This document shows positions 1-64,000 of a stretch of 64,000 bases of DNA, piece after piece. The DNA is from Flavobacterium sp. CECT 9288 (lineage in GTDB: Bacteria > Bacteroidota > Bacteroidia > Flavobacteriales > Flavobacteriaceae): positions 434,001 to 498,000 of the forward strand of contig NZ_OU957226.1 in assembly GCF_918731615.1 (NCBI RefSeq). Direction: 5' to 3'. Each line of letters begins with the position of its first letter. The stretch's first letter is position 1. The position numbers were made by a program, and so were the translations under genes. The notes under the pieces are model-generated. The model saw only the letters and a program-made list of their open reading frames with translations. It had not been told where the DNA came from and ran no database searches.

Positions 1-597
1 TCCAATTTTGAAAAAGCAGAGAAACTTTTCAAGGATGAAAAATACAGTCAGGCAGAAGTTCTTTTTGAAGGTATTTTGAAAACCAATCCTACTGATACTA
101 AGGTTATAGAATACCTAGGCGATATTGCGGGTCAATCTAAATCATGGGATAAAGCGATAGTCTATTATAAAAAGCTCAAAGTGCTTAAGCCTACTGAGGC
201 AGATTATCATTATAAATATGGTGGTGCGCTTGGTATGAAAGCCAAGACCGTGAATAAGTTTAAAGCGCTTGGAATGATTGATGAGGTTAAATCTTCATTT
301 GAAAAAGCCATTGTATTAAACCCAAAGCATATTGACTCCCGATGGGCATTGATAGAATTGTATATTCAGTTGCCTGGAATTGTTGGCGGAAGCGAGTCTA
401 AAGCGATTAAATATTCCAATGAATTAGCAAAATTATCACCTGTAGACGGCTACCTTTCAAGAGGGCATATTGATGAATATTTTGAACGATACGCTGCTGC
501 AGAAAATCAATATAAAAAAGCCATTCAGGCGGGTAGTACAAAAGTAGGTTCCCAAAAATTAGACAATTTATACAAACATAAATTAAAGAAAACGTAA
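1..597 (+). CDS. Tetratricopeptide repeat protein, 5' end outside window
   Basis: The reading frame is open from base 1, so the true start lies upstream. An in-frame TTG at 76 is probably internal, because upstream codons already read as a TPR helix (FEKAEKLFKDEKYSQAEVLFEG). About 198 residues are visible. Helical pairs with TPR-like small/aromatic spacing recur, for example around WDKAIVYYKKLKVLKPTEADYHYKYG and SSFEKAIVLNPKHIDSRWALIELY. TPR proteins usually act as protein-interaction scaffolds; no enzymatic motif is seen. It ends 61 bp before mpl and could be co-transcribed with it. The partner and role are unknown. Confidence 0.75.
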   Translation, partial: SNFEKAEKLFKDEKYSQAEVLFEGILKTNPTDTKVIEYLGDIAGQSKSWDKAIVYYKKLKVLKPTEADYHYKYGGALGMKAKTVNKFKALGMIDEVKSSFEKAIVLNPKHIDSRWALIELYIQLPGIVGGSESKAIKYSNELAKLSPVDGYLSRGHIDEYFERYAAAENQYKKAIQAGSTKVGSQKLDNLYKHKLKKT

Positions 598-658
598 TAA
601 TCTCACTCCGTTATTTGGCTGTGGCCAATGCGCAAATAAAATTCAGAAAAATATAAAT

Positions 659-2068
659 ATGGAAACTACACATCCAAATTCTAACCAATCAGTATTAAGT
701 TCAAATACATCCAACCATCTCCATTTCATAGCAATAGGAGGTAGCGCCATGCATAACTTGGCACTTGCTTTGCACAACAAGGGATATAAAGTTACAGGTA
801 GTGACGATGCAGTTTTTGAGCCTTCGAAATCACGGTTAGAAAAAAAAGGATTACTTCCGCAAGAGATGGGTTGGTTTCCCGAAAAAATAACACAAGATAT
901 TGAAGCAATTATTTTGGGTATGCATGCCAAAGCTGATAATCCTGAATTACTACAAGCACAAGCTTTAGGGTTAAAAATATATTCTTATCCAGAATTTTTA
1001 TACGAGCAATCAAAAAACAAAACTCGCGTAGTGATAGGAGGTTCTCACGGAAAGACTACTATAACATCTATGATTTTGCACGTGATGCATTATCATAATA
1101 TTGCTGTAGATTATATGGTAGGAGCGCAACTTGAGGGTTTTGATACGATGGTGCACTTGACAGAAGAAAATGATTTTATGGTACTTGAAGGGGATGAGTA
1201 TTTGTCGTCACCTATAGACAGGCGTCCTAAATTTCATTTGTATCAGCCTAATATTGCTCTAATTTCAGGTATTGCTTGGGATCACATAAATGTTTTCCCG
1301 ACTTATGAAAATTACGTGGAGCAGTTTGAAATTTTTATTGATAAAATTACGAACGGTGGAATATTAGTGTACAACGAAGACGATGCCGAAGTGAAGCGCG
1401 TTGCTGAGGCTGCAACAAATCCGATCCGTAAATTAGCCTATGCTACACCTCAATATATAGTTAGTGATGGAGTAACACTTTTAGAAACTCCAGAAGGGGA
1501 CATGCCGATTGAAGTGTTTGGTGCGCACAATTTAAATAATTTGGCTGGTGCCAAATGGATTTGCCAAAACATGGGTGTTGATGAAGCTGATTTTTACGAA
1601 GCAATCGCTAGTTTTAAAGGAGCAAGTAAGCGTCTAGAGAAAATAGCCGAAGGAAAAGGAAAAGTAGCCTACAAAGATTTTGCACACTCACCAAGTAAAG
1701 TAGCAGCCACAACTAAAGCAGTAAAAGAACAATACCCAAATCGTAAATTAGTAGCCTGTTTAGAATTGCACACCTACAGTAGTTTGAATGCGGAGTTTTT
1801 AAAAGAATATGAAGGAGCGCTGGAATATGCTGATGTAGCAGTTGTGTTTTACTCGCCTGATGCTGTAAAAATCAAACAACTGGAAGAAGTAACTTATGAT
1901 CAAATAGCCAAAGCTTTTAACAGAGAAGATTTGATTATTTATACCAATCCACAAGATTTTAAAAACTATTTGTTTAATCTTGATTTAGACAATTCAGCTT
2001 TGTTGTTGATGAGTTCTGGAAATTATGGCGGATTAAATTTTGATGAGGTTAAAAATCTAATGCAGTAA
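659..2068 (+). CDS. mpl: UDP-N-acetylmuramate:L-Ala-gamma-D-Glu-meso-DAP ligase (Mpl), murein peptide recycling
   Basis: This is a 469-residue Mur-ligase family protein. An N-terminal Rossmann-like motif (HFIAIGGSAMHNLA, residues 22-35) precedes the ATP-binding loop GGSHGKTT (127-134). The central domain has the EGDEY motif and an ISGIAWDHINVFPTY segment, and a C-terminal ligase domain follows. Mpl reattaches recycled tripeptide to UDP-MurNAc in the cytoplasm. The GGSAMHNLA signature and absence of a MurC-type GIGGxGMS motif favour Mpl over MurC. The start ATG at 659 has no Shine-Dalgarno sequence. The gene is followed by a strong hairpin shared with the convergent DUF1287 gene. MurC is the main alternative and is less likely. 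Confidence 0.88.
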   Translation: METTHPNSNQSVLSSNTSNHLHFIAIGGSAMHNLALALHNKGYKVTGSDDAVFEPSKSRLEKKGLLPQEMGWFPEKITQDIEAIILGMHAKADNPELLQAQALGLKIYSYPEFLYEQSKNKTRVVIGGSHGKTTITSMILHVMHYHNIAVDYMVGAQLEGFDTMVHLTEENDFMVLEGDEYLSSPIDRRPKFHLYQPNIALISGIAWDHINVFPTYENYVEQFEIFIDKITNGGILVYNEDDAEVKRVAEAATNPIRKLAYATPQYIVSDGVTLLETPEGDMPIEVFGAHNLNNLAGAKWICQNMGVDEADFYEAIASFKGASKRLEKIAEGKGKVAYKDFAHSPSKVAATTKAVKEQYPNRKLVACLELHTYSSLNAEFLKEYEGALEYADVAVVFYSPDAVKIKQLEEVTYDQIAKAFNREDLIIYTNPQDFKNYLFNLDLDNSALLLMSSGNYGGLNFDEVKNLMQ

Positions 2069-2076
2069 TAAACTTT

Positions 2077-2100
2077 AAGGCGCCATTATTATGGCGCCTT
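2077..2100. terminator. Bidirectional terminator between mpl and the DUF1287 gene
   Basis: A perfect 10-bp stem (2077-2086 with 2091-2100, AAGGCGCCAT/ATGGCGCCTT) encloses a 4-nt loop. It is followed by a T-rich run on the plus strand and lies between two converging genes. Confidence 0.85.
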
Positions 2101-2706
2101 TTATTTTTCATATTGATAATGCCCCACTATTTTATATTTAAATAAACAGTCTTCTAGTACTTGTCCAGCTCCCACGTTATGTACAAGTAGTGGGCGCATG
2201 CCGTCACTCGTTTTTTTATGAGTTACAATGCCTATGTGGGGTAGTTTTCCGTTAATTATCCAAGTAACAATATCACCTGTTTTATAATCTTGAGCTTCAT
2301 CGGTTACCAGTAGTTTTTTACCTTTTCTTTCAAAGAAAACCTCTAAGTTTGGAACTCTTCTGTGATCTATATTTGTATCAGTCCCTTTCATGCCCCATTT
2401 TTTAAGGTTGGGATATTTCGAAAAATGATTTTTCATATCCTCATGTACTTCTTTTTGTAAATCAATATTCAACTTTCGGTAAGTTCTAATGACTACATCC
2501 GTACAAACTCCTTTGTTTTTAGATACATCTCCTTTAGGATAGGGTATGGATTTATACGTTGGATCATAAATGATTTTGGGGTTTATAATGGATAAAGCCG
2601 CATTTGAAAGTCGTGTTTCAAACGAAATATTTGGTCTGGCTTGCTGCGCCTTTGATTCATAAGGCATTAAAATGCTAATAATTAGTAAGAAATAAATTGC
2701 CTTCAT
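2101..2706 (-). CDS. DUF1287 family exported protein
   Basis: The 201-residue protein begins with a signal peptide (about residues 1-20, ending SKAQQ). The remainder matches the DUF1287 pattern: YDPTYKSIPYPKGDV, then GVCTDVVIR with a conserved Cys, DTNIDHRRVPNL, TGDIVTW, LPHIGIV and VHNVGAG. The Cys and the later His residues are arranged as in NlpC/P60-like folds, so a periplasmic hydrolase or amidase role is possible; this is inference. Family function is not established. The gene converges on mpl and shares its terminator. The ATG at 2706 is the only start that leaves a complete signal peptide. Confidence 0.82.
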   Translation of the reverse strand: MKAIYFLLIISILMPYESKAQQARPNISFETRLSNAALSIINPKIIYDPTYKSIPYPKGDVSKNKGVCTDVVIRTYRKLNIDLQKEVHEDMKNHFSKYPNLKKWGMKGTDTNIDHRRVPNLEVFFERKGKKLLVTDEAQDYKTGDIVTWIINGKLPHIGIVTHKKTSDGMRPLLVHNVGAGQVLEDCLFKYKIVGHYQYEK

Positions 2707-2774
2707 CTTTTATCTTTAATTAAAATAACGCTATTTTTACTATTGTATTATGCTTAATTTTAAAAAGTTACGAC

Positions 2775-3467
2775 TTGGAACAAACTAATTTTCCCATCAC
2801 AAATTGGTCCGAAGATGATAGACCACGTGAAAAATTGATGCTCAAAGGTAAAAGTGCTCTTAGCGATGCGGAGTTAATAGCTATATTGATAGGATCAGGT
2901 AGTCGGAATGAGTCCGCTGTTGATTTAAGCAAACGAATTTTATCCAGTGTTGACAATAATTTAAATGCATTAGGAAAATTATCCTTAGCACAATTAACCA
3001 CTTTTAAGGGGATGGGAGAAGCAAAGGCTATTGCAATTATTGCAGCTCTTGAATTGGGTCGACGACGTAGAGCAGAGGATACTGTGGAGTTAAAAAAAGT
3101 AACCTCAAGTAAAGTGATTTTTGAAATCATGCAACCCGTAATAGGAGAGCTGCCACATGAGGAGTTTTGGATTATTTTTTTGAATAATTCTAATAAAATT
3201 ATTGCGAAATCTCAACTGAGTAAAGGAGGTATTACTGGAACACTAGTTGATGTGCGACTTGTTTTTAAAACAGCCTTAGAAAATGGTGCAACTGCCTTAA
3301 TTTTATGTCATAACCATCCCTCAGGAACACTTGTACCCAGTGATGCAGACAAACACATCACCAAAAAATTAAAACAAGCAGGAGAAAGTTTAGAAATTAA
3401 AGTCCTAGATCATCTTATAGTGACTGAAAACAGTTATTTTAGCTTTGCCGATGAAGGCATAATTTAA
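2775..3467 (+). CDS. radC: RadC family protein (JAB/MPN domain)
   Basis: The 230-residue protein has a helix-hairpin-helix region (about residues 70-95, TTFKGMGEAKAIAII) followed by an MPN/JAB domain. The metal-binding JAMM pattern is complete: H179, H181, S189 and D192 in HNHPSGTLVPSDAD. RadC was named for DNA repair, but its biochemical role is unsettled. The start is taken as TTG at 2775, because it gives the usual N-terminus (EQTNFPITNWSEDDRPREK) and the first ATG would delete the conserved RPREKL segment. The next gene starts 9 bp after the stop, suggesting an operon with the HAD phosphatase and the following secreted protein. Confidence 0.9.
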   Translation: MEQTNFPITNWSEDDRPREKLMLKGKSALSDAELIAILIGSGSRNESAVDLSKRILSSVDNNLNALGKLSLAQLTTFKGMGEAKAIAIIAALELGRRRRAEDTVELKKVTSSKVIFEIMQPVIGELPHEEFWIIFLNNSNKIIAKSQLSKGGITGTLVDVRLVFKTALENGATALILCHNHPSGTLVPSDADKHITKKLKQAGESLEIKVLDHLIVTENSYFSFADEGII

Positions 3468-3476
3468 TCGCAAAAT

Positions 3477-4163
3477 ATGAAAACAAAATTAACGGATGTT
3501 TTTTTTGACCTAGACCATACATTATGGGATTTCGATAAAAATTCAGAACTTACTTTCAATACTATTTTTAAAAACAATCACCCCGAAGTTGATGCTAAGC
3601 TATTCATTGATAAATATGTACCTATAAATCAAGAATGTTGGAAATTATATCAGTTTGACAAAATTACGCATGAGGAATTGCGTTACAACAGATTGAAACA
3701 TTCATTTGATGCTATTGACTACTCCATTTCGGATGCCCAAATAAATAAAATTTCCGATGAATACATCAGACTTTTACCGGATAACAATCACCTATTTGAC
3801 GGGACTTTTGAAATTTTAGAGTATTTAAAGCCAAAATACAACTTGCATATCATTACTAATGGCTTTGCCGAAGTGCAATCTAGAAAAATGTACAATGCAA
3901 AAATTCAAAGTTATTTTCAAACCGTAACAAACTCTGAAATGGCTGGTGTAAAAAAACCTAATCCAGCAATTTTTAATTTTGCGCTAAAACAAGCTAATGC
4001 AGCTGTTGCATCTAGCATTATGATAGGAGATAGCTATGATGCCGATGTTTTAGGAGCGCTCAATGCAGGATTAGATGCAATTTATTTTAACGAAAGCAAT
4101 GCAAGTGTTGACCAGAGCATCAAGCAGATCAACAATTTATTAGAACTTAAAAAATTTTTATAA
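3477..4163 (+). CDS. HAD superfamily hydrolase, YjjG-type pyrimidine 5'-nucleotidase
   Basis: The 228-residue protein has the HAD motifs in order: DLDHTLWDF with nucleophile D11 and D13, motif II around T127 (HIITNGF), K160 in VKKPNP, and acidic motif GDSYDAD (D185, D190). The DLDHTLWDFDKNS signature is typical of YjjG-like nucleotidases, which dephosphorylate non-canonical pyrimidine nucleotides in the cytoplasm. The exact substrate is inferred from family resemblance only. It lies 9 bp after radC and 1 bp before the next gene, which suggests translational coupling. Confidence 0.85.
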   Translation: MKTKLTDVFFDLDHTLWDFDKNSELTFNTIFKNNHPEVDAKLFIDKYVPINQECWKLYQFDKITHEELRYNRLKHSFDAIDYSISDAQINKISDEYIRLLPDNNHLFDGTFEILEYLKPKYNLHIITNGFAEVQSRKMYNAKIQSYFQTVTNSEMAGVKKPNPAIFNFALKQANAAVASSIMIGDSYDADVLGALNAGLDAIYFNESNASVDQSIKQINNLLELKKFL

Positions 4164-4164
4164 G

Positions 4165-4932
4165 ATGAAAAAATTAGCAGTAAGCATTTTACTTTTATTC
4201 GTAAGTATTTCTTTTGGCCAATCGGTAAACAATTATAAAGCGGTAATTGTTCCCTTAAAGTTTGAGTGGTTAAAAACTGAAAATAAATACCGAGTGAATA
4301 CTTTAACAAAGTTCAATCTAGAAAAAGCTGGATTTACAGCTTTTTATAATAAAGAAAATCTACCTAATGAATATAGTAACAGGTGTGATTTGCTCTATGC
4401 AAATGTGGAAAAAGAGAATGGATTTTTAATTACTAAACTTTTTGTAACTCTTAAAGATTGTAATGAGAAGCTTGTTTTTAAATCGGAAGTTGGTAAAAGT
4501 AGAGAGAAAGATTTTAATGCGGCATATGCCGAAGCTATAAATGAAGCTTTTTTATCTGTAAATTCTTTAAAATACAAGTACAGTGGCGTTGCAGTACAAC
4601 AAAATAATATCCAAGCTAATCCAGTAATAGCTCCGCAAAGCGAACAAAAAATCGTATCAAGTCCAGCTTCTTCTGCCTTGGTAACCAGTGCGCCACCAGC
4701 AACAGTAGATACAGCTGATCTTTTGTATGCTCAACCTACAGCTACAGGCTATCAATTGATTGATAAAACTCCAAAAGTGGTTATGAAATTGCTAAAAACT
4801 TCTCAGCAGAATTCATTTATTGCTGTCAAAGATGATTTGCAAGGATCTTTGATTCTTAAGGACAATCAATGGTTTTTTGAGTATTATAAAAATGATCAGC
4901 TAATTTCAGAAAAGGTTGCTGTCAAGTTTTAA
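4165..4932 (+). CDS. Secreted protein of unknown function
   Basis: I do not recognise a family. The 255-residue protein has a clear signal peptide (residues 1-19, LLLFVSISFGQ). A first domain of about 125 residues is rich in Lys/Glu and beta-prone. A Ser/Ala/Pro/Gln-rich linker (about 140-190) follows, then a small C-terminal domain ending VAVKF. No lipobox, catalytic motif or membrane segment is seen after the signal. Only one base separates it from the YjjG-like gene. A strong bidirectional terminator follows. It is probably periplasmic or outer-membrane associated. Confidence 0.7.
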   Translation: MKKLAVSILLLFVSISFGQSVNNYKAVIVPLKFEWLKTENKYRVNTLTKFNLEKAGFTAFYNKENLPNEYSNRCDLLYANVEKENGFLITKLFVTLKDCNEKLVFKSEVGKSREKDFNAAYAEAINEAFLSVNSLKYKYSGVAVQQNNIQANPVIAPQSEQKIVSSPASSALVTSAPPATVDTADLLYAQPTATGYQLIDKTPKVVMKLLKTSQQNSFIAVKDDLQGSLILKDNQWFFEYYKNDQLISEKVAVKF

Positions 4933-4950
4933 ATGGAATCTAAATTTTTT

Positions 4951-4981
4951 AATGCCTCTGTGACCATGTTGCAGAGGCATT
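4951..4981. terminator. Bidirectional terminator
   Basis: A 10-bp stem (4951-4960 with 4972-4981, AATGCCTCTG/CAGAGGCATT) encloses an 11-nt loop. T runs follow on the plus strand and A runs precede it at 4943-4950. It serves the secreted-protein gene and convergent rarA. Confidence 0.85.
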
Positions 4982-4983
4982 TT

Positions 4984-6261
4984 TTAATAACCGTATTTAT
5001 CTTGCCAACGGTTTTTTAAAAATTCACGAATGCTGTTTTCTCTTGAATTATTCCCAGGTACATAAATTGGAGTATTGCTCAAATCATCAGGTAAAAATTC
5101 TTGTTCTGCAAAATTATTAGCGTAATCATGAGAGTATTTGTACTCCTCGCCATAGCCTAGTTCTTTCATGAGTTTAGTTGGGGCATTTCGCAAATGAATC
5201 GGTACGGGTAAATCTCCAGTTTGTTTTACAAGCTGTTGCGCGGTGCCTATAGCTAAGTAAGAGGCATTGCTTTTAGGTGAAGTTGCTAGATATACTGCAC
5301 ATTGACTCAAAATAATTCTACTCTCAGGATAACCTATCGTTGCTACAGCTTGAAAAGTGTTGTTTGCCATGATAAAAGCTGTAGGATTGGCGTTGCCAAT
5401 ATCTTCACTACTCAAAATAAGCATTCTTCTTGCAATAAATTTTACATCTTCGCCGCCTTCAATCATACGTGCCAGCCAGTACACAGCTCCATTAGGATCA
5501 CTACCACGAATAGATTTTATAAATGCCGACACTATATCATAATGTTGTTCGCCCGTTTTGTCATACAGCACCGTATTTTGCTGTACTACTTCAAACACAC
5601 GTTCATTAGTAATGATTATTTTGTCATCAAGAGATGCATTTACCACAAGTTCAAAAACATTCAATAATTTTCTGCCATCACCGCCCGAAAGCCTTAATAG
5701 AGCTTCTGTTTCTTTGAGCTCAATATTTTTTTGAGACATCAGTACGTCTTTCTTCATGGCACGTTCCAGCAAGGTCTCTAAATCTATTTTTGTAAACGGA
5801 TTTAACACATAGACTTGACATCTTGACAGTAAGGCGGGAATTACCTCAAAACTAGGATTTTCAGTTGTGGCGCCTATAAGGGTAACCCAGCCTTTCTCAA
5901 CAGCAGCAAGTAGGGAATCCTGTTGCGATTTACTAAAGCGGTGAATCTCGTCAATAAATAAAATAGGATTTTTGGCAGTAAATAATCCGCCACTTTGTTT
6001 TGCCTTTTCAATAACTTCCCTGATGTCTTTAACCCCAGAATTAATAGCACTTAAAATATAAAACGGACGCTTAGATTCTTGCGCAATAATTTGGGACAAA
6101 GTAGTTTTTCCAGTGCCAGGAGGTCCCCAGAAAATCAAAGACGGAATTATTCCCTTGTTAATTTGCTGTGTTAATGAACCGTTTGGTCCCACAAGATGGG
6201 ACTGACTTACATAATCTTCCAGTTTTTGAGGGCGTATTCGTTCTGCAAGTGGTGCTTCCAT
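4984..6261 (-). CDS. rarA: Replication-associated recombination protein RarA (AAA+ ATPase)
   Basis: The 425-residue protein has an AAA+ core: Walker [10 protein letters not shown] (46-54), Walker [10 protein letters not shown] (101-109), sensor 1 GATTENPSF (130-138) and arginine-finger region LLSRCQV (145-150). The C-terminal half carries the MgsA/RarA tetramerisation signature, including [22 protein letters not shown] and PKSNASYLA. RarA acts at stalled replication forks. Length and motif order match full-length family members. A TANNTTTG box on the minus strand (6309-6302) lies about 40 bp upstream of the ATG. Confidence 0.95.
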
Positions 6262-6301
6262 ATTTTAAATTCAGTTGGCAATTACCTATTTATTATGAAT
6301 A

Positions 6302-6309
6302 CAAAATTA
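6302..6309 (-). promoter_or_regulatory. Candidate -7 box for rarA
   Basis: On the minus strand the sequence reads TAATTTTG, matching TANNTTTG. No clear -33 TTTG lies at the expected spacing, so this is a partial match. Confidence 0.35.
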
Positions 6310-6347
6310 CAGTTTTATTTGGAGCTTTTTCCAGCTGTACATTCTAT

Positions 6348-6380
6348 CTTTTATATCTTGTAAAAAACAAGATATAAAAG
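6348..6380. repeat. Long AT-rich hairpin between divergent rarA and rhomboid genes
   Basis: A perfect 14-bp inverted repeat (6348-6361 with 6367-6380, CTTTTATATCTTGT/ACAAGATATAAAAG) surrounds five A residues. No T run follows on either strand, so it is not a standard terminator. It lies beyond the candidate rarA promoter. The rest of 6262-6508 holds a short segment (6428-6444) resembling the reverse complement of the CATGCTGA motif in the repeats near 49-52 kb, and no gene. Confidence 0.6.
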
Positions 6381-6508
6381 GATGTCATTCCCATCTGGGC
6401 TAGGGTGTATCGTAAGTAGAGGAGGATGTTTCAGCATGACAAAATTTCATCCTATTTTATTTGGTTGCATTTTTGTACTTAAATGGTAAACACCTACAAT
6501 AGTATTAA

Positions 6509-7300
6509 ATGATTCCAGAAGCCTCTTTAGACAAACATTTTAAGTTTACAAATGCAGTTGTATTATTTCCATTTTTTGCAATAGTGTTATTGTGGTTCGT
6601 TTATTGGTTGCAAATAAAATTTGACTTTGATTTTTATCAAAACGGTATCTATCCCAGAACCTTTTCAGGACTTCAAGGTATTTTTTTAAGTCCATTCATC
6701 CATGGTGATTTAGAACATTTGTATAATAACAGTATACCACTATTTATTTTACTCGCAGCTTTGCAGTTTTTTTATGCTAGACAGTCTGTTCAAGTTGTTG
6801 TTTATGGAGTTTTATTATCAGGAATGATTACTTGGATTATCGGTAGAGAGAGTTTTCATATAGGCGCTAGCAGTCTAATTTATGTACTCTTTAGTTTTAT
6901 TTTTTTCAAAGGAATTCAAACTAAAAACCATAGACTAGTAGCATTATCTCTCACAGTGATTATTATTTACGGTGGTTTAGTATGGTATGTTTTTCCAAGT
7001 CCAGAGCTAATAACTGAAAAGTCAATTTCGTGGGAAGGTCATTTAGGAGGTTTAATTTCGGGTTTGCTGTTGTCTTTTCTATATACTACCCCCGAGTTAA
7101 AGAGAACTATAAAATACGATTGGGAACATCCAGATTATGATCCTTCTCAAGATAAATTCATGCAACGATTTGACGAAAATGGAAACTTCGTGAATTTACC
7201 CGTTGAAATCCCCATTGAGGAATCTCCTATTTATGAATATTACACTTCAAGTATACCTGTCCAGTATGATTTAATTAAAAAAAATGAGTTAAAACCATAG
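6509..7300 (+). CDS. Rhomboid family intramembrane serine protease
   Basis: The 263-residue protein has six hydrophobic segments. Catalytic residues are visible: S121 in GASSLIY and H178 in WEGHLGGLISG. The early HGDLEHLYNN segment (66-74) supplies the conserved His and Asn of the rhomboid oxyanion region. Rhomboids cleave transmembrane helices of client proteins within the inner membrane. A hydrophilic tail of about 70 residues follows the last helix. Start ATG 6509 directly precedes the cytoplasmic N-terminus. Substrate unknown. Confidence 0.9.
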   Translation: MIPEASLDKHFKFTNAVVLFPFFAIVLLWFVYWLQIKFDFDFYQNGIYPRTFSGLQGIFLSPFIHGDLEHLYNNSIPLFILLAALQFFYARQSVQVVVYGVLLSGMITWIIGRESFHIGASSLIYVLFSFIFFKGIQTKNHRLVALSLTVIIIYGGLVWYVFPSPELITEKSISWEGHLGGLISGLLLSFLYTTPELKRTIKYDWEHPDYDPSQDKFMQRFDENGNFVNLPVEIPIEESPIYEYYTSSIPVQYDLIKKNELKP

Positions 7301-7313
7301 TTTCAACTCATTT
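7282..7313. terminator. Terminator between rhomboid and rlmB genes
   Basis: A 9-bp stem (7282-7290, AAATGAGTT, with 7305-7313) plus an inner AAAC/GTTT pairing overlaps the rhomboid stop codon. On the minus strand a T-rich run follows, so it mainly suits rlmB. Confidence 0.7.
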
Positions 7314-7336
7314 AAAATTTTAAAGCGTATATCTTC

Positions 7337-8071
7337 TTAAGAACGTTGTCTTACAGCTTCATATAAAAAAGCGCCACATGCTACAGATACATTTAAGGAG
7401 CCAATTGTCCCAAACATAGGTAGCTTAGCTTTTTCATCTACAATTTTCAATACAGATGGATTTACACCTCTGTCTTCTGATCCCATAATTATTGCAACAG
7501 GTTCGTTCAAAGAGATGTCATATATGTTTTGCTCCGTCTTTTCTGTAGCAGCAACTGTTTTAATTCCGTTAGCTTGCAATAAAAATATCGCATCCTTGAT
7601 GTGTTCTACTTTACAAATAGGAATATTAAAAACTGCTCCCGCAGATGTTTTAACAGTATCTCCATTCACAGGCGCCGATCCAGCTTTTTGAACAATAATT
7701 CCATTTACTCCTGTACATTCAGCAGTTCTTATGATGGCTCCAAAATTTCTAGCATCTGAAATTTGGTCCAGAATTAAAAACAAAGGTTTTTTACCATTTT
7801 CAAGTACAGTATCAATTAAGGTCTCTAAATCAAAAAACGAAATAGGAGAGATGGTAGCCACAGCACCTTGATGGTTATTGGGGGTCAATCTGTTTAGTTT
7901 TTCAACTGGAACATAGGAGAAGTTAATATTACCGCGCTTCATTACTTTCATCAAGTCTTTCATAAGTTCGCTGCTCGCTTCTTTCTGAATATACACTTTG
8001 TCAACAGTTGCGCCAGATTGAATTGCTTCTATAATTGCTCTAATCCCGAATATTTGATGTTCTTTTTCCAT
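7337..8071 (-). CDS. rlmB: 23S rRNA 2'-O-methyltransferase RlmB (SpoU/TrmH family)
   Basis: The 244-residue protein has an N-terminal substrate-binding domain (IFGIRAIIEAI) and a C-terminal SPOUT domain. Motif 1 is DQISDARNFGAIIRTAE (102-118), motif 2 is IIMGSEDRGV (194-203), and motif 3 is GSLNVSVACGAFLYE (224-238). RlmB methylates the 2'-OH of G2251 (E. coli numbering) in the ribosomal P loop. Assignment to RlmB rather than another SpoU member rests on length and the N-terminal domain. A TAACTTTG box ends 4 nt before the ATG, so the mRNA may be leaderless. Confidence 0.85.
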   Translation of the reverse strand: MEKEHQIFGIRAIIEAIQSGATVDKVYIQKEASSELMKDLMKVMKRGNINFSYVPVEKLNRLTPNNHQGAVATISPISFFDLETLIDTVLENGKKPLFLILDQISDARNFGAIIRTAECTGVNGIIVQKAGSAPVNGDTVKTSAGAVFNIPICKVEHIKDAIFLLQANGIKTVAATEKTEQNIYDISLNEPVAIIMGSEDRGVNPSVLKIVDEKAKLPMFGTIGSLNVSVACGAFLYEAVRQRS

Positions 8072-8075
8072 GGCT

Positions 8076-8083
8076 CAAAGTTA
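8076..8083 (-). promoter_or_regulatory. -7 promoter box directly before rlmB start
   Basis: On the minus strand TAACTTTG matches TANNTTTG, and only AGCC separates it from the ATG. Transcription would begin at or near the start codon. Confidence 0.5.
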
Positions 8084-8102
8084 GGTAAAAGGTTTGTAAA
8101 AA

Positions 8103-8132
8103 AAAAACCACCAGCTGCGCTGATGGTTTTTT
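8103..8132 (-). terminator. Terminator of the susCD operon
   Basis: An inverted repeat with one mismatch around GCTG/CAGC (8103-8113 with 8121-8132) is followed on the minus strand by about ten T residues. It lies 3' of susD and upstream of rlmB. Confidence 0.8.
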
Positions 8133-8147
8133 ATAGTTAAGATTTGA

Positions 8148-9596
8148 TTACAAATCCCACCAAACTTTGTTGCTTAATGATACATATGGTAACGGAATAC
8201 CAGGACCTGCTTGAAGTGATGCAGTGTTCACATTAATCTCAATTTGAGGATAAGATAACCTAACTGGAATAGCATTTGATGTTCTGTTATTAACTGAAGG
8301 AGTTAGTACTGGGAAACCAGTTCTTCTCCAATCAACAAATGATTCATATGCACCTTGGTACATAGTGATCCATTTCTGTTCCATAATTCTTTCCAATGTA
8401 TTATTGTATGCTACAAGAGGATTACCTAGGTATGTAGTTGCTGATGCTGCTAGACCAAGGGATGTTAAATCTTGAGTAATTGCGTTGTTATAATTTAATA
8501 GAGCGTTAGTTGCGTCAGAAGCTCTGAAATAAATTTCTGCCTTGATAAAATTTACTTCAGCTGCACTTATTAAAATAACTGGTGAATCAGTCGATGCATA
8601 TGCAGATCCAGTTCTTGAAAATAAACTTTCACCTGAGTCGTCAGTATCATCGCCTGGAATATTACCTAAAATTTGTCCAGCTAATGCACCATTTACTATC
8701 GGTTTGAAATATACCGATATTCTTGGATCAGACAATGATTTCATTTTATTAACAAGAGTATTTGCAACAGCATTGTCTTTTCTTCCAGATAGTACGTCAA
8801 ACTGATAGATTGGGTTAGAGTTTGAAGCGCTTATTCCAAAAACTAATTTTGCATCATTAGCAGTATCATTAATTAATGTAGGGTTTGTTTGTAGAAAATT
8901 TAAAGCCGCTGTTGGTCTTCTTAAACTTAAATGGTTTAATAATCGTAACTTAAGAGAGTTACCAAAAGCAGCCCATTTTGTTGCTGATCCGCGATAAATT
9001 ACATCCGCTGTACCCGGATTAGCTCCCGTGTTTGTAATTACATTTGCAATTCCAAGATCAACTCTTCTTAACAGATCATTGTAAATATCTTCTTGTTTAT
9101 CATAAGCAGGAGTCAAAGTAGATGACAATTTTAAAGCATCTGAATAAGGAATATCTCCAAAAGCATCTGTTAAAACACTAAAAGAATACACCTGCAGTAA
9201 TTGTGATATTCCTAGATATAATTTATCATTGGTTGCACTTGTGTTATTTTCGATAGTTTTTAAATCAATTAACACATTGTACATATTAGTCCATAGTCCA
9301 TCTGTAGATGAAGGTGTAATATCATAACGAGCATATTCGTTTGGTTGACCTCTATGTCCGGCATAATACTGTACTATATTTGAAGGGATACGTGTAGCCT
9401 CTCCCCCAATAATGTATCCTAAATTGACTTCAGAAGAAGTAAGTAATGTAGAATTAGGAACTGCAGTAGGAGCATTAGGATCACTGTTTATATCTAGTTC
9501 GCTTGTACATGAAGAGAGTAATAATATACCTGTAAAAAATCCAACAAAAAGATTTTTAGTATTTATTATCTGATCAAAAAATTTTATTTTTTTCAT
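8148..9596 (-). CDS. SusD/RagB-like nutrient-binding outer-membrane lipoprotein
   Basis: The 482-residue protein has a lipoprotein signal with lipobox LLSSC (Cys30), followed by ELDINSDPNAPT, the typical start of the SusD-like group that includes PF12771. The LLQVYSFSVLTDAFGDIPYSDAL segment and the C-terminal half resemble SusD TPR-type helices. SusD lipoproteins cap SusC channels and bind oligosaccharides or peptides at the cell surface. It lies 12 bp after the susC-like gene in the same operon. No glycosidase or regulator sits beside it, so the substrate cannot be inferred. Confidence 0.92.
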   Translation of the reverse strand: MKKIKFFDQIINTKNLFVGFFTGILLLSSCTSELDINSDPNAPTAVPNSTLLTSSEVNLGYIIGGEATRIPSNIVQYYAGHRGQPNEYARYDITPSSTDGLWTNMYNVLIDLKTIENNTSATNDKLYLGISQLLQVYSFSVLTDAFGDIPYSDALKLSSTLTPAYDKQEDIYNDLLRRVDLGIANVITNTGANPGTADVIYRGSATKWAAFGNSLKLRLLNHLSLRRPTAALNFLQTNPTLINDTANDAKLVFGISASNSNPIYQFDVLSGRKDNAVANTLVNKMKSLSDPRISVYFKPIVNGALAGQILGNIPGDDTDDSGESLFSRTGSAYASTDSPVILISAAEVNFIKAEIYFRASDATNALLNYNNAITQDLTSLGLAASATTYLGNPLVAYNNTLERIMEQKWITMYQGAYESFVDWRRTGFPVLTPSVNNRTSNAIPVRLSYPQIEINVNTASLQAGPGIPLPYVSLSNKVWWDL

Positions 9597-9608
9597 CTTT
9601 TTATATTT

Positions 9609-12600
9609 TTAAAATTGAACTCTTAGATTAAAACCAATTGTTCTAGTTGTAGGAAAAGCGAATCTCGAAACACCTTGTGCATTTCCTGTACCGAATGAAC
9701 TTGATTCTGGATCGATATGAGGAACTTTCGTCCATAAAGCTAAGTTGCGTCCGTATAAACTTACATCTAATGTTTTTATACTACTCTTAGTTAATTTGAA
9801 TGTATAACCGATTGAAGCTTCACGTAATTTGATCCAGTTATTCTCGTAAACGTATTCTTCGTTAGGGTATGCGCTACCGTACCAAACAGCATCGCGTTTA
9901 AGAACAACATCATTTGGGTTTCCGGTTGTTTGGTTAACCCCAGGGAATGTGTAGTCATCTTCTCTACTTGCAGTTTTAGCACTAACTCCGTAAAAATCCA
10001 ATAATTCTTCAGTTCCGCTGTAAATTGATCCACCTTGCCTAGTATCAAATTGAGCAGAAATATAAAGATTTTTATAAGTAAAGGTATTAGTTAATCCACC
10101 TGTCCAATCTGGTTCAACATATCCTAGATTTTTACCATCTTCAAAAACTGGGTAGCCATCATCATCCGTAAGTATTTTTCCGCTTTCATTTCTTGCGTAT
10201 GCAGATCCAATGATACTTCCGTAACGTTCACCTTGTACCGCAAAAATGGCAGGATTTCCTGCAAATCCTCCTACGAATATTTTGTCAATTCCTGGAAAAG
10301 TTTGGTCAACGTTGGATTTTATCTTGCTAAAGTTTACGTTTATGTCCCATTTAAAATCTTTAGTTTGAATAGGTGTTGCTTTTAAAGCCAATTCAATACC
10401 TCTAGAATTGGTTTGACCACTGTTTATAATAGTTTGTTGAGCTCCCGTAGTTGGAGAAATATCTAAAGGAATAATTCCTCCTGTGTTTACATTTCTAAAA
10501 TAAGATGCGTCGAAACCAAGTCTGTTTTTTAACATTTTTAATTCGATCCCAATCTCGTATTCTGTAGTAAATTCTGGTTTTAAATTAGCGTTGGCAATTG
10601 TGTTGTTTACCGTGTAACCTGGTAGGCCATTGAAAGGGAAAACTATTCCATCTGTAAATCCATCTGCAAATTGACCTAGTTGAAATGTTTGTTGTGTTAA
10701 GTAAACTCCCGCGTCACGAGCAGTTTTTGATGCTCCTACACGTAATTTACCATAATTAAAAACGTCTCCTTTTATGTTCAGTGCATCTGAAAATATGAAC
10801 GATGCACTTGCTCCTGGATAAAAGAAGCTTCTATTTTGTTGTGGAAGTGTTGAACTCCACTCATTTCTTCCTACAACATCTAGAAATAAATAATTATTAT
10901 AGCTTAATGTTAAATTTCCGAATGCTCCAATCAAGTTGCGCTTACTAGTAGAATTGAATGCAGGGTCAAAAGTTTGAATGTTATTAGTGTTTTGAATTCC
11001 AGGTAAAACCAGCTGAGATCCCGTAATAATAGTTTGTCTAAATGTTCGCGTGTTTATGTCTTGACCTATTAATAACGTCGCCTCAAATTTATCGGCAAAT
11101 TTCTTGTTGAATGTTGATGACAATGTTGATGTAATTTCATTTCTTGATACGTCATCAAATGATAGGAAACCATTAGGAGCACTTCCGCTATTTTTATCTC
11201 TGAAAAGTTTTCTGTTGTCTATTAAGTTGTCATTACCCAATCTGTAGTTAACTTTCATCCAGCTTGCAACATTGTAAGCTAAATTTAAGCTCATTATATA
11301 TCTCTTACTGTCACTTAATGCAGAGTTTTTATTAACTGTCCAATATGGGTTGTCAAATGACCCACCACGAGAGTTTATCTGGCGTCCGTCAGGTCTTTCA
11401 TATCCATATCCAGAAAGGTTCCATGATACAGGTGTATGGAACAAGGCAAAAATTGGATTGTTTCCATCTTGACCAGTAAAAGGTAAATCTCCATTAGAAA
11501 TGTTATATGAGAAGTTAACACCAGCGCTAAATTTATCGTTAAACTTATAATTTCCATTAAAACGAGCGTTGATTTTATTGAAACCTTGATTTGGTATAAT
11601 AGAAGTTTGTCTTGAATTTCCCAATGATACAAACATGCTGTACTTATCTGAAGAATTAGATAATGATACATTATTATTGTTTGTGAAACCTGTATTTAAG
11701 AAATCTTTTCTTGGATCAAATGCTTTTAATTGAATTGATTGCGGTCCTAATCCTCTTGCTGCTCCAGCTCCCGCACTATTTACAGTTTGTCCTGTAATAC
11801 GTGGTCCAAAAGAACGAGATCCTCCTTCGGCATAAGTTACGCCATTATTTCCTTGAGCAAATTCAGTTTGATAGTCTGGCAAAACTAAAGCCTCATCAAC
11901 TGCAACTTGGCTAGTAAATTCAATTACTGGTCCTCCACTATTATTTTTACCACTTTTAGTAGTTATTAAAATTACACCGTTAGAACCTCTATTACCGTAT
12001 AGCACTGCTCCAGCAGAACCTTTAAGTACTGTTACGGTTTCTATATCGTTTGGATTAACATCTGATGCTCTGTTTGGACTTGCAAAGCCAGTAACTGTAT
12101 CTCCATTTCCATCATTTGAATTTGAAATTGGAACACCATCGATAACATACAATGGTTCATTAGAGTTAGTAAGTGATTTGTTTCCACCTCTAATAACTAG
12201 TCTACTTGCTTGACCTGGAGCACCTCCAGATGCAATTACTTGTAAACCAGCGACTTTTCCACCGAGTGCATTTACAAAATTCTGACTTCCACCTTTCGTG
12301 ATGTCGTTACTTCCTACAGCAGAAGTAGCATAACCTAAAGCTCTTTCTTGTTTTTTGATTCCCAATGCCGTTACTACAACAGCTTCAAGTTCGTTTGCTT
12401 CGTCTTTAAGAATGACATTAACTTTAGTTGAAGTAGCTTTTACTTCTTGGGTTTTCATACCAATGTAGCTAAACACTAGTATTTGTGTTGGACTAACTTT
12501 GATAGTATAAGTTCCATCAAAATTACTTTGCGTTCCAGTTTTAGTTCCTTTCACTAATACACTCACGCCTGGTAAAGGCAATCCTGCATTATCAGAAACA

Positions 12601-12689
12601 GTTCCTGAAACAGATCTTTCTTGGGCAAATGTAATTTGCGCCACCAATACTAAAAGTAGTACTAGTAATCCATTAAACTTTAGTTTCAT
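9609..12689 (-). CDS. SusC/RagA-family TonB-dependent outer-membrane transporter
   Basis: The 1026-residue protein has a signal peptide (1-22, ending TFAQ) and a CarboxypepD_reg-like domain (about 26-95, SGTVSDNAGLPLPGVSVLVKG). A TonB-box-like stretch (LEAVVVTALG) precedes the plug domain (about 105-245) with the SusC signature YVIDGVPISN. The rest is a beta-barrel ending RTIGFNLRVQF with a terminal Phe. SusC imports the ligand captured by its SusD partner, encoded immediately downstream, using TonB energy. The length is normal. No TANNTTTG box was found in the 84 bp upstream, so it might share a transcript with the Omp85-like gene. Confidence 0.95.
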   Translation of the reverse strand: MKLKFNGLLVLLLVLVAQITFAQERSVSGTVSDNAGLPLPGVSVLVKGTKTGTQSNFDGTYTIKVSPTQILVFSYIGMKTQEVKATSTKVNVILKDEANELEAVVVTALGIKKQERALGYATSAVGSNDITKGGSQNFVNALGGKVAGLQVIASGGAPGQASRLVIRGGNKSLTNSNEPLYVIDGVPISNSNDGNGDTVTGFASPNRASDVNPNDIETVTVLKGSAGAVLYGNRGSNGVILITTKSGKNNSGGPVIEFTSQVAVDEALVLPDYQTEFAQGNNGVTYAEGGSRSFGPRITGQTVNSAGAGAARGLGPQSIQLKAFDPRKDFLNTGFTNNNNVSLSNSSDKYSMFVSLGNSRQTSIIPNQGFNKINARFNGNYKFNDKFSAGVNFSYNISNGDLPFTGQDGNNPIFALFHTPVSWNLSGYGYERPDGRQINSRGGSFDNPYWTVNKNSALSDSKRYIMSLNLAYNVASWMKVNYRLGNDNLIDNRKLFRDKNSGSAPNGFLSFDDVSRNEITSTLSSTFNKKFADKFEATLLIGQDINTRTFRQTIITGSQLVLPGIQNTNNIQTFDPAFNSTSKRNLIGAFGNLTLSYNNYLFLDVVGRNEWSSTLPQQNRSFFYPGASASFIFSDALNIKGDVFNYGKLRVGASKTARDAGVYLTQQTFQLGQFADGFTDGIVFPFNGLPGYTVNNTIANANLKPEFTTEYEIGIELKMLKNRLGFDASYFRNVNTGGIIPLDISPTTGAQQTIINSGQTNSRGIELALKATPIQTKDFKWDINVNFSKIKSNVDQTFPGIDKIFVGGFAGNPAIFAVQGERYGSIIGSAYARNESGKILTDDDGYPVFEDGKNLGYVEPDWTGGLTNTFTYKNLYISAQFDTRQGGSIYSGTEELLDFYGVSAKTASREDDYTFPGVNQTTGNPNDVVLKRDAVWYGSAYPNEEYVYENNWIKLREASIGYTFKLTKSSIKTLDVSLYGRNLALWTKVPHIDPESSSFGTGNAQGVSRFAFPTTRTIGFNLRVQF

Positions 12690-12773
12690 TTTTTAATATT
12701 TTGAATTAGTCTTACAAACATCTTAATATTATCTTAACATTCCTAATGAAAAATCGTTTTAAAATGTTAAAAT

Positions 12774-14453
12774 TTAGAATGTGATGTTGTAGCTTAGATG
12801 CATGATTCCGTTTTCAGTTTTAATTCTCTGAGAATTTAAAGCACCACTTGCAACTGCAATACGTAGTAGTCCGTTTTTTGTTTGTGCGCCTAAACCTAAG
12901 CCAACGCCTATCAGTTGGTTGTTTCTTGTAACATTGAGTGTATTGGTTTTGAAATAAGCTAAATCTGCAATGGTGTGAACATAAAACTTACTAGTCAATG
13001 CATAACGGTATTCTGTTATAAATGTAGATGACAAAAAAGCTGAAAGGCTGTTTTCTCTAAAACCTCGTACGCTTTTAAATCCTCCAAAACGATACAGCTC
13101 ATTTTCTACATATATCTTACTACTAAGATAATAGTTATGATTGTTAATGTGAAAGGAGTTTTTGGTGTTAATTTCTAAGTGAATAATGTTTTTAATCTCT
13201 ATTTGAATTTGTTTGATCGGTTTTGATTCTGTTTCTATGAATCTTTTGCCAGCTCCCAGTAAAGCATAAAAGCTAAATCGAGGTGTAAAACTATTTTTTC
13301 TTATTAAGAGATCTTTATTTTCAAATCCTATTGTGATGAAATTGTTATTAAAGCCATTTAAGTTGGAATTGCTGTTTTGAATTACGCTGGACTGTGTGGA
13401 ATGGTATCCTAACTTTATTTCAGAATTGTTTTTTAATCTATAATTTAAGCCTAAAGTTGTTTTTGTATTCTGAAAAGTGCTATCCTGCCTGAAAATTTTT
13501 AAGTCTGTTTGAATTCCTATCGGAGAATTAAAAAGATAGGGTAAAGCTAAACTCGCTTTGAATGTTTTTTGATCATTGCCGTCGCTCTTCCAAAATATTT
13601 GTATTTGTTCTCCTTTATTTAAAATATTTTCAAGTTGTATGTCTAAGTAGCCATTTAGTGTAAAACGACTTTCGTTATTGCTAAAGCCAATAAATCCATC
13701 AAATGTATTCGAATTTTTCTTTTCTAGATACACATATACCTTGGTTGTATCTTTGGTTACTAAAAATTCAGGGTATTTTATTTGATTGACAAAGTTGAGT
13801 TTATTAAAATCAGAATGGATTTGTTCAAGACTTTTTAAATTAAATAGTTTGTTTTTATATTTTCGGTTTATTTGACTTAGATGACCTCTTGGGAATTTAT
13901 TTTTTTCTTCCTGTTTTATGACTATTGCATTGATGTTTCGGGTGGAGTTTTTTTGAATGTCTAATTCAGCAAGTAAAAGAGATTGCTGTCGAATTATGTT
14001 TTTGAGTTTTGCTTTTGCAAAAACATATCCGTTATCCTGTAATAAGTGTATCGTTTGAATTAGAAATGTCTCGATTTCAGGATAAGGAATTTCAATTGTA
14101 TTTTTTTGTAGTCTTAATAACCCTATTGTTTCAAGATCTGGAATGGTTAAGATGATTTTTTTAATTCTTTGTTCTAAATTAATTTTTTTTTGAAAAGTAG
14201 AGTCGTTAATTTTAATTAGTTGAAATGTTTTTACTTCAATATAACCTATAAAAGAAGCTTTTTTGAGAAAGTTTTCTACTTCATCATTTATAGAACTTAC
14301 ATTTTTATGTTTGGTTTGGTAATTTAAGGAGTCTATTATTTTGGTTTCTTCTTTTGAATTCCCAATGATTTGTAATCGAAACTCTTGAGCGTAACATGAG
14401 CTTTCTAATATTAGAAATATAAATAAAAGAAGTTTTTTTTTTTTATTGCTCAT
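12774..14453 (-). CDS. Omp85-superfamily outer-membrane barrel protein
   Basis: The 559-residue protein has a signal peptide (1-23, ending CYAQ). Its N-terminal region of about 220 residues is Lys-rich and includes a possible POTRA-like fold around 170-245. The barrel ends in LSYNITF with a terminal Phe. The diagnostic Omp85 motif VRGF is at 462-465 (FGGFKSVRGFRENS). Family members insert or translocate proteins across the outer membrane. It is shorter than BamA (about 800 residues) and has fewer POTRA domains, so it is not BamA itself. It lies 84 bp upstream of the susC-like gene on the same strand, and divergent from rpsL. Cargo unknown. Confidence 0.75.
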   Translation of the reverse strand: MSNKKKKLLLFIFLILESSCYAQEFRLQIIGNSKEETKIIDSLNYQTKHKNVSSINDEVENFLKKASFIGYIEVKTFQLIKINDSTFQKKINLEQRIKKIILTIPDLETIGLLRLQKNTIEIPYPEIETFLIQTIHLLQDNGYVFAKAKLKNIIRQQSLLLAELDIQKNSTRNINAIVIKQEEKNKFPRGHLSQINRKYKNKLFNLKSLEQIHSDFNKLNFVNQIKYPEFLVTKDTTKVYVYLEKKNSNTFDGFIGFSNNESRFTLNGYLDIQLENILNKGEQIQIFWKSDGNDQKTFKASLALPYLFNSPIGIQTDLKIFRQDSTFQNTKTTLGLNYRLKNNSEIKLGYHSTQSSVIQNSNSNLNGFNNNFITIGFENKDLLIRKNSFTPRFSFYALLGAGKRFIETESKPIKQIQIEIKNIIHLEINTKNSFHINNHNYYLSSKIYVENELYRFGGFKSVRGFRENSLSAFLSSTFITEYRYALTSKFYVHTIADLAYFKTNTLNVTRNNQLIGVGLGLGAQTKNGLLRIAVASGALNSQRIKTENGIMHLSYNITF

Positions 14454-14457
14454 TGTG

Positions 14458-14465
14458 CAAATTTA
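14458..14465 (-). promoter_or_regulatory. -7 promoter box directly before the Omp85-like gene
   Basis: On the minus strand TAAATTTG matches TANNTTTG, and CACA separates it from the ATG at 14453. The message would be leaderless or nearly so. Confidence 0.45.
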
Positions 14466-14539
14466 GTGATACAAATATGAGATCTTTGTAATGATTTTCA
14501 AAGTTCTAAATAATCTAATTGAAAATTAATAGTTTAACG

Positions 14540-14570
14540 TTTGTAGAGTAAAAAATATTTTCTACATTTG
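14540..14570 (+). promoter_or_regulatory. Promoter of the rpsL-rpsG-fusA-rpsJ operon
   Basis: The -33 box TTTG (14540-14543) and -7 box TACATTTG (14563-14570) are 19 bp apart, matching the Bacteroidota consensus. The inferred 5' leader is about 48 nt before rpsL. Confidence 0.75.
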
Positions 14571-14623
14571 CAACCCCGTAAAAAGCGGGAATTTAATATA
14601 ATAAGAAATTTTTAGTATTAATT

Positions 14624-15007
14624 ATGCCAACAATTCAACAATTAGTAAGAACAGGAAGAACTCAGATAACTAAGAAGAGTAAATCGGTTGCTTTAGATTC
14701 TTGTCCTCAAAGAAGAGGGGTTTGTACGCGTGTTTACACTACAACACCAAAAAAACCAAACTCTGCAATGCGTAAAGTAGCGCGTGTACGTTTGACAAAT
14801 GGTAATGAAGTGAATGCTTACATCCCAGGTGAAGGACACAATTTACAAGAGCACTCGATAGTATTAGTTAGGGGTGGAAGGGTAAAAGATTTACCAGGAG
14901 TTAGATATCACATCGTTCGTGGTGCACTTGATACGTCAGGAGTAGCAGGAAGAACGCAAAGAAGATCTAAGTACGGAGCTAAACGCCCAAAGGAAGCAAA
15001 AAAGTAA
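14624..15007 (+). CDS. rpsL: 30S ribosomal protein S12
   Basis: The 127-residue protein carries the invariant segments [11 protein letters not shown] (41-51) and [13 protein letters not shown] (84-96). Lys43 and Lys88, where substitutions give streptomycin resistance, are both wild type. S12 sits at the decoding centre. It is the first gene of the str-type operon with rpsG, fusA and rpsJ. Its promoter is the best consensus match in the window. An 88-bp gap separates it from rpsG and contains a small inverted repeat. Confidence 0.98.
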
Positions 15008-15095
15008 TTTAAAAAGTTAATTGCTTGTAACTAATTTAGAATTTTTAATTCTATAACTAAGTTATGTGTTAATGACAACAAATTAAAAAAAAGAC

Positions 15096-15572
15096 ATGAG
15101 AAAAAGAGCGGCAAAGAAAAGACCACTTTTACCAGATCCAAGGTTTAATGACCAACTGGTAACACGTTTTGTAAACAACTTAATGTGGGATGGAAAAAAA
15201 TCTACAGCGTTTAAAGTATTTTATGATGCAATTGACATTATTGAATCTAAAAAACAAGATGCTGAAAAACCATCATTAGAAATTTGGAAAGATGCATTAA
15301 CAAACGTTATGCCTCACGTAGAAGTTCGTTCACGTAGAGTGGGTGGAGCTACATTTCAAATTCCAATGCAAATTCGTCCAGATAGAAAAATTTCTATGGC
15401 GATGAAATGGTTAATTCTTTATTCAAGAAGAAGAAACGAAAAATCAATGGCTCAAAGATTAGCATCAGAGTGTTTAGCTGCTGCTAAAGAGGAAGGTGCT
15501 GCTGTTAAGAAAAGAATGGATACTCACAAAATGGCTGAAGCTAACAAAGCTTTCTCTCACTTTAGATTTTAA
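15096..15572 (+). CDS. rpsG: 30S ribosomal protein S7
   Basis: The 158-residue protein has the conserved S7 core: PDPRFNDQLVTRFVNNLMWDGKKSTA near the start, then NVMPHVEVRSRRVGGATFQIP and the RRNEKSMAQRLASE segment. S7 nucleates assembly of the 30S head. Length is usual for the family. It is 10 bp upstream of fusA. The start ATG follows an A-rich stretch without a Shine-Dalgarno sequence, as is usual here. Confidence 0.98.
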   Translation: MRKRAAKKRPLLPDPRFNDQLVTRFVNNLMWDGKKSTAFKVFYDAIDIIESKKQDAEKPSLEIWKDALTNVMPHVEVRSRRVGGATFQIPMQIRPDRKISMAMKWLILYSRRRNEKSMAQRLASECLAAAKEEGAAVKKRMDTHKMAEANKAFSHFRF

Positions 15573-15582
15573 TCCTTAAGAA

Positions 15583-17739
15583 ATGGCTAGAGAACTTAAA
15601 TATACAAGAAACATAGGTATTGCTGCTCACATTGATGCTGGTAAAACAACAACAACGGAGCGTATATTATTCTATACAGGAAAATCACATAAAATTGGTG
15701 AAGTGCATGATGGTGCTGCAACAATGGACTGGATGGCACAAGAGCAAGAAAGAGGTATTACTATTACATCTGCAGCTACAACTTGTGAATGGAATTTTCC
15801 AACTACTCAAGGTAAGATTTTACCTGAGACCTTGCCTTATCACTTTAATATCATTGATACTCCAGGACACGTTGACTTTACAGTTGAAGTAAATCGTTCT
15901 TTGCGTGTACTTGATGGTTTAGTATTCTTGTTTAGTGCTGTTGATGGTGTTGAGCCTCAATCAGAAACGAACTGGAGATTAGCTGATCAATATAGAGTTC
16001 CTCGTATTGGTTTTGTTAATAAAATGGATAGACAAGGTTCTAACTTCTTGGCAGTATGTCAGCAAGTAAGAGATATGTTAAAATCAAACGCAGTTGCAAT
16101 CACTTTGCCAATTGGTGAAGAAAATGATTTTAAAGGTGTTGTAGATTTAGTAAGAAACCAAGCTATTGTTTGGGATGATGCTGGAATGGGAGCAACTTAT
16201 GAAGTTGTTGATATTCCTGCTGATATGGTTGATGAAGTAAAAGAGTATAGAGATATCCTTATTGAGGCAGTTGCTGATTATGATGAAAACTTGCTTGATA
16301 AGTATATGGAAGATCCAGATTCTATCACGGAAGAAGAAATCAACATCGCTTTAAGAGCAGCTGTAATGGATATGGCAATTATTCCTATGATTGCTGGTTC
16401 ATCTTTCAAAAATAAAGGAGTTCAATTCATGTTAGATGCAGTATGTAAATACTTGCCATCTCCAATGGATAAAGAAGGTATTGAAGGGATTCATCCTGAT
16501 GATGCTGAACTTTTAGAAGAAGATCAAACAAAAATCTTGCGTAAGCCAGATGTTAAAGAGCCTTTCGCTGCTTTGGCATTTAAAATTGCTACTGACCCAT
16601 TCGTAGGTCGTTTAGCTTTCTTCCGTGCTTATTCAGGACGTTTAGATGCTGGTTCTTATGTTCTGAACACTCGTTCTGGAAACAAAGAAAGAATTTCTCG
16701 TATCTACCAAATGCACGCAAACAAACAAAACCCAATTGAGTATATCGAGGCTGGGGATATTGGAGCGGCAGTTGGATTTAAAGATATCAAAACTGGAGAT
16801 ACATTGTGTGATGAAAAACACCCAATTATTCTTGAGTCAATGAAATTCCCTGCGCCAGTAATTGGTATTGCTATCGAGCCTAAAACTAAGGCTGACGTAG
16901 ATAAAATGGGTATGGCTTTGGCTAAATTAGCTGAAGAGGATCCAACCTTTACTGTTAGAACTGATGAAGCTTCTGGGCAAACGATTATTTCTGGTATGGG
17001 TGAGCTTCACTTAGATATCTTGGTAGATCGTATGAAGCGTGAATTTAAAGTTGAAGTAAACCAAGGTGAGCCTCAAGTTGAATACAAGGAAGCGTTTACA
17101 AAATCAGCGCAACACAGAGAAACTTACAAGAAACAATCTGGAGGTCGTGGTAAATTCGGTGATATCGTATTTTTATTGGAGCCAGCTGATGAAGTTGATG
17201 GTAAAGTTCCTGTAGGTTTGCAATTTATTAACGCTGTTAAAGGTGGTAATGTACCTAAAGAATATATTCCTTCAGTTGAAAAAGGTTTCCGTGAAGCAAT
17301 GAAACAAGGTCCTTTAGCAGGATATCAAGTAGATAGTTTAAAGGTTACTTTATTAGACGGATCTTTCCACCCTGTGGATTCTGATGCGCTTTCTTTTGAG
17401 TTAGCAGCAAGAATGGGTTATAGAGAGGTAGCGAAAGCTGCTGGTGCTGTAATTTTAGAGCCAATCATGAAAATGGAGGTTATTACACCAGAAGAGAACA
17501 TGGGAGATATCGTTGGTGATATTAACCGTCGTAGAGGTCAGGTGAGTGACATGGGAGATAGAAATGGTGCGAAAACTATTAAGGCAGATGTACCTTTATC
17601 AGAGATGTTTGGATATGTTACAACATTAAGGACGTTATCTTCTGGTAGAGCAACTTCTACAATGGAATTCTCTCACTATGCAGAGACGCCTTCTAATATT
17701 TCAGAAGCAGTAATTAAAAAAGCAAAAGGAAACGCTTAA
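15583..17739 (+). CDS. fusA: Elongation factor G
   Basis: The 718-residue translational GTPase has all G motifs: [10 protein letters not shown] (G1), [13 protein letters not shown] (switch I), DTPGHVDF (G3) and NKMDRQG (G4). Domains II-V follow, ending with [19 protein letters not shown] drives ribosomal translocation. It lies 10 bp after rpsG and 11 bp before rpsJ. No tuf gene follows, which agrees with the arrangement expected in this phylum. Confidence 0.98.
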
Positions 17740-17750
17740 TCTTTAAGAAA

Positions 17751-18056
17751 ATGAGTCAAAAAATCAGAATAAAATTAAAATCTTACGATCACATGTTAGT
17801 AGACAAGTCTGCTGAGAAGATTGTAAAAACAGTAAAAACTACTGGTGCTGTTGTAACTGGTCCTATTCCGTTGCCAACTCACAAAAAATTGTTTACAGTA
17901 TTGCGTTCACCGCACGTAAACAAGAAAGCTAGAGAGCAGTTTGAAGTAATGTCTTACAAGAGATTGATTGATATTTACTCTTCTTCTTCAAAAACTATTG
18001 ATGCTTTGATGAAACTAGAATTGCCTAGTGGAGTAGAAGTTGAAATTAAAGTATAA
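17751..18056 (+). CDS. rpsJ: 30S ribosomal protein S10
   Basis: The 101-residue protein begins with the conserved [18 protein letters not shown] and contains [31 protein letters not shown]10 is in the 30S head and, as NusE, also takes part in antitermination. It closes this operon: a strong terminator follows, and rplC has its own promoter, so the S10 gene is uncoupled from the rplC-rplQ run. Confidence 0.98.
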
Positions 18057-18071
18057 GTATATTTTTATTAT

Positions 18072-18096
18072 AAAGCGGAACATTTTGTTCCGCTTT
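18072..18096 (+). terminator. Terminator after rpsJ
   Basis: An 11-bp stem (18072-18082 with 18086-18096, AAAGCGGAACA/TGTTCCGCTTT) has a 3-nt loop and a run of T residues on its 3' side. It splits the str-type operon from the S10-spc-alpha run. The rest of 18057-18392 holds the rplC promoter and no gene. Confidence 0.92.
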
Positions 18097-18291
18097 TTTT
18101 TTGGAATAAAGCCAAATGTTTTGATTTATAAGGTATGAGCATATTATATTGGATATTCTCATAGAATATTTTTTAGTATTTAATTCTTGAATATAGCATC
18201 AATCTAATTATGTGTTGTATGATGGATCTATTGATTATTTAATTTCGAAAAGTTTGTTTTTTGATAATGAGTTATTTAATTTTTGTAACTG

Positions 18292-18323
18292 TTTGGTATA
18301 TTCGATTTTAATGTATACTTTTG
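18292..18323 (+). promoter_or_regulatory. Promoter of the rplC-rplQ ribosomal run
   Basis: The -33 box TTTG (18292-18295) and -7 box TACTTTTG (18316-18323) are 20 bp apart. The inferred leader of about 63 nt carries a short GAACAGCTGTT inverted repeat. Confidence 0.75.
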
Positions 18324-18392
18324 CACTCCCTGTTTGAGAACAGCTGTTGTTTTTAAATTGAAGGGAGTTTTAGTAATTAATAATTAATATTT

Positions 18393-19010
18393 ATGTCTGG
18401 GTTAATTGGTAGAAAAATCGGCATGACTAGTATTTTCGACGAAAACGGGAAGAATATTCCTTGTACGGTAATCGAAGCAGGTCCATGTGTTGTTACCCAA
18501 GTCAGAACCAAAGGTGTTGACGGGTACGAAGCGTTGCAACTAGGTTTCGATGACAAAAACGAGAAACATTCCACAAAAGCGGCTTTAGGTCACTTTAAAA
18601 AAGCTGGAACTGTAGCTAAGAAAAAAGTCGTTGAATTCCAAGATTTTGCAACTGAACAAAAATTAGGAGATCTTATTGATGTTTCTATTTTTGCTGAAGG
18701 TGAATTTGTAGATGTACAAGGTGTATCTAAAGGTAAAGGTTTCCAAGGGGTTGTAAAACGTCACGGTTTTGGTGGTGTTGGTCAAGCAACTCACGGTCAG
18801 CACAACCGTTTAAGAGCGCCAGGTTCTGTGGGAGCTTCTTCTTATCCATCTAGAGTATTCAAAGGAATGCGTATGGCTGGACGTATGGGAGGAGACAATG
18901 TAAAAGTTCAAAACCTTAGAGTTTTAAAAGTAGTGGCTGAAAAGAACCTACTTGTTATTAAAGGATGTGTTCCTGGTCATAACAACTCTTATGTAATCAT
19001 TCAGAAGTAA
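18393..19010 (+). CDS. rplC: 50S ribosomal protein L3
   Basis: The 205-residue protein starts [17 protein letters not shown] and carries the conserved loop [32 protein letters not shown] (around 115-146). This loop approaches the peptidyl transferase centre. It is the first gene of the long ribosomal run. Its stop codon overlaps the rplD ATG by one base (TAATG), which implies translational coupling. Confidence 0.98.
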
Positions 19011-19639
19011 TGGAAGCAAAAGTATTAGATTTCAACGGAAAAGATACTGGAAGAAAAGTGCAACTTTCTGATTCAGTATTTGGTATAGAGCCAAACAATC
19101 ACGCAGTATATCTTGATGTAAAGCAATATCTTGCTAATCAAAGACAAGGAACGCACAAAGCTAAAGAAAGAGCTGAAGTAGCGGGAAGTACTCGTAAGAT
19201 AAAAAAGCAAAAAGGTACAGGTACAGCCCGTGCTGGTAGTGCTAAAAACCCTTTATTTAAAGGCGGGGGAACTGTTTTTGGTCCAAGACCAAGAAGTTAT
19301 TCTTTCAAATTGAATAAAAACTTAAAGCGTTTAGCTAGAAAATCTGCTTTTTCTATCAAAGCTAAAGAGTCAAACATTATCGTTCTTGAAGACTTTAATT
19401 TTGAAACTCCAAACACTAAAAATTTCATCAACGTTTTGAAAGCTTTAGAGTTAGAGAATAAAAAATCCCTTTTTGTATTGGGTGATTCAAATAAAAATGT
19501 ATATTTGTCGTCACGTAATTTGAAAAGCTCTAGCGTTGTAAGTAGCTTAGAATTAAGTACTTATGCTATATTAAACGCTAATAATTTAGTACTTTTAGAG
19601 AGTTCTTTGGAGATAATTGAAGAAAATTTAAGTAAATAA
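19010..19639 (+). CDS. rplD: 50S ribosomal protein L4
   Basis: The 209-residue protein contains the extended loop typical of L4 (QGTHKAKERAEVAGSTRKIKKQKGTGTARAGS, about 45-76), which lines the exit tunnel. In E. coli L4 also represses its own operon; there is no direct evidence of that here. The start overlaps the rplC stop by one base, and rplW begins 6 bp downstream. Confidence 0.97.
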   Translation: MEAKVLDFNGKDTGRKVQLSDSVFGIEPNNHAVYLDVKQYLANQRQGTHKAKERAEVAGSTRKIKKQKGTGTARAGSAKNPLFKGGGTVFGPRPRSYSFKLNKNLKRLARKSAFSIKAKESNIIVLEDFNFETPNTKNFINVLKALELENKKSLFVLGDSNKNVYLSSRNLKSSSVVSSLELSTYAILNANNLVLLESSLEIIEENLSK

Positions 19640-19645
19640 TAGGGT

Positions 19646-19936
19646 ATGAGCATCATTATTAAGCCTATAGTAACGGAAAAAGTAACCAAAGAAAGTGAAG
19701 TTTTAAATCGCTTCGGATTCGTTGTTGACAGAAAAGCAAACAAAGTTCAAATTAAGAAAGCTGTTGAGGCTGCTTATGGTGTAACTATTGTTAGTGTTAA
19801 CACAATGAATGTGAGACCAGATAGAACTACTAAATACACTAAAAGTGGTTTAATCAGTGGAAAGACAAATGCAATTAAAAAAGCGATTGTTCAAGTACAA
19901 GAAGGAGAAACAATTGATTTTTACAACAATATCTAA
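19646..19936 (+). CDS. rplW: 50S ribosomal protein L23
   Basis: The 96-residue protein begins IIIKPIVTEKVTKESE, and has the [25 protein letters not shown] segment. L23 lies at the exit-tunnel mouth, where trigger factor and SRP dock. It lies 6 bp after rplD and 6 bp before rplB. Confidence 0.97.
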   Translation: MSIIIKPIVTEKVTKESEVLNRFGFVVDRKANKVQIKKAVEAAYGVTIVSVNTMNVRPDRTTKYTKSGLISGKTNAIKKAIVQVQEGETIDFYNNI

Positions 19937-19942
19937 GATAAA

Positions 19943-20767
19943 ATGTCAGTAAGAAAATTAAAACCTATTACCCCAGGTCAGCGATTTAGAGTTGTGAATG
20001 GTTATGACGCCATTACAACTGATAAGCCGGAACGCTCTTTGATAGCGCCGATAAAAAACTCTGGTGGTAGAAATAGTCAGGGAAAGATGACCATGCGTTA
20101 TACGGGTGGTGGTCACAAGCAGAGATATCGTATTATTGATTTTAAACGTACTAAAGAAGGAATTCCTGCTACGGTAAAATCAATCGAATATGATCCAAAC
20201 AGAACTGCATTTATCGCTTTATTAGCTTATGCTGATGGTGAGAAAACTTATATTATCGCTCAAAACGGATTGAAAGTTGGTCAGAAACTTGTTTCAGGTC
20301 CAGAGTCTCAACCTGAGATTGGTAATACTTTACCTTTAAGTAGAGTTCCGCTAGGAACTGTAATTTCTTGTATTGAATTGAGACCTGGTCAAGGTGCAGT
20401 TATTGCACGTTCTGCTGGAACTTTTGCTCAATTAATGGCAAGAGATGGTAAATACGCTACAATTAAAATGCCTTCAGGTGAAACAAGATTGATTTTGTTA
20501 ACTTGTTCTGCAACAATTGGAGCAGTATCTAACTCTGATCATCAATTAGTTGTTTCTGGTAAAGCTGGTAGAACTAGATGGTTAGGTAGAAGACCTAGAA
20601 CAAGACCTGTAGCAATGAACCCTGTAGATCACCCAATGGGAGGTGGTGAAGGACGTTCTTCTGGTGGACATCCACGTTCAAGAAATGGAATACCAGCAAA
20701 AGGTTATAGAACACGTTCTAAGAAAAACCCGAGTAACAAGTATATCGTAGAACGTAGAAAGAAATAA
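19943..20767 (+). CDS. rplB: 50S ribosomal protein L2
   Basis: The 274-residue protein is of standard length and has the signature [19 protein letters not shown] near residue 225-243. That segment includes the His equivalent to E. coli His229 near the peptidyl transferase centre. L2 helps join the subunits. It lies 6 bp after rplW and 6 bp before rpsS. Confidence 0.98.
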
Positions 20768-20773
20768 TAAGAT

Positions 20774-21052
20774 ATGGCACGTTCATTAAAAAAAGGACCT
20801 TTTGTTCATTATAAATTAGACAAAAAAGTTCAAGAAAATATTGCAGGTGGAAATAAAGGAGTGGTTAAGACTTGGTCTAGAGCTTCTATGATTACTCCAG
20901 ATTTTGTTGGACAAACTATTGCAGTTCACAACGGTCGTCAATTTGTACCGGTTTATGTAACTGAAAACATGGTAGGTCACAAATTAGGAGAATTTTCACC
21001 AACTAGATCTTTTAGAGGTCATGCTGGAGCAAAAAATAAAGGTAAAAAATAA
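20774..21052 (+). CDS. rpsS: 30S ribosomal protein S19
   Basis: The 92-residue protein starts [14 protein letters not shown] and has [33 protein letters not shown], the conserved C-terminal core. S19 forms the head-domain complex with S13. It lies 6 bp from both neighbours. Confidence 0.98.
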
Positions 21053-21058
21053 GAAGCA

Positions 21059-21472
21059 ATGGGAGTTCGTAAAAGAGAAACAGCAGATGCAAGAAAAGAG
21101 GCAAATAAGTCTTTGGCCTTCGCAAAGTTAAATAACTGCCCTACTTCACCTAGAAAAATGCGCTTAGTAGCAGATCTAGTAAGAGGTCAGAAGGTAGAAA
21201 GAGCACTTAACATACTAAGATTTAGTTCTAAAGAAGCTTCAAGAAAATTAGAAAAATTGGTTTTATCTGTAATTGCTAACTGGCAAGCAAAAAACCCTGA
21301 AGCTAATATGGAAGAAGCTGGTTTATTTGTTAAGGAAATCCGTGTAGATGGTGGTATGATGTTGAAAAGACTTCGTCCAGCTCCACAAGGAAGAGCACAT
21401 AGAATAAGAAAACGTTCTAATCACGTTACAATCGTGTTAGGGGCTATCAATAACACACAAAGCAATTCTTAA
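21059..21472 (+). CDS. rplV: 50S ribosomal protein L22
   Basis: The 137-residue protein has the [21 protein letters not shown] start and the beta-hairpin motif [28 protein letters not shown], which protrudes into the exit tunnel. The N-terminus is about 20 residues longer than in E. coli. It lies 5 bp before rpsC. Confidence 0.97.
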
Positions 21473-21477
21473 GCAGC

Positions 21478-22236
21478 ATGGGACAAAAGACAAATCCAAT
21501 TGGAAACAGACTTGGTATCATCAGAGGATGGGACTCAAACTGGTATGGTGGAAATGATTACGGTGATAAACTTGCCGAAGATCACAAAATCAGAAAGTAC
21601 ATCCATGCTCGTTTATCAAAAGCTAGTGTATCAAAAGTAATAATCGAGAGAACTTTAAAACTTGTAACCGTTACTATCACTACTGCTAGACCTGGTATTA
21701 TTATCGGTAAAGGTGGACAAGAGGTAGACAAGTTAAAAGAAGAACTTAAGAAAATTACTGACAAAGAGGTTCAAATTAACATCTTTGAAATTAAAAGACC
21801 TGAACTTGACGCGTATCTAGTTGCTACAAGCATCTGTCGTCAAATCGAAAGCAGAATTTCTTACAGACGTGCAATCAAAATGGCTATTGCTGCTTCTATG
21901 CGTATGAACGCAGAAGGTATCAAAGTTTTGATTTCGGGTCGTTTGAATGGTGCTGAGATGGCTCGTTCAGAGGGTTTCAAAGAAGGTAGAATTCCTCTAT
22001 CAACTTTCAGAGCTGATATTGATTATGCTTTGGCTGAAGCTCATACTACTTATGGTAGAATGGGTATCAAAGTATGGATCATGAAAGGTGAAGTTTATGG
22101 AAAGAGAGATCTTTCTCCACTAGCCGGAATGGACAAAAAACAATCTGGTGCTGGAGGTAAAGGTGGTGATTCTCCTAGAGGAGATAGAAAACCTTTTAAC
22201 AAAGGTGGAAAACCAGACGCTCGTAAACGAAAGTAA
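21478..22236 (+). CDS. rpsC: 30S ribosomal protein S3
   Basis: The 252-residue protein has a KH domain with the GxxG-type loop [15 protein letters not shown] (about 63-77) and the C-terminal S3 domain ending with [16 protein letters not shown] tail of about 35 residues rich in Gly, Lys and Arg extends past the E. coli end. S3 is at the mRNA entry site. The start ATG follows rplV by 5 bp. Confidence 0.98.
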
Positions 22237-22254
22237 TTTTTAAAGTAAAGAAAA

Positions 22255-22680
22255 ATGTTACAGCCTAAAAGAACAAAATACCGTAAGGTACAGAAAGGTA
22301 AAATGAAAGGGAACTCTCAAAGAGGGCATGAACTTTCTAATGGAATGTTTGGTATTAAATCTGTACATGAAGATGGAATGTTTTTAACTTCTCGTCAAAT
22401 AGAAGCAGCTCGTATTGCTGCCACTCGTTTTATGAAAAGAGAGGGACAATTATGGATTAAAATATTTCCAGACAAACCAATCACAAAGAAACCTCTTGAG
22501 GTACGTATGGGTAAAGGTAAAGGTGCAGTTGAATACTGGGCAGCCGTTGTTAAACCCGGAAGAATTATGTTTGAAGTTGGAGGAGTACCTTTGTCAGTTG
22601 CTAAAGAGGCGTTACGTCTAGCAGCACAAAAGCTTCCAGTAAAAACTAAATTTGTTGTTGCAAGAGATTTCGAAGCATAA
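22255..22680 (+). CDS. rplP: 50S ribosomal protein L16
   Basis: The 141-residue protein starts [19 protein letters not shown] and contains [29 protein letters not shown] conserved core at about residues 62-87. L16 organises the A-site region of the 50S subunit. It is 13 bp upstream of the rpmC start. Confidence 0.97.
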
Positions 22681-22693
22681 TTTATACTATATT

Positions 22694-22879
22694 ATGAAAC
22701 AATCAGAAATAAAAAATCTTTCTGCAGCAGAGTTGCAAGAGAAACTTAGCCAGACTAAGAAAACATATGCTGATCTTAAAATGGCTCACGCTATTTCACC
22801 AATTGAGAATCCACTTCAAATTAGAGGTGTGAGAAGAACTGTTGCAAGATTAGCTACTGAACTTACTAAAAGACAATAA
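22694..22879 (+). CDS. rpmC: 50S ribosomal protein L29
   Basis: The 61-residue two-helix protein reads MKQSEIKNLSAAELQEKLSQ near its start and contains NPLQIRGVRRTVARLATEL. The frame is open further upstream to 22652, but that would overlap rplP and add residues absent from L29. The ATG at 22694 is therefore chosen. L29 sits beside L23 at the tunnel exit. Confidence 0.95.
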   Translation: MKQSEIKNLSAAELQEKLSQTKKTYADLKMAHAISPIENPLQIRGVRRTVARLATELTKRQ

Positions 22880-22896
22880 CTGTAGTCTGCTGAAAG

Positions 22897-23157
22897 ATGG
22901 AAGAAAAAAGAAATTTAAGAAAAGAGAGAATTGGTGTTGTAACTTCAGACAAAATGGATAAATCTATTGTTGTTGCTGAAGTTCGTAAAGTAAAACACCC
23001 ATTATACGGTAAGTTCGTGTTGAAAACTAAAAAGTATCACGCACACGACGAAATGAACGACTGTAACGTTGGAGATACTGTAAGGATTAGCGAGACTCGT
23101 CCTTTAAGTAAAACAAAATGTTGGAGGTTAGTTGAAATCTTAGAAAGAGCTAAATAA
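22897..23157 (+). CDS. rpsQ: 30S ribosomal protein S17
   Basis: The 86-residue OB-fold protein has [19 protein letters not shown] and the conserved [24 protein letters not shown] segment. It is a primary 16S rRNA binder of the 30S body. It is 2 bp upstream of rplN. Confidence 0.97.
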
Positions 23158-23159
23158 TT

Positions 23160-23528
23160 ATGGTACAACAAGAATCAAGACTAAAAGTAGCAGATAACAC
23201 TGGAGCAAAGGAAGTTTTAACTATCCGTGTTTTAGGAGGTACCAAAAGAAGGTATGCCTCTGTTGGTGACAAGATTGTAGTTTCTATCAAAGATACTGCT
23301 CCAAACGGAAGCGTTAAAAAAGGAGCTGTTTCAACTGCAGTTGTTGTACGTACCAAAAAAGAAGTAAGAAGAGCCGATGGTTCATACATTAGATTTGATG
23401 ATAACGCTTGCGTATTATTGAATGCTGCTGGTGAAATGAGAGGAACTCGTGTTTTTGGTCCGGTAGCAAGAGAACTTCGTGAAAAACAATTCATGAAAAT
23501 TGTATCATTAGCACCAGAAGTGCTTTAA
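23160..23528 (+). CDS. rplN: 50S ribosomal protein L14
   Basis: The 122-residue protein is of standard length, with [20 protein letters not shown] at the start and ending [23 protein letters not shown]. It lies at the subunit interface. It is 2 bp after rpsQ. Confidence 0.98.
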
Positions 23529-23539
23529 TTCGTTTTAAG

Positions 23540-23854
23540 ATGATAAAGCTAAAAATAAAATCAGGTGACATCGTTAGAGTAATTGCTGGAGACCATAAAG
23601 GTGCTGAAGGTAAAGTATTAAGCGTTGATCGTGAAAAGAACAAAGCAATTGTTGAAGGTGTTAATATGGTTTCTAAGCATACGAAACCAAGTGCAAAAAG
23701 CCCTCAAGGTGGTATTGTAAAGAAAGAAGCTCCAATACAAATATCTAACATCTCTTTAATTGATCCTAAAACTAAGGAAACAACAAGAGTAGGGGTTAGA
23801 GTAGAAGGAGATAAGAAAGTAAGATTTTCAAAAAAATCTAATCAAGTACTATAG
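23540..23854 (+). CDS. rplX: 50S ribosomal protein L24
   Basis: The 104-residue protein has a KOW motif near its start ([36 protein letters not shown]) and the [22 protein letters not shown] segment. L24 is an assembly-initiating protein of the large subunit. It is 2 bp upstream of rplE. Confidence 0.97.
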
Positions 23855-23856
23855 TA

Positions 23857-24408
23857 ATGGCGTATATACCTAGACTAAAAGAAGAATATAAGAGCAGAGT
23901 AATTGCTGCTCTTAAAGAGGAATTCGGATACGTAAACGTAATGCAAGTTCCTAAATTGGACAAAATCGTTTTAAGTAAAGGAGTTGGTGCAGCTGTATCT
24001 GATAAAAAACTTATTGACTATGCAGTTGATGAGTTAACTAAGATCACTGGACAGAAAGCAGTTTCAACTATCTCTAAGAAAGACGTTGCGTCTTTTAAAT
24101 TGAGAAAAGGAATGCCAATTGGTGCTAAAGTTACTTTGCGTGGAGAAAGAATGTATGAGTTTCTTGATAGACTTATTACTTCTGCGTTACCTCGCGTAAG
24201 AGATTTCAGCGGAATTAAAGCTACAGGTTTTGATGGTAGAGGAAATTATAACCTTGGTGTTTTAGAACAAATTATTTTTCCAGAAATTGATATTGACAAA
24301 GTTAATAAAATCTCTGGTATGGATATTACCTTCGTAACTACCGCAAAGACTGACAAAGAAGCTAAGTCGTTATTAACAGAATTAGGTTTACCTTTTAAAA
24401 AGAACTAA
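23857..24408 (+). CDS. rplE: 50S ribosomal protein L5
   Basis: The 183-residue protein contains [48 protein letters not shown] and [10 protein letters not shown], all conserved in L5. It binds 5S rRNA in the central protuberance. It is 3 bp upstream of rpsN. Confidence 0.98.
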
Positions 24409-24411
24409 GAC

Positions 24412-24681
24412 ATGGCTAAAGAATCAATGAAAGCCCGTGAGGTTAAGAGAGAAAAAACGGTTGCAAAGTATGCAGAGAAAAGAAAAGCTTTGTTAGAAGC
24501 TGGAGATTTCGTAGGTTTGCAAAAGTTACCAAAAAATGCTTCACCTGTTCGTTTACACAATCGTTGTAAATTAACTGGAAGACCAAGAGGTTATATGCGT
24601 CAATTTGGTATTTCACGTGTTACATTTCGTGAAATGGCAAATAACGGATTAATTCCTGGTGTAAAAAAAGCATCTTGGTAA
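24412..24681 (+). CDS. rpsN: 30S ribosomal protein S14
   Basis: The 89-residue protein ends with the typical [39 protein letters not shown]. It has no CxxC pair, so it is the zinc-independent long form. It lies 3 bp after rplE. A gap of 122 bp with a hairpin follows before rpsH. Confidence 0.98.
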
Positions 24682-24699
24682 TAGCATAGTTTTGCTTTC

Positions 24700-24733
24700 A
24701 GATACAGACTTAACATTTGTTTAGTCTGTATCT
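24700..24733 (+). promoter_or_regulatory. Hairpin in the rpsN-rpsH gap
   Basis: A perfect 11-bp stem (24700-24710 with 24723-24733, AGATACAGACT/AGTCTGTATCT) has a 12-nt loop. It lies in the only sizeable gap inside the spc-like part of the run. Downstream is TTAATATTTA rather than a strong T run. It may be an attenuator, a processing site or an r-protein binding site. Confidence 0.55.
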
Positions 24734-24803
24734 TTAATATTTATAAATTGGTTTAAGGTTCAATAAATTGTTTGTTGAAAACCAAGACCGCAAATTAATA
24801 CAC

Positions 24804-25202
24804 ATGTATACAGATCCTATTGCTGATTATTTGACAAGAGTTCGTAACGCTGTGGCTGCAAACCACAAAGTTGTTGAAATTCCTGCATCTAATCTAAAAA
24901 AAGAAATAACTAAGATCTTATTTGATCAAGGTTATATTTTGAGTTACAAATTTGAAGACAACGCTGTTCAGGGGTCTATCAAAATCGCTTTGAAGTATGA
25001 TAAAGATACTAAAGAGTCTGTAATCAAAGATATTCAGAGAATTAGTAAACCAGGTTTACGTAAATATTCAAGTTCTGCTAATATACCAAGAATCTTAAAT
25101 GGTTTAGGTATTGCTATTGTTTCTACTTCAAAAGGTTTGATGACTGGTAAACAAGCAAAGCAATTGAATGTAGGTGGTGAAGTAATTTGTTACGTATACT
25201 AA
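24804..25202 (+). CDS. rpsH: 30S ribosomal protein S8
   Basis: The 132-residue protein begins [20 protein letters not shown] and ends with the conserved [25 protein letters not shown]. The open frame continues upstream to 24768 (TTG), but the family start is the ATG at 24804. S8 is a central-domain assembly protein. In E. coli it represses the spc operon; the hairpin just upstream would be a candidate site, by inference only. Confidence 0.97.
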
Positions 25203-25220
25203 TTTAAAGACTATAATAAG

Positions 25221-25763
25221 ATGTCAAGAATAGGTAAAAATCCTATAATAGTTCCTGCAGGTGTTACTGTTGAAGTAGCAAATGGAATTATTACAGTAAA
25301 GGGAAAAAACGGTCAACTAACTCAGGAGTTTTCGGACGTTACTGTAACAGTTGAAGATGGTCAAGTTCAAGTTGACAGGTCATCTGATCATAAGGATCAA
25401 AGAGCAAAACATGGTTTGTATCGTTCACTTATCAACAACATGATAGTTGGTGTTACAGATGGTTTTACTAAATCATTAGAATTGGTTGGAGTTGGTTATA
25501 GAGCTTCAAATCAAGGACAAAAATTAGATTTAGCTCTTGGTTTTTCACACAATATTATTTTAGAGATTGCTCCTGAAGTTACTTTAGAAACTATATCTGA
25601 GAAAGGTAAAAACCCAATTGTAAAGTTAACATCATTTGATAAACAACTTTTAGGACAAGTAGCTGCGAAAATTAGAGGTTTCCGTAAGCCAGAGCCATAC
25701 AAAGGAAAAGGAGTTAAATTCGTGGGTGAAGTATTAAGAAGAAAAGCAGGTAAATCAGCTTAA
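25221..25763 (+). CDS. rplF: 50S ribosomal protein L6
   Basis: The 180-residue protein has two repeated alpha/beta domains, with [16 protein letters not shown] at the start and [24 protein letters not shown] at the end. It lies near the L7/L12 stalk base. It is 11 bp upstream of rplR. Confidence 0.98.
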
Positions 25764-25774
25764 AAAATAAGATT

Positions 25775-26125
25775 ATGTCATTAACAAAACCTGAAAGAAG
25801 ACAAAGAATTAGATTCAGAATTAGAAAGACAATTAGTGGTACTGCTACTAATCCAAGACTATCTGTTTTTAGAAGTAACAAAGAAATTTACGCTCAATTA
25901 ATTGATGATGTAAACGGAGTTACTTTGCTAGCAGCTTCTTCAAGAGAAAAAGAAATAGGTAAGGGTACGAATATTGAAGTTGCTACAGCAGTTGGGAAAT
26001 TAGTTGCTGAAAAAGCTTTAAAAGCTGGGATAGAAGTTGTAACTTTTGATAGAGGAGGTTACTTATATCACGGGCGTATTAAATCATTAGCAGAAGGCGC
26101 GAGAGCGGCTGGACTTAAATTCTAA
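25775..26125 (+). CDS. rplR: 50S ribosomal protein L18
   Basis: The 116-residue protein contains [31 protein letters not shown] and ends [25 protein letters not shown]. It binds 5S rRNA with L5. It is 6 bp upstream of rpsE. Confidence 0.98.
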
Positions 26126-26131
26126 TATAGT

Positions 26132-26659
26132 ATGTCTAATAGTAAATACAAAAATGTAGAGTTGGTAAAACCTAGTGGTCTTGAATTAAAAGATCGTTTG
26201 GTGAGTGTAAATCGTGTTACTAAAGTTACAAAGGGTGGTAGAGCTTTTGGTTTTTCTGCTATTGTAGTTGTAGGTGATGAAAACGGTGTTGTTGGTCACG
26301 GTTTAGGTAAATCTAAAGATGTTTCTGAGGCTATTGCTAAAGCAGTAGAAGATGCTAAGAAAAATCTAGTAAAGATCCCTTTAAATGGTCAATCTGTACC
26401 TCACGAACAAAAAGGTAAATTTGGTGGTGCACGCGTATTTTTAATTCCTGCATCTCATGGTACTGGAGTTATTGCTGGTGGAGCTGTTCGTTCAGTTTTA
26501 GAATCAGTTGGTATACATGATGTACTTTCAAAATCACAAGGATCTTCAAATCCACACAACGTGGTAAAAGCAACTTTTGATGCTTTATTACAAATGAGAA
26601 GTGCTTACACTGTTGCAAAACAAAGAGGTGTTTCTTTAGAGAAAGTTTTTAAAGGTTAA
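26132..26659 (+). CDS. rpsE: 30S ribosomal protein S5
   Basis: The 175-residue protein has the double-stranded RNA-binding-like N domain ([28 protein letters not shown]) and the C domain with [44 protein letters not shown]5 influences decoding fidelity. It is 12 bp upstream of rpmD. Confidence 0.98.
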
Positions 26660-26671
26660 TACAAGGAAATT

Positions 26672-26854
26672 ATGGCTAAATTATTAGTAAAACAAGTTAG
26701 AAGCAAAATCAACTGTCCACTTTCACAAAAAAGAGGATTAGAAGCTTTAGGTCTACGTAAAATGGGACAAGTTGTAGCGCATGATTCAAATCCTACAATC
26801 CTTGGTATGATAAATAAAGTTAAACACTTAGTTTCTGTTGAAGAAGCTAAATAA
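26672..26854 (+). CDS. rpmD: 50S ribosomal protein L30
   Basis: The 60-residue protein reads [32 protein letters not shown], the standard L30 pattern. Its presence is worth noting because some bacteria lack L30. It lies 11 bp before rplO. Confidence 0.96.
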
Positions 26855-26865
26855 CAAATACTGTT

Positions 26866-27318
26866 ATGAATTTAAGTAACTTACAACCTGCTGAAGGTTC
26901 TACGCACAATCAAAACAAAAGATTAGGTAGAGGAGAAGGTTCTGGAAAAGGTGGTACCTCTGCAAGAGGACATAAAGGAGCAAAATCTCGTTCTGGTTAT
27001 TCTAAAAAGATTGGTTTTGAAGGAGGGCAAATGCCACTTCAAAGACGTGTACCTAAGTTTGGTTTTACAAACATTAATCGTAAAGATTACGAAGGTGTTA
27101 ATCTTGATACTCTTCAACTTTTAGTTGAAAATGGAATTGTTCAAGATACCGTTGATATGTCAGTTTATGTTGCTAACCGTTTGGCTACCAAAAATGAGAT
27201 CGTTAAGATTTTAGGTAGAGGTGAATTGAAAGCAAAATTAAAAGTAACCGCTCACAAATTTACTGCTACTGCAAAAGCTGCTATTGAAGCTGCTGGTGGA
27301 GAAGCTATAGTAATGTAA
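26866..27318 (+). CDS. rplO: 50S ribosomal protein L15
   Basis: The 150-residue protein starts [16 protein letters not shown] and has the glycine-rich [26 protein letters not shown] segment. It ends in a C-terminal domain reading [15 protein letters not shown]. It is a late-assembling 50S protein. The gene is 12 bp upstream of secY. Confidence 0.98.
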
Positions 27319-27330
27319 TTTTCTGTTAAT

Positions 27331-28677
27331 ATGAAGAAATTTATTGAATCAATAGGTAATGTTTGGAAAATTGAAGAACTAAAAAATAGAATTCTAATTA
27401 CTTTTGGTCTTCTTTTAGTTTATCGTTTTGGTGCTCAAGTGACCTTACCGGGTATTGATGCAACTCAATTGGCTAATTTAGCCGGACAAACCAAAGAAGG
27501 AATTGGTTCAATTCTTGACATGTTTACTGGTGGTGCATTTTCTCAAGCTTCTGTTTTTGCACTTGGGATTATGCCATACATTTCTGCATCTATTGTGGTT
27601 CAGCTGATGGGAATTGCTATTCCTTATTTGCAAAAACTACAAAGTGATGGAGAGAGTGGTAGAAAAAAAATAAATCAAATTACACGTTGGTTGACAATTG
27701 GAATTACTTTAGTTCAAGGTCCTACCTACATCTATAACTTATATAGAACTCTTCCTGGTAATGCTTTTTTATTAGGTTTTAATTCTTTTGAGTTTTTATT
27801 CTCTTCTGTTGTAATTCTTGTTACAGGTACCATTTTTGCAATGTGGCTTGGTGAAAAGATTACTGACAAAGGAATTGGTAATGGTATTTCTTTATTGATC
27901 ATGGTAGGGATACTTGCTAGATTGCCTCAGGCGTTTATGCAAGAGTTCACTTCAAGAGTTTCAAATAACAATGGAGGGCCAATGTTATTGGTTATCGAAA
28001 TTATTATTTGGTTATTGGTAATTATTAGTTGTGTACTATTAGTTATGGCTGTTCGTAGGATACCTGTTCAATACGCAAGACGTACTACATCAGGTGATTT
28101 TGAACAAGACATGATGAATGGTAATAGACAGTGGATACCTTTGAAGCTTAATGCTTCTGGAGTGATGCCAATTATTTTTGCGCAAGCAATTATGTTTATT
28201 CCTGCTGCTTTAGCTGGTTTATCTGATTCAGATACTTCACAGTCAATAGTGGGTGCATTTAGTAACATGTTTGGTTTTTGGTATAATTTTGTATTTGCAA
28301 CTTTAATTATTGTATTTACATTTTTCTATACAGCCATTACGGTTCCAACAAACAAAATGTCTGATGATTTAAAGAGAAGTGGTGGTTTTATTCCTGGTGT
28401 TAAACCTGGTGTTGAGACTTCTGACTATCTTGATAAAGTGATGTCTTTAATCACATTCCCTGGGTCAATATTTCTTGCTTTGATCGCTGTGTTCCCTGCG
28501 ATAATTGTAAGCGTAATGGATGTTCAACAATCTTGGGCAATGTTTTTTGGAGGTACTTCATTAATTATTATGGTTGGAGTAGCCATTGACACTGTACAGC
28601 AAATCAATTCATACTTGTTGAATAAGCATTATGATGGATTAATGAAAAGTGGTAAAAATAGAAAAGCAGTAGCTTAA
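27331..28677 (+). CDS. secY: Protein translocase subunit SecY
   Basis: The 448-residue membrane protein has ten hydrophobic segments and SecY signatures. These include GALGIMPYISASIVVQLM-like residues in helix 2 (FALGIMPYISASIVVQL), GNGISLLIMVGI, and the RRIPVQYARR loop. SecY forms the protein-conducting channel in the inner membrane. Its position between rplO and infA is conserved. It ends 3 bp before infA. Confidence 0.98.
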   Translation: MKKFIESIGNVWKIEELKNRILITFGLLLVYRFGAQVTLPGIDATQLANLAGQTKEGIGSILDMFTGGAFSQASVFALGIMPYISASIVVQLMGIAIPYLQKLQSDGESGRKKINQITRWLTIGITLVQGPTYIYNLYRTLPGNAFLLGFNSFEFLFSSVVILVTGTIFAMWLGEKITDKGIGNGISLLIMVGILARLPQAFMQEFTSRVSNNNGGPMLLVIEIIIWLLVIISCVLLVMAVRRIPVQYARRTTSGDFEQDMMNGNRQWIPLKLNASGVMPIIFAQAIMFIPAALAGLSDSDTSQSIVGAFSNMFGFWYNFVFATLIIVFTFFYTAITVPTNKMSDDLKRSGGFIPGVKPGVETSDYLDKVMSLITFPGSIFLALIAVFPAIIVSVMDVQQSWAMFFGGTSLIIMVGVAIDTVQQINSYLLNKHYDGLMKSGKNRKAVA

Positions 28678-28680
28678 TTT

Positions 28681-28896
28681 ATGGCAAAACAATCAGCAAT
28701 AGAACAAGACGGTTCAATCATTGAAGCATTATCAAATGCAATGTTCCGTGTAGAGTTAGAGAATGGACATATTGTAATTGCACATATTTCTGGTAAAATG
28801 CGTATGCATTACATTAAATTATTACCTGGTGATAAGGTGAAACTAGAAATGAGTCCTTACGATTTGTCAAAAGCGAGAATTACTTATAGATATTAA
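28681..28896 (+). CDS. infA: Translation initiation factor IF-1
   Basis: The 71-residue OB-fold protein reads [25 protein letters not shown] and ends [12 protein letters not shown]-1 blocks the ribosomal A site during initiation. It follows secY by 3 bp and precedes rpmJ by 13 bp. Confidence 0.98.
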
Positions 28897-28909
28897 AGGA
28901 TATTCAAAA

Positions 28910-29026
28910 ATGAAAGTTAGAGCTTCAGTAAAAAAGAGAAGTCCCGAGTGCAAAATTGTGCGAAGAAAAGGGAGATTGTACGTAATAAACAAAAAGAATC
29001 CTAGATTTAAACAAAGACAAGGATAA
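28910..29026 (+). CDS. rpmJ: 50S ribosomal protein L36
   Basis: This 38-codon gene encodes a protein starting [15 protein letters not shown] and ending [10 protein letters not shown]. Only one Cys (position 14) is present, so the zinc-ribbon Cys set is lost and it is the C-minus type. It lies between infA and rpsM, the usual place, 2 bp before rpsM. Confidence 0.95.
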
Positions 29027-29028
29027 TT

Positions 29029-29403
29029 ATGGCAAGAATAGCAGGGGTAGATATCCCAAAAAATAAGAGAGGTGTTATTGCACTAACCTATATCTTCGGA
29101 TTAGGTAGAAGTAGAGCTGTTGAGATTTTAGAAAAAGCTCAAGTTAGCCAAGACAAAAAAGTTCAAGATTGGAATGATGAAGAGATCGGAGCAATTCGTG
29201 ACGCGGTATCTACTTTCAAAATTGAAGGTGAATTGCGTTCAGAAGTTTCTTTAAACATCAAACGTTTAATGGATATTGGATGTTACAGAGGTATTCGTCA
29301 TAGAACTGGTCTTCCTTTAAGAGGACAAAGAACTAAGAACAACTCTAGAACAAGAAAAGGTAAAAGAAAAACTGTTGCTAACAAGAAAAAAGCAACTAAA
29401 TAA
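29029..29403 (+). CDS. rpsM: 30S ribosomal protein S13
   Basis: The 124-residue protein begins [23 protein letters not shown] and has the conserved [27 protein letters not shown] tail. It contacts the P-site tRNA and the 50S subunit. It is 8 bp upstream of rpsK. Confidence 0.98.
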
Positions 29404-29411
29404 TAAGTAAT

Positions 29412-29795
29412 ATGGCTAAAGCAACAGCAAAAAAACGTAAAGTTATCGTTGAATCAACGGGTGAAGCTCATATTTCTGCTACCTTCAATAACATTATCAT
29501 TTCTTTGACTAATAAAAAAGGTGAAGTTATTTCATGGTCTTCAGCTGGTAAAATGGGTTTCAGAGGTTCTAAAAAGAATACTCCGTACGCAGCTCAAATG
29601 GCGGCAGAAGATTGTAGTAAAGTAGCTCTTGAAGCTGGACTTAAAAAAGTTAAAGTTTATGTAAAAGGACCAGGAAACGGACGTGAGTCTGCAATTCGTT
29701 CTTTACACAATGGTGGTATTGAAGTTACTGAAATTATTGACGTTACTCCAATGCCTCACAATGGATGTCGTCCTCCTAAAAGACGTAGAGTATAA
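29412..29795 (+). CDS. rpsK: 30S ribosomal protein S11
   Basis: The 127-residue protein has [44 protein letters not shown] and ends [16 protein letters not shown]11 forms part of the mRNA exit platform. A 95-bp structured gap follows before rpsD. Confidence 0.98.
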
Positions 29796-29825
29796 TACTC
29801 AAAAATAATATTTATAGTATAACCT

Positions 29826-29877
29826 AGATTGAATTTCGATTATCGAAGGATTTGACCTGAATTCATAATCTCAATCT
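29826..29877 (+). promoter_or_regulatory. Structured leader before rpsD
   Basis: An outer 7-bp pairing (29826-29832 with 29871-29877, AGATTGA/TCAATCT) encloses a perfect small palindrome (29835-29840 with 29842-29847, TTCGAT/ATCGAA). The rest of the gap is AT-rich. This could be an autoregulatory leader bound by S4, by analogy with other bacteria. Confidence 0.4.
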
Positions 29878-29890
29878 TAAACAATTTAAA

Positions 29891-30496
29891 ATGGCAAGAT
29901 ATACTGGTCCTAGTACAAGAATAGCTCGTAAATTTGGCGAAGCAATTTTCGGTGATGATAAAGCATTCGAAAAAAGAAATTACCCTCCTGGACAACACGG
30001 GATGGCTAAAAAAAGAGGAAAAAAGTCTGAGTATGCTGTTCAGTTAATGGAAAAGCAAAAAGCTAAATATTCTTATGGAATTTTAGAAAAACAATTCAGA
30101 AACTTATTCGAAAAAGCATCAGCTACTAAAGGGGTTACTGGTGAAGTTTTATTACAATTATGTGAAGCAAGATTAGATAACGTTGTTTTTAGAATGGGTA
30201 TTGCTCCTTCTAGAAGAGGTGCTCGTCAAATAGTTTCTCACAGACACGTTACCGTTAATGGTGAAGTTGTAAATATTCCTTCTTACCACCTTAAGCCTGG
30301 TGATAAAGTTGCTGTTCGTGAAAAATCTAAATCATTAGAGGCTATCGAACGTTCTTTATCTAATTCAAGTCATGTTTATGAATGGATTACATGGAATAGC
30401 GATCTTAAAGAAGGTACTTTTGTATCTGTTCCTGCAAGACTTCAAATTCCAGAAAACATTAAAGAACAATTAATCGTAGAGTTGTACAACAAATAA
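29891..30496 (+). CDS. rpsD: 30S ribosomal protein S4
   Basis: The 201-residue protein has the S4 RNA-binding domain (about 92-155, [34 protein letters not shown]). Its N-terminal segment [16 protein letters not shown] lacks Cys residues, so it is zinc-independent. S4 initiates 30S assembly and regulates the alpha operon in several bacteria. Confidence 0.98.
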
Positions 30497-30517
30497 TAAT
30501 TGACTTAGTCGAAATTT

Positions 30518-31510
30518 ATGGCAATATTTAATTTTCAGAAGCCCGATAAAGTTATCATGATCGATTCAACCGATTTTGAAGGTAAATTTGAATTTAGACC
30601 TTTAGAACCAGGATATGGATTGACCGTTGGTAATGCACTTAGAAGAGTTTTGCTTTCTGCATTAGAAGGTTATGCAATTACATCTGTTCGTATTGAAGGT
30701 GTAGATCATGAGTTTTCTACTATTTCAGGAGTTGTTGAAGACGTTACCGAAATTATACTTAATCTTAAGCAAGTACGTTTCAAACGTCAAATAGAAGATA
30801 TAGATAATGAATCAGTTACTATTTCTGTTTCAGGTAAAGATCAGTTAACTGCTGGTGATTTTCAAAAATTTATTTCAGGTTTTCAAGTTCTAAATCCAGA
30901 TCTTGTAATTTGTAATTTAGATAGCAAAATCAAACTAAATTTCGATTTAACTATCGAAAAAGGTAGAGGTTATGTTCCTGCTGAAGAAAACAAGAAGCAG
31001 AATGCTGCAATAGGAACTATTTTTACAGACTCTATTTTTACGCCTGTTAAAAATGTAAAGTATGCTATTGAAAACTTCCGTGTAGAGCAAAAAACAGATT
31101 ATGAAAAATTAGTTTTTGAAATTAAAACTGATGGTTCTATAAATCCTAAAGATGCGCTTACTGAAGCAGCTAAAGTTTTGATTCATCACTTTATGTTGTT
31201 TTCTGATGAAAGAATTACACTCGAGGCTGACGAAATTGCACAAACAGAATCTTATGATGAAGAGTCATTACACATGAGACAGTTGCTTAAAACTAAGCTT
31301 GTTGATATGGATCTTTCTGTTAGAGCATTAAATTGCTTGAAAGCGGCTGAAGTTGATACACTTGGTGATTTAGTATCTTTCAATAAAAATGATTTAATGA
31401 AATTCCGAAATTTTGGTAAAAAATCTTTAACTGAACTTGATGAACTTGTTGCAGTTAAAAATTTAAACTTCGGTATGGATTTAGCAAAATACAAATTAGA
31501 TAAAGAATAA
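30518..31510 (+). CDS. rpoA: DNA-directed RNA polymerase subunit alpha
   Basis: The 330-residue protein has the N-terminal dimerisation domain with [23 protein letters not shown] (27-49). The C-terminal domain (about 250-325) contains [42 protein letters not shown], the helix-hairpin-helix that binds DNA and activators. Length is normal. It is followed 64 bp later by rplQ. Confidence 0.98.
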
Positions 31511-31574
31511 ACCACTTCGTATTTTGCTCTCCAAAGAGGATTGTAGCAAGATGAAGGTTTAAAAAAAACACGTC

Positions 31575-32063
31575 ATGAGACACGGAAAAAAATTCAATCA
31601 CTTAAGCAGACAGACAGCTCATAGAAAATCTATGTTAGCTAATATGGCTTGTTCTCTTATTGAGCACAAACGTATTAATACTACTGTTGCTAAAGCAAAA
31701 GCGCTTAAACAATTTGTTGAGCCATTAATAACAAAATCTAAAGCGGATACGACTCACAATCGTCGTATTGTTTTTGCTTACTTACGTAGTAAATATGCTG
31801 TAACTGATTTATTCAGAGACGTAGCTGCTAAGGTAGGAGACCGTCCAGGTGGATACACACGTATCATTAAAGTTGGAAATCGTTTGGGAGATAATGCTGA
31901 TATGGCAATGATCGAACTTGTTGATTTTAATGAACTTTACAATGGTGGTAAAAAAGAAGTGAAAAAAGCTAAAAGCCGTCGTGGTGGAAAAGCTAAAAAA
32001 GCTGATGAGGCTACTGAAGCTCCTGTTGCTGAAACGGATTCTACTACTGAGACTGCTGAGTAA
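31575..32063 (+). CDS. rplQ: 50S ribosomal protein L17
   Basis: The 162-residue protein begins [21 protein letters not shown] and has the conserved [30 protein letters not shown]. It carries a C-terminal extension of about 40 residues rich in Lys/Ala then Glu/Thr, beyond the E. coli length (127). Such tails are known in this phylum. It is the last gene of the run; a terminator follows. Confidence 0.97.
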
Positions 32064-32090
32064 TTATGAAAATAATGATTCAATAAAATC

Positions 32091-32118
32091 AAGGATAAGC
32101 TATTTATAGTTTATCCTT
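32091..32118 (+). terminator. Terminator after rplQ
   Basis: An 8-bp stem (32091-32098 with 32111-32118, AAGGATAA/TTATCCTT) is extended inside by CTA/TAG pairing. A run of nine or more T residues follows. Confidence 0.88.
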
Positions 32119-32135
32119 TTTTTTTATCCTTTTTA

Positions 32136-32143
32136 TAATTTTG
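32136..32143 (+). promoter_or_regulatory. Candidate -7 box for carA
   Basis: TAATTTTG matches TANNTTTG. The expected -33 position falls in the rplQ terminator and has no TTTG. The leader to carA would be about 95 nt and holds two small inverted repeats, TACTTC/GAAGTA and CTAAC/GTTAG. Confidence 0.3.
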
Positions 32144-32243
32144 TAATGATGTTATAAAGGGGTGAATAGTTGTACTTCTTTATGAAGTATTTATTATCAA
32201 TACATGCTAACTTAGGTTAGTATATTACACAAACACTATACTA

Positions 32244-33344
32244 ATGAAATACACAACACGACAATCTGCAATCCTTTTACTAAGTGATGGAACTATTTTT
32301 CATGGGAAATCAATCGGGATTAGTGGAACTACTTTTGGAGAAGTTTGCTTTAATACGGGCATGACTGGATATCAAGAGATTTTTACTGATCCATCATATT
32401 TTGGACAGTTAATGGTTACTACCAATGCTCACATTGGTAATTATGGTGTAAATGAAAACGAAGTAGAATCAGAATCTATCAAAATATCTGGTTTGATTTG
32501 CAAGAATTTCAGTTTCAATTATTCTCGATCAGATGCTTCAGAAAGTTTGGAAGATTATTTTAAGAAGCAAAATTTGATCTGTATTTCGGATGTAGATACG
32601 AGAGCTTTAGTTAACTATATCAGAGATAATGGAGCTATGAATGCTGTGATTTGTACAGATGGAACACCGCTTGAAGATTTAAAAGTAGCTTTGGCTAATG
32701 TTCCTGATATGAAAGGATTAGAATTGGCTTCTAAAGTTTCTACGACTGTTCCTTATTTTTATGGAGACGAAAATTCAAAATATAAAATTGCTGCTTTAGA
32801 TTTAGGTATTAAGAAAAATATTCTACGCAATTTTGCTAAAAGAGATTGCTATATCAAAGTCTTTCCATATGATGCCACTTTTGAGGATTTAAAGTCTTTC
32901 AATCCTGACGGTTATTTCCTTTCTAATGGACCTGGAGATCCGGAACCATTAGCAGGAGCTATTCAGGTTGCTAAAGATATTTTAGACGCTAACGCTCCTT
33001 TATTCGGTATATGTTTAGGGCACCAAATTATTGGTTTGGCGAATGGTATTTCGACCTATAAAATGTTTAATGGGCATAGAGGGATCAATCATCCTGTTAA
33101 AAACTTAATTACTGGAAAAGGTGAAATTACTTCGCAAAATCATGGTTTTGCAGTTAGTAAAGAAGATCTTGACTCAAATGATGCGGTGGAAATCACACAT
33201 GTACACCTTAACGACGGAACGGTTGCAGGTATGCGTATGAAAAACAAGAATTGTTTTTCAGTTCAATACCATCCTGAGGCTAGTCCGGGACCGCATGATT
33301 CTTCTTACTTATTTGATCAATTTGTTGATAACTTAAAAAGATAG
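32244..33344 (+). CDS. carA: Carbamoyl-phosphate synthase small (glutaminase) subunit
   Basis: The 366-residue protein has the N-terminal CarA domain (FGEVCFNTGMTGYQEIFTDPSY) and a class I glutamine amidotransferase domain. The catalytic triad is Cys257 (GICLGH) with His343 and Glu345 (YHPEASPG). CarA frees ammonia from glutamine for carbamoyl phosphate, feeding arginine and pyrimidine synthesis in the cytoplasm. The large subunit gene carB is not nearby; a strong terminator follows carA. The ATG at 32244 has no Shine-Dalgarno sequence. Confidence 0.97.
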   Translation: MKYTTRQSAILLLSDGTIFHGKSIGISGTTFGEVCFNTGMTGYQEIFTDPSYFGQLMVTTNAHIGNYGVNENEVESESIKISGLICKNFSFNYSRSDASESLEDYFKKQNLICISDVDTRALVNYIRDNGAMNAVICTDGTPLEDLKVALANVPDMKGLELASKVSTTVPYFYGDENSKYKIAALDLGIKKNILRNFAKRDCYIKVFPYDATFEDLKSFNPDGYFLSNGPGDPEPLAGAIQVAKDILDANAPLFGICLGHQIIGLANGISTYKMFNGHRGINHPVKNLITGKGEITSQNHGFAVSKEDLDSNDAVEITHVHLNDGTVAGMRMKNKNCFSVQYHPEASPGPHDSSYLFDQFVDNLKR

Positions 33345-33369
33345 ATTCAATTTTTGCTGATAAATAAGA

Positions 33370-33402
33370 AACGGGTTTGACATTTAAAAAGTCAAACCCG
33401 TT
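33370..33402 (+). terminator. Terminator after carA
   Basis: A perfect 12-bp stem (33370-33381 with 33391-33402, AACGGGTTTGAC/GTCAAACCCGTT) has a 9-nt loop. The following T content is modest (CCTTGTTT). Confidence 0.82.
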
Positions 33403-33553
33403 CCTTGTTTCGTACATTCAGTTAGAGACTATAAATACAAGAATTTGACTTGTTATGCTATTCTAGTTATTAAATTGATTCTTTGGAAATCAAATTATAA
33501 CGTTTTCGTTAATAACATTCAGTATTTTCATAAAATCATTCCAAAACTTAGAA

Positions 33554-33561
33554 TATATTTG
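33554..33561 (+). promoter_or_regulatory. Candidate -7 box for eno
   Basis: TATATTTG matches TANNTTTG and lies 27 bp before the eno ATG. No perfect -33 TTTG is found. Confidence 0.45.
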
Positions 33562-33576
33562 TAATGTAAAATTTAA

Positions 33577-34881
<1,305 letters not shown>

Positions 34882-34904
34882 TAGCTTTTTTGCTAAATGA
34901 TGGG

Positions 34905-34931
34905 AAGCCATTCACATTTTGTGAATGGCTT
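34905..34931 (+). terminator. Terminator after eno
   Basis: An 11-bp stem (34905-34915 with 34921-34931, AAGCCATTCAC/GTGAATGGCTT) with a 5-nt loop is followed by TTT. Confidence 0.88.
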
Positions 34932-34991
34932 TTTGTATAATATTTAACAATTTCATTCCGGTATTCTCTTTTTAATTAGTGTTAATTTTCA

Positions 34992-34999
34992 TAGATTTG
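34992..34999 (+). promoter_or_regulatory. Candidate -7 box for gltA
   Basis: TAGATTTG matches TANNTTTG, 38 bp before the gltA ATG. The -33 region is T-rich without an exact TTTG. Confidence 0.4.
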
Positions 35000-35037
35000 G
35001 GAAATTATTATTTTAAAAGTTTATTTCCAATTATATT

Positions 35038-36321
35038 ATGTCAAAAATAGCCACATTAGAGATTGATGGAAAAAAGTTTGAACTTCCTGTTGTAGTAGGT
35101 AGTGAGAATGAAGTTGCCATTGATATTAACAAATTACGTGATTTATCTGGTATCATTACTATTGATCCAGGATACAAAAATTCAGGATCTTGTAAAAGTG
35201 ATATTACTTTTCTTGATGGAGAATTAGGAATTCTTCGTTATAGAGGATATGCTATTGAAGATCTTGCAGATAAAGCTGATTTTCTTGAGGTATCATATCT
35301 TTTAATTTTTGGAGAATTACCAAGTAAAGAACAGTTGGCTCAGTTTGAAACGGATATTAGAAAATATACCTTGGTAAACGAAGAGATGAAAAACATCATC
35401 GACGGTTTTCCAAAAACAGCTCACCCAATGGGTGTTTTATCTGCTTTAACTAGTGCTTTGACAGCATTTAACCCTAAATCGGTAAATGTTGACAATGAAA
35501 AAGAAATGTATGAAGCGGTTTGTAAAACCATGGGGAAATTCCTTGTGATTGCAACTTGGACGTACAGAAAAAGCATGGGCTATCCTTTGAATTATTATGA
35601 TAATACGAAAGGATACGTTGAGAATTTCATGCATTTGATGTTTGAATTACCTACAGAGCCTTACAAAGCAAATCCAATTGTTATTGATGCGTTAGATAAA
35701 TTATTTATTCTTCACGGAGATCACGAGCAAAATTGTTCTACTTCTACAGTAAGAATGGTAGGTTCTTCTCATGCAGGTTTATTTGCTTCTATCTCAGCTG
35801 GAGTATCAGCATTATGGGGTCCGTTACATGGTGGTGCTAATCAAGCAGTACTTGAAATGCTAGAAGAAATTCACGCAACCGGTGGTGATGCTGATAAGTA
35901 TATGGCTAAAGCCAAAGACAAAAATGATCCATTCCGTTTGATGGGATTTGGTCACAGAGTGTATAAAAACTTTGATCCAAGAGCTAAAATCATCAAAAAA
36001 GCAGCTAATGAAGTTTTAGCAACTTTAGGAGTTGAAGATCCAATTCTTGCTATTGCTAAAAAACTAGAAGAGGCAGCGCTAGAAGACGAGTATTTCAAAT
36101 CTAGAAATTTATACCCTAACGTAGATTTTTATTCTGGAATTATTTACAGAGCTTTAGGTATTCCTACAGATATGTTCACGGTAATGTTTGCCATAGGACG
36201 TTTGCCAGGATGGATTGCACAATGGAAAGAAATGCGTGAAAATAAAGAACCTATTGGTAGGCCAAGACAAGTTTATACAGGTCATCCATTACGTGATTTT
36301 GTTACCGCAGATAAAAGATAA
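35038..36321 (+). CDS. gltA: Citrate synthase
   Basis: The 427-residue protein has the citrate synthase motifs LHGDHEQNCSTSTVRMVGSSHAG, GPLHGGANQA and GFGHRVYKNFDPRA, with the active-site His in the second and third and an Asp further on. The N-terminal extension (about residues 1-45) is typical of the hexameric NADH-sensitive type I enzymes. It condenses acetyl-CoA with oxaloacetate to start the TCA cycle. It is monocistronic, with a hairpin terminator right after it. Confidence 0.97.
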   Translation: MSKIATLEIDGKKFELPVVVGSENEVAIDINKLRDLSGIITIDPGYKNSGSCKSDITFLDGELGILRYRGYAIEDLADKADFLEVSYLLIFGELPSKEQLAQFETDIRKYTLVNEEMKNIIDGFPKTAHPMGVLSALTSALTAFNPKSVNVDNEKEMYEAVCKTMGKFLVIATWTYRKSMGYPLNYYDNTKGYVENFMHLMFELPTEPYKANPIVIDALDKLFILHGDHEQNCSTSTVRMVGSSHAGLFASISAGVSALWGPLHGGANQAVLEMLEEIHATGGDADKYMAKAKDKNDPFRLMGFGHRVYKNFDPRAKIIKKAANEVLATLGVEDPILAIAKKLEEAALEDEYFKSRNLYPNVDFYSGIIYRALGIPTDMFTVMFAIGRLPGWIAQWKEMRENKEPIGRPRQVYTGHPLRDFVTADKR

Positions 36322-36330
36322 AAACACTTT

Positions 36331-36358
36331 AAAAGCTTCACTATTTAGTGAAGCTTTT
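36331..36358 (+). terminator. Terminator after gltA
   Basis: A 12-bp stem (36331-36342 with 36347-36358, AAAAGCTTCACT/AGTGAAGCTTTT) with a 4-nt loop is followed by T residues. The next promoter's -7 box starts only 4 bp after the stem. Confidence 0.92.
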
Positions 36359-36361
36359 TTT

Positions 36362-36369
36362 TATATTTG
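36362..36369 (+). promoter_or_regulatory. -7 box for the DDAH-like gene
   Basis: TATATTTG matches TANNTTTG and lies 19 bp before the ATG. Its -33 region would coincide with the gltA terminator stem. Confidence 0.5.
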
Positions 36370-36388
36370 CTAAAAAGGGAAAACACAC

Positions 36389-37303
36389 ATGTTACCAATT
36401 AATGTTAAAAATGAAACAGCAAGACTCCGTGCTGTAGTACTGGGATCAGCACTTCACAATGGACCGACTCCCACAGCAGAAGAAGCTTATGATCCAAAAT
36501 CGCTAGAGCATATTCTAGCCGGTACCTATCCACTTGAGCAGGACATGATACAGGAAATGGATGCTTTCAAGCAGGTGTTGGAAAAGTATGACGTACAGGT
36601 GTATCGACCTGAAATGATTGAGAATTACAACCAAATTTTTACTAGAGATATTGGTTTTGTGATCGAAAACACTTTTGTCAAGTCTAATATTTTGCCAGAT
36701 AGGGAGCGAGAGCTCGATGCAATTCAATATGTAATTGATCAAATAAAACCAGAAAATGTTGTACGACCACCAGAAGAAGTGCATATAGAAGGCGGTGATG
36801 TTATGTTGTGGAACGATTATATTTTTATTGGAACTTATAAAGGAAGTGATTATAAAGATTACATTACGGCAAGAACCAATGCGCAAGGAGTTCAGTATAT
36901 TAGAGATTTATTTCCAAATAAGATTGTCAAAGAATTCGATTTGGTTAAATCAAAAATTGAAGCTCGAGACAATGCCTTACATTTGGATTGTTGTTTTCAA
37001 CCTTTGGGAAATAATAAAGGAATTATCTACAAAAACGGGTTTAGAGAAGAAGCCGATTATATGTTTCTTGTAGATCTTTTTGGTAAAGAAAATCTTTTTC
37101 ATTTAACCCGCGAAGAAATGTACCACATGAACTCCAATGTTTTTTCAATTGATACTCGTGTTGTAGTTTCGGAAAGGAATTTTACGAGACTCAACAATTG
37201 GCTTCGAGAAAACGGCTTTACAGTAGAAGAAATTCCTTATGCCGAGATTGCAAAACAAGAAGGCTTGTTGCGATGCTCGACCTTACCTTTAATTAGAGAA
37301 TAA
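36389..37303 (+). CDS. Dimethylarginine dimethylaminohydrolase-like (arginine deiminase superfamily)
   Basis: The 304-residue protein has superfamily motifs: FTRDIG (84-89), EGGD (134-137), HLDCCF with His198, and Cys296 in GLLRCSTLP. His198, the acidic residues and Cys296 form the expected catalytic set of guanidino-modifying enzymes. These hydrolyse methylarginine or arginine to citrulline, or transfer amidino groups. The substrate cannot be fixed from sequence. It precedes ctlX by 76 bp on the same strand, suggesting a joint arginine/citrulline-related role. An amidinotransferase is the main alternative. Confidence 0.75.
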   Translation: MLPINVKNETARLRAVVLGSALHNGPTPTAEEAYDPKSLEHILAGTYPLEQDMIQEMDAFKQVLEKYDVQVYRPEMIENYNQIFTRDIGFVIENTFVKSNILPDRERELDAIQYVIDQIKPENVVRPPEEVHIEGGDVMLWNDYIFIGTYKGSDYKDYITARTNAQGVQYIRDLFPNKIVKEFDLVKSKIEARDNALHLDCCFQPLGNNKGIIYKNGFREEADYMFLVDLFGKENLFHLTREEMYHMNSNVFSIDTRVVVSERNFTRLNNWLRENGFTVEEIPYAEIAKQEGLLRCSTLPLIRE

Positions 37304-37317
37304 ATATTTGTTTTGAA

Positions 37318-37370
37318 GTTTAAAGTGAAACAGATTGCAATATTCAACTTTAAACAACTCAACTTTAAAC
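37318..37370 (+). repeat. Short inverted and direct repeat before ctlX
   Basis: GTTTAAAGT at 37318-37326 is the reverse complement of ACTTTAAAC at 37347-37355, which is repeated directly at 37362-37370. The word TTTAAAC also occurs in the heptad arrays near 52.3 and 52.8 kb. Confidence 0.6.
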
Positions 37371-37379
37371 TAAAAATAC

Positions 37380-38315
37380 ATGAAACAAACTACCAATTCC
37401 ATCTTGATGATTAGGCCCGTAGCATTTAGAATGAACGAGCAAACGGCTGTGAATAATTACTATCAAAAAGTGCTAGATGGCTTATTACCGGCAACTGTAA
37501 ATGCGAAAGCACAGCAAGAATTTGATGATTTTGTAGCCAAATTGGTTGCTGCAGGTATAGATGTTACCGTAGTTAACGATACGCTAGATCCAGATACGCC
37601 AGATAGTATTTTTCCAAACAACTGGATATCTTTTCATGAAAATGGGGATGTAGCATTATATCCAATGTTTGCTGAGAACAGACGTCAAGAACGCCGTGAG
37701 GATTTATTAGACCTGTTAGAAGATAAAGGTTTTGTCATACACAATATAGTAGATTACACATCAGCAGAAGAGGATGGTTTTTTCTTAGAAGGTACGGGTA
37801 GTATTCTTTTGGATAGAACCAATTCTAAAGCGTATTGTGCTTTATCACCTCGTGCAGATGAGGAGCTGTTTATTGAGTTCTGTGAAGATTTTGATTATGC
37901 TCCAGTTCTTTTTGAAGCGTTTCAGACTGTTGATGGCGAAAGAAAATTGATTTACCATACCAATGTCATGATGTGTTTGGGCGAAACCTTCGCAGTGATT
38001 TGTGCGGATTGCATAGACGACAAAAAAGAACGCAAAATGGTTTTGGATAATTTAAAAGAAAACAATAAAGAGATTGTCTTAATAACAGAAGATCAAATGA
38101 ATAGTTTTGCAGGGAACATGCTTGAAGTGCAAGGAACTGCTGGTAAAAGATTCTTGATTATGAGTGCTGCTGCTCATCAAGCGCTTACAGAGAAGCAGGT
38201 GGCGCAACTAGAAAAGCATGCTACAATACTGAGTTCAAGTCTAGATACCATTGAAGCTTGTGGTGGCGGAAGCGCCCGATGTATGATGGCTGAGATTTTC
38301 TTGCCAAGAAGCTAA
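37380..38315 (+). CDS. ctlX: CtlX-like citrulline utilization hydrolase (arginine deiminase-related)
   Basis: The 311-residue protein starts with SILMIRPVAFRMNEQTAVNNYYQ, a signature of the CtlX group. Catalytic positions include DSIFPNNWI (75-83), LEGTGS (136-141), His193 in IYHTNVM, and Cys301 in CGGGSARCM. CtlX proteins act on citrulline or a related ureido compound; direct biochemistry is limited. It lies just downstream of the DDAH-like gene and shares a terminator with marC on the other strand. Confidence 0.85.
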   Translation: MKQTTNSILMIRPVAFRMNEQTAVNNYYQKVLDGLLPATVNAKAQQEFDDFVAKLVAAGIDVTVVNDTLDPDTPDSIFPNNWISFHENGDVALYPMFAENRRQERREDLLDLLEDKGFVIHNIVDYTSAEEDGFFLEGTGSILLDRTNSKAYCALSPRADEELFIEFCEDFDYAPVLFEAFQTVDGERKLIYHTNVMMCLGETFAVICADCIDDKKERKMVLDNLKENNKEIVLITEDQMNSFAGNMLEVQGTAGKRFLIMSAAAHQALTEKQVAQLEKHATILSSSLDTIEACGGGSARCMMAEIFLPRS

Positions 38316-38335
38316 AAAAAACACACTTTAAAAAA

Positions 38336-38366
38336 GAAGCGGATTATTCACTGAATAATCCGCTTC
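38336..38366. terminator. Bidirectional terminator between ctlX and marC
   Basis: A 15-bp inverted repeat (38336-38350 with 38352-38366) forms a tall hairpin with a minimal loop. A runs lie on its left and T-rich sequence on its right, so it can stop both converging transcripts. Confidence 0.92.
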
Positions 38367-38372
38367 ATATTT

Positions 38373-39002
38373 TTATGAAAGATTCACTTTGATGATGTTA
38401 ATGATGGCGCTTACAATGTATTGTATCCCAATGGCGATTACAATAAAGCCTACAATTCTGGAAATAGCAATAATCCCAGAAGCACCTAATATTTTGGCAA
38501 GGTAATGGGCGCTGCGTAAGATGATAAAAATAGTTACTGCAATGGCTAAAATAGCTAGCGTAGAAATAATGATTTCTGTGGTGCTGTTGTGTTCTTGATA
38601 AAAAGCAATCAGGAGCGATATGGATCCTGGGCCTGCCAGCATAGGGATGGCAAGTGGGGTTAGTGCAATATCGTTTCGCTGTTGCGCTTCCGTTTCGGCT
38701 TTTTTGTTGATACCTCGTTTTTTGGTAAACTTACCAGAGAGCAATGAAAATCCAGAACTTACAATGATAAGGCCTCCTGCAATGCGAAGGGCATCAATGC
38801 TGATTCCAAAAAAAAGCAAAACATATTGTCCGATAAAAAAAGAAACTATTAATATGATGAAAACGTTTATGGCTGTCCATAAAGAAATACGCGAGCGTTC
38901 TTTTTTGGGGTCATTTTGAGTCAGGCCTACAAATATAGGAACCGTACCTATAGGATTTAATACAGAGAAAAGCGCGACAAAAAGATAAATAAAGAGATCC
39001 AT
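38373..39002 (-). CDS. MarC/SNARE-like family inner-membrane protein
   Basis: The 209-residue protein has six hydrophobic segments and the MarC pattern: FSVLNPIGTVPIFVGLT near the N-terminus, then ALTPLAIPMLAGPGSIS, with GILIA-type glycine spacing later. The function of MarC proteins is unresolved; an earlier link to multiple antibiotic resistance was withdrawn in the field. A TATTTTTG box is 18 bp upstream of the start. It converges on ctlX. Confidence 0.88.
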   Translation of the reverse strand: MDLFIYLFVALFSVLNPIGTVPIFVGLTQNDPKKERSRISLWTAINVFIILIVSFFIGQYVLLFFGISIDALRIAGGLIIVSSGFSLLSGKFTKKRGINKKAETEAQQRNDIALTPLAIPMLAGPGSISLLIAFYQEHNSTTEIIISTLAILAIAVTIFIILRSAHYLAKILGASGIIAISRIVGFIVIAIGIQYIVSAIINIIKVNLS

Positions 39003-39020
39003 AATTGTTGTTTAGTACCA

Positions 39021-39028
39021 CAAAAATA
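39021..39028 (-). promoter_or_regulatory. Candidate -7 box for marC
   Basis: On the minus strand TATTTTTG matches TANNTTTG, 18 bp before the ATG at 39002. Confidence 0.4.
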
Positions 39029-39118
39029 CTCATTTTTTGTTTGGGACTGTTACCGCAATGTTTTTTTATTGCACCGTAACAATTACCATAATCACTACAT
39101 AAGGTGAACCTTTTTGCT

Positions 39119-39126
39119 TACTTTTG
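39119..39126 (+). promoter_or_regulatory. Candidate -7 box for the CoA-binding protein gene
   Basis: TACTTTTG matches TANNTTTG, 23 bp before the ATG at 39150. No -33 TTTG at the right spacing. Confidence 0.4.
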
Positions 39127-39149
39127 TCACTCATAAAAGGATGATAAGG

Positions 39150-39515
39150 ATGAAGAATAAAAAAACATTGGTACTGGGTGCCACGACCAAAACGGATCGT
39201 TACGCGTTCAAAGCAGTACAGAAGTTAGTTGAAAAAGGACATTCAGTACTAGCAGTAGGACAAAATGCAGGAGAAGTAGCTGGAATCAAAATCCAAACGA
39301 AAGCCATTCCACTTAAAAACATAGACACTGTTACGTTATATCTTAACCCAACACGTCAACGCGATTATTACAATTATATAGTTGAGGCACAACCCAAACG
39401 TGTCATTTTTAATCCAGGAACAGAGAATCCCGAGTTTTACCAGTTGTTACAATTGAACAATATTAAGGTTGAAGTGGCTTGTACATTGGTTTTATTGGCT
39501 ACCAATCAGTACTAA
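39150..39515 (+). CDS. CoA-binding domain protein (YccU-like)
   Basis: The 121-residue protein is a single Rossmann-like CoA_binding_2 domain: TLVLGATTKTDRYAFKAVQKLVEKGHSVLAVGQ at the start and RVIFNPGTENPEF in the second half. Such proteins bind CoA or acyl-CoA; the role is unknown. The frame is open further upstream, but the ATG at 39150 starts directly before the first strand and lies downstream of the -7 box. A 410-bp gap follows before recR. Confidence 0.82.
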   Translation: MKNKKTLVLGATTKTDRYAFKAVQKLVEKGHSVLAVGQNAGEVAGIKIQTKAIPLKNIDTVTLYLNPTRQRDYYNYIVEAQPKRVIFNPGTENPEFYQLLQLNNIKVEVACTLVLLATNQY

Positions 39516-39912
39516 TAGTCGCAAGTTATATTGATTTTAATTAGTTAATCGGTTACGGAATTTTTTTTAATCAAAAAGAGAGCTTTTTGCCGTACATTTC
39601 AAGTCTTAAGATTGTATCGTTCCGGTTTATCCCTTAGTACGAAATTAAATTAAGTCTTTAAAAAGACTATTGTTTACATAAAGGGTATAGAAACTACTTA
39701 TTGTCTATTTCCGTTTTTTTTGGCTTTAAGCCAATGCGACGCTGTCATAAACTGTCAACAGTAGGATATTGTGAAATGGAATGTAAGGGCAGGTTTTATA
39801 TTTTTTTTGTAAAGTTTTTGACTGTGTGTTCCTGGAGAAATAAAACCTTCAATATAGCTTGATCAATGTTTAGGAATTGGGAATAATGGCGCGGAACAAA
39901 TAAACAAATTGC
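39516..39912. other. Gene-free interval upstream of recR
   Basis: No gene, strong hairpin or recognisable RNA was found in this AT-rich interval. Its end carries the recR -7 box, listed separately. Confidence 0.6.
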
Positions 39913-39920
39913 TACATTTG
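39913..39920 (+). promoter_or_regulatory. -7 promoter box directly before recR start
   Basis: TACATTTG matches TANNTTTG and is followed by CAGGT and then the recR ATG at 39926. Transcription should begin at about the start codon. Confidence 0.5.
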
Positions 39921-39925
39921 CAGGT

Positions 39926-40546
39926 ATGGAATTTTCATCAAAACTTTTAGAAAAGGCAGTCAACGAAATGTCGCAACTTCCGGGAATTGGTAAGCGAACG
40001 GCATTGCGATTGGTCTTGCATTTGTTAAAACAGCCTAAGGAGCAAACTGGATTTTTGGCGCAAGCCCTACTTTCAATGAGGCAAGATATCAAATACTGTG
40101 TGAGTTGTAATAACATTTCGGATAGTGATCTGTGTGAGATTTGCTCTAATAGTAGTAGAAATCACCACGTGATTTGTGTGGTAGAGGACATTAGAGATGT
40201 TATGGCTATTGAAAACACGAATCAGTTTAGGGGTATTTATCATGTTTTGGGTGGAAAAATTTCTCCTATTGATGGTGTAGGTCCCAGCCAGTTGCACATT
40301 ACAGCATTAGTTGAAAAAGTCAAATCGGGAGCAGTACAGGAAATTATATTTGCCTTGAGCTCTACTATGGAAGGGGATACAACCAATTTTTATATTTTCA
40401 AGCAAATTGCATCGAGCAATATTATAGTATCAACGATTGCTAGAGGGATAGCTGTGGGTGATGAGTTAGAATATGCTGATGAAGTGACGTTGGGACGCAG
40501 TATTTTACATCGAGTACCTTTTGAGAAATCATTAAAAAATAATTAA
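39926..40546 (+). CDS. recR: Recombination mediator RecR
   Basis: The 206-residue protein has a helix-hairpin-helix ([17 protein letters not shown], 18-34) and a C4 zinc finger (Cys58, Cys61, Cys70, Cys73). The Toprim domain starts at [14 protein letters not shown], and [18 protein letters not shown] follows. RecR with RecO loads RecA at gaps. The start ATG at 39926 gives the full family N-terminus, and the -7 box leaves almost no leader. Confidence 0.96.
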
Positions 40547-40592
40547 TAAACGCAATCCCATAAGGAGGCTTTTTATATCGTAAATGAAAAGC

Positions 40593-40600
40593 TATATTTG
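40593..40600 (+). promoter_or_regulatory. -7 box for the polysaccharide export operon
   Basis: TATATTTG matches TANNTTTG, 18 bp before the ATG at 40619. The -33 region is T-rich. A TAAGGAGG stretch just upstream (40561-40568) precedes a 7-codon ATG frame at 40584 and is probably incidental. Confidence 0.5.
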
Positions 40601-40618
40601 TGGATAAAAATAGTAATA

Positions 40619-41407
40619 ATGAACAAATTTGTAGGCTGTTTAATATTGTTAGTCAGTGTTTTGATGACGTCATGCATCTCTACGCAAGATTTAATTTATT
40701 TGCAAAAAAAAGACGGATCAGTAGAAGTTCCTATTGCTATGGTGGCTTCTAAACCGTACCGTTTACAAGTAAATGATGTATTGAGCATTTCTATAAAAAC
40801 CATTGATCCAAAGCTAGCATCTATTTTTACGATTGCAAATGATGGGGGAAAACCAAGTCAGTCCGATACAGGCTTGTATTTTGATGGATTTACGGTAGAT
40901 GACCATGGAAACATTCGTATCCCGGTTTTGGGAGAGCTAAATGTTATTGGGTACACCCTTGATGACATTCGACTTCGAATAGAGAAACAACTTTTATCCG
41001 ACTATTTTACTAAAGAAGCTAATGTGTTTGTAACTGTAAAATTAGCAGGTTTGCGTTTTACTATGAATGGAGAAATAGGTGCTCCGGGTACCAAAATATT
41101 ATTTCAAGAGCAGGTAAATATTATGGAAGCCATTGCTAATGCTGGGGATATTACCATAACGGGAGACAGGAAGGCTGTTACTGTAATCCGAAAAACGCCT
41201 ACCGGAGTACAAATGGCTGATATTGATCTTACGGATATTAATGTCATGCAATCTCCTTATTTTTATTTGCAACCCAATGACTATATTTATGTCAAACCGC
41301 TCAAACAGAAAACCTGGGGTACCGGGAAAACAGGTATAGAATCCTTAGGGACAATCATAACCTTGTTGTCATTAGCAACAACTACTTTTTTATTGTTAAG
41401 AAATTAA
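40619..41407 (+). CDS. Polysaccharide export lipoprotein (Wza/OPX family)
   Basis: The 262-residue protein has a lipoprotein signal with lipobox LMTSC (Cys19). A polysaccharide export (Poly_export) domain covers about 45-140 (LQVNDVLSISIKTIDP, GNIRIPVLGELNVIGYTLDD), followed by an SLBB domain (about 145-225). It ends in a hydrophobic helix (about 243-260). OPX proteins form the outer-membrane exit for capsule or exopolysaccharide. The ATG at 40619 is preferred over an upstream in-frame codon at 40598, because it starts a clean signal. It is 15 bp upstream of the wzc-like gene. Confidence 0.92.
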   Translation: MNKFVGCLILLVSVLMTSCISTQDLIYLQKKDGSVEVPIAMVASKPYRLQVNDVLSISIKTIDPKLASIFTIANDGGKPSQSDTGLYFDGFTVDDHGNIRIPVLGELNVIGYTLDDIRLRIEKQLLSDYFTKEANVFVTVKLAGLRFTMNGEIGAPGTKILFQEQVNIMEAIANAGDITITGDRKAVTVIRKTPTGVQMADIDLTDINVMQSPYFYLQPNDYIYVKPLKQKTWGTGKTGIESLGTIITLLSLATTTFLLLRN

Positions 41408-41422
41408 TTAGGTACAAGATAC

Positions 41423-43870
41423 ATGTTAGATATTAAGGATTTTTCAATTTTCGAAAACCAAGTCAGTTTTGATTTTAAAGGCTTTCTGATTAAAATTGGC
41501 AGTTATTGGCGTTGGTTTTTAATCAGTCTAGCCATCGCATTGACTATTGCTTATCAAGTCAACATTCGAAAAGAGAAAATCTATGGCATGGAAACCATGA
41601 TTGCCATCAAAGAAGAAAGTAATCCTTTGTTTACCTCAAATACGAGTTTGGTATTTAATTGGGGAGGCACCTCAGATCAAGTACAAACCATTGCCACTAC
41701 ACTGCAATCAAGATCTCACAATGAGCTCGTTGTAGATCAATTGCAGTACTATATTAGTTATTTAGTTCAAGGAGAATATAATTTTACAGATGCCTACGGA
41801 GCAGTTCCTTTTTTTGTACGTATTGACAAAACCAAAGGACAACTGGCAGGTCAACGAATCGGTATTAAATTTTTGACTGAGAATGAATATGAAATCAAAA
41901 TTCCTTTTGAAAACACAAGCGTAGGGGTTATTCAATACGATACCCACACGTATGGCAATACTAATGTAGTTGCGGGTGAGTTTGTAAAGCGATATAAAGT
42001 AGGACAAAAAGTAGTTTTGCCTTTCCTCAACTGGCAATTGGAACTAAATGAAAATCCAGGAATGTACAAGGGAAATGAATACTTTGTTCAATTCAATGAT
42101 TTTGACGGAACAGTTTCTGCATACAAAGGAATTAACGTTCAAACCAATGAAAAAGCAGGGTCAATTATTACTTTGAGCATGCAAGGAACTAATAAAGTCC
42201 GCTTGGTTGAATATTTGAATGCTACAGTCAAGATGTTAATTAAAAGACAGTTGGATAGCAAAAATAAATTTGCAACCAATACAATTGCTTTCATCGACAG
42301 TACTTTGATAGCCATGGAGTCTCAACTGAAAGAAACAGGCAATGAGTTGAAATCATTTCGAAAAGGTAAAAATATTTACGATGTTGAGGATGGAGGGACT
42401 AAGTTTTCGGAACAAATTTTAGAATACGATGTTAGGAAGGATGAAATCAATCGTAAGATTGTTTATTACAATTCCCTTAAATCGTATTTAAATAGCAGTG
42501 TGAATTACGCAAAACTACCAGCACCATCTGTGGCAGGAATTGATGATCCTAACATAGTAGTAAATGTTTCCAAATTAATTGCTTTGTCTACACAAAGGTC
42601 TGAGATGGCCTATGCGGTAAAAAGCGAGAAGATTTTTCAAGAGTTTGATATCCAAATGGAAGCTATAAAAAAAGTACTGCTAGAAAATATTATCACAGCT
42701 AAATCTTCTTTACAATATGATTTGGCTTTAGTAAGCAGTAAGATCAATGCCACAGAAGGTACTATCAAAAAACTACCCGATGACCAACAAGAGCTTATAA
42801 AAATAAAAAGAAAGTATGACTTAAGTGATAACATATACAATACTTTTTTACAAAAACGTTCTGAGGCAGATATTGTAAAAGCAGCCAACTTATCAGACAT
42901 TCATTTTATTGATCCTGCTAAAGATGTAGGTGGCGGATTAGTGGGTCCTAAAACATCTGTAAATTATATTTTGGCACTTTTCCTTGGAATCCTGATTCCG
43001 TTAATAGCCGTTTTTTTTATTTTCTTTATTAATGATGCAATTCAAAATAGCGATGATGTTAATAAGATGACTAAGATCCCATTGATAGGAGTGGTTGGGG
43101 TTAATAAAGAGAAATCTAACTTGGCAGTTTTTGACAAACCAAAATCAGCATTGTCAGAATCCTTTAGGGCCATTCGATCTTCTTTGCAGTTTTTGTACAA
43201 ACAACAAAATGTAGATGGTGCTAAAACGTTGATGATTACCTCTTCCATAAGTGGTGAAGGAAAAACGTTTTGTTCCATAAACATCGCTACGGTTTTTGCT
43301 TTGAGCGAAAAAAAGACCGTTATAATTGGATTGGATTTACGTAAACCTAGACTTGCAACAGAGTTTAATTTGTCAAATGATGTAGGGGTAGTGAATTACA
43401 TTATCAAACAAAAATCAATTCAAGAGATTGTCAATAAAACGCACATACCTTATTTAGATGTAATATTATCTGGACCAATACCGCCTAACCCTTCAGAAAT
43501 GATCATAAGTCAGGGAATGGAGGACTTGATTAACGCCTTGAAGCAAGAATACGATTATATAATATTGGATACGCCACCAGTAGGATTAGTTTCGGATGCG
43601 CTTGAATTAGCACAATATTGTGATGTTACTTTATATATCGTTCGTCAAAATTACACTAAAAAAGACATGATTGCTTTATTGAATAACCGCATTAAGCGCG
43701 GGGAATTGAACAATACAAGTATCATCTTAAACGGTCAAGAAAACAAAGCTAAATACGGAACAGGCTATGGCTACGGTTATGGCTCTTATGATAAATCTTA
43801 TTATGAAGAGGAAAAGCCGAAAAGTTGGTTCCAAAAAATAAAAGACATTGCCAAAAAGAACAACGTATAA
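41423..43870 (+). CDS. Polysaccharide co-polymerase / tyrosine autokinase (Wzc-like)
   Basis: The 815-residue inner-membrane protein has a Wzz domain, a first membrane helix (about 30-46) and a coiled periplasmic region. A second helix (about 514-536) precedes the cytoplasmic BY-kinase domain. Kinase motifs: Walker A SSISGEGKTF (607-616, Lys614), Walker A' IIGLDLRKPRL, and Walker B YIILDTPP (Asp716). The tail carries a Tyr/Gly cluster (about 777-798) that is the likely autophosphorylation site. Such proteins set chain length and couple export to Wza. It ends 22 bp before the epimerase start. Confidence 0.94.
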   Translation: MLDIKDFSIFENQVSFDFKGFLIKIGSYWRWFLISLAIALTIAYQVNIRKEKIYGMETMIAIKEESNPLFTSNTSLVFNWGGTSDQVQTIATTLQSRSHNELVVDQLQYYISYLVQGEYNFTDAYGAVPFFVRIDKTKGQLAGQRIGIKFLTENEYEIKIPFENTSVGVIQYDTHTYGNTNVVAGEFVKRYKVGQKVVLPFLNWQLELNENPGMYKGNEYFVQFNDFDGTVSAYKGINVQTNEKAGSIITLSMQGTNKVRLVEYLNATVKMLIKRQLDSKNKFATNTIAFIDSTLIAMESQLKETGNELKSFRKGKNIYDVEDGGTKFSEQILEYDVRKDEINRKIVYYNSLKSYLNSSVNYAKLPAPSVAGIDDPNIVVNVSKLIALSTQRSEMAYAVKSEKIFQEFDIQMEAIKKVLLENIITAKSSLQYDLALVSSKINATEGTIKKLPDDQQELIKIKRKYDLSDNIYNTFLQKRSEADIVKAANLSDIHFIDPAKDVGGGLVGPKTSVNYILALFLGILIPLIAVFFIFFINDAIQNSDDVNKMTKIPLIGVVGVNKEKSNLAVFDKPKSALSESFRAIRSSLQFLYKQQNVDGAKTLMITSSISGEGKTFCSINIATVFALSEKKTVIIGLDLRKPRLATEFNLSNDVGVVNYIIKQKSIQEIVNKTHIPYLDVILSGPIPPNPSEMIISQGMEDLINALKQEYDYIILDTPPVGLVSDALELAQYCDVTLYIVRQNYTKKDMIALLNNRIKRGELNNTSIILNGQENKAKYGTGYGYGYGSYDKSYYEEEKPKSWFQKIKDIAKKNNV

Positions 43871-43892
43871 TAGCAGTGAAATAAAATATAGC

Positions 43893-44876
43893 ATGGCAAA
43901 CGAAGTGCAAAAAAAGATATTGGTTACCGGTGGAGCGGGTTTTATTGGATCTAACTTATGCGAGTATTTTTTAGATAAAAAGTACCAAGTAGTATGTTTG
44001 GACAATTTTGCCACGGGACACCTGCATAATTTAAAAAACTGTTTAAATAATCCTAGTTTTCAATTGATAGAAGGTGATATTCGTAACGCAACCACTTGTA
44101 TGGAAGCCGTAAACGGAGTGGATTATGTGTTGCACCAAGCTGCTTTAGGCTCGGTACCAAGATCATTAAACGATCCTGTTACCAGTAATGAAGTAAATGT
44201 TTCTGGTTTTTTGAATATGTTAGTCGCTGCTCGAGATCATAAAGTAAAACGTTTTGTGTATGCAGCCAGCTCGTCTACCTATGGAGACTCAGAAGGCCTT
44301 CCAAAAGTAGAGGGAACTATCGGAAAGCCTTTGTCACCTTATGCCATTACTAAATATGTCAACGAATTGTATGCCGAAATATTTAGCAAATCATACGGTT
44401 TAGAAACCATAGGCTTGCGTTATTTCAATGTTTTTGGGAGGAAACAAGATCCTAATGGCGCTTATGCTGCTGTGATTCCTAAGTTTGTTATGCAGTTGAT
44501 GCAACACGAAAGTCCTAAAATAAATGGGGATGGCAACTATTCTAGAGATTTCACGTATATTGATAATGTGATACAAATGAATGAGTTGGCCATGCTCACA
44601 CAAAATCCAGAAGCCGTTAATACGGTATACAATACTGCTTTCGGGGATAGGAATACGTTGAATAATTTGGTCACTTATTTAAAACAGTATTTATCCGTTT
44701 ACGATCCAGAAATTAAAAATGTAGCCGTGGAATATGGTCCTAACCGCGCAGGAGATATTCCGCACTCTTTGGCTAGCATTGAAAAAGCACAACGATTATT
44801 GCACTACAATCCGCAATTTTCATTGCAAAAAGGCTTGCAAGAGGCAGTGGGGTGGTATTGGGAGCATCTAAAATAA
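43893..44876 (+). CDS. UDP-N-acetylhexosamine 4-epimerase (SDR, WbpP/TviC type), copy A
   Basis: The 327-residue SDR epimerase has the NAD-binding motif TGGAGFIGSN and the catalytic YAITK (Tyr150, Lys154) preceded by ASSSTYGDSEG. NVFGRKQDPNGAYAAVIP and YIDNVIQMN match the WbpP/TviC group, which interconverts UDP-GlcNAc/GalNAc and their uronic acids. The start ATG at 43893 is chosen; an upstream in-frame codon at 43848 would overlap the previous gene. A second copy with the same length, about three-quarters identical by eye, lies at 58200-59183. Confidence 0.87.
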   Translation: MANEVQKKILVTGGAGFIGSNLCEYFLDKKYQVVCLDNFATGHLHNLKNCLNNPSFQLIEGDIRNATTCMEAVNGVDYVLHQAALGSVPRSLNDPVTSNEVNVSGFLNMLVAARDHKVKRFVYAASSSTYGDSEGLPKVEGTIGKPLSPYAITKYVNELYAEIFSKSYGLETIGLRYFNVFGRKQDPNGAYAAVIPKFVMQLMQHESPKINGDGNYSRDFTYIDNVIQMNELAMLTQNPEAVNTVYNTAFGDRNTLNNLVTYLKQYLSVYDPEIKNVAVEYGPNRAGDIPHSLASIEKAQRLLHYNPQFSLQKGLQEAVGWYWEHLK

Positions 44877-44958
44877 GATGGAGTAGAGAAAATAGAATCT
44901 TCTCAAACTTCAAAAAAAATAAAAAAGAAAATTAAAATAAGCGCTTAATAGATAAAGA

Positions 44959-46350
44959 ATGGAAATTACAAAAATTTGTTGCATTGGAGCAGGGTATGTA
45001 GGTGGTCCTACCATGGCTGTAATTGCACAAAAATGTCCCCATATACAAGTAACCGTTGTGGATTTGAATGAAGAGCGAATTGCCGCTTGGAACGACCCAA
45101 ATACGGATAATATACCTATTTACGAACCTGGTTTGAGCGAAATAGTTGCTACCGCTCGAGGTAGAAATTTATTTTTTTCTACGGCAGTGGAACAAGCCAT
45201 TGATGAAGCACAAATCATATTTATTTCTGTAAACACCCCTACCAAAACCTATGGTAAAGGGAAGGGAATGGCGGCTGATTTGAAATACATAGAATTGTGT
45301 GCACGACAAATTGCACGCGTAGCTAAAGATAATAAAATTGTTGTCGAAAAATCAACACTTCCGGTTCGAACGGCAGAGGCCATCAAAAGTATTTTAGATC
45401 ATACCGGAAACGGGGTTCAGTTTCAAATTCTTTCCAACCCTGAGTTTTTAGCGGAAGGTACGGCCGTAACTGATTTATTGCAGCCAGATCGTATCTTAAT
45501 TGGTGGTGACGCTACTCCAGAAGGGAAAAAGGCAATGGAGGCACTGGTTCAAGTTTACTCTAATTGGGTCCCTTTAGAAAAAATATTAACTACAAATGTA
45601 TGGTCTTCTGAGTTATCTAAGCTTACTGCCAATGCATTTTTGGCACAGCGTATTTCATCTGTAAATGCCATGTCTGAACTTTGTGAGAAAACAGGTGCTG
45701 ATATTAATGAAGTGGCTAAAGCAATAGGAATGGACAGTAGGATTGGACCTAAATTCTTAAAAGCTTCAGTTGGTTTTGGCGGTTCTTGTTTTCAAAAAGA
45801 CATTTTGAATTTAGTATACATTGCTAAATCATACGGATTGCATGAAGTAGCTGATTATTGGGAACAAGTAATTATCATGAACGATCATCAAAAAAGACGT
45901 TTTTCTAATGGGATTGTACAAACACTGTACAATACGGTTTCAGATAAAAAAATTACTTTTTTGGGTTGGGCTTTCAAGAAAGATACCAATGATACTAGAG
46001 AATCGGCAGCAATATTTGTGGCCGATGATTTGATCAATGAGCATGCAAAAATTGCGGTATATGATCCAAAAGTATCCTCTAAAAAGATACTAGAGGATCT
46101 TAATTATTTAGAAACACGCAGTCCAGAGCAAAATAGCGAGTGTGTGACTACTTTTTCAAATCCTTATGAGGCTTGTGCAAATGCCCATGCGGTAGCCATT
46201 CTTACCGAGTGGGATGAATTTGCGAATTATGATTGGCAAAAAATATTTGAAGGGATGCAAAAACCAGCATTTATTTTTGATGGACGCAATGTGCTGGATG
46301 CAGCACAACTTCGTGCCATTGGATTTGTGTACCAAGGAATCGGCTCCTAA
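44959..46350 (+). CDS. ugd: UDP-glucose 6-dehydrogenase
   Basis: The 463-residue protein begins [33 protein letters not shown]. This pattern is closer to animal-type UGDH than to the short bacterial type. STLPVRTAE and the catalytic Cys277 ([10 protein letters not shown]) are present, followed by [18 protein letters not shown]. It oxidises UDP-glucose to UDP-glucuronate. It lies between the epimerase and the HexNAc dehydrogenase, whose second copies are directly adjacent, so it looks inserted between them. An 82-bp AT-rich gap precedes it, with an 8-bp palindrome (AAGCGCTT). Confidence 0.92.
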
Positions 46351-46428
46351 ACGGTTGTTTGTTCTTTTGTAGACACCAAGTATCATAAAGCATCGTTGAA
46401 CGGTATCAGAAATAGACCTTATTTTAGC

Positions 46429-46436
46429 TACATTTG
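46429..46436 (+). promoter_or_regulatory. Candidate -7 box upstream of the first HexNAc dehydrogenase
   Basis: TACATTTG matches TANNTTTG in the 278-bp gap after ugd. It would give a leader of about 190 nt. No matching -33 TTTG at usual spacing. Confidence 0.3.
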
Positions 46437-46628
46437 TGTACCAAGAAACAAAATTGAAATGCTTTTTAAGGCTTTTTTTCGAAAGTAATAATAAAAGGGA
46501 ACGGCTAGTTGAGTTTTTTCTTTAAGGAAAAGCAATGAATGATGCGAAAGTGCAACCCTAAAAAACATAAAGCCGAGTATGGCAACGCTAAAAAGCGTAC
46601 TTTTAAATAATAAATAGTTAGGAATAAG

Positions 46629-47912
46629 TTGAGCGAACACATAAAAATAGCGGTAATTGGTTTGGGGTATGTCGGTCTTCCTTTGGCAAGATTGTTTGCT
46701 ACCCAGTACTCTGTTGTAGGTTTTGATATCAATCAGTCGCGTATAGCAAGTCTGTCTGCGGGCACTGATAGTACTTTAGAAGTAGATGATAACACCTTGC
46801 AACAGGTTTTGCGAACCGCACCAAGTGATGAAAACGGACTGTATTGCACAGCGGATATAGCAGCTATAGCCGATTGTAATTATTTTATCATTACCGTGCC
46901 GACTCCAGTTGATAAAAACAACCGACCTGATTTAACGCCTTTGTTTAAATCCAGTGAAACGGTAGGTTCAGTTTTAAAAAAAGGAGATATTGTCATTTAT
47001 GAATCAACGGTTTATCCTGGTGTGACCGAGGAGGAATGTGTTCCTGTATTGGAAAAAAAGTCTGGATTGAAGTTCAATGTGGACTTTTTTGCAGGGTATT
47101 CTCCAGAACGAATTAATCCAGGCGACAAAGAGCATACGGTTGAAAAAATTCTAAAAGTGACATCAGGTTCGACTCCTGTCATTGGTCAGAAAGTAAATGA
47201 ATTGTATCAATCGGTGATAACTGCAGGCACACACTTGGCACCATCCATTAAAGTGGCCGAGGCAGCAAAAGTAATAGAGAATTCCCAGCGGGACATCAAC
47301 ATTGCATTTGTAAACGAGTTGGCCAAAATTTTCAACTTGATGCAAATAGATACTCAAGCAGTACTAGAAGCAGCTGGTACCAAATGGAATTTCTTACCTT
47401 TCAAACCCGGATTGGTAGGTGGGCATTGCATAGGGGTTGATCCGTATTATTTGGCACAACGCGCACAAGAGTTTGGTTATCATCCCGAAATTATTTTGGC
47501 AGGACGCCGCTTGAATGACAGTATGGGAGAATATGTGGCCTCGCAAGTGGTGAAGTTAATGATTAAAAAAGGAGTTATTGTCAATGGTGCTAGATTATTG
47601 ATGTTAGGCATTACTTTCAAAGAGAATTGTCCTGATGTACGCAATACTAAGATTGTGGATGTTATAAAGGCTTTAGCCGATTATGGCATTCAAATTACAA
47701 TTTATGATCCATGGGCAAACCCTGTTGAGGTGTCAAGAGAATACAATTTAACCACTACAACTACTTTACCAACAGAACGTTTTGATGCTCTGGTATTGGG
47801 GGTAGCACATACTGTTTTTATAGATCTGGATTTTTCTTCTTTGCAATGTGAAAAAAGTTTGCTGTACGATGTGAAAGGCATTTTAGGAGAGCGAGCGGAT
47901 GGACGTTTGTAA
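46629..47912 (+). CDS. UDP-N-acetyl-D-hexosamine 6-dehydrogenase (WbpA/TviB type), copy A
   Basis: The 427-residue protein has GLGYVGLPLARLFA and the dehydrogenase signature TVPTPVDKNNRPDLTPL typical of WbpA/TviB. STVYPGVTEEECVPVLE is present, with catalytic Cys267 in GGHCIGVDPYY. It oxidises UDP-HexNAc to the uronic acid. The start is TTG at 46629 because no ATG precedes the first strand, and the copy at 59250 starts at the matching point with ATG. Together with copy A of the epimerase it could provide UDP-HexNAcA. Confidence 0.9.
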   Translation: MSEHIKIAVIGLGYVGLPLARLFATQYSVVGFDINQSRIASLSAGTDSTLEVDDNTLQQVLRTAPSDENGLYCTADIAAIADCNYFIITVPTPVDKNNRPDLTPLFKSSETVGSVLKKGDIVIYESTVYPGVTEEECVPVLEKKSGLKFNVDFFAGYSPERINPGDKEHTVEKILKVTSGSTPVIGQKVNELYQSVITAGTHLAPSIKVAEAAKVIENSQRDINIAFVNELAKIFNLMQIDTQAVLEAAGTKWNFLPFKPGLVGGHCIGVDPYYLAQRAQEFGYHPEIILAGRRLNDSMGEYVASQVVKLMIKKGVIVNGARLLMLGITFKENCPDVRNTKIVDVIKALADYGIQITIYDPWANPVEVSREYNLTTTTTLPTERFDALVLGVAHTVFIDLDFSSLQCEKSLLYDVKGILGERADGRL

Positions 47913-48007
47913 GGGGGTAAAATCGCTGTAAATGTGAGGTGTTTGAAAGAATAAAGTTTAGTATTATTCGAAAAAAATAAAGATTACCAATTAAATATAC
48001 TTTAATT

Positions 48008-49015
48008 ATGAAAAATGCAAATTCAGTTACACATGTAATCCTTACAGGAGGAGTGGGAAGCAGGCTATGGCCTTTATCACGTAAAAGCCAACCCAAACAA
48101 TATTTGGATTTGTTTGATGGTAAGTCTTTGTTTGAAATGACCGTAGATCGAAACCGGTCTTTGGCAGACACCGTGATGGTGGTTGGAAACACAGATAATT
48201 GTCATTTAAGTAAAAAAGTTTTAGATAAGTCAGGTACTTCATATATTGATATTATTGAAGCGACGCCAAGAAATACTTCTGCCGCAATTGCTTTTGCAGC
48301 ATTTGCCTCAGAACCTGACACAATTTTAATCGTTACCCCATCCGATCATATTATAGACGGGACGGAAGCCTATGAAAGTGCGATTAACCAAGCAGTGGAA
48401 AAGGCATTACAAGGGTATATTGTTACTTTTGGTATAGTTCCTACTAAACCCGAAACCGGCTACGGCTATATAGAGCGCTCTGGAGATGATGTAATTTCGT
48501 TTAGAGAAAAACCCAATAAAGTGTCTGCTAAAGATTTTATAAAGAATGGTAACTTTTTATGGAACAGTGGAATGTTTTGTTTTAAAGCTGCTGTATTTTT
48601 AGAAGAGTTGAAAGTATATAATGCAGAAGTATATGAAAAATCCAAGCAGGTTTGGGAAGCCAACAAAGCAGGGCAATTGGATTTAGAATTGTCAATGGCT
48701 ATTCCGTCCATTAGTGTGGATTATGCGGTGATGGAACGCAGTAAGAAAATTAAAGTGGTTTCGTCTGAGTTTAAATGGTCTGATTTAGGGTCTTTTGAAT
48801 CTGTTTATGATTATTTGGTTTCAAAAGGACAGGTGGTTGATAGCAACGGGAATATGGTTATTGGAACAGATGTATATACTGCTTTTGTGGGGTTAAAGAA
48901 TGCAATTTTTGTACATACGGAGAATGCCAATTTGATTTTGCAAAAAGAAAGCTCACAAGAAGTAAAAAATATTTATACGGAATTAGAAAAAAGTAATTCT
49001 GATTTATTAGAGTAA
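48008..49015 (+). CDS. manC: Mannose-1-phosphate guanylyltransferase
   Basis: The 335-residue nucleotidyltransferase starts with HVILTGGVGSRLWPLSRKSQPKQYLDLF. It has VTPSDHIIDG, a KPETGYGYIE segment, FREKPNKVSAKDF and WNSGMFCFK. It makes GDP-mannose from mannose-1-P and GTP. It lacks the C-terminal isomerase domain of bifunctional ManC/AlgA proteins. It is the last gene of the first polysaccharide block; a strong terminator and the repeat region follow. Confidence 0.92.
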   Translation: MKNANSVTHVILTGGVGSRLWPLSRKSQPKQYLDLFDGKSLFEMTVDRNRSLADTVMVVGNTDNCHLSKKVLDKSGTSYIDIIEATPRNTSAAIAFAAFASEPDTILIVTPSDHIIDGTEAYESAINQAVEKALQGYIVTFGIVPTKPETGYGYIERSGDDVISFREKPNKVSAKDFIKNGNFLWNSGMFCFKAAVFLEELKVYNAEVYEKSKQVWEANKAGQLDLELSMAIPSISVDYAVMERSKKIKVVSSEFKWSDLGSFESVYDYLVSKGQVVDSNGNMVIGTDVYTAFVGLKNAIFVHTENANLILQKESSQEVKNIYTELEKSNSDLLE

Positions 49016-49031
49016 TATTTTTCTCTTTATC

Positions 49032-49080
49032 AAAATGTACCGAAAAGACTTTTTTTAATAAGTTGTTTTCGGTACATTTT
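49032..49080 (+). terminator. Terminator after manC
   Basis: A perfect 15-bp stem (49032-49046 with 49066-49080) has a 19-nt loop and is followed by TTTT. It should end the first polysaccharide operon. Confidence 0.88.
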
Positions 49081-49308
49081 TTTTATGCATGTTTATGGAA
49101 TAATCAAGCGATTAAATTTTTCGTTTTGATTGTCGGGTTGTTTTGTTATGGAGAGCTTTTGTTATGATGAGGAACGAAGCATCTCTACATATTCTTCATT
49201 GTAGCAGACGATTTCATTTTTCGAGTTTATTCTTTTCTTTTGCCTTGATGCAAAAGAAACAAAAGATCAAGCCTAAAAATTAAAAACTTAAAAACTACCT
49301 CAAAACTT

Positions 49309-49370
49309 CGTTCCGCAGCCCGAGCCGTTCGGCTTTCAGCCTCAACTTGCGGACTGCTGCCACTCCGTTT
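49309..49370. repeat. GC-rich, partly palindromic repeat core (first of eight copies)
   Basis: The core of about 60 bp runs from CGTTCCGCAG to CTGCTGCCACT. It contains nested complementary pairs: CCGC with GCGG, GAG with CTC, and AGCC with GGCT. This is far more GC-rich than its surroundings. Other copies begin near 49712, 49961, 50396, 50631, 51670, 52103 and 52546. Two of the three copies downstream of upxY (51670, 52103) read GTCCTTCGTCCTC where the others read GGCTTTCAGCCTC. The three downstream copies end ACTGCG instead of ACTCCG. Confidence 0.85.
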
Positions 49371-49440
49371 TTTCGTTGTTTTTTACATTTTATTTTAAGG
49401 GCGCTTTTCCTGAATTCGTTTATGTAGCAGTTCTATTTGT

Positions 49441-49567
49441 AAATTGTGAACTATAAACTGTAAACTGTGAACTGTGATCTGAAACCTGAAACCTGAAACC
49501 TGAAACTGAACATGCTGCGCTAAGGACTATTTACTGAAAACTGATGACTTTCAACTGTCAACTCTCC
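49441..49567. repeat. Heptad (7-bp) repeat array, first copy
   Basis: Words such as CTGTGAA, CTGTAAA and CTGAAAC recur every 7 bp, then the array passes through an ATGCTGCGCT spacer into a second series whose words end in ACT. Related arrays lie at about 49843-49930, 50093-50237, 50528-50601, 50762-50890, 51801-51954, 52231-52385, 52676-52850 and 54286-54412. The unit number and word choice differ between copies. Confidence 0.85.
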
Positions 49568-50981
49568 CCATTCTGTCATGCTGAGGGACGAAGCATCTCT
49601 ACATATTCTTCATTGTAGCAGACGATTTCATTTTTCGAGTTTATTCTTTTCTTTTGCCTTGATGCAAAAGAAACAAAAGATCAAGCCTAAAACTTAAAAA
49701 CTTAAAAACTACGTTCCGCAGCCCGAGCCGTTCGGCTTTCAGCCTCAACTCGCGGACTGCTGCCACTCCGTTTTTTCGTTGTTTTTTACGTTTTTAATTT
49801 AAGGGCGTTTTTCCTGAATTCGTTTATGTAACAATTCTATTTGTAAATTGTGAACTGTAAATTGTGAACTGTGAGCTGTGAACTGTGAACTGAAACCTGA
49901 AACCTGAAACTTGAAACTTGAAACTTGAAAATTAAAAACTTAAAAACTACCTCAAAACTACGTTCCGCAACCCGAGCCGTTCGGCTTTCAGCCTCAACTC
50001 GCGGACTGCTGCCACTCCGTTATTAGTTGTTTTTTACGTTTTTAATTTAAGGGCGCTTTTCCTGAATTCGTTTATGTAGCAGTTCTATTTGTAAATTGTG
50101 AACTATATACTGTAAACTGTAAACTGTAAACTGTAAACTGTGAACTGTGATCTGAAACTTGAAACTTGAAACTTGAAACTGAACATGCTGCGCTAAGGAC
50201 TATTTACTGAAAACTGATGACTTTCAACTGTCAACTCTCCCCATTCTGTCATGCTGAGGGACGAAGCATCTCTACATATTCTTCATTGTAGCAGACGATT
50301 TCATTTTTCGAGTTTATTCTTTTCTTTTGCCTTGATGCAAAAGAAACAAAAGATCAAGCCTAAAAATTAAAAACTTAAAAACTACCTCAAAACTACGTTC
50401 CGCAGCCCGAGCCGTTCGGCTTTCAGCCTCAACTCGCGGACTGCTGCCACTCCGTTTTTTCGTTGTTTTTTACGTTTTTAATTTAAGGGCGTTTTTCCTG
50501 AATTCGTTTATGTAACAATTCTATTTGTAAATTGTGAACTGTAAATTGTGAACTGTGAGCTGTGAACTGTGAACTGAAACCTGAAACTTGAAACTTGAAA
50601 ATTAAAAACTTAAAAACTACCTCAAAACTACGTTCCGCAACCCGAGCCGTTCGGCTTTCAGCCTCAACTCGCGGACTGCTGCCACTCCGTTATTTGTTGT
50701 TTTTTACGTTTTTAATTTAAGGGCGCTTTTCCTGAATTCGTTTATGTAGCAATTCTATTTGTAAATTGTGAACTGTAAACTGTAAACTGTAAACTGAAAC
50801 TTGAAACTTGAAACTTGAAACCTGAAACCTGAAACTGAACAATGGACTAAGTACTAAGTACTAACTACTGCATACTGAAAACTTTTTACTTAAACCCCAG
50901 GTATTTATAGAAGTGTTCAAAATCTCAGTATATTCATCTTAAAAAACAACTACAACTGCTATATTATCGCAATTGGAGTAT

Positions 50982-50989
50982 TATATTTG
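50982..50989 (+). promoter_or_regulatory. -7 box for the upxY-type gene
   Basis: TATATTTG matches TANNTTTG. It gives a leader of about 15-30 nt depending on the start codon. No matching -33 TTTG is evident. Confidence 0.45.
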
Positions 50990-51026
50990 TTCATTCTTGA
51001 ATTGTACAATGGATATGGATGTAATG

Positions 51027-51491
51027 ATGAATTGGTATGTACTGTATACCAAACCAAAATCGGAAAAAAAAGTAGCAGAACGTTTGACGGAAATGGGAAT
51101 TAATGCCTATTGTCCAATAATTACTAAAATTACGCAATGGTCTGATCGAAAAAAAAAGGTACAGCTACCCTTGTTCAATTCCTATATTTTTGTTCGACTT
51201 ACAGAAAAAGAGCGAAATAGTGTTTTTGATGTTCCAGGTGTTGTGCGTTACTTGTTCTGGTTAGGGAAACCTGCAATTGTTAAAGACAAAGAGATTGAAA
51301 CGATTCAGAACTGGCTTTCTGCCCCAGATACATTTGATGTTGTCATTGATACGTGGAGAAAAGGAGATAAAGTTGTTTTAGAGTCTGGGCCATTTATAGA
51401 TCAAGAGGCTACAGTTCAAGAAGTCAAACAAAACCATTATTTGCTGGTGTTGGAATCTTTGGGTTGTGTGCTAAAAGTAGAGAAGAAATAA
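51027..51491 (+). CDS. UpxY/NusG-family transcription antiterminator
   Basis: The 154-residue protein has a NusG N-terminal domain (NWYVLYTKPKSEKKVAERLTEMG, then IFVRLTEKERNSVFDVPGVVRYLFWLGKPA). A C-terminal KOW-type region follows (GDKVVLESGPFIDQEATVQEV). In Bacteroides, UpxY proteins prevent premature termination in their own capsule operon; here that role is inferred. Start choice is uncertain: in-frame ATGs at 51009, 51015, 51024 and 51027 are possible, and 51027 gives the family-like MNWYVLYTKP. The gene stands alone, with composite repeats on both sides. Confidence 0.87.
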   Translation: MNWYVLYTKPKSEKKVAERLTEMGINAYCPIITKITQWSDRKKKVQLPLFNSYIFVRLTEKERNSVFDVPGVVRYLFWLGKPAIVKDKEIETIQNWLSAPDTFDVVIDTWRKGDKVVLESGPFIDQEATVQEVKQNHYLLVLESLGCVLKVEKK

Positions 51492-51539
51492 GTTTTTTTT
51501 CAAGTGTCTTGCTTTAATTAGGAAATTTATATTTTCAAG

Positions 51540-52860
51540 TTTGTTCTTTTCTTTAGCCTTGATGCAAAAGAAACAAAAATTATTCACGGGTTAATATTGT
51601 TTTTTTGGTATTCATGAATCTTCGATTTCAAGCCTGAAAATTAAAAACTTAAAAACTACCTCAAAACTACGTTCCGCAGCCCGAGCCGTTCGTCCTTCGT
51701 CCTCAACTCGCGGACTGCTGCCACTGCGTTTTTTCGTTGTTTTTTACATTTTTAATTTAAGGGCGTTTTTTCGAATTCGTTTATGTAGCAATTCTATTTG
51801 TAAATTGTGAACTGTAAATTGTGAACTGTGAACTGTGAGCTGTGAACTGTGAACTGTGAACTGAAACCTGAAACTTGAAACCTGAAACTGAACACGCTGC
51901 ACTAAGGACTAACTACTAATTACTGATCACTGATGACTTTCAACTGTCAACTCTCCCCATTCTGTCATGCTGAGGGACGAAGCATTTCTACTTATTCTTC
52001 ATTGTAGCAGACGATTTCATTTTTCGAGTTTATTCTTTTCTTTTGCCTTGATGCAAAAGAAACAAAAGATCAAGCCTGAAAATTAAAAACTACCTCAAAA
52101 CTACGTTCCGCAGCCCGAGCCGTTCGTCCTTCGTCCTCAACTCGCGGACTGCTGCCACTGCGTTTTTTCGTTGTTTTTTTCGTTTTTAATTTAAGGGCGT
52201 TTTTTCGAATTCGTTTATGTAGCAGTTCTATTTATAAGTTGTGAACTGTAAGTTGTGAACTGTAAATTGTGAACTGTAAACTGAAACTTTAAACCTGAAA
52301 CTTTAAACTTTAAACTTGAAACTGAACATGCTGCATTAAGGACTATTTACTGAAAACTGAATACTGATGACTTTCAACTGTCAACTCTCCCCATTCTCTC
52401 ATGCTGAGGGACGAAGCATTTCTACATATTCTTCATTGTAGCAGACGATTTCATTTTTCGAGTTTATTCTTTTCTTTTGCCTTGATGCAAAAGAAACAAA
52501 AGATCAAGCCTAAAAATTAAAAACTTAAAAACTACCTCAAAACTACGTTCCGCAGCCCGAGCCGTTCGGCTTTCAGCCTCAACTCGCGGACTGCTGCCAC
52601 TGCGTTTTTTCGTTGTTTTTTACGTTTTTAATTTAAGGGCGCTTTTTCGAATTCGTTTATGTAGCAGTTCTATTTATAAGTTGTGAACTGTAAGTTGTGA
52701 ACTGTAAATTGTGAACTGTGAACTGTGAACTGTGAACTAAAACTTGAAACCTGAAACCTGAAACCTGAAACCTGAAACCTGAAACTTTAAACTTTAAACT
52801 TTAAACTTTAAACCTGAAACTTGAAACTGAACACGCTGCACTAAGGACTAATCAACTAAA
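51540..52860. repeat. Composite repeat region downstream of the upxY-type gene
   Basis: Three more units lie in the same orientation as the upstream set. Cores begin near 51670, 52103 and 52546. The block of small inverted repeats is truncated in the first unit (from about 51540) and complete near 51966 and 52398. Heptad arrays at 52231-52385 and 52676-52850 include CTTTAAA/TTTAAAC words not seen upstream of upxY. After 52860 the sequence to the HU-like gene is gene-free with no clear repeat. Confidence 0.9.
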
Positions 52861-53294
52861 CACGCTCTAAAAGATGATTGAAAAATGACATATGGGACAT
52901 TTAGAAATCATGGTGTAAAAATGTTTAAAATCTAGTGTTTTTTATGAGATAAAGAAGTAAAACAAGTATGTGAATTGAATCTATTTCAGGTTCTGGGGGC
53001 TCTCGCTTAAGTTCCTGTGGTAGGTTTTCAGTGTGTTTGAATACGTTTGATGCAAGTAACTTAAAAATGCTCTAGATTTTTTATGCTGTAAGTGGTAATG
53101 TCATTATGCTGCCTCAAATACGTTTCTTGATCGTCTTTGCGGGAAAACCTATATTTGACAGGGCTTAACGAGTTTTTTATAAAATTAAAATACTGTTGTT
53201 GAGGTTTTTGTATTTATTTACACTTTTCTTTTTGTTGTTAAAAACAAGCCTCAATTGTGAATAAGTTTGGCTTTTACTTACAGTAAAAGTATGT
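52861..53294. other. Gene-free interval before the HU-like gene
   Basis: About 430 bp of AT-rich sequence holds no gene, repeat unit or RNA that I can recognise. It ends at the HU-like gene's promoter. Confidence 0.5.
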
Positions 53295-53302
53295 TATGTT
53301 TG
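53295..53302 (+). promoter_or_regulatory. -7 box for the HU-like gene
   Basis: TATGTTTG matches TANNTTTG. A TTTG at 53266-53269 is 25 bp upstream, longer than the usual 19-21. The leader would be about 65 nt. Confidence 0.4.
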
Positions 53303-53370
53303 TAAAGTCAGTTAGATACTTTAGTACGTATACTAAGACAAACTTATTTATTAATTTAATACCAAAAATT

Positions 53371-53754
53371 ATGGCTATTAAATACAAAATTCTTCCAAGG
53401 AAGAACCCGAGAGACTTAGTGGCTCCGGAAAAGTTTTATGCTGCTGCAGTTGCAGATGGCGATGTTGATTTCGAAAGACTAGCAGAGTTGATTTCGTATC
53501 AGAGTACCTTAACTGCTTCTGATTGTTATGCCGTGCTCGCTTCTTTAGAACACAACATCATTGGCGAACTAGGTCAAGGTCGCATTGTGAAGTTAGGCCG
53601 CTTAGGCAACTTTCAAGTGGGCATTAGCTCTGAAGGTAAAGATGTTGCTGATGAGGTATCAACAGCAGCCATCAAAAAAACGCGTGTGCTCTTCCGTCCT
53701 GGTAAGAAAATGCGCAGTATGCTAAAGGATTTATCTTTTAGAAAAGTGGGCTAG
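53371..53754 (+). CDS. HU-like DNA-binding protein (HU-HIG type)
   Basis: The 127-residue protein begins AIKYKILPRKNPRDLVAPEKFYAAAVADGDVDFERLAELIS. It has the HU/IHF-like core STLTASDCYAVLASLEHNIIGELGQGRIVKLGRLGNFQV and a basic tail (FRPGKKMRSMLKDLSFRK). This matches the Bacteroidota HU-HIG group. These proteins bind DNA without strong sequence specificity. The frame is open upstream to 53296, but the family start is the ATG at 53371. It lies between the repeats and the rml genes and may be an architectural protein for the locus. Confidence 0.88.
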   Translation: MAIKYKILPRKNPRDLVAPEKFYAAAVADGDVDFERLAELISYQSTLTASDCYAVLASLEHNIIGELGQGRIVKLGRLGNFQVGISSEGKDVADEVSTAAIKKTRVLFRPGKKMRSMLKDLSFRKVG

Positions 53755-53787
53755 AACCCTGTTCAGTAGTAAAAGACTGAGTTTAAG

Positions 53788-53813
53788 ACCTCGAATATTC
53801 CAGTATTCGAGGT
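53788..53813 (+). terminator. Terminator after the HU-like gene
   Basis: A 10-bp stem (53788-53797 with 53804-53813, ACCTCGAATA/TATTCGAGGT) with a 6-nt loop is followed by seven T residues. Confidence 0.9.
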
Positions 53814-53847
53814 TTTTTTATGCTCAATAATGTCAAAATAACGTTCA

Positions 53848-53906
53848 AATCGTCTTGATGGAACAAAAGAATCGTCTTGACGAAGTAAAAAGTTCATCAA
53901 GACGAT
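53848..53906. repeat. Repeated CGTCTTGA words with an inverted copy
   Basis: CGTCTTGATG (53851-53860) and ATCGTCTTGACGAA (53871-53884) are followed by the inverted TTCATCAAGACGAT (53893-53906). The last two could pair over 14 bp with one mismatch. A related GTCAAG occurs near 53920. Confidence 0.6.
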
Positions 53907-54106
53907 GTGAAAATACCGTCAAGTTGATTTATTAAAAAGTGTTTGATATCCTTTTTAAGTCTTTTTGTATCAAAAAAATATTTAGTAGTGTCTGTATTTC
54001 TGTTGTATCCCATAAAACTGGAAGATTTTATGTAAGATTATTTGTTTAAATTAGGTCAAATGGATGGGTTTTAGCCATAAAAAAAGCTCAAAAATACGGA
54101 CTAGAA

Positions 54107-54175
54107 CCCTGTTTTTTTGAGCAATGGAGTGAATTTAAGACCTCGAATAATTCCAGTTATTCGTTAAATCAGAGT
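54107..54175 (+). pseudogene. Vestige of the HU-like gene 3' end and its terminator
   Basis: CTAGAACCCTG (from about 54109), then TTTAAGACCTCGAATA, TTCCAG and TATTCG, repeats in order the sequence at the HU-like gene's stop codon and terminator (53752-53813). The internal distance is almost the same, with substitutions and without the final half of the hairpin. It is too short to encode anything. Confidence 0.55.
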
Positions 54176-54285
54176 TCAAATGTAGCGAAAAGTTTCAATA
54201 TGTGGCGGTGTTATTTATAAATTTAATGTTAAAAGAGGTACGGTTTTTTCGACCTGATTTGTGAAGTAGTTCTTTTTCTTAATTT

Positions 54286-54412
54286 AAAACTGTGAACTGT
54301 AAACTGTGAATTGTAAACTTGAAACCTGAAACCTGAAACCAAAAACTTAAAACTGAGCCCGCTGCGCTAAAGACTAATTACTGAGGACTAACTACTAAGT
54401 ACCAATTACTAT
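54286..54412. repeat. Isolated heptad repeat array upstream of rmlB
   Basis: CTGTGAA, CTGTAAA and CTGAAAC words repeat at 7 bp, followed by CTGCGCTAAAGACT and words ending in ACT. The GC core and the block of small inverted repeats are absent. The remaining sequence up to 54727 has a TAAATTTG box (54510-54517) and a small ATGGC/GCCAT hairpin, and no gene. Confidence 0.8.
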
Positions 54413-54509
54413 ACAATTTGCAAGAAAAGACTATGTAATTTGTAAGTTAAATTTAGGGAGTCAAGCATATTTTTCTTAGATAATCTTCACTTTGTTGGAT
54501 AATTTACTA

Positions 54510-54517
54510 TAAATTTG
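54510..54517 (+). promoter_or_regulatory. Candidate -7 box for the rml operon
   Basis: TAAATTTG matches TANNTTTG. A TTTG at 54491-54494 is only 15 bp upstream. The leader of about 200 nt includes a small ATGGC/GCCAT hairpin near 54558-54570, and is a place where a UpxY protein could act. Confidence 0.4.
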
Positions 54518-54727
54518 CCACAACTAGAAAAAAAGCAATCTCAAATGGGACTTGCAATGGCGAAGCCATGTTTACTAGTTGCATTTTGGAGTGTTAATTA
54601 GTTTTTTATTTGGAAGTAGGCAGCACGTTATTAACAAATGCCAATAGATTTTATAAAAATAGAATAGACCAATCCTTATAAATGAAATTTGTAAGAGGCA
54701 TATAAAAAATATATAAATTATAGTGTT

Positions 54728-55774
54728 ATGAAAATACTAATTACAGGAGGTGCAGGATTTATAGGGTCGCATGTGGTACGTCGTTTTGTGACTAAATATC
54801 CAGAATATACAATCGTAAATCTAGATGCTTTGACGTATGCTGGGAATCTAGAAAACATCAAAGATATTGAGAATCATACCAATTATACTTTTGTAAAAGG
54901 GGATATTGTAGATGCTACTTTTGTGGATAATTTGTTTCAACAGTATCAATTTGATGCGGTAGTCCATTTGGCAGCGGAGTCTCATGTGGACCGCTCCATT
55001 AAAGACCCTTTAGCGTTTGTGAAAACCAATGTAATTGGAACTATGAATCTCTTAAATGCGTGCAAGGAATTGTGGAAAAACAATAGCGAAGGCAAGCGTT
55101 TTTATCACATCAGCACGGATGAGGTATACGGTTCCTTAGGAGCAACAGGCTTGTTTACAGAGAGTACAGCCTATGATCCTAATTCACCCTATTCGGCCTC
55201 AAAAGCCAGTTCCGATCATTTTGTGCGTGCCTATGGTGAAACTTACGGATTACCGTATGTATTAACCAATTGTTCGAACAACTACGGGCCGTTTCATTTT
55301 CCTGAAAAATTAATTCCGTTGTTTATTAACAATATCATCAACAACAAAGCCTTGCCCGTATATGGAGACGGTAATTACACCCGTGATTGGCTTTTTGTAG
55401 AAGATCATGCGGTAGCAATCGATTTGGTTTTTCACGAAGGTAAAAATCACGAAACCTACAACATAGGAGGTTTTAACGAATGGAAGAACATTGATTTAGT
55501 GAAACTGCTGTGTCAGCAAATGGATCATAAATTAGGGCGACCAGATGGTACTTCTGAAAAGCTGATTACATACGTGAAAGATCGTCCAGGTCATGATTTG
55601 CGTTACGCTATCGATGCCTCTAAAATAAATACAGAGTTGGGGTGGAAGCCTTCTGTAACTTTTGAACAAGGATTAGAACGAACTATAGATTGGTATTTGT
55701 CCAATGAAGAATGGCTGAAAAACGTGACTTCTGGCAATTATGCTACCTATTATCAAAAACAATACGAATCGTAG
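54728..55774 (+). CDS. rfbB: dTDP-glucose 4,6-dehydratase
   Basis: The 348-residue SDR enzyme has GGAGFIGSHVV, HLAAESHVDRSI, the active-site region STDEVYGSLG, and YSASKASSDHFVRAY with the catalytic Tyr and Lys. TRDWLFVEDH completes the signature. It converts dTDP-glucose to dTDP-4-keto-6-deoxyglucose, the branch point for rhamnose and for 3-amino sugars made by the fdt-like genes here. It starts the second polysaccharide block; 110 bp separates it from rfbC. Confidence 0.97.
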   Translation: MKILITGGAGFIGSHVVRRFVTKYPEYTIVNLDALTYAGNLENIKDIENHTNYTFVKGDIVDATFVDNLFQQYQFDAVVHLAAESHVDRSIKDPLAFVKTNVIGTMNLLNACKELWKNNSEGKRFYHISTDEVYGSLGATGLFTESTAYDPNSPYSASKASSDHFVRAYGETYGLPYVLTNCSNNYGPFHFPEKLIPLFINNIINNKALPVYGDGNYTRDWLFVEDHAVAIDLVFHEGKNHETYNIGGFNEWKNIDLVKLLCQQMDHKLGRPDGTSEKLITYVKDRPGHDLRYAIDASKINTELGWKPSVTFEQGLERTIDWYLSNEEWLKNVTSGNYATYYQKQYES

Positions 55775-55843
55775 TGTATCGTTAAGCTTTAAAAAGAAGC
55801 AAAACCATCACAAGCAAATTCATTTAGAACAAGATAAAAAATA

Positions 55844-55851
55844 TAATTTTG
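55844..55851 (+). promoter_or_regulatory. Candidate internal -7 box before rfbC
   Basis: TAATTTTG matches TANNTTTG in the rfbB-rfbC gap, about 33 bp before the rfbC ATG. No -33 match. Confidence 0.3.
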
Positions 55852-55884
55852 CGAGAGCAAGAACAAGTATATAGTAATTAAATA

Positions 55885-56424
55885 ATGACAGTCGAAACCA
55901 CATTTATCAAAGATCTTTTAGTACTAACTCCCACTATTTTTGAGGACGAAAGAGGTTATTTTTTTGAGTCCTATAGTGAGGCGTCGTTTGCGAAGAATGG
56001 ATTATCTTACGCATTCATACAAGACAATCAATCGTTTTCTAAAAGAGGCGTGATCCGCGGACTGCATTTTCAAAAAGCACCTTATGCACAAACCAAGTTG
56101 GTACGAGTATTAAAAGGCGAAATTTTAGATGTGGCCGTAGACCTTAGGAAAGATTCGGTAACCTATGGACAGCATTTTAGTATTCAATTGTCAGCCGAAA
56201 ATAAAAAACAACTCCTAGTTCCTAAGGGATTTGCACATGGCTTTTCGGTCTTAAGTGCGAATGCTATTGTCTCTTATAAAGTAGATGAAGTCTACCATAA
56301 AGAAAGCGAAAGCGGAATCCAATATAATGATCCCACTTTAGCCATCAATTGGCAAGTAAATGCAGCTGAGGCAATAGTATCGGATAAAGACCGTGTTCTG
56401 TGTCCTTTTAATGATTTGAAATAA
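55885..56424 (+). CDS. rfbC: dTDP-4-dehydrorhamnose 3,5-epimerase
   Basis: The 179-residue cupin-fold epimerase has FIQDNQSFSKRGVIRGLHFQ with the catalytic His, LRKDSVTYGQHF, and the PKGFAHGFSVLS segment. It epimerises the 4-keto sugar at C3 and C5. It is 3 bp upstream of rfbD, which suggests tight coupling. Confidence 0.96.
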   Translation: MTVETTFIKDLLVLTPTIFEDERGYFFESYSEASFAKNGLSYAFIQDNQSFSKRGVIRGLHFQKAPYAQTKLVRVLKGEILDVAVDLRKDSVTYGQHFSIQLSAENKKQLLVPKGFAHGFSVLSANAIVSYKVDEVYHKESESGIQYNDPTLAINWQVNAAEAIVSDKDRVLCPFNDLK

Positions 56425-56427
56425 AGG

Positions 56428-57285
56428 ATGAAAAAGATACTCATCACAGGAGGCTCTGGGCAACTGGGTAGTGAATTGAAGGTATTGTCAATGGGGTTTT
56501 CCCAAAATGAATTTATTTTCCCTGACCGTTCGCAATTAAACTTAGAGCAGCCAGAAAGTATAGTATCATTTCTTCAGGATTTACAACCCGATTGTATCAT
56601 CAATTGCGCTGCCTATACTGCAGTAGACAAAGCGGAGCAAGAGCCCGAAAAGGCCGACTCCATCAACCATCTAGCAGTGGGCGTATTGGCAGAATGGAGT
56701 TTTCAGCACAACACACAATTTTTACATGTTTCCACCGATTATGTATTTGAGGGTATAGCAACATTTCCTTTGAAAGAAGAAGATGCGACCAATCCGCAAA
56801 ACGAATACGGGAAATCAAAGTTAAAAGGGGAACTTGCGGCAATAAATGCCAATCCAGAAACGATTATTATTAGGACTTCTTGGGTATACTCTCAATTTGG
56901 AGCTAATTTTGTCAAAACCATGTTGCGCTTGATGCAAGAGCGAGATCATTTGAATGTGGTTCAAGACCAAATAGGAAGTCCTACCTATGCCAAAGATCTT
57001 GCTGAAGTGATACTGAAAATTATCAATTCAGATGAATGGAAGCCGGGAATCTTTCATTATGCTAATGAAGGAATCATCAGTTGGTTTGAGTTTGCTAAAG
57101 CCATCAAAGAAATAGCAGGAAGAAAATGTGAACTTTTTGGAATTCCATCAGCATCCTATCCCACACCAGCTACAAGACCAGCCTACTCTTTATTAAATAC
57201 CTCAAAAATAAAAAACACCTTTGGTATCACCATACCTCATTATAGAGATAGTCTTGAAAAATGTATAAAGCAATTAATCAAGTAA
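56428..57285 (+). CDS. rfbD: dTDP-4-dehydrorhamnose reductase
   Basis: The 285-residue SDR protein starts with KILITGGSGQLGSELK. It has NCAAYTAVDKAEQEP, HVSTDYVFEG and the NEYGKSKLKGE motif with the catalytic Tyr and Lys. It makes dTDP-L-rhamnose in the last step of the pathway. It lies 3 bp after rfbC and 23 bp before rfbA. Confidence 0.96.
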   Translation: MKKILITGGSGQLGSELKVLSMGFSQNEFIFPDRSQLNLEQPESIVSFLQDLQPDCIINCAAYTAVDKAEQEPEKADSINHLAVGVLAEWSFQHNTQFLHVSTDYVFEGIATFPLKEEDATNPQNEYGKSKLKGELAAINANPETIIIRTSWVYSQFGANFVKTMLRLMQERDHLNVVQDQIGSPTYAKDLAEVILKIINSDEWKPGIFHYANEGIISWFEFAKAIKEIAGRKCELFGIPSASYPTPATRPAYSLLNTSKIKNTFGITIPHYRDSLEKCIKQLIK

Positions 57286-57308
57286 ATGTTATCTAATACT
57301 AAAACATT

Positions 57309-58190
57309 ATGAAAGGAATCATATTAGCAGGCGGGTCCGGGACCCGGTTGTATCCCTTAACCAAGTCGATATCCAAGCAGTTAATGCCCATCTATGACAA
57401 ACCAATGGTGTATTATCCATTATCGGTTTTGATGTTGGCGGGGATTACTGAAGTGTTGTTAATTTCCACCCCTCATGATTTGCCTCATTTTCAAAACCTG
57501 TTGGGAGATGGAAGTGATTTTGGGATTACCATTCAGTACGCTGAACAGCCCAGTCCAGACGGATTGGCACAAGCTTTTATTATTGGAGCTGATTTTATTG
57601 GTACCGATCCAGTTTGTTTGATTTTAGGAGACAATATATTTTATGGTCATGGATTGACTGCTTTGCTCAAAACAGCCGTAAATAATGTCACCGTTGACAA
57701 TAAGGCCACTGTTTTTGGATATTATGTACAAGATCCTGAGCGATATGGTGTGGCTGAATTTGATACCACTGGTACTGTGGTGAGTATTGAAGAAAAGCCA
57801 AAAGTACCCAAAAGTAATTATGCCGTGGTAGGATTGTATTTTTATCCCAATTCTGTGGTAGAAATAGCCAAAAAAATTAAGCCTAGTGACCGAGGGGAGT
57901 TAGAAATTACCACTGTCAATCAAGTGTATTTGGCTTCACAAGATTTAAAGGTAGAGTTAATGGGGCGTGGGTATGCGTGGTTAGACACTGGAACTCATGA
58001 ATCCTTACTTGAAGCGAGTAATTTTATACAAACCATAGAAAAAAGACAAGGGCTTAAAGTAGCATGCTTAGAAGAAATAGCTTTTGAAAAAGGTTACATT
58101 TCTGCAGAAAAATTAATTGAGCAGGCAACGTTATTGCGTAAAAATGAGTATGGTCAGTATTTGTTGCGTTTGGCGAAAAGAATGCTATAA
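57309..58190 (+). CDS. rfbA: Glucose-1-phosphate thymidylyltransferase
   Basis: The 293-residue nucleotidyltransferase has [32 protein letters not shown] and [10 protein letters not shown], with [19 protein letters not shown] later. It makes dTDP-glucose from dTTP and glucose-1-P. It is the fourth rml gene; the order here is B-C-D-A. It also supplies the substrate for the amino-sugar genes downstream. It ends 9 bp before the epimerase copy B. Confidence 0.97.
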
Positions 58191-58199
58191 AATAAACTT

Positions 58200-59183
58200 A
58201 TGCTACAAATAGAAAATAAAACAATTTTAGTGACAGGTGGTGCCGGTTTTATCGGTTCGAACTTATGTGAACATTTGTTAGAATTTAATAATAAAGTGGT
58301 GTGTCTTGATAATTTTGCTACAGGCAGAACCCAGAACATACAGCATTTATTGACAAATCCTAATTTTACATTAATAATTGGAGATATCCGCAATCTTGCT
58401 GATTGTCACAAAGCCGCTCAAGGAGTTGATTATATTCTGCACGAAGCAGCTTTGGGTTCTGTTCCACGATCGATAAATGATCCTATTACCAGTAATGATG
58501 TTAATGTCTCTGGATTTTTAAACATGCTTGTTGCGGCAAGGGATGCCAAAGTGAAACGCTTTATCTATGCCGCCAGTTCTTCAACTTACGGAGATTCTGA
58601 AGCATTACCAAAAGTTGAAGATACGATTGGTAAACCATTATCGCCCTATGCAATCACTAAATACGTTAATGAATTGTATGCTGATATATTTCAGCGTACT
58701 TATAGCCTAGATACAATCGGATTGCGTTATTTCAATGTATTTGGAAGAAAACAAGATCCTGATGGTGCATATGCTGCGGTAATCCCAAAGTTTGTGATGC
58801 AGCTAATGAAACACGAAAGTCCGATAATCAATGGCGACGGTAATTTTTCAAGAGATTTTACCTATATCGACAATGTGATTCAGATGAATGTACTTGCTAT
58901 GGTTACGGAAAATCCAGTAGCTCTTAACACGGTATACAATACTGCCTTTGGTGATCGAACCACATTAAATGATCTGATGGCTTCGTTAAAAAAATACTTA
59001 TCCGTTTTTGATCCTGCTATTGCAAATGTTGAGACTATATATGGACCAAATAGAGCCGGAGATATACCGCATTCTTTGGCCAGTATCGATAAAGCGAAAC
59101 AGTTATTAGGCTATGATCCTGAATTTTCGATGCAAGAGGGTTTAGAGCAGGCTGTTAATTGGTATTGGGAAAATTTAAAATAA
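58200..59183 (+). CDS. UDP-N-acetylhexosamine 4-epimerase (SDR, WbpP/TviC type), copy B
   Basis: The 327-residue SDR epimerase has TGGAGFIGSN, ASSSTYGDSEA and YAITK, with NVFGRKQDPDGAYAAVIP. It matches copy A (43893-44876) in length and in most residues, but many synonymous codons differ and N-termini diverge, so it is not a very recent duplication. It stands 66 bp upstream of dehydrogenase copy B and 9 bp after rfbA. Its likely role is UDP-HexNAc or UDP-HexNAcA epimerisation. Confidence 0.87.
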   Translation: MLQIENKTILVTGGAGFIGSNLCEHLLEFNNKVVCLDNFATGRTQNIQHLLTNPNFTLIIGDIRNLADCHKAAQGVDYILHEAALGSVPRSINDPITSNDVNVSGFLNMLVAARDAKVKRFIYAASSSTYGDSEALPKVEDTIGKPLSPYAITKYVNELYADIFQRTYSLDTIGLRYFNVFGRKQDPDGAYAAVIPKFVMQLMKHESPIINGDGNFSRDFTYIDNVIQMNVLAMVTENPVALNTVYNTAFGDRTTLNDLMASLKKYLSVFDPAIANVETIYGPNRAGDIPHSLASIDKAKQLLGYDPEFSMQEGLEQAVNWYWENLK

Positions 59184-59249
59184 AGGGCAAAGTATAAAAG
59201 CAATTTTGTTTACTAAAATAAGCGAATCAACTAATTAACAAAAACAAGA

Positions 59250-60530
59250 ATGAGTATAAAAATTGCAATTATAGGCTTAGGCTATGTGGGGCTTCCATTG
59301 GCGAGGTTGTTTGCAACTAAGTATCCAGTGGTTGGATTTGACATCAATCAAAACAGAATTGATGGATTGCGTTCTGGAACGGATAGCACTTTGGAGGTTT
59401 CGGATGAAGTTTTGCAACAAGTATTGGTCGATGACTTTAATAATAATCAAAATGGATTATTATGTTCGGCTACGCTAAATGATATTGCGGACTGTAATTA
59501 TTATATCGTTACTGTTCCTACTCCTGTAGATAAAAATAATCGCCCAGATTTGACACCCTTGTACAAATCAAGTGAAACGGTAGGTAAAGTTCTAAAAAAA
59601 GGAGACATTGTTATTTATGAATCTACGGTTTATCCGGGAGTAACTGAAGAGGAATGTGTGCCAGTCTTAGAAAAAATATCAGGTTTAAAATTCAATGTAG
59701 ACTTTTTTGCAGGATATTCGCCAGAAAGAATCAATCCGGGAGACAAAGAACATACTGTAGAAAAAATACTGAAAGTAACAGCAGGATCAACTCCTAAAAT
59801 AGGACAGAAAGTAAACGATTTATACAAAAGTGTCATAACTGCAGGAACGCATTTAGCTCCTTGCATTAAGGTTGCTGAAGCTGCCAAAGTAATTGAAAAC
59901 TCACAACGTGATATCAATATTGCCTTTGTTAATGAACTTGCAAAAATATTTAACTTAATGGATATTGATACGCATGCTGTTTTGGAAGCAGCGGGCACCA
60001 AATGGAATTTTCTACCATTCAAGCCTGGATTGGTTGGTGGACATTGTATAGGAGTAGATCCTTATTATTTAGCACAAAAAGCACAAGAAATGGGGTATCA
60101 TCCAGAGATAATTTTGGCTGGACGCCGTTTGAATGACTCTATGGGAGAGTATGTAGCCTCACAAGTGGTTAAGTTAATGATTAAAAAAGGAATTACCATT
60201 AATGGTGCGGATCTGTTGATGTTAGGAATTACTTTCAAAGAAAACTGTCCTGATGTACGTAATACTAAAATTGTAGATGTAATTGGGGCTTTAGCTGATT
60301 ATGGAATTAAAGTTACTATTTTCGATCCTTGGGCAAACCCAAATGAAGTAAAACATGAATATGGGCTAAATACCACTATAACTTTGCCTATTAAAAAATT
60401 TCAGGCTGTAGTTTTAGGTGTAGCACATAAAGAATTTTTAAATGTAGATTTTTCATCATTGCTAAATGATAATAGTGTTTTGTATGATGTTAAAGGTATT
60501 ATTGGTAATGTAGTTGATGGGAAATTATAA
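59250..60530 (+). CDS. UDP-N-acetyl-D-hexosamine 6-dehydrogenase (WbpA/TviB type), copy B
   Basis: The 426-residue protein has GLGYVGLPLARLFA, TVPTPVDKNNRPDLTPL, STVYPGVTEEECVP, and catalytic Cys266 in GGHCIGVDPYY. Copy A at 46629-47912 is very similar along its length. Unlike copy A it starts with ATG. It lies directly after epimerase copy B with no ugd between them, so this pair is the simpler arrangement. Confidence 0.9.
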   Translation: MSIKIAIIGLGYVGLPLARLFATKYPVVGFDINQNRIDGLRSGTDSTLEVSDEVLQQVLVDDFNNNQNGLLCSATLNDIADCNYYIVTVPTPVDKNNRPDLTPLYKSSETVGKVLKKGDIVIYESTVYPGVTEEECVPVLEKISGLKFNVDFFAGYSPERINPGDKEHTVEKILKVTAGSTPKIGQKVNDLYKSVITAGTHLAPCIKVAEAAKVIENSQRDINIAFVNELAKIFNLMDIDTHAVLEAAGTKWNFLPFKPGLVGGHCIGVDPYYLAQKAQEMGYHPEIILAGRRLNDSMGEYVASQVVKLMIKKGITINGADLLMLGITFKENCPDVRNTKIVDVIGALADYGIKVTIFDPWANPNEVKHEYGLNTTITLPIKKFQAVVLGVAHKEFLNVDFSSLLNDNSVLYDVKGIIGNVVDGKL

Positions 60531-60549
60531 TTTATAATTCATATTATTT

Positions 60550-60948
60550 ATGGAACCAAAGATTATTGAATTACCTAAAATACATGATTTGAGAGGTAAT
60601 TTGTCTTTTTTTGAAAGCCCAAGCCAATTGCCTTTTAAAATTAAAAGAACCTATTGGATTTATGATGTTCCTGGTGGAGAAATAAGAGGTAGTCATGCGT
60701 TTAAAGAACAACAAGAGTTTATCATTGCTCTATCTGGAAGCTTTGATATTGTTCTCCATGATGGCTTTAAGGAAATTAAATATTCATTAAACCGTTCTTA
60801 TTATGGACTTTTTATACCAAAAAGGTATTGGAGAAGATTAGAGAATTTCTCAACGAACGCTTTGGCGCTTATTGTATCTGATAAAAATTTTGACGAAAAT
60901 GATTACGTAAGAAATTTTGAAGAGTTTAAAATATTAAGGAATGTATAG
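60550..60948 (+). CDS. FdtA/QdtA-like sugar 3,4-ketoisomerase (cupin), active-site variant
   Basis: The 132-residue protein is a single WxcM/FdtA-like cupin domain: IIELPKIHDLRGNLSFFES, KRTYWIYDVPGGEIRGSHAFKEQQEFIIALSG. FdtA-type enzymes move the keto group of dTDP-4-keto-6-deoxyglucose from C4 to C3. The usual RGxHAH motif here reads RGSHAF: His49 is kept but position 51 is Phe. This may alter or abolish isomerase activity. It overlaps the next, related gene by 8 bp. Confidence 0.82.
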   Translation: MEPKIIELPKIHDLRGNLSFFESPSQLPFKIKRTYWIYDVPGGEIRGSHAFKEQQEFIIALSGSFDIVLHDGFKEIKYSLNRSYYGLFIPKRYWRRLENFSTNALALIVSDKNFDENDYVRNFEEFKILRNV

Positions 60949-61348
60949 TGTGATTGATTGTGAGATAGTTGAGTTGCCTAAAATTCACAATGAATCGGGT
61001 AATATTACAGCATTAGAAAATAATAATAATATCCCTTTCGATGTTAAAAGAATTTATTATTTATATGATGTACCTATGGGGTCTGAAAGAGGAGGACATG
61101 GACATTATGAACTGCAACAATATATTGTAGCCGCAAGTGGATCTTTTACTTTTGTTCTCGACGATGGAATTAACAAAAAAGAATTTTTCTTGAATGACCC
61201 TTCAAAAGCATTGCATATAAAATCAGGTATTTGGAGAGAAATAAAAAATTTTTCTAGTGGTTCTATTTGTTTAGTTTTAGCATCGCATGAATATGTAGAA
61301 TCTGATTATATTAGAGATTATAATGAATTTTTAGATTATAAAAAATGA
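60941..61348 (+). CDS. FdtA/QdtA-like sugar 3,4-ketoisomerase (cupin)
   Basis: The 135-residue protein has the same fold as its upstream neighbour: IVELPKIHNESGNITALEN, KRIYYLYDVPMGSERGGHGHYELQQYIVAASG. Both motif His residues are present (His53 and His55). It probably performs the 3,4-ketoisomerisation leading to dTDP-3-amino-3,6-dideoxyhexose. Galacto (FdtA) versus gluco (QdtA) specificity cannot be decided. It overlaps the upstream gene by 8 bp and the GNAT by 4 bp, so the three are translationally coupled. Confidence 0.85.
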   Translation: MYSVIDCEIVELPKIHNESGNITALENNNNIPFDVKRIYYLYDVPMGSERGGHGHYELQQYIVAASGSFTFVLDDGINKKEFFLNDPSKALHIKSGIWREIKNFSSGSICLVLASHEYVESDYIRDYNEFLDYKK

Positions 61349-61800
61349 TTCAACTTGAGAAATATGATGAGAAATATTTAAAAAAATCATGGAGGTGGCT
61401 GAATGATCCTCAGATAAAATCTTTAACTGATACTGCTGATTTTACACAGGAACAACAAAAAAAATGGTTTGAAGGTATTGATGAAAACCCAAGTTACAAA
61501 ATTTGGGGTGTAAGTTTCAATGGAATCCCTATTGGGGTTTTTGGGTTTAAAAATATAAATTATTTAGAGCGAAGGGCTGAGTATTGGGGATATATTGGAG
61601 AAAAACAATATTGGGGTAAAGGTTTAGGTAAATTTATTTTAAGCGAATTACTTCAAATAGCTTATCATGAGTTAAAGCTAGAAAGTATTTATCTAAAAGT
61701 ATTGGAGGAAAACAATGAGGCAATTAAGCTATATGTGAATTTTGATTTTCAAGCAGTTAGTAATGAAAATGGTAGTATAATAATGCGAAAAATATTTTAA
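61345..61800 (+). CDS. GNAT-family N-acetyltransferase (RimJ/RimL-like)
   Basis: The 151-residue protein has the acetyl-CoA loop GEKQYWGKGLGKFIL (residues 85-99, with G91, G93 and G95), followed by helix ELLQIAYHELKLESIYLKVLEENNEAIKLYVNFDF. It probably acylates the amino group of a nucleotide-linked sugar, given its place in the amino-sugar cluster. The beta-helix acyltransferase downstream could do the same job. It overlaps the ketoisomerase gene by 4 bp and ends 142 bp before the next gene. Confidence 0.82.
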   Translation: MIQLEKYDEKYLKKSWRWLNDPQIKSLTDTADFTQEQQKKWFEGIDENPSYKIWGVSFNGIPIGVFGFKNINYLERRAEYWGYIGEKQYWGKGLGKFILSELLQIAYHELKLESIYLKVLEENNEAIKLYVNFDFQAVSNENGSIIMRKIF

Positions 61801-61942
61801 CCTTATGATTAAATATGCAAAAGAATCATAAATTTAGCCCAGTTTTTGGAGAGAAATTAGAAATTTTTCCATTAGACATATAATTTTGTATTCAGTTAAA
61901 TTACATCAGAAAATATAATTAATAGTTAAACTACAAAAAATC

Positions 61943-62716
61943 ATGAAATTTAATAATGTAAATGTAAGAATTAGTGCTAAAGCTAAAATAGGTAAAAATG
62001 TTCGAATTGGTGATAATACGGTAATCTATGATAATGTAGAAATTGAAGATAATGTTACAATTTGTAATGATTGTATCATAGGCGAACCATTAAATGATTA
62101 TTATGTTGATGCTTTGTATGATAATCCAGTTACGAAGATAATGAAAAACTCTTTTATTAGAAGCCATTGTTTATTTTATGCTGGATCCGTTTTTGGAGAA
62201 AACTTTTCATCAGGACATAGAGTTACTATTAGAGAAAATTCAAAATTTGGTAATAATTGTAGAGTAGGGACATTATCTGATATACAAGGATTTGTTCAAT
62301 TTGGGAATTATTGTTGGTTGCATTCAAATGTTCACATTGGTCAAGGTTCTACGATTGGGAATTTTGTGTTTATTTATCCCTATGTAGTTCTTACAAATGA
62401 CCCTACTCCACCCTCAGACATTTGCAATGGACCAACAGTTGGGGATTATTCACAAATTGCTGTTTTTAGCGTTTTATTACCTGGGGTGAAGATAGGTGAG
62501 CATTGTCTTGTAGGAGCAGGAAGTATAGTAGGTAAAGATGTTGGGGATTATCAATTAGTATTAGGTAGTCCTGCTAAATTTATTAAAGATGTAAGAGAAA
62601 TTAAATCAAGGAAGACCGATGAGCCTCATTATCCATGGCCTCAAAGATTTGAAAGAGGTATGCCTTGGGCTAATATTGGTTATGAAAAGTGGCTTGAAGA
62701 TTCTAATAAAAAGTAA
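61943..62716 (+). CDS. Left-handed beta-helix acyltransferase (sugar N-acyltransferase candidate)
   Basis: The 257-residue protein is made largely of hexapeptide repeats (AKIGKNVRIGDNTVIYDNVEIEDNVTI, then LVGAGSIVGKDVG), ending in a C-terminal segment with PHYPWPQRFERGMPW. Its likely active-site His lies in the LHSNVHIGQGS turn. It fits an N-acetyltransferase of the FdtC/QdtC/WxcM type acting on dTDP-3-amino sugars. The sugar and acyl donor are inferred. It ends 4 bp before the DegT gene. Confidence 0.82.
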   Translation: MKFNNVNVRISAKAKIGKNVRIGDNTVIYDNVEIEDNVTICNDCIIGEPLNDYYVDALYDNPVTKIMKNSFIRSHCLFYAGSVFGENFSSGHRVTIRENSKFGNNCRVGTLSDIQGFVQFGNYCWLHSNVHIGQGSTIGNFVFIYPYVVLTNDPTPPSDICNGPTVGDYSQIAVFSVLLPGVKIGEHCLVGAGSIVGKDVGDYQLVLGSPAKFIKDVREIKSRKTDEPHYPWPQRFERGMPWANIGYEKWLEDSNKK

Positions 62717-62720
62717 ATAG

Positions 62721-63818
62721 ATGGTTAAGTTTTTAGATTTACAAAAAGTAAATGCACAGTATTCAGTTGATTTGAAACAAGTAGCGGCTGAAGTTATTGA
62801 TAGTGGGTGGTATTTGCAGGGTGAACAAGTGAAACAGTTTGAAGCTGGTTTAGAAGTTTTTCAAGAAGGAGGACATGCTGTTGCAGTAGCTAATGGATTA
62901 GACGCTTTGCGTCTTATCTTAAGAGCCTATATGGAGTTAGGGTTTATGCAGGAAGGAGACGAAGTAATTGTACCTGCAAATACTTACATCGCTACTGTAT
63001 TGGGGATCACAGATAATAAATTAATTCCAGTTTTAGTTGAGCCTGATTTGAACACGTTCAATTTAGATTTGAATTTAATTGAAAGTAAAATTACTTCAAA
63101 GACCAAAGCTATTATGGTGGTTCACCTCTATGGGCGTGTATGTTGGAGTAACGAATTAGTTTCGTTGGCTAAGAAACACAATTTAAAAATTATTGAAGAT
63201 AATGCACAAGCCATAGGAGCGCTATGGAATGGTACCCGTTCTGGAAATTTAGGGGATGCTGCCGGTTTTAGTTTTTACCCGGGTAAGAATCTGGGAGCAT
63301 TAGGAGATTCTGGAGCTGTAACCACAAAAGATGCAGAATTAGCTAAAGCCGTTCGCATTTTGGCAAATTATGGTTCTTCTAAGAAATATGTGAATCAATA
63401 CCAAGGTTTAAATAGTCGTATGGATGAAATGCAGGCTGCATTTTTAAATGTTAAATTACGCTATTTGGAGAATGAAACTCTACGTCGTCAAGAGATTGCA
63501 AACTACTACATTGAGAATATCAAGAGTGATAAATTAGTCTTGCCAAATGCTGGGGATCTTCATGAACATGTTTGGCATCTTTTTGTAATTCGTACCAATA
63601 AACGGGATGAATTGCAAGACTATTTGCAAGAAAATGGAATTCAAACATTAATTCATTATCCTATTCCTTTGTACAAACAGGAATGTTACTCCTATATGGT
63701 GGATATTTCTTTGCCTATAACAGAGCAGATACATCAGGAAGTGTTGAGTTTACCTATCAGTCCTGTGATGAATATTGATGAAATAGAGAAAGTGGTAATG
63801 GCTTTAAATAAATTTTAA
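62721..63818 (+). CDS. DegT/DnrJ/EryC1-family sugar aminotransferase (FdtB/QdtB-like)
   Basis: The 365-residue PLP enzyme has [41 protein letters not shown], and the PLP lysine Lys189 in [16 protein letters not shown]. FdtB/QdtB enzymes aminate the C3 keto group to give dTDP-3-amino-3,6-dideoxyhexose. The upstream ketoisomerases and acyltransferases support that role. It is followed 5 bp later by the flippase. Confidence 0.92.
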
Positions 63819-63823
63819 TTATT

Positions 63824-64000
63824 TTGAAATTATTAAAGACTTCTTTTTTTTCAGCAATAATTACTGTGATTAGATTAGCGTCTGGTTTTATTGCTAATAA
63901 AGTGGTAGCCATATACACTGGTCCAGGAGGAGTAGCGCTAATAGGTGCTTTTACAAATTTTATTGCTATAGCATTAACTTTTGCTAATGGAGCAATTAAT
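63824..64000 (+). CDS. Wzx-type polysaccharide flippase, 3' end outside window
   Basis: Fifty-nine codons are visible, starting at TTG 63824 (LKLLKTSFFSAIITVIRLAS) and running into GFIANKVVAIYTGPGGVALIG and a hydrophobic stretch. The pattern (membrane helix, NKxxAxYxGPxGxAL) is typical of Wzx/WzxE flippases, which move lipid-linked oligosaccharide across the inner membrane. The TTG start is provisional, but no ATG precedes the first helix. It is 5 bp after the aminotransferase gene. Confidence 0.8.
   Translation, partial: MKLLKTSFFSAIITVIRLASGFIANKVVAIYTGPGGVALIGAFTNFIAIALTFANGAIN

Follow-up and report, generated by a model that had tools for sequence, protein, structure and literature searches.

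The window analysed here, a 64,000-nucleotide stretch of the Flavobacterium sp. CECT 9288 genome, contains a polysaccharide locus in which repeat units sharing a GC-rich core lie on both sides of the gene upxY. To the left of the array are genes encoding an export protein, a tyrosine autokinase, sugar dehydrogenases, and a manC-like product, while the HU-family gene, rmlB, and further polysaccharide genes lie to its right, according to Pfam and NCBIfam matches; the manC-like match falls below the NCBIfam equivalog cut-off. The features are as follows.

48008 to 49015, + strand: manC-like mannose-1-phosphate guanylyltransferase gene bordering the array on its left (Pfam and NCBIfam)
49034 to 49088, + strand: hairpin and T-run following manC, resembling a terminator at the end of the upstream gene cluster (from sequence; -18.9 kcal/mol)
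49269 to 49403, + strand: unit 1 core, inverted-repeat (IR) block at 49157-49293
49533 to 50205, + strand: 673-bp pair of a long and a short unit, copy 1, 97.8% identical to 50206-50878
49683 to 49807, + strand: unit 2 core, IR block at 49565-49707
49921 to 50055, + strand: unit 3 core, without IR block
50206 to 50878, + strand: 673-bp long and short pair, copy 2, 97.8% identical to copy 1
50356 to 50491, + strand: unit 4 core, IR block at 50238-50380
50591 to 50725, + strand: unit 5 core, without IR block
50982 to 50989, + strand: TAnnTTTG, candidate promoter box after the upstream units (motif match)
51024 to 51491, + strand: upxY, NusG-type antiterminator, 155 amino acids from the predicted start ATG (NF033644, Pfam NusG)
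51630 to 51765, + strand: unit 6 core, IR fragment at 51532-51578
52072 to 52199, + strand: unit 7 core, IR block at 51954-52091
52506 to 52641, + strand: unit 8 core, IR block at 52388-52530; mosaic composition, part unit-4-like and part unit-7-like
52682 to 52828, + strand: 7-nucleotide (nt) periodic array after unit 8 (repeat finding); similar arrays trail the other cores
53296 to 53754, + strand: HU-family DNA-binding gene, right neighbour (TIGR01201 above cut-off; Pfam HU-HIG)
54245 to 54411, + strand: unit remnant lacking a core (array and tail), in the gap from the HU gene to rmlB (sequence comparison)

The UpxY protein scores 143.9 bits against NF033644, above the curated cut-off of 100, and carries a Pfam NusG domain, while its gene adjoins the polysaccharide operon, so that the earlier note's placement of an UpxY-type gene inside a polysaccharide locus is borne out. 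By analogy with its family, UpxY would be expected to control this locus. The HU-family product, of 127 amino acids if translation starts at 53371, is 100% identical in F. tiangeerense and 99% in Flavobacterium sp. I-STPP5a, UpxY being less conserved (98% and 92% amino acid identity, respectively). The box at 50982 matches TAnnTTTG, which we take to be the Bacteroidetes -7 box; it is the sole such match on the + strand from manC to the upxY start, and the site agrees with the motif in F. tiangeerense and I-STPP5a as well. The motif itself occurs at about chance frequency (64 kb would be expected to contain 98.6 matches, counting both strands). Elsewhere in the window, Rfam matches are a Flavo-1 RNA (6324-6405, - strand) and an S4-Flavobacteria ribosomal protein leader (29838-29870, + strand).

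Core matches lie at 49315, 49718, 49967, 50402, and 50637 before upxY and at 51676, 52110, and 52552 after it, all on the + strand, and repeat finders agree with this layout. A search of the whole genome (3,700,464 bases in two contigs) returned these eight matches, with 95-100% identity, all of them at the upxY locus, which upholds the arrangement of five same-core units before and three after the gene in one orientation. A chance origin of the array is ruled out by eight cores of such identity falling within 3.7 kb in a genome of 3.70 Mb. The IR block is complete or nearly so in units 1, 2, 4, 7, and 8, reduced to 47 bp in unit 6, and absent from units 3 and 5; the remark that alternate upstream units lack it is thus correct for units 2 to 5 but does not extend to unit 1, which has the block. 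The upstream alternation of long and short units arises because one 673-bp pair was tandemly duplicated, the two copies being 97.8% identical over 645 aligned bases with 56 gap columns. Genome-wide, the IR block has seven matches, six at the upxY locus and one partial copy at 3504874-3504964. The latter belongs to an isolated stretch, away from the upxY locus, that comprises a partial IR block and an array (L042, G000:C1:3504712-3504964, - strand), in a gap flanked by phosphoglycerate kinase-like and lytic transglycosylase-like genes, as named from reading the open reading frames. Decayed unit-like stretches were also seen further along the same polysaccharide locus (L063:13030-13260, about 77.0-77.3 kb on the window scale), and in F. 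tiangeerense units follow the homologue of a gene neighbouring that stretch (L127).

A full unit consists of a REP-like motif, a 10-bp hairpin, the core of approximately 135 bp, and the 7-nt periodic array, in this order. The hairpin reads TTTCTTTTGC-CTTGAT-GCAAAAGAAA and is followed by ATCAAG, and the core has the 3' end TTTAAGGGCG. Of 56 extracted units, 48 were aligned (alignment A1), the remaining 8 being short, edge-cut, or deviant. Under a 34-pair structure, 94.5% of the cells of A1 pair, and cells changed on both sides number 65 versus 31.1 in shuffles, a value reached by none of 500 shuffles; the pairs with a change on both sides are six, which does not exceed the shuffles (mean, 5.0; 136 of 500 reach 6). 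A second core class, represented by seven sequences from L067, L070, L073, and L077, has the ends and the apical motif AGCCGYTCG...CTCRACTCG in common with the first and differs in its stem. In a joint alignment of the two classes, comprising 17 hand-picked sequences, 11 of 25 pairs show changes on both sides with pairing retained. These compensatory changes support the predicted fold, although the two core classes may mean that few independent events lie behind the count. A third core type, holding ACTGGCAGT, was seen between the same ends at L067:5741-5869, and some rows of A1 resemble chimeras of this type and the common core. In G-U versus A-C counts, which bear on the strand of a possible RNA, each predicted structure favours its own strand.

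A covariance model built from these alignments matched all eight window units, four at L052, and two at L062 (one of them weak), and gave a weak match (E = 0.0011) to the decayed copy further along the polysaccharide locus of this genome (L063:13107-13250). None of the window units matched an Rfam family at the gathering score, and permissive Rfam searches of the units returned either nothing or miRNA families far below their cut-offs; no match to a known RNA family was credible.

The repeat family extends across Flavobacterium. The exact core pattern was found in 18 stretches of an 84,980-genome collection (the window's own record possibly not among them), all from this genus, and by similarity the core was detected in 31 of 398 Flavobacterium genomes, with at least 131 copies among them, up to 28 candidates having been scored per genome. 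Dispersed copies have the common ends CAAGCCTG and TAAGGGCG and inverted-repeat cores. The hairpin tag is distributed more widely than the core, being present in 30 of 296 genomes of the phylum, where the reversed pattern occurs in 0 of 296. Tandem hairpin-tag arrays with different cores were noticed in one genome of the same order and another family (G053; L053, L054, and L055), with tag copies approximately 330 bp apart in one array. Specificity of the tag for polysaccharide loci is ruled out, as these tandem copies adjoin housekeeping genes. The core is likewise not strictly specific: 13 of the 18 named stretches lie among polysaccharide genes, the exceptions being L070, L074, L081, L082, and L083, and the polysaccharide protein set matches a flank at 11 of 30 best-core loci. 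Some copies outside polysaccharide loci are oriented against transcription.

UpxY is encoded in 27 of the 31 core-bearing genomes, versus 91 of 150 in a sample of the genus. In eight of the 27 genomes having both, upxY has a core no more than 2.5 kb away, where uniform placement would give 0.19, and 46 of 131 listed copies lie within 40 kb of upxY on the same contig, where 2.9 are expected. The orientation is that of upxY in 44 of these 46 copies, versus 11 of 24 farther off on the same contig, and in 14 of 16 genomes all copies within 40 kb follow it; relatedness renders these placement and orientation tests optimistic, and contig ends hide some core-upxY pairs. At 29 other nearest upxY loci, inspected over 1.5 kb on each side or less at contig ends, no unit module was found, and several of them have 7-nt arrays. 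The units are thus ruled out as a conserved upxY leader, given that the window's is the only one among the 30 nearest upxY loci with units within 1.5 kb.

The layout manC, units, upxY, units, and HU gene is kept in F. tiangeerense (L075) and Flavobacterium sp. I-STPP5a (L078). Comparison of unit number, which the earlier note had proposed between strains as a check, revealed differences between relatives at the same site, namely, 5 + 3 cores before and after upxY in the window, 2 + 6 in F. tiangeerense (one upstream core truncated), and 2 + 3 in I-STPP5a (one upstream core partial), from one genome per species, the latter two being drafts whose counts may suffer from assembly. A single upxY is present at the site in all three, and among the loci read we found no version of the site lacking upxY or having two. 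In F. sinopsychrotolerans (L077), units directly follow upxY, and the nearest upstream unit lies 2.8 kb off, before manC. When the window is aligned with F. tiangeerense, colinearity is left and rejoined inside units, while DNA identity amounts to 94.1% for manC, 97.9% for upxY, and 96.3% for the HU gene. Unit 1, the one window unit for which identity was compared with a positional counterpart, is 95.7% identical to unit 4, 94.4% to unit 8 across upxY, and 91.1% to its counterpart in F. tiangeerense. Unit 8 is identical to unit 4 in slices from 52446 to 52595, part of which is identical also to units 1, 2, and 7, and has its closest match in unit 7 over 52626 to 52715. In trees, one of them built on 23 of the 56 units, most window units cluster with moderate support. 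Topology tests, with both positional pairs picked after the first tree had been seen, did not reject unit 1 beside its positional counterpart (p-AU = 0.20) and gave p = 0.039 when a second positional pair was forced together. Copies at the wza-wzz junction of F. petrolei and F. sinopsychrotolerans cluster weakly (87/77), and the F. limicola copy at this junction clusters elsewhere.

On balance, we lean towards the units being copies of a stem-loop intergenic repeat family that are gained, lost, and homogenised by recombination between neighbouring direct copies, with upxY kept. Turnover of units by recombination is likely because two relatives differ in copy number at the same site and retain upxY, and the 673-bp pair duplication, the mosaic unit 8, and the colinearity breaks inside units argue for it. 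Unequal exchange and gene conversion between direct copies would account for gain, loss, and likeness of units, and recombination would thereby remodel the spacers flanking upxY, with the gene itself retained. We infer that these processes, rather than transposition, are the cause, and that their outcome would be a slow remodelling of the locus and not a population-level switch. Such a switch had been proposed in the earlier note, in which recombination between an upstream and a downstream unit would delete or amplify upxY and so vary surface polysaccharide within a population. The direct repeats on both sides of upxY, and the near identity of downstream unit 8 to upstream unit 4 over its left part, speak for this proposal. 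Against it, conversion accounts for the mosaic unit 8 without loss of upxY, the window and both relatives with this layout have a single upxY at the site, and no site without upxY occurs among the loci read. We therefore deem the switch very improbable, deletion or amplification of upxY being unsupported because the gene is present in each bracketed locus seen. What stands of that proposal is the direct repeats and their recombinogenic appearance, visible in the differing counts, the duplication, and the mosaic unit, while the loss or amplification of upxY does not.

The conserved fold hints at a further function, as recombination has no need of it, which counts against recombination as the whole account. 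The strongest functional alternative is transcriptional, with the units acting as direction-specific terminators or attenuators in UpxY-led loci, where polymerase modified by UpxY would read through and unit number would tune expression. In 46 of 47 units (the 48 of A1 minus one holding an N), the coding strand has the better U-tract after the core hairpin, with a mean T-score of 3.51 versus 1.85, and the bias of nearby copies towards the orientation of upxY, lost farther off, points the same way. In the available parts of the sources, relatives of UpxY are read-through factors, Bacteroides fragilis UpxY preventing termination in leaders upstream of upxY (PMC7819879) and LoaP promoting read-through of intrinsic terminators (PMC12691694). 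The same hairpin, however, folds more stably on the opposite strand (mean of -22.5 kcal/mol versus -15.6 on the coding strand), and a terminator scan gave three sites versus 3.1 expected, with none on the + strand inside a unit. Moreover, UpxY evidently does without units within 1.5 kb at the 29 other nearest loci, some copies elsewhere face against transcription, and the sole candidate promoter box (50982) is downstream of the upstream units, so that we consider this alternative rather doubtful. We also find it unlikely that the units are a non-autonomous mobile element of the MITE or REP type that a transposase moves and that persists chiefly in polysaccharide loci. The dispersed copies, given the ends they have in common and their inverted-repeat cores, would suit such an element, as would the REP-like motif in the IR block and the two Y1_Tnp genes of the genome, but this genome's eight cores are all at one locus and neither an insertion junction nor a target duplication was demonstrated; at one junction compared in its occupied and unoccupied states, the flanks did not align by eye. 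No credible unit match occurs within 1.5 kb of either Y1_Tnp gene, and no link to a RAYT-driven REP emerged.

Like the capsule UpxY proteins of Bacteroides (NF033644), the protein described here exceeds the family cut-off, has a NusG domain, and is placed in a polysaccharide locus, whereas descriptions from Bacteroides, in the parts available, put the action in the 5' leader and name no repeats such as the unit arrays around the Flavobacterium gene. LoaP resembles it as a specialised NusG paralogue for which hairpins and terminators occur together, but belongs to Bacillota and has one small leader hairpin instead of arrays of long stem-loops, as far as the accessible text of PMC12691694 goes. 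Heptamer arrays described from Beggiatoaceae, Cyanobacteria, and some Bacteroidetes, and suggested in the last group to contribute to gene rearrangement, are likewise intergenic with 7-nt periodicity; here, instead, the arrays form only a segment of a larger unit that includes a folded core, and their heptamers have sequences other than TAACTGA, the comparison extending to the portion of PMC4679880 at hand. REP/BIME and MITE-type repeats are similarly intergenic, palindromic, multicopy, modular, and often locally clustered. The units differ from them by combining a core of approximately 135 bp with a hairpin tag, by having two core classes with exchanged stems, and by being concentrated and oriented around upxY, with no cognate transposase identified, the search covering 1.5 kb around each of the two Y1_Tnp genes. 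In contrast to the invertible switches of Bacteroides capsule loci, the eight units share one orientation and no inverted repeats surround the segment. We found no published description of this repeat family in the open-licence papers searched, and the exact hairpin sequence, sought in literature text, led to a single unrelated paper. What appears to be new is a family of structured repeats that have exchanged their stems and that gather around upxY in Flavobacterium in the orientation of the gene.

It is conceivable, though we give the idea little credence, that these stem-loop arrays, absent from Rfam, are one-way transcription brakes released by the locus's own UpxY, with recombination setting the number of brakes and so tuning surface polysaccharide in each lineage. 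Even if inert, the units may account for assembly breaks and length variation at polysaccharide loci, and the family marks how remodelling of such loci proceeds between near-identical species. As a structured repeat concentrated around upxY in its direction of transcription, it also provides a concrete sequence with which to ask how factors of the UpxY type recognise their targets in bacteria other than Bacteroides.
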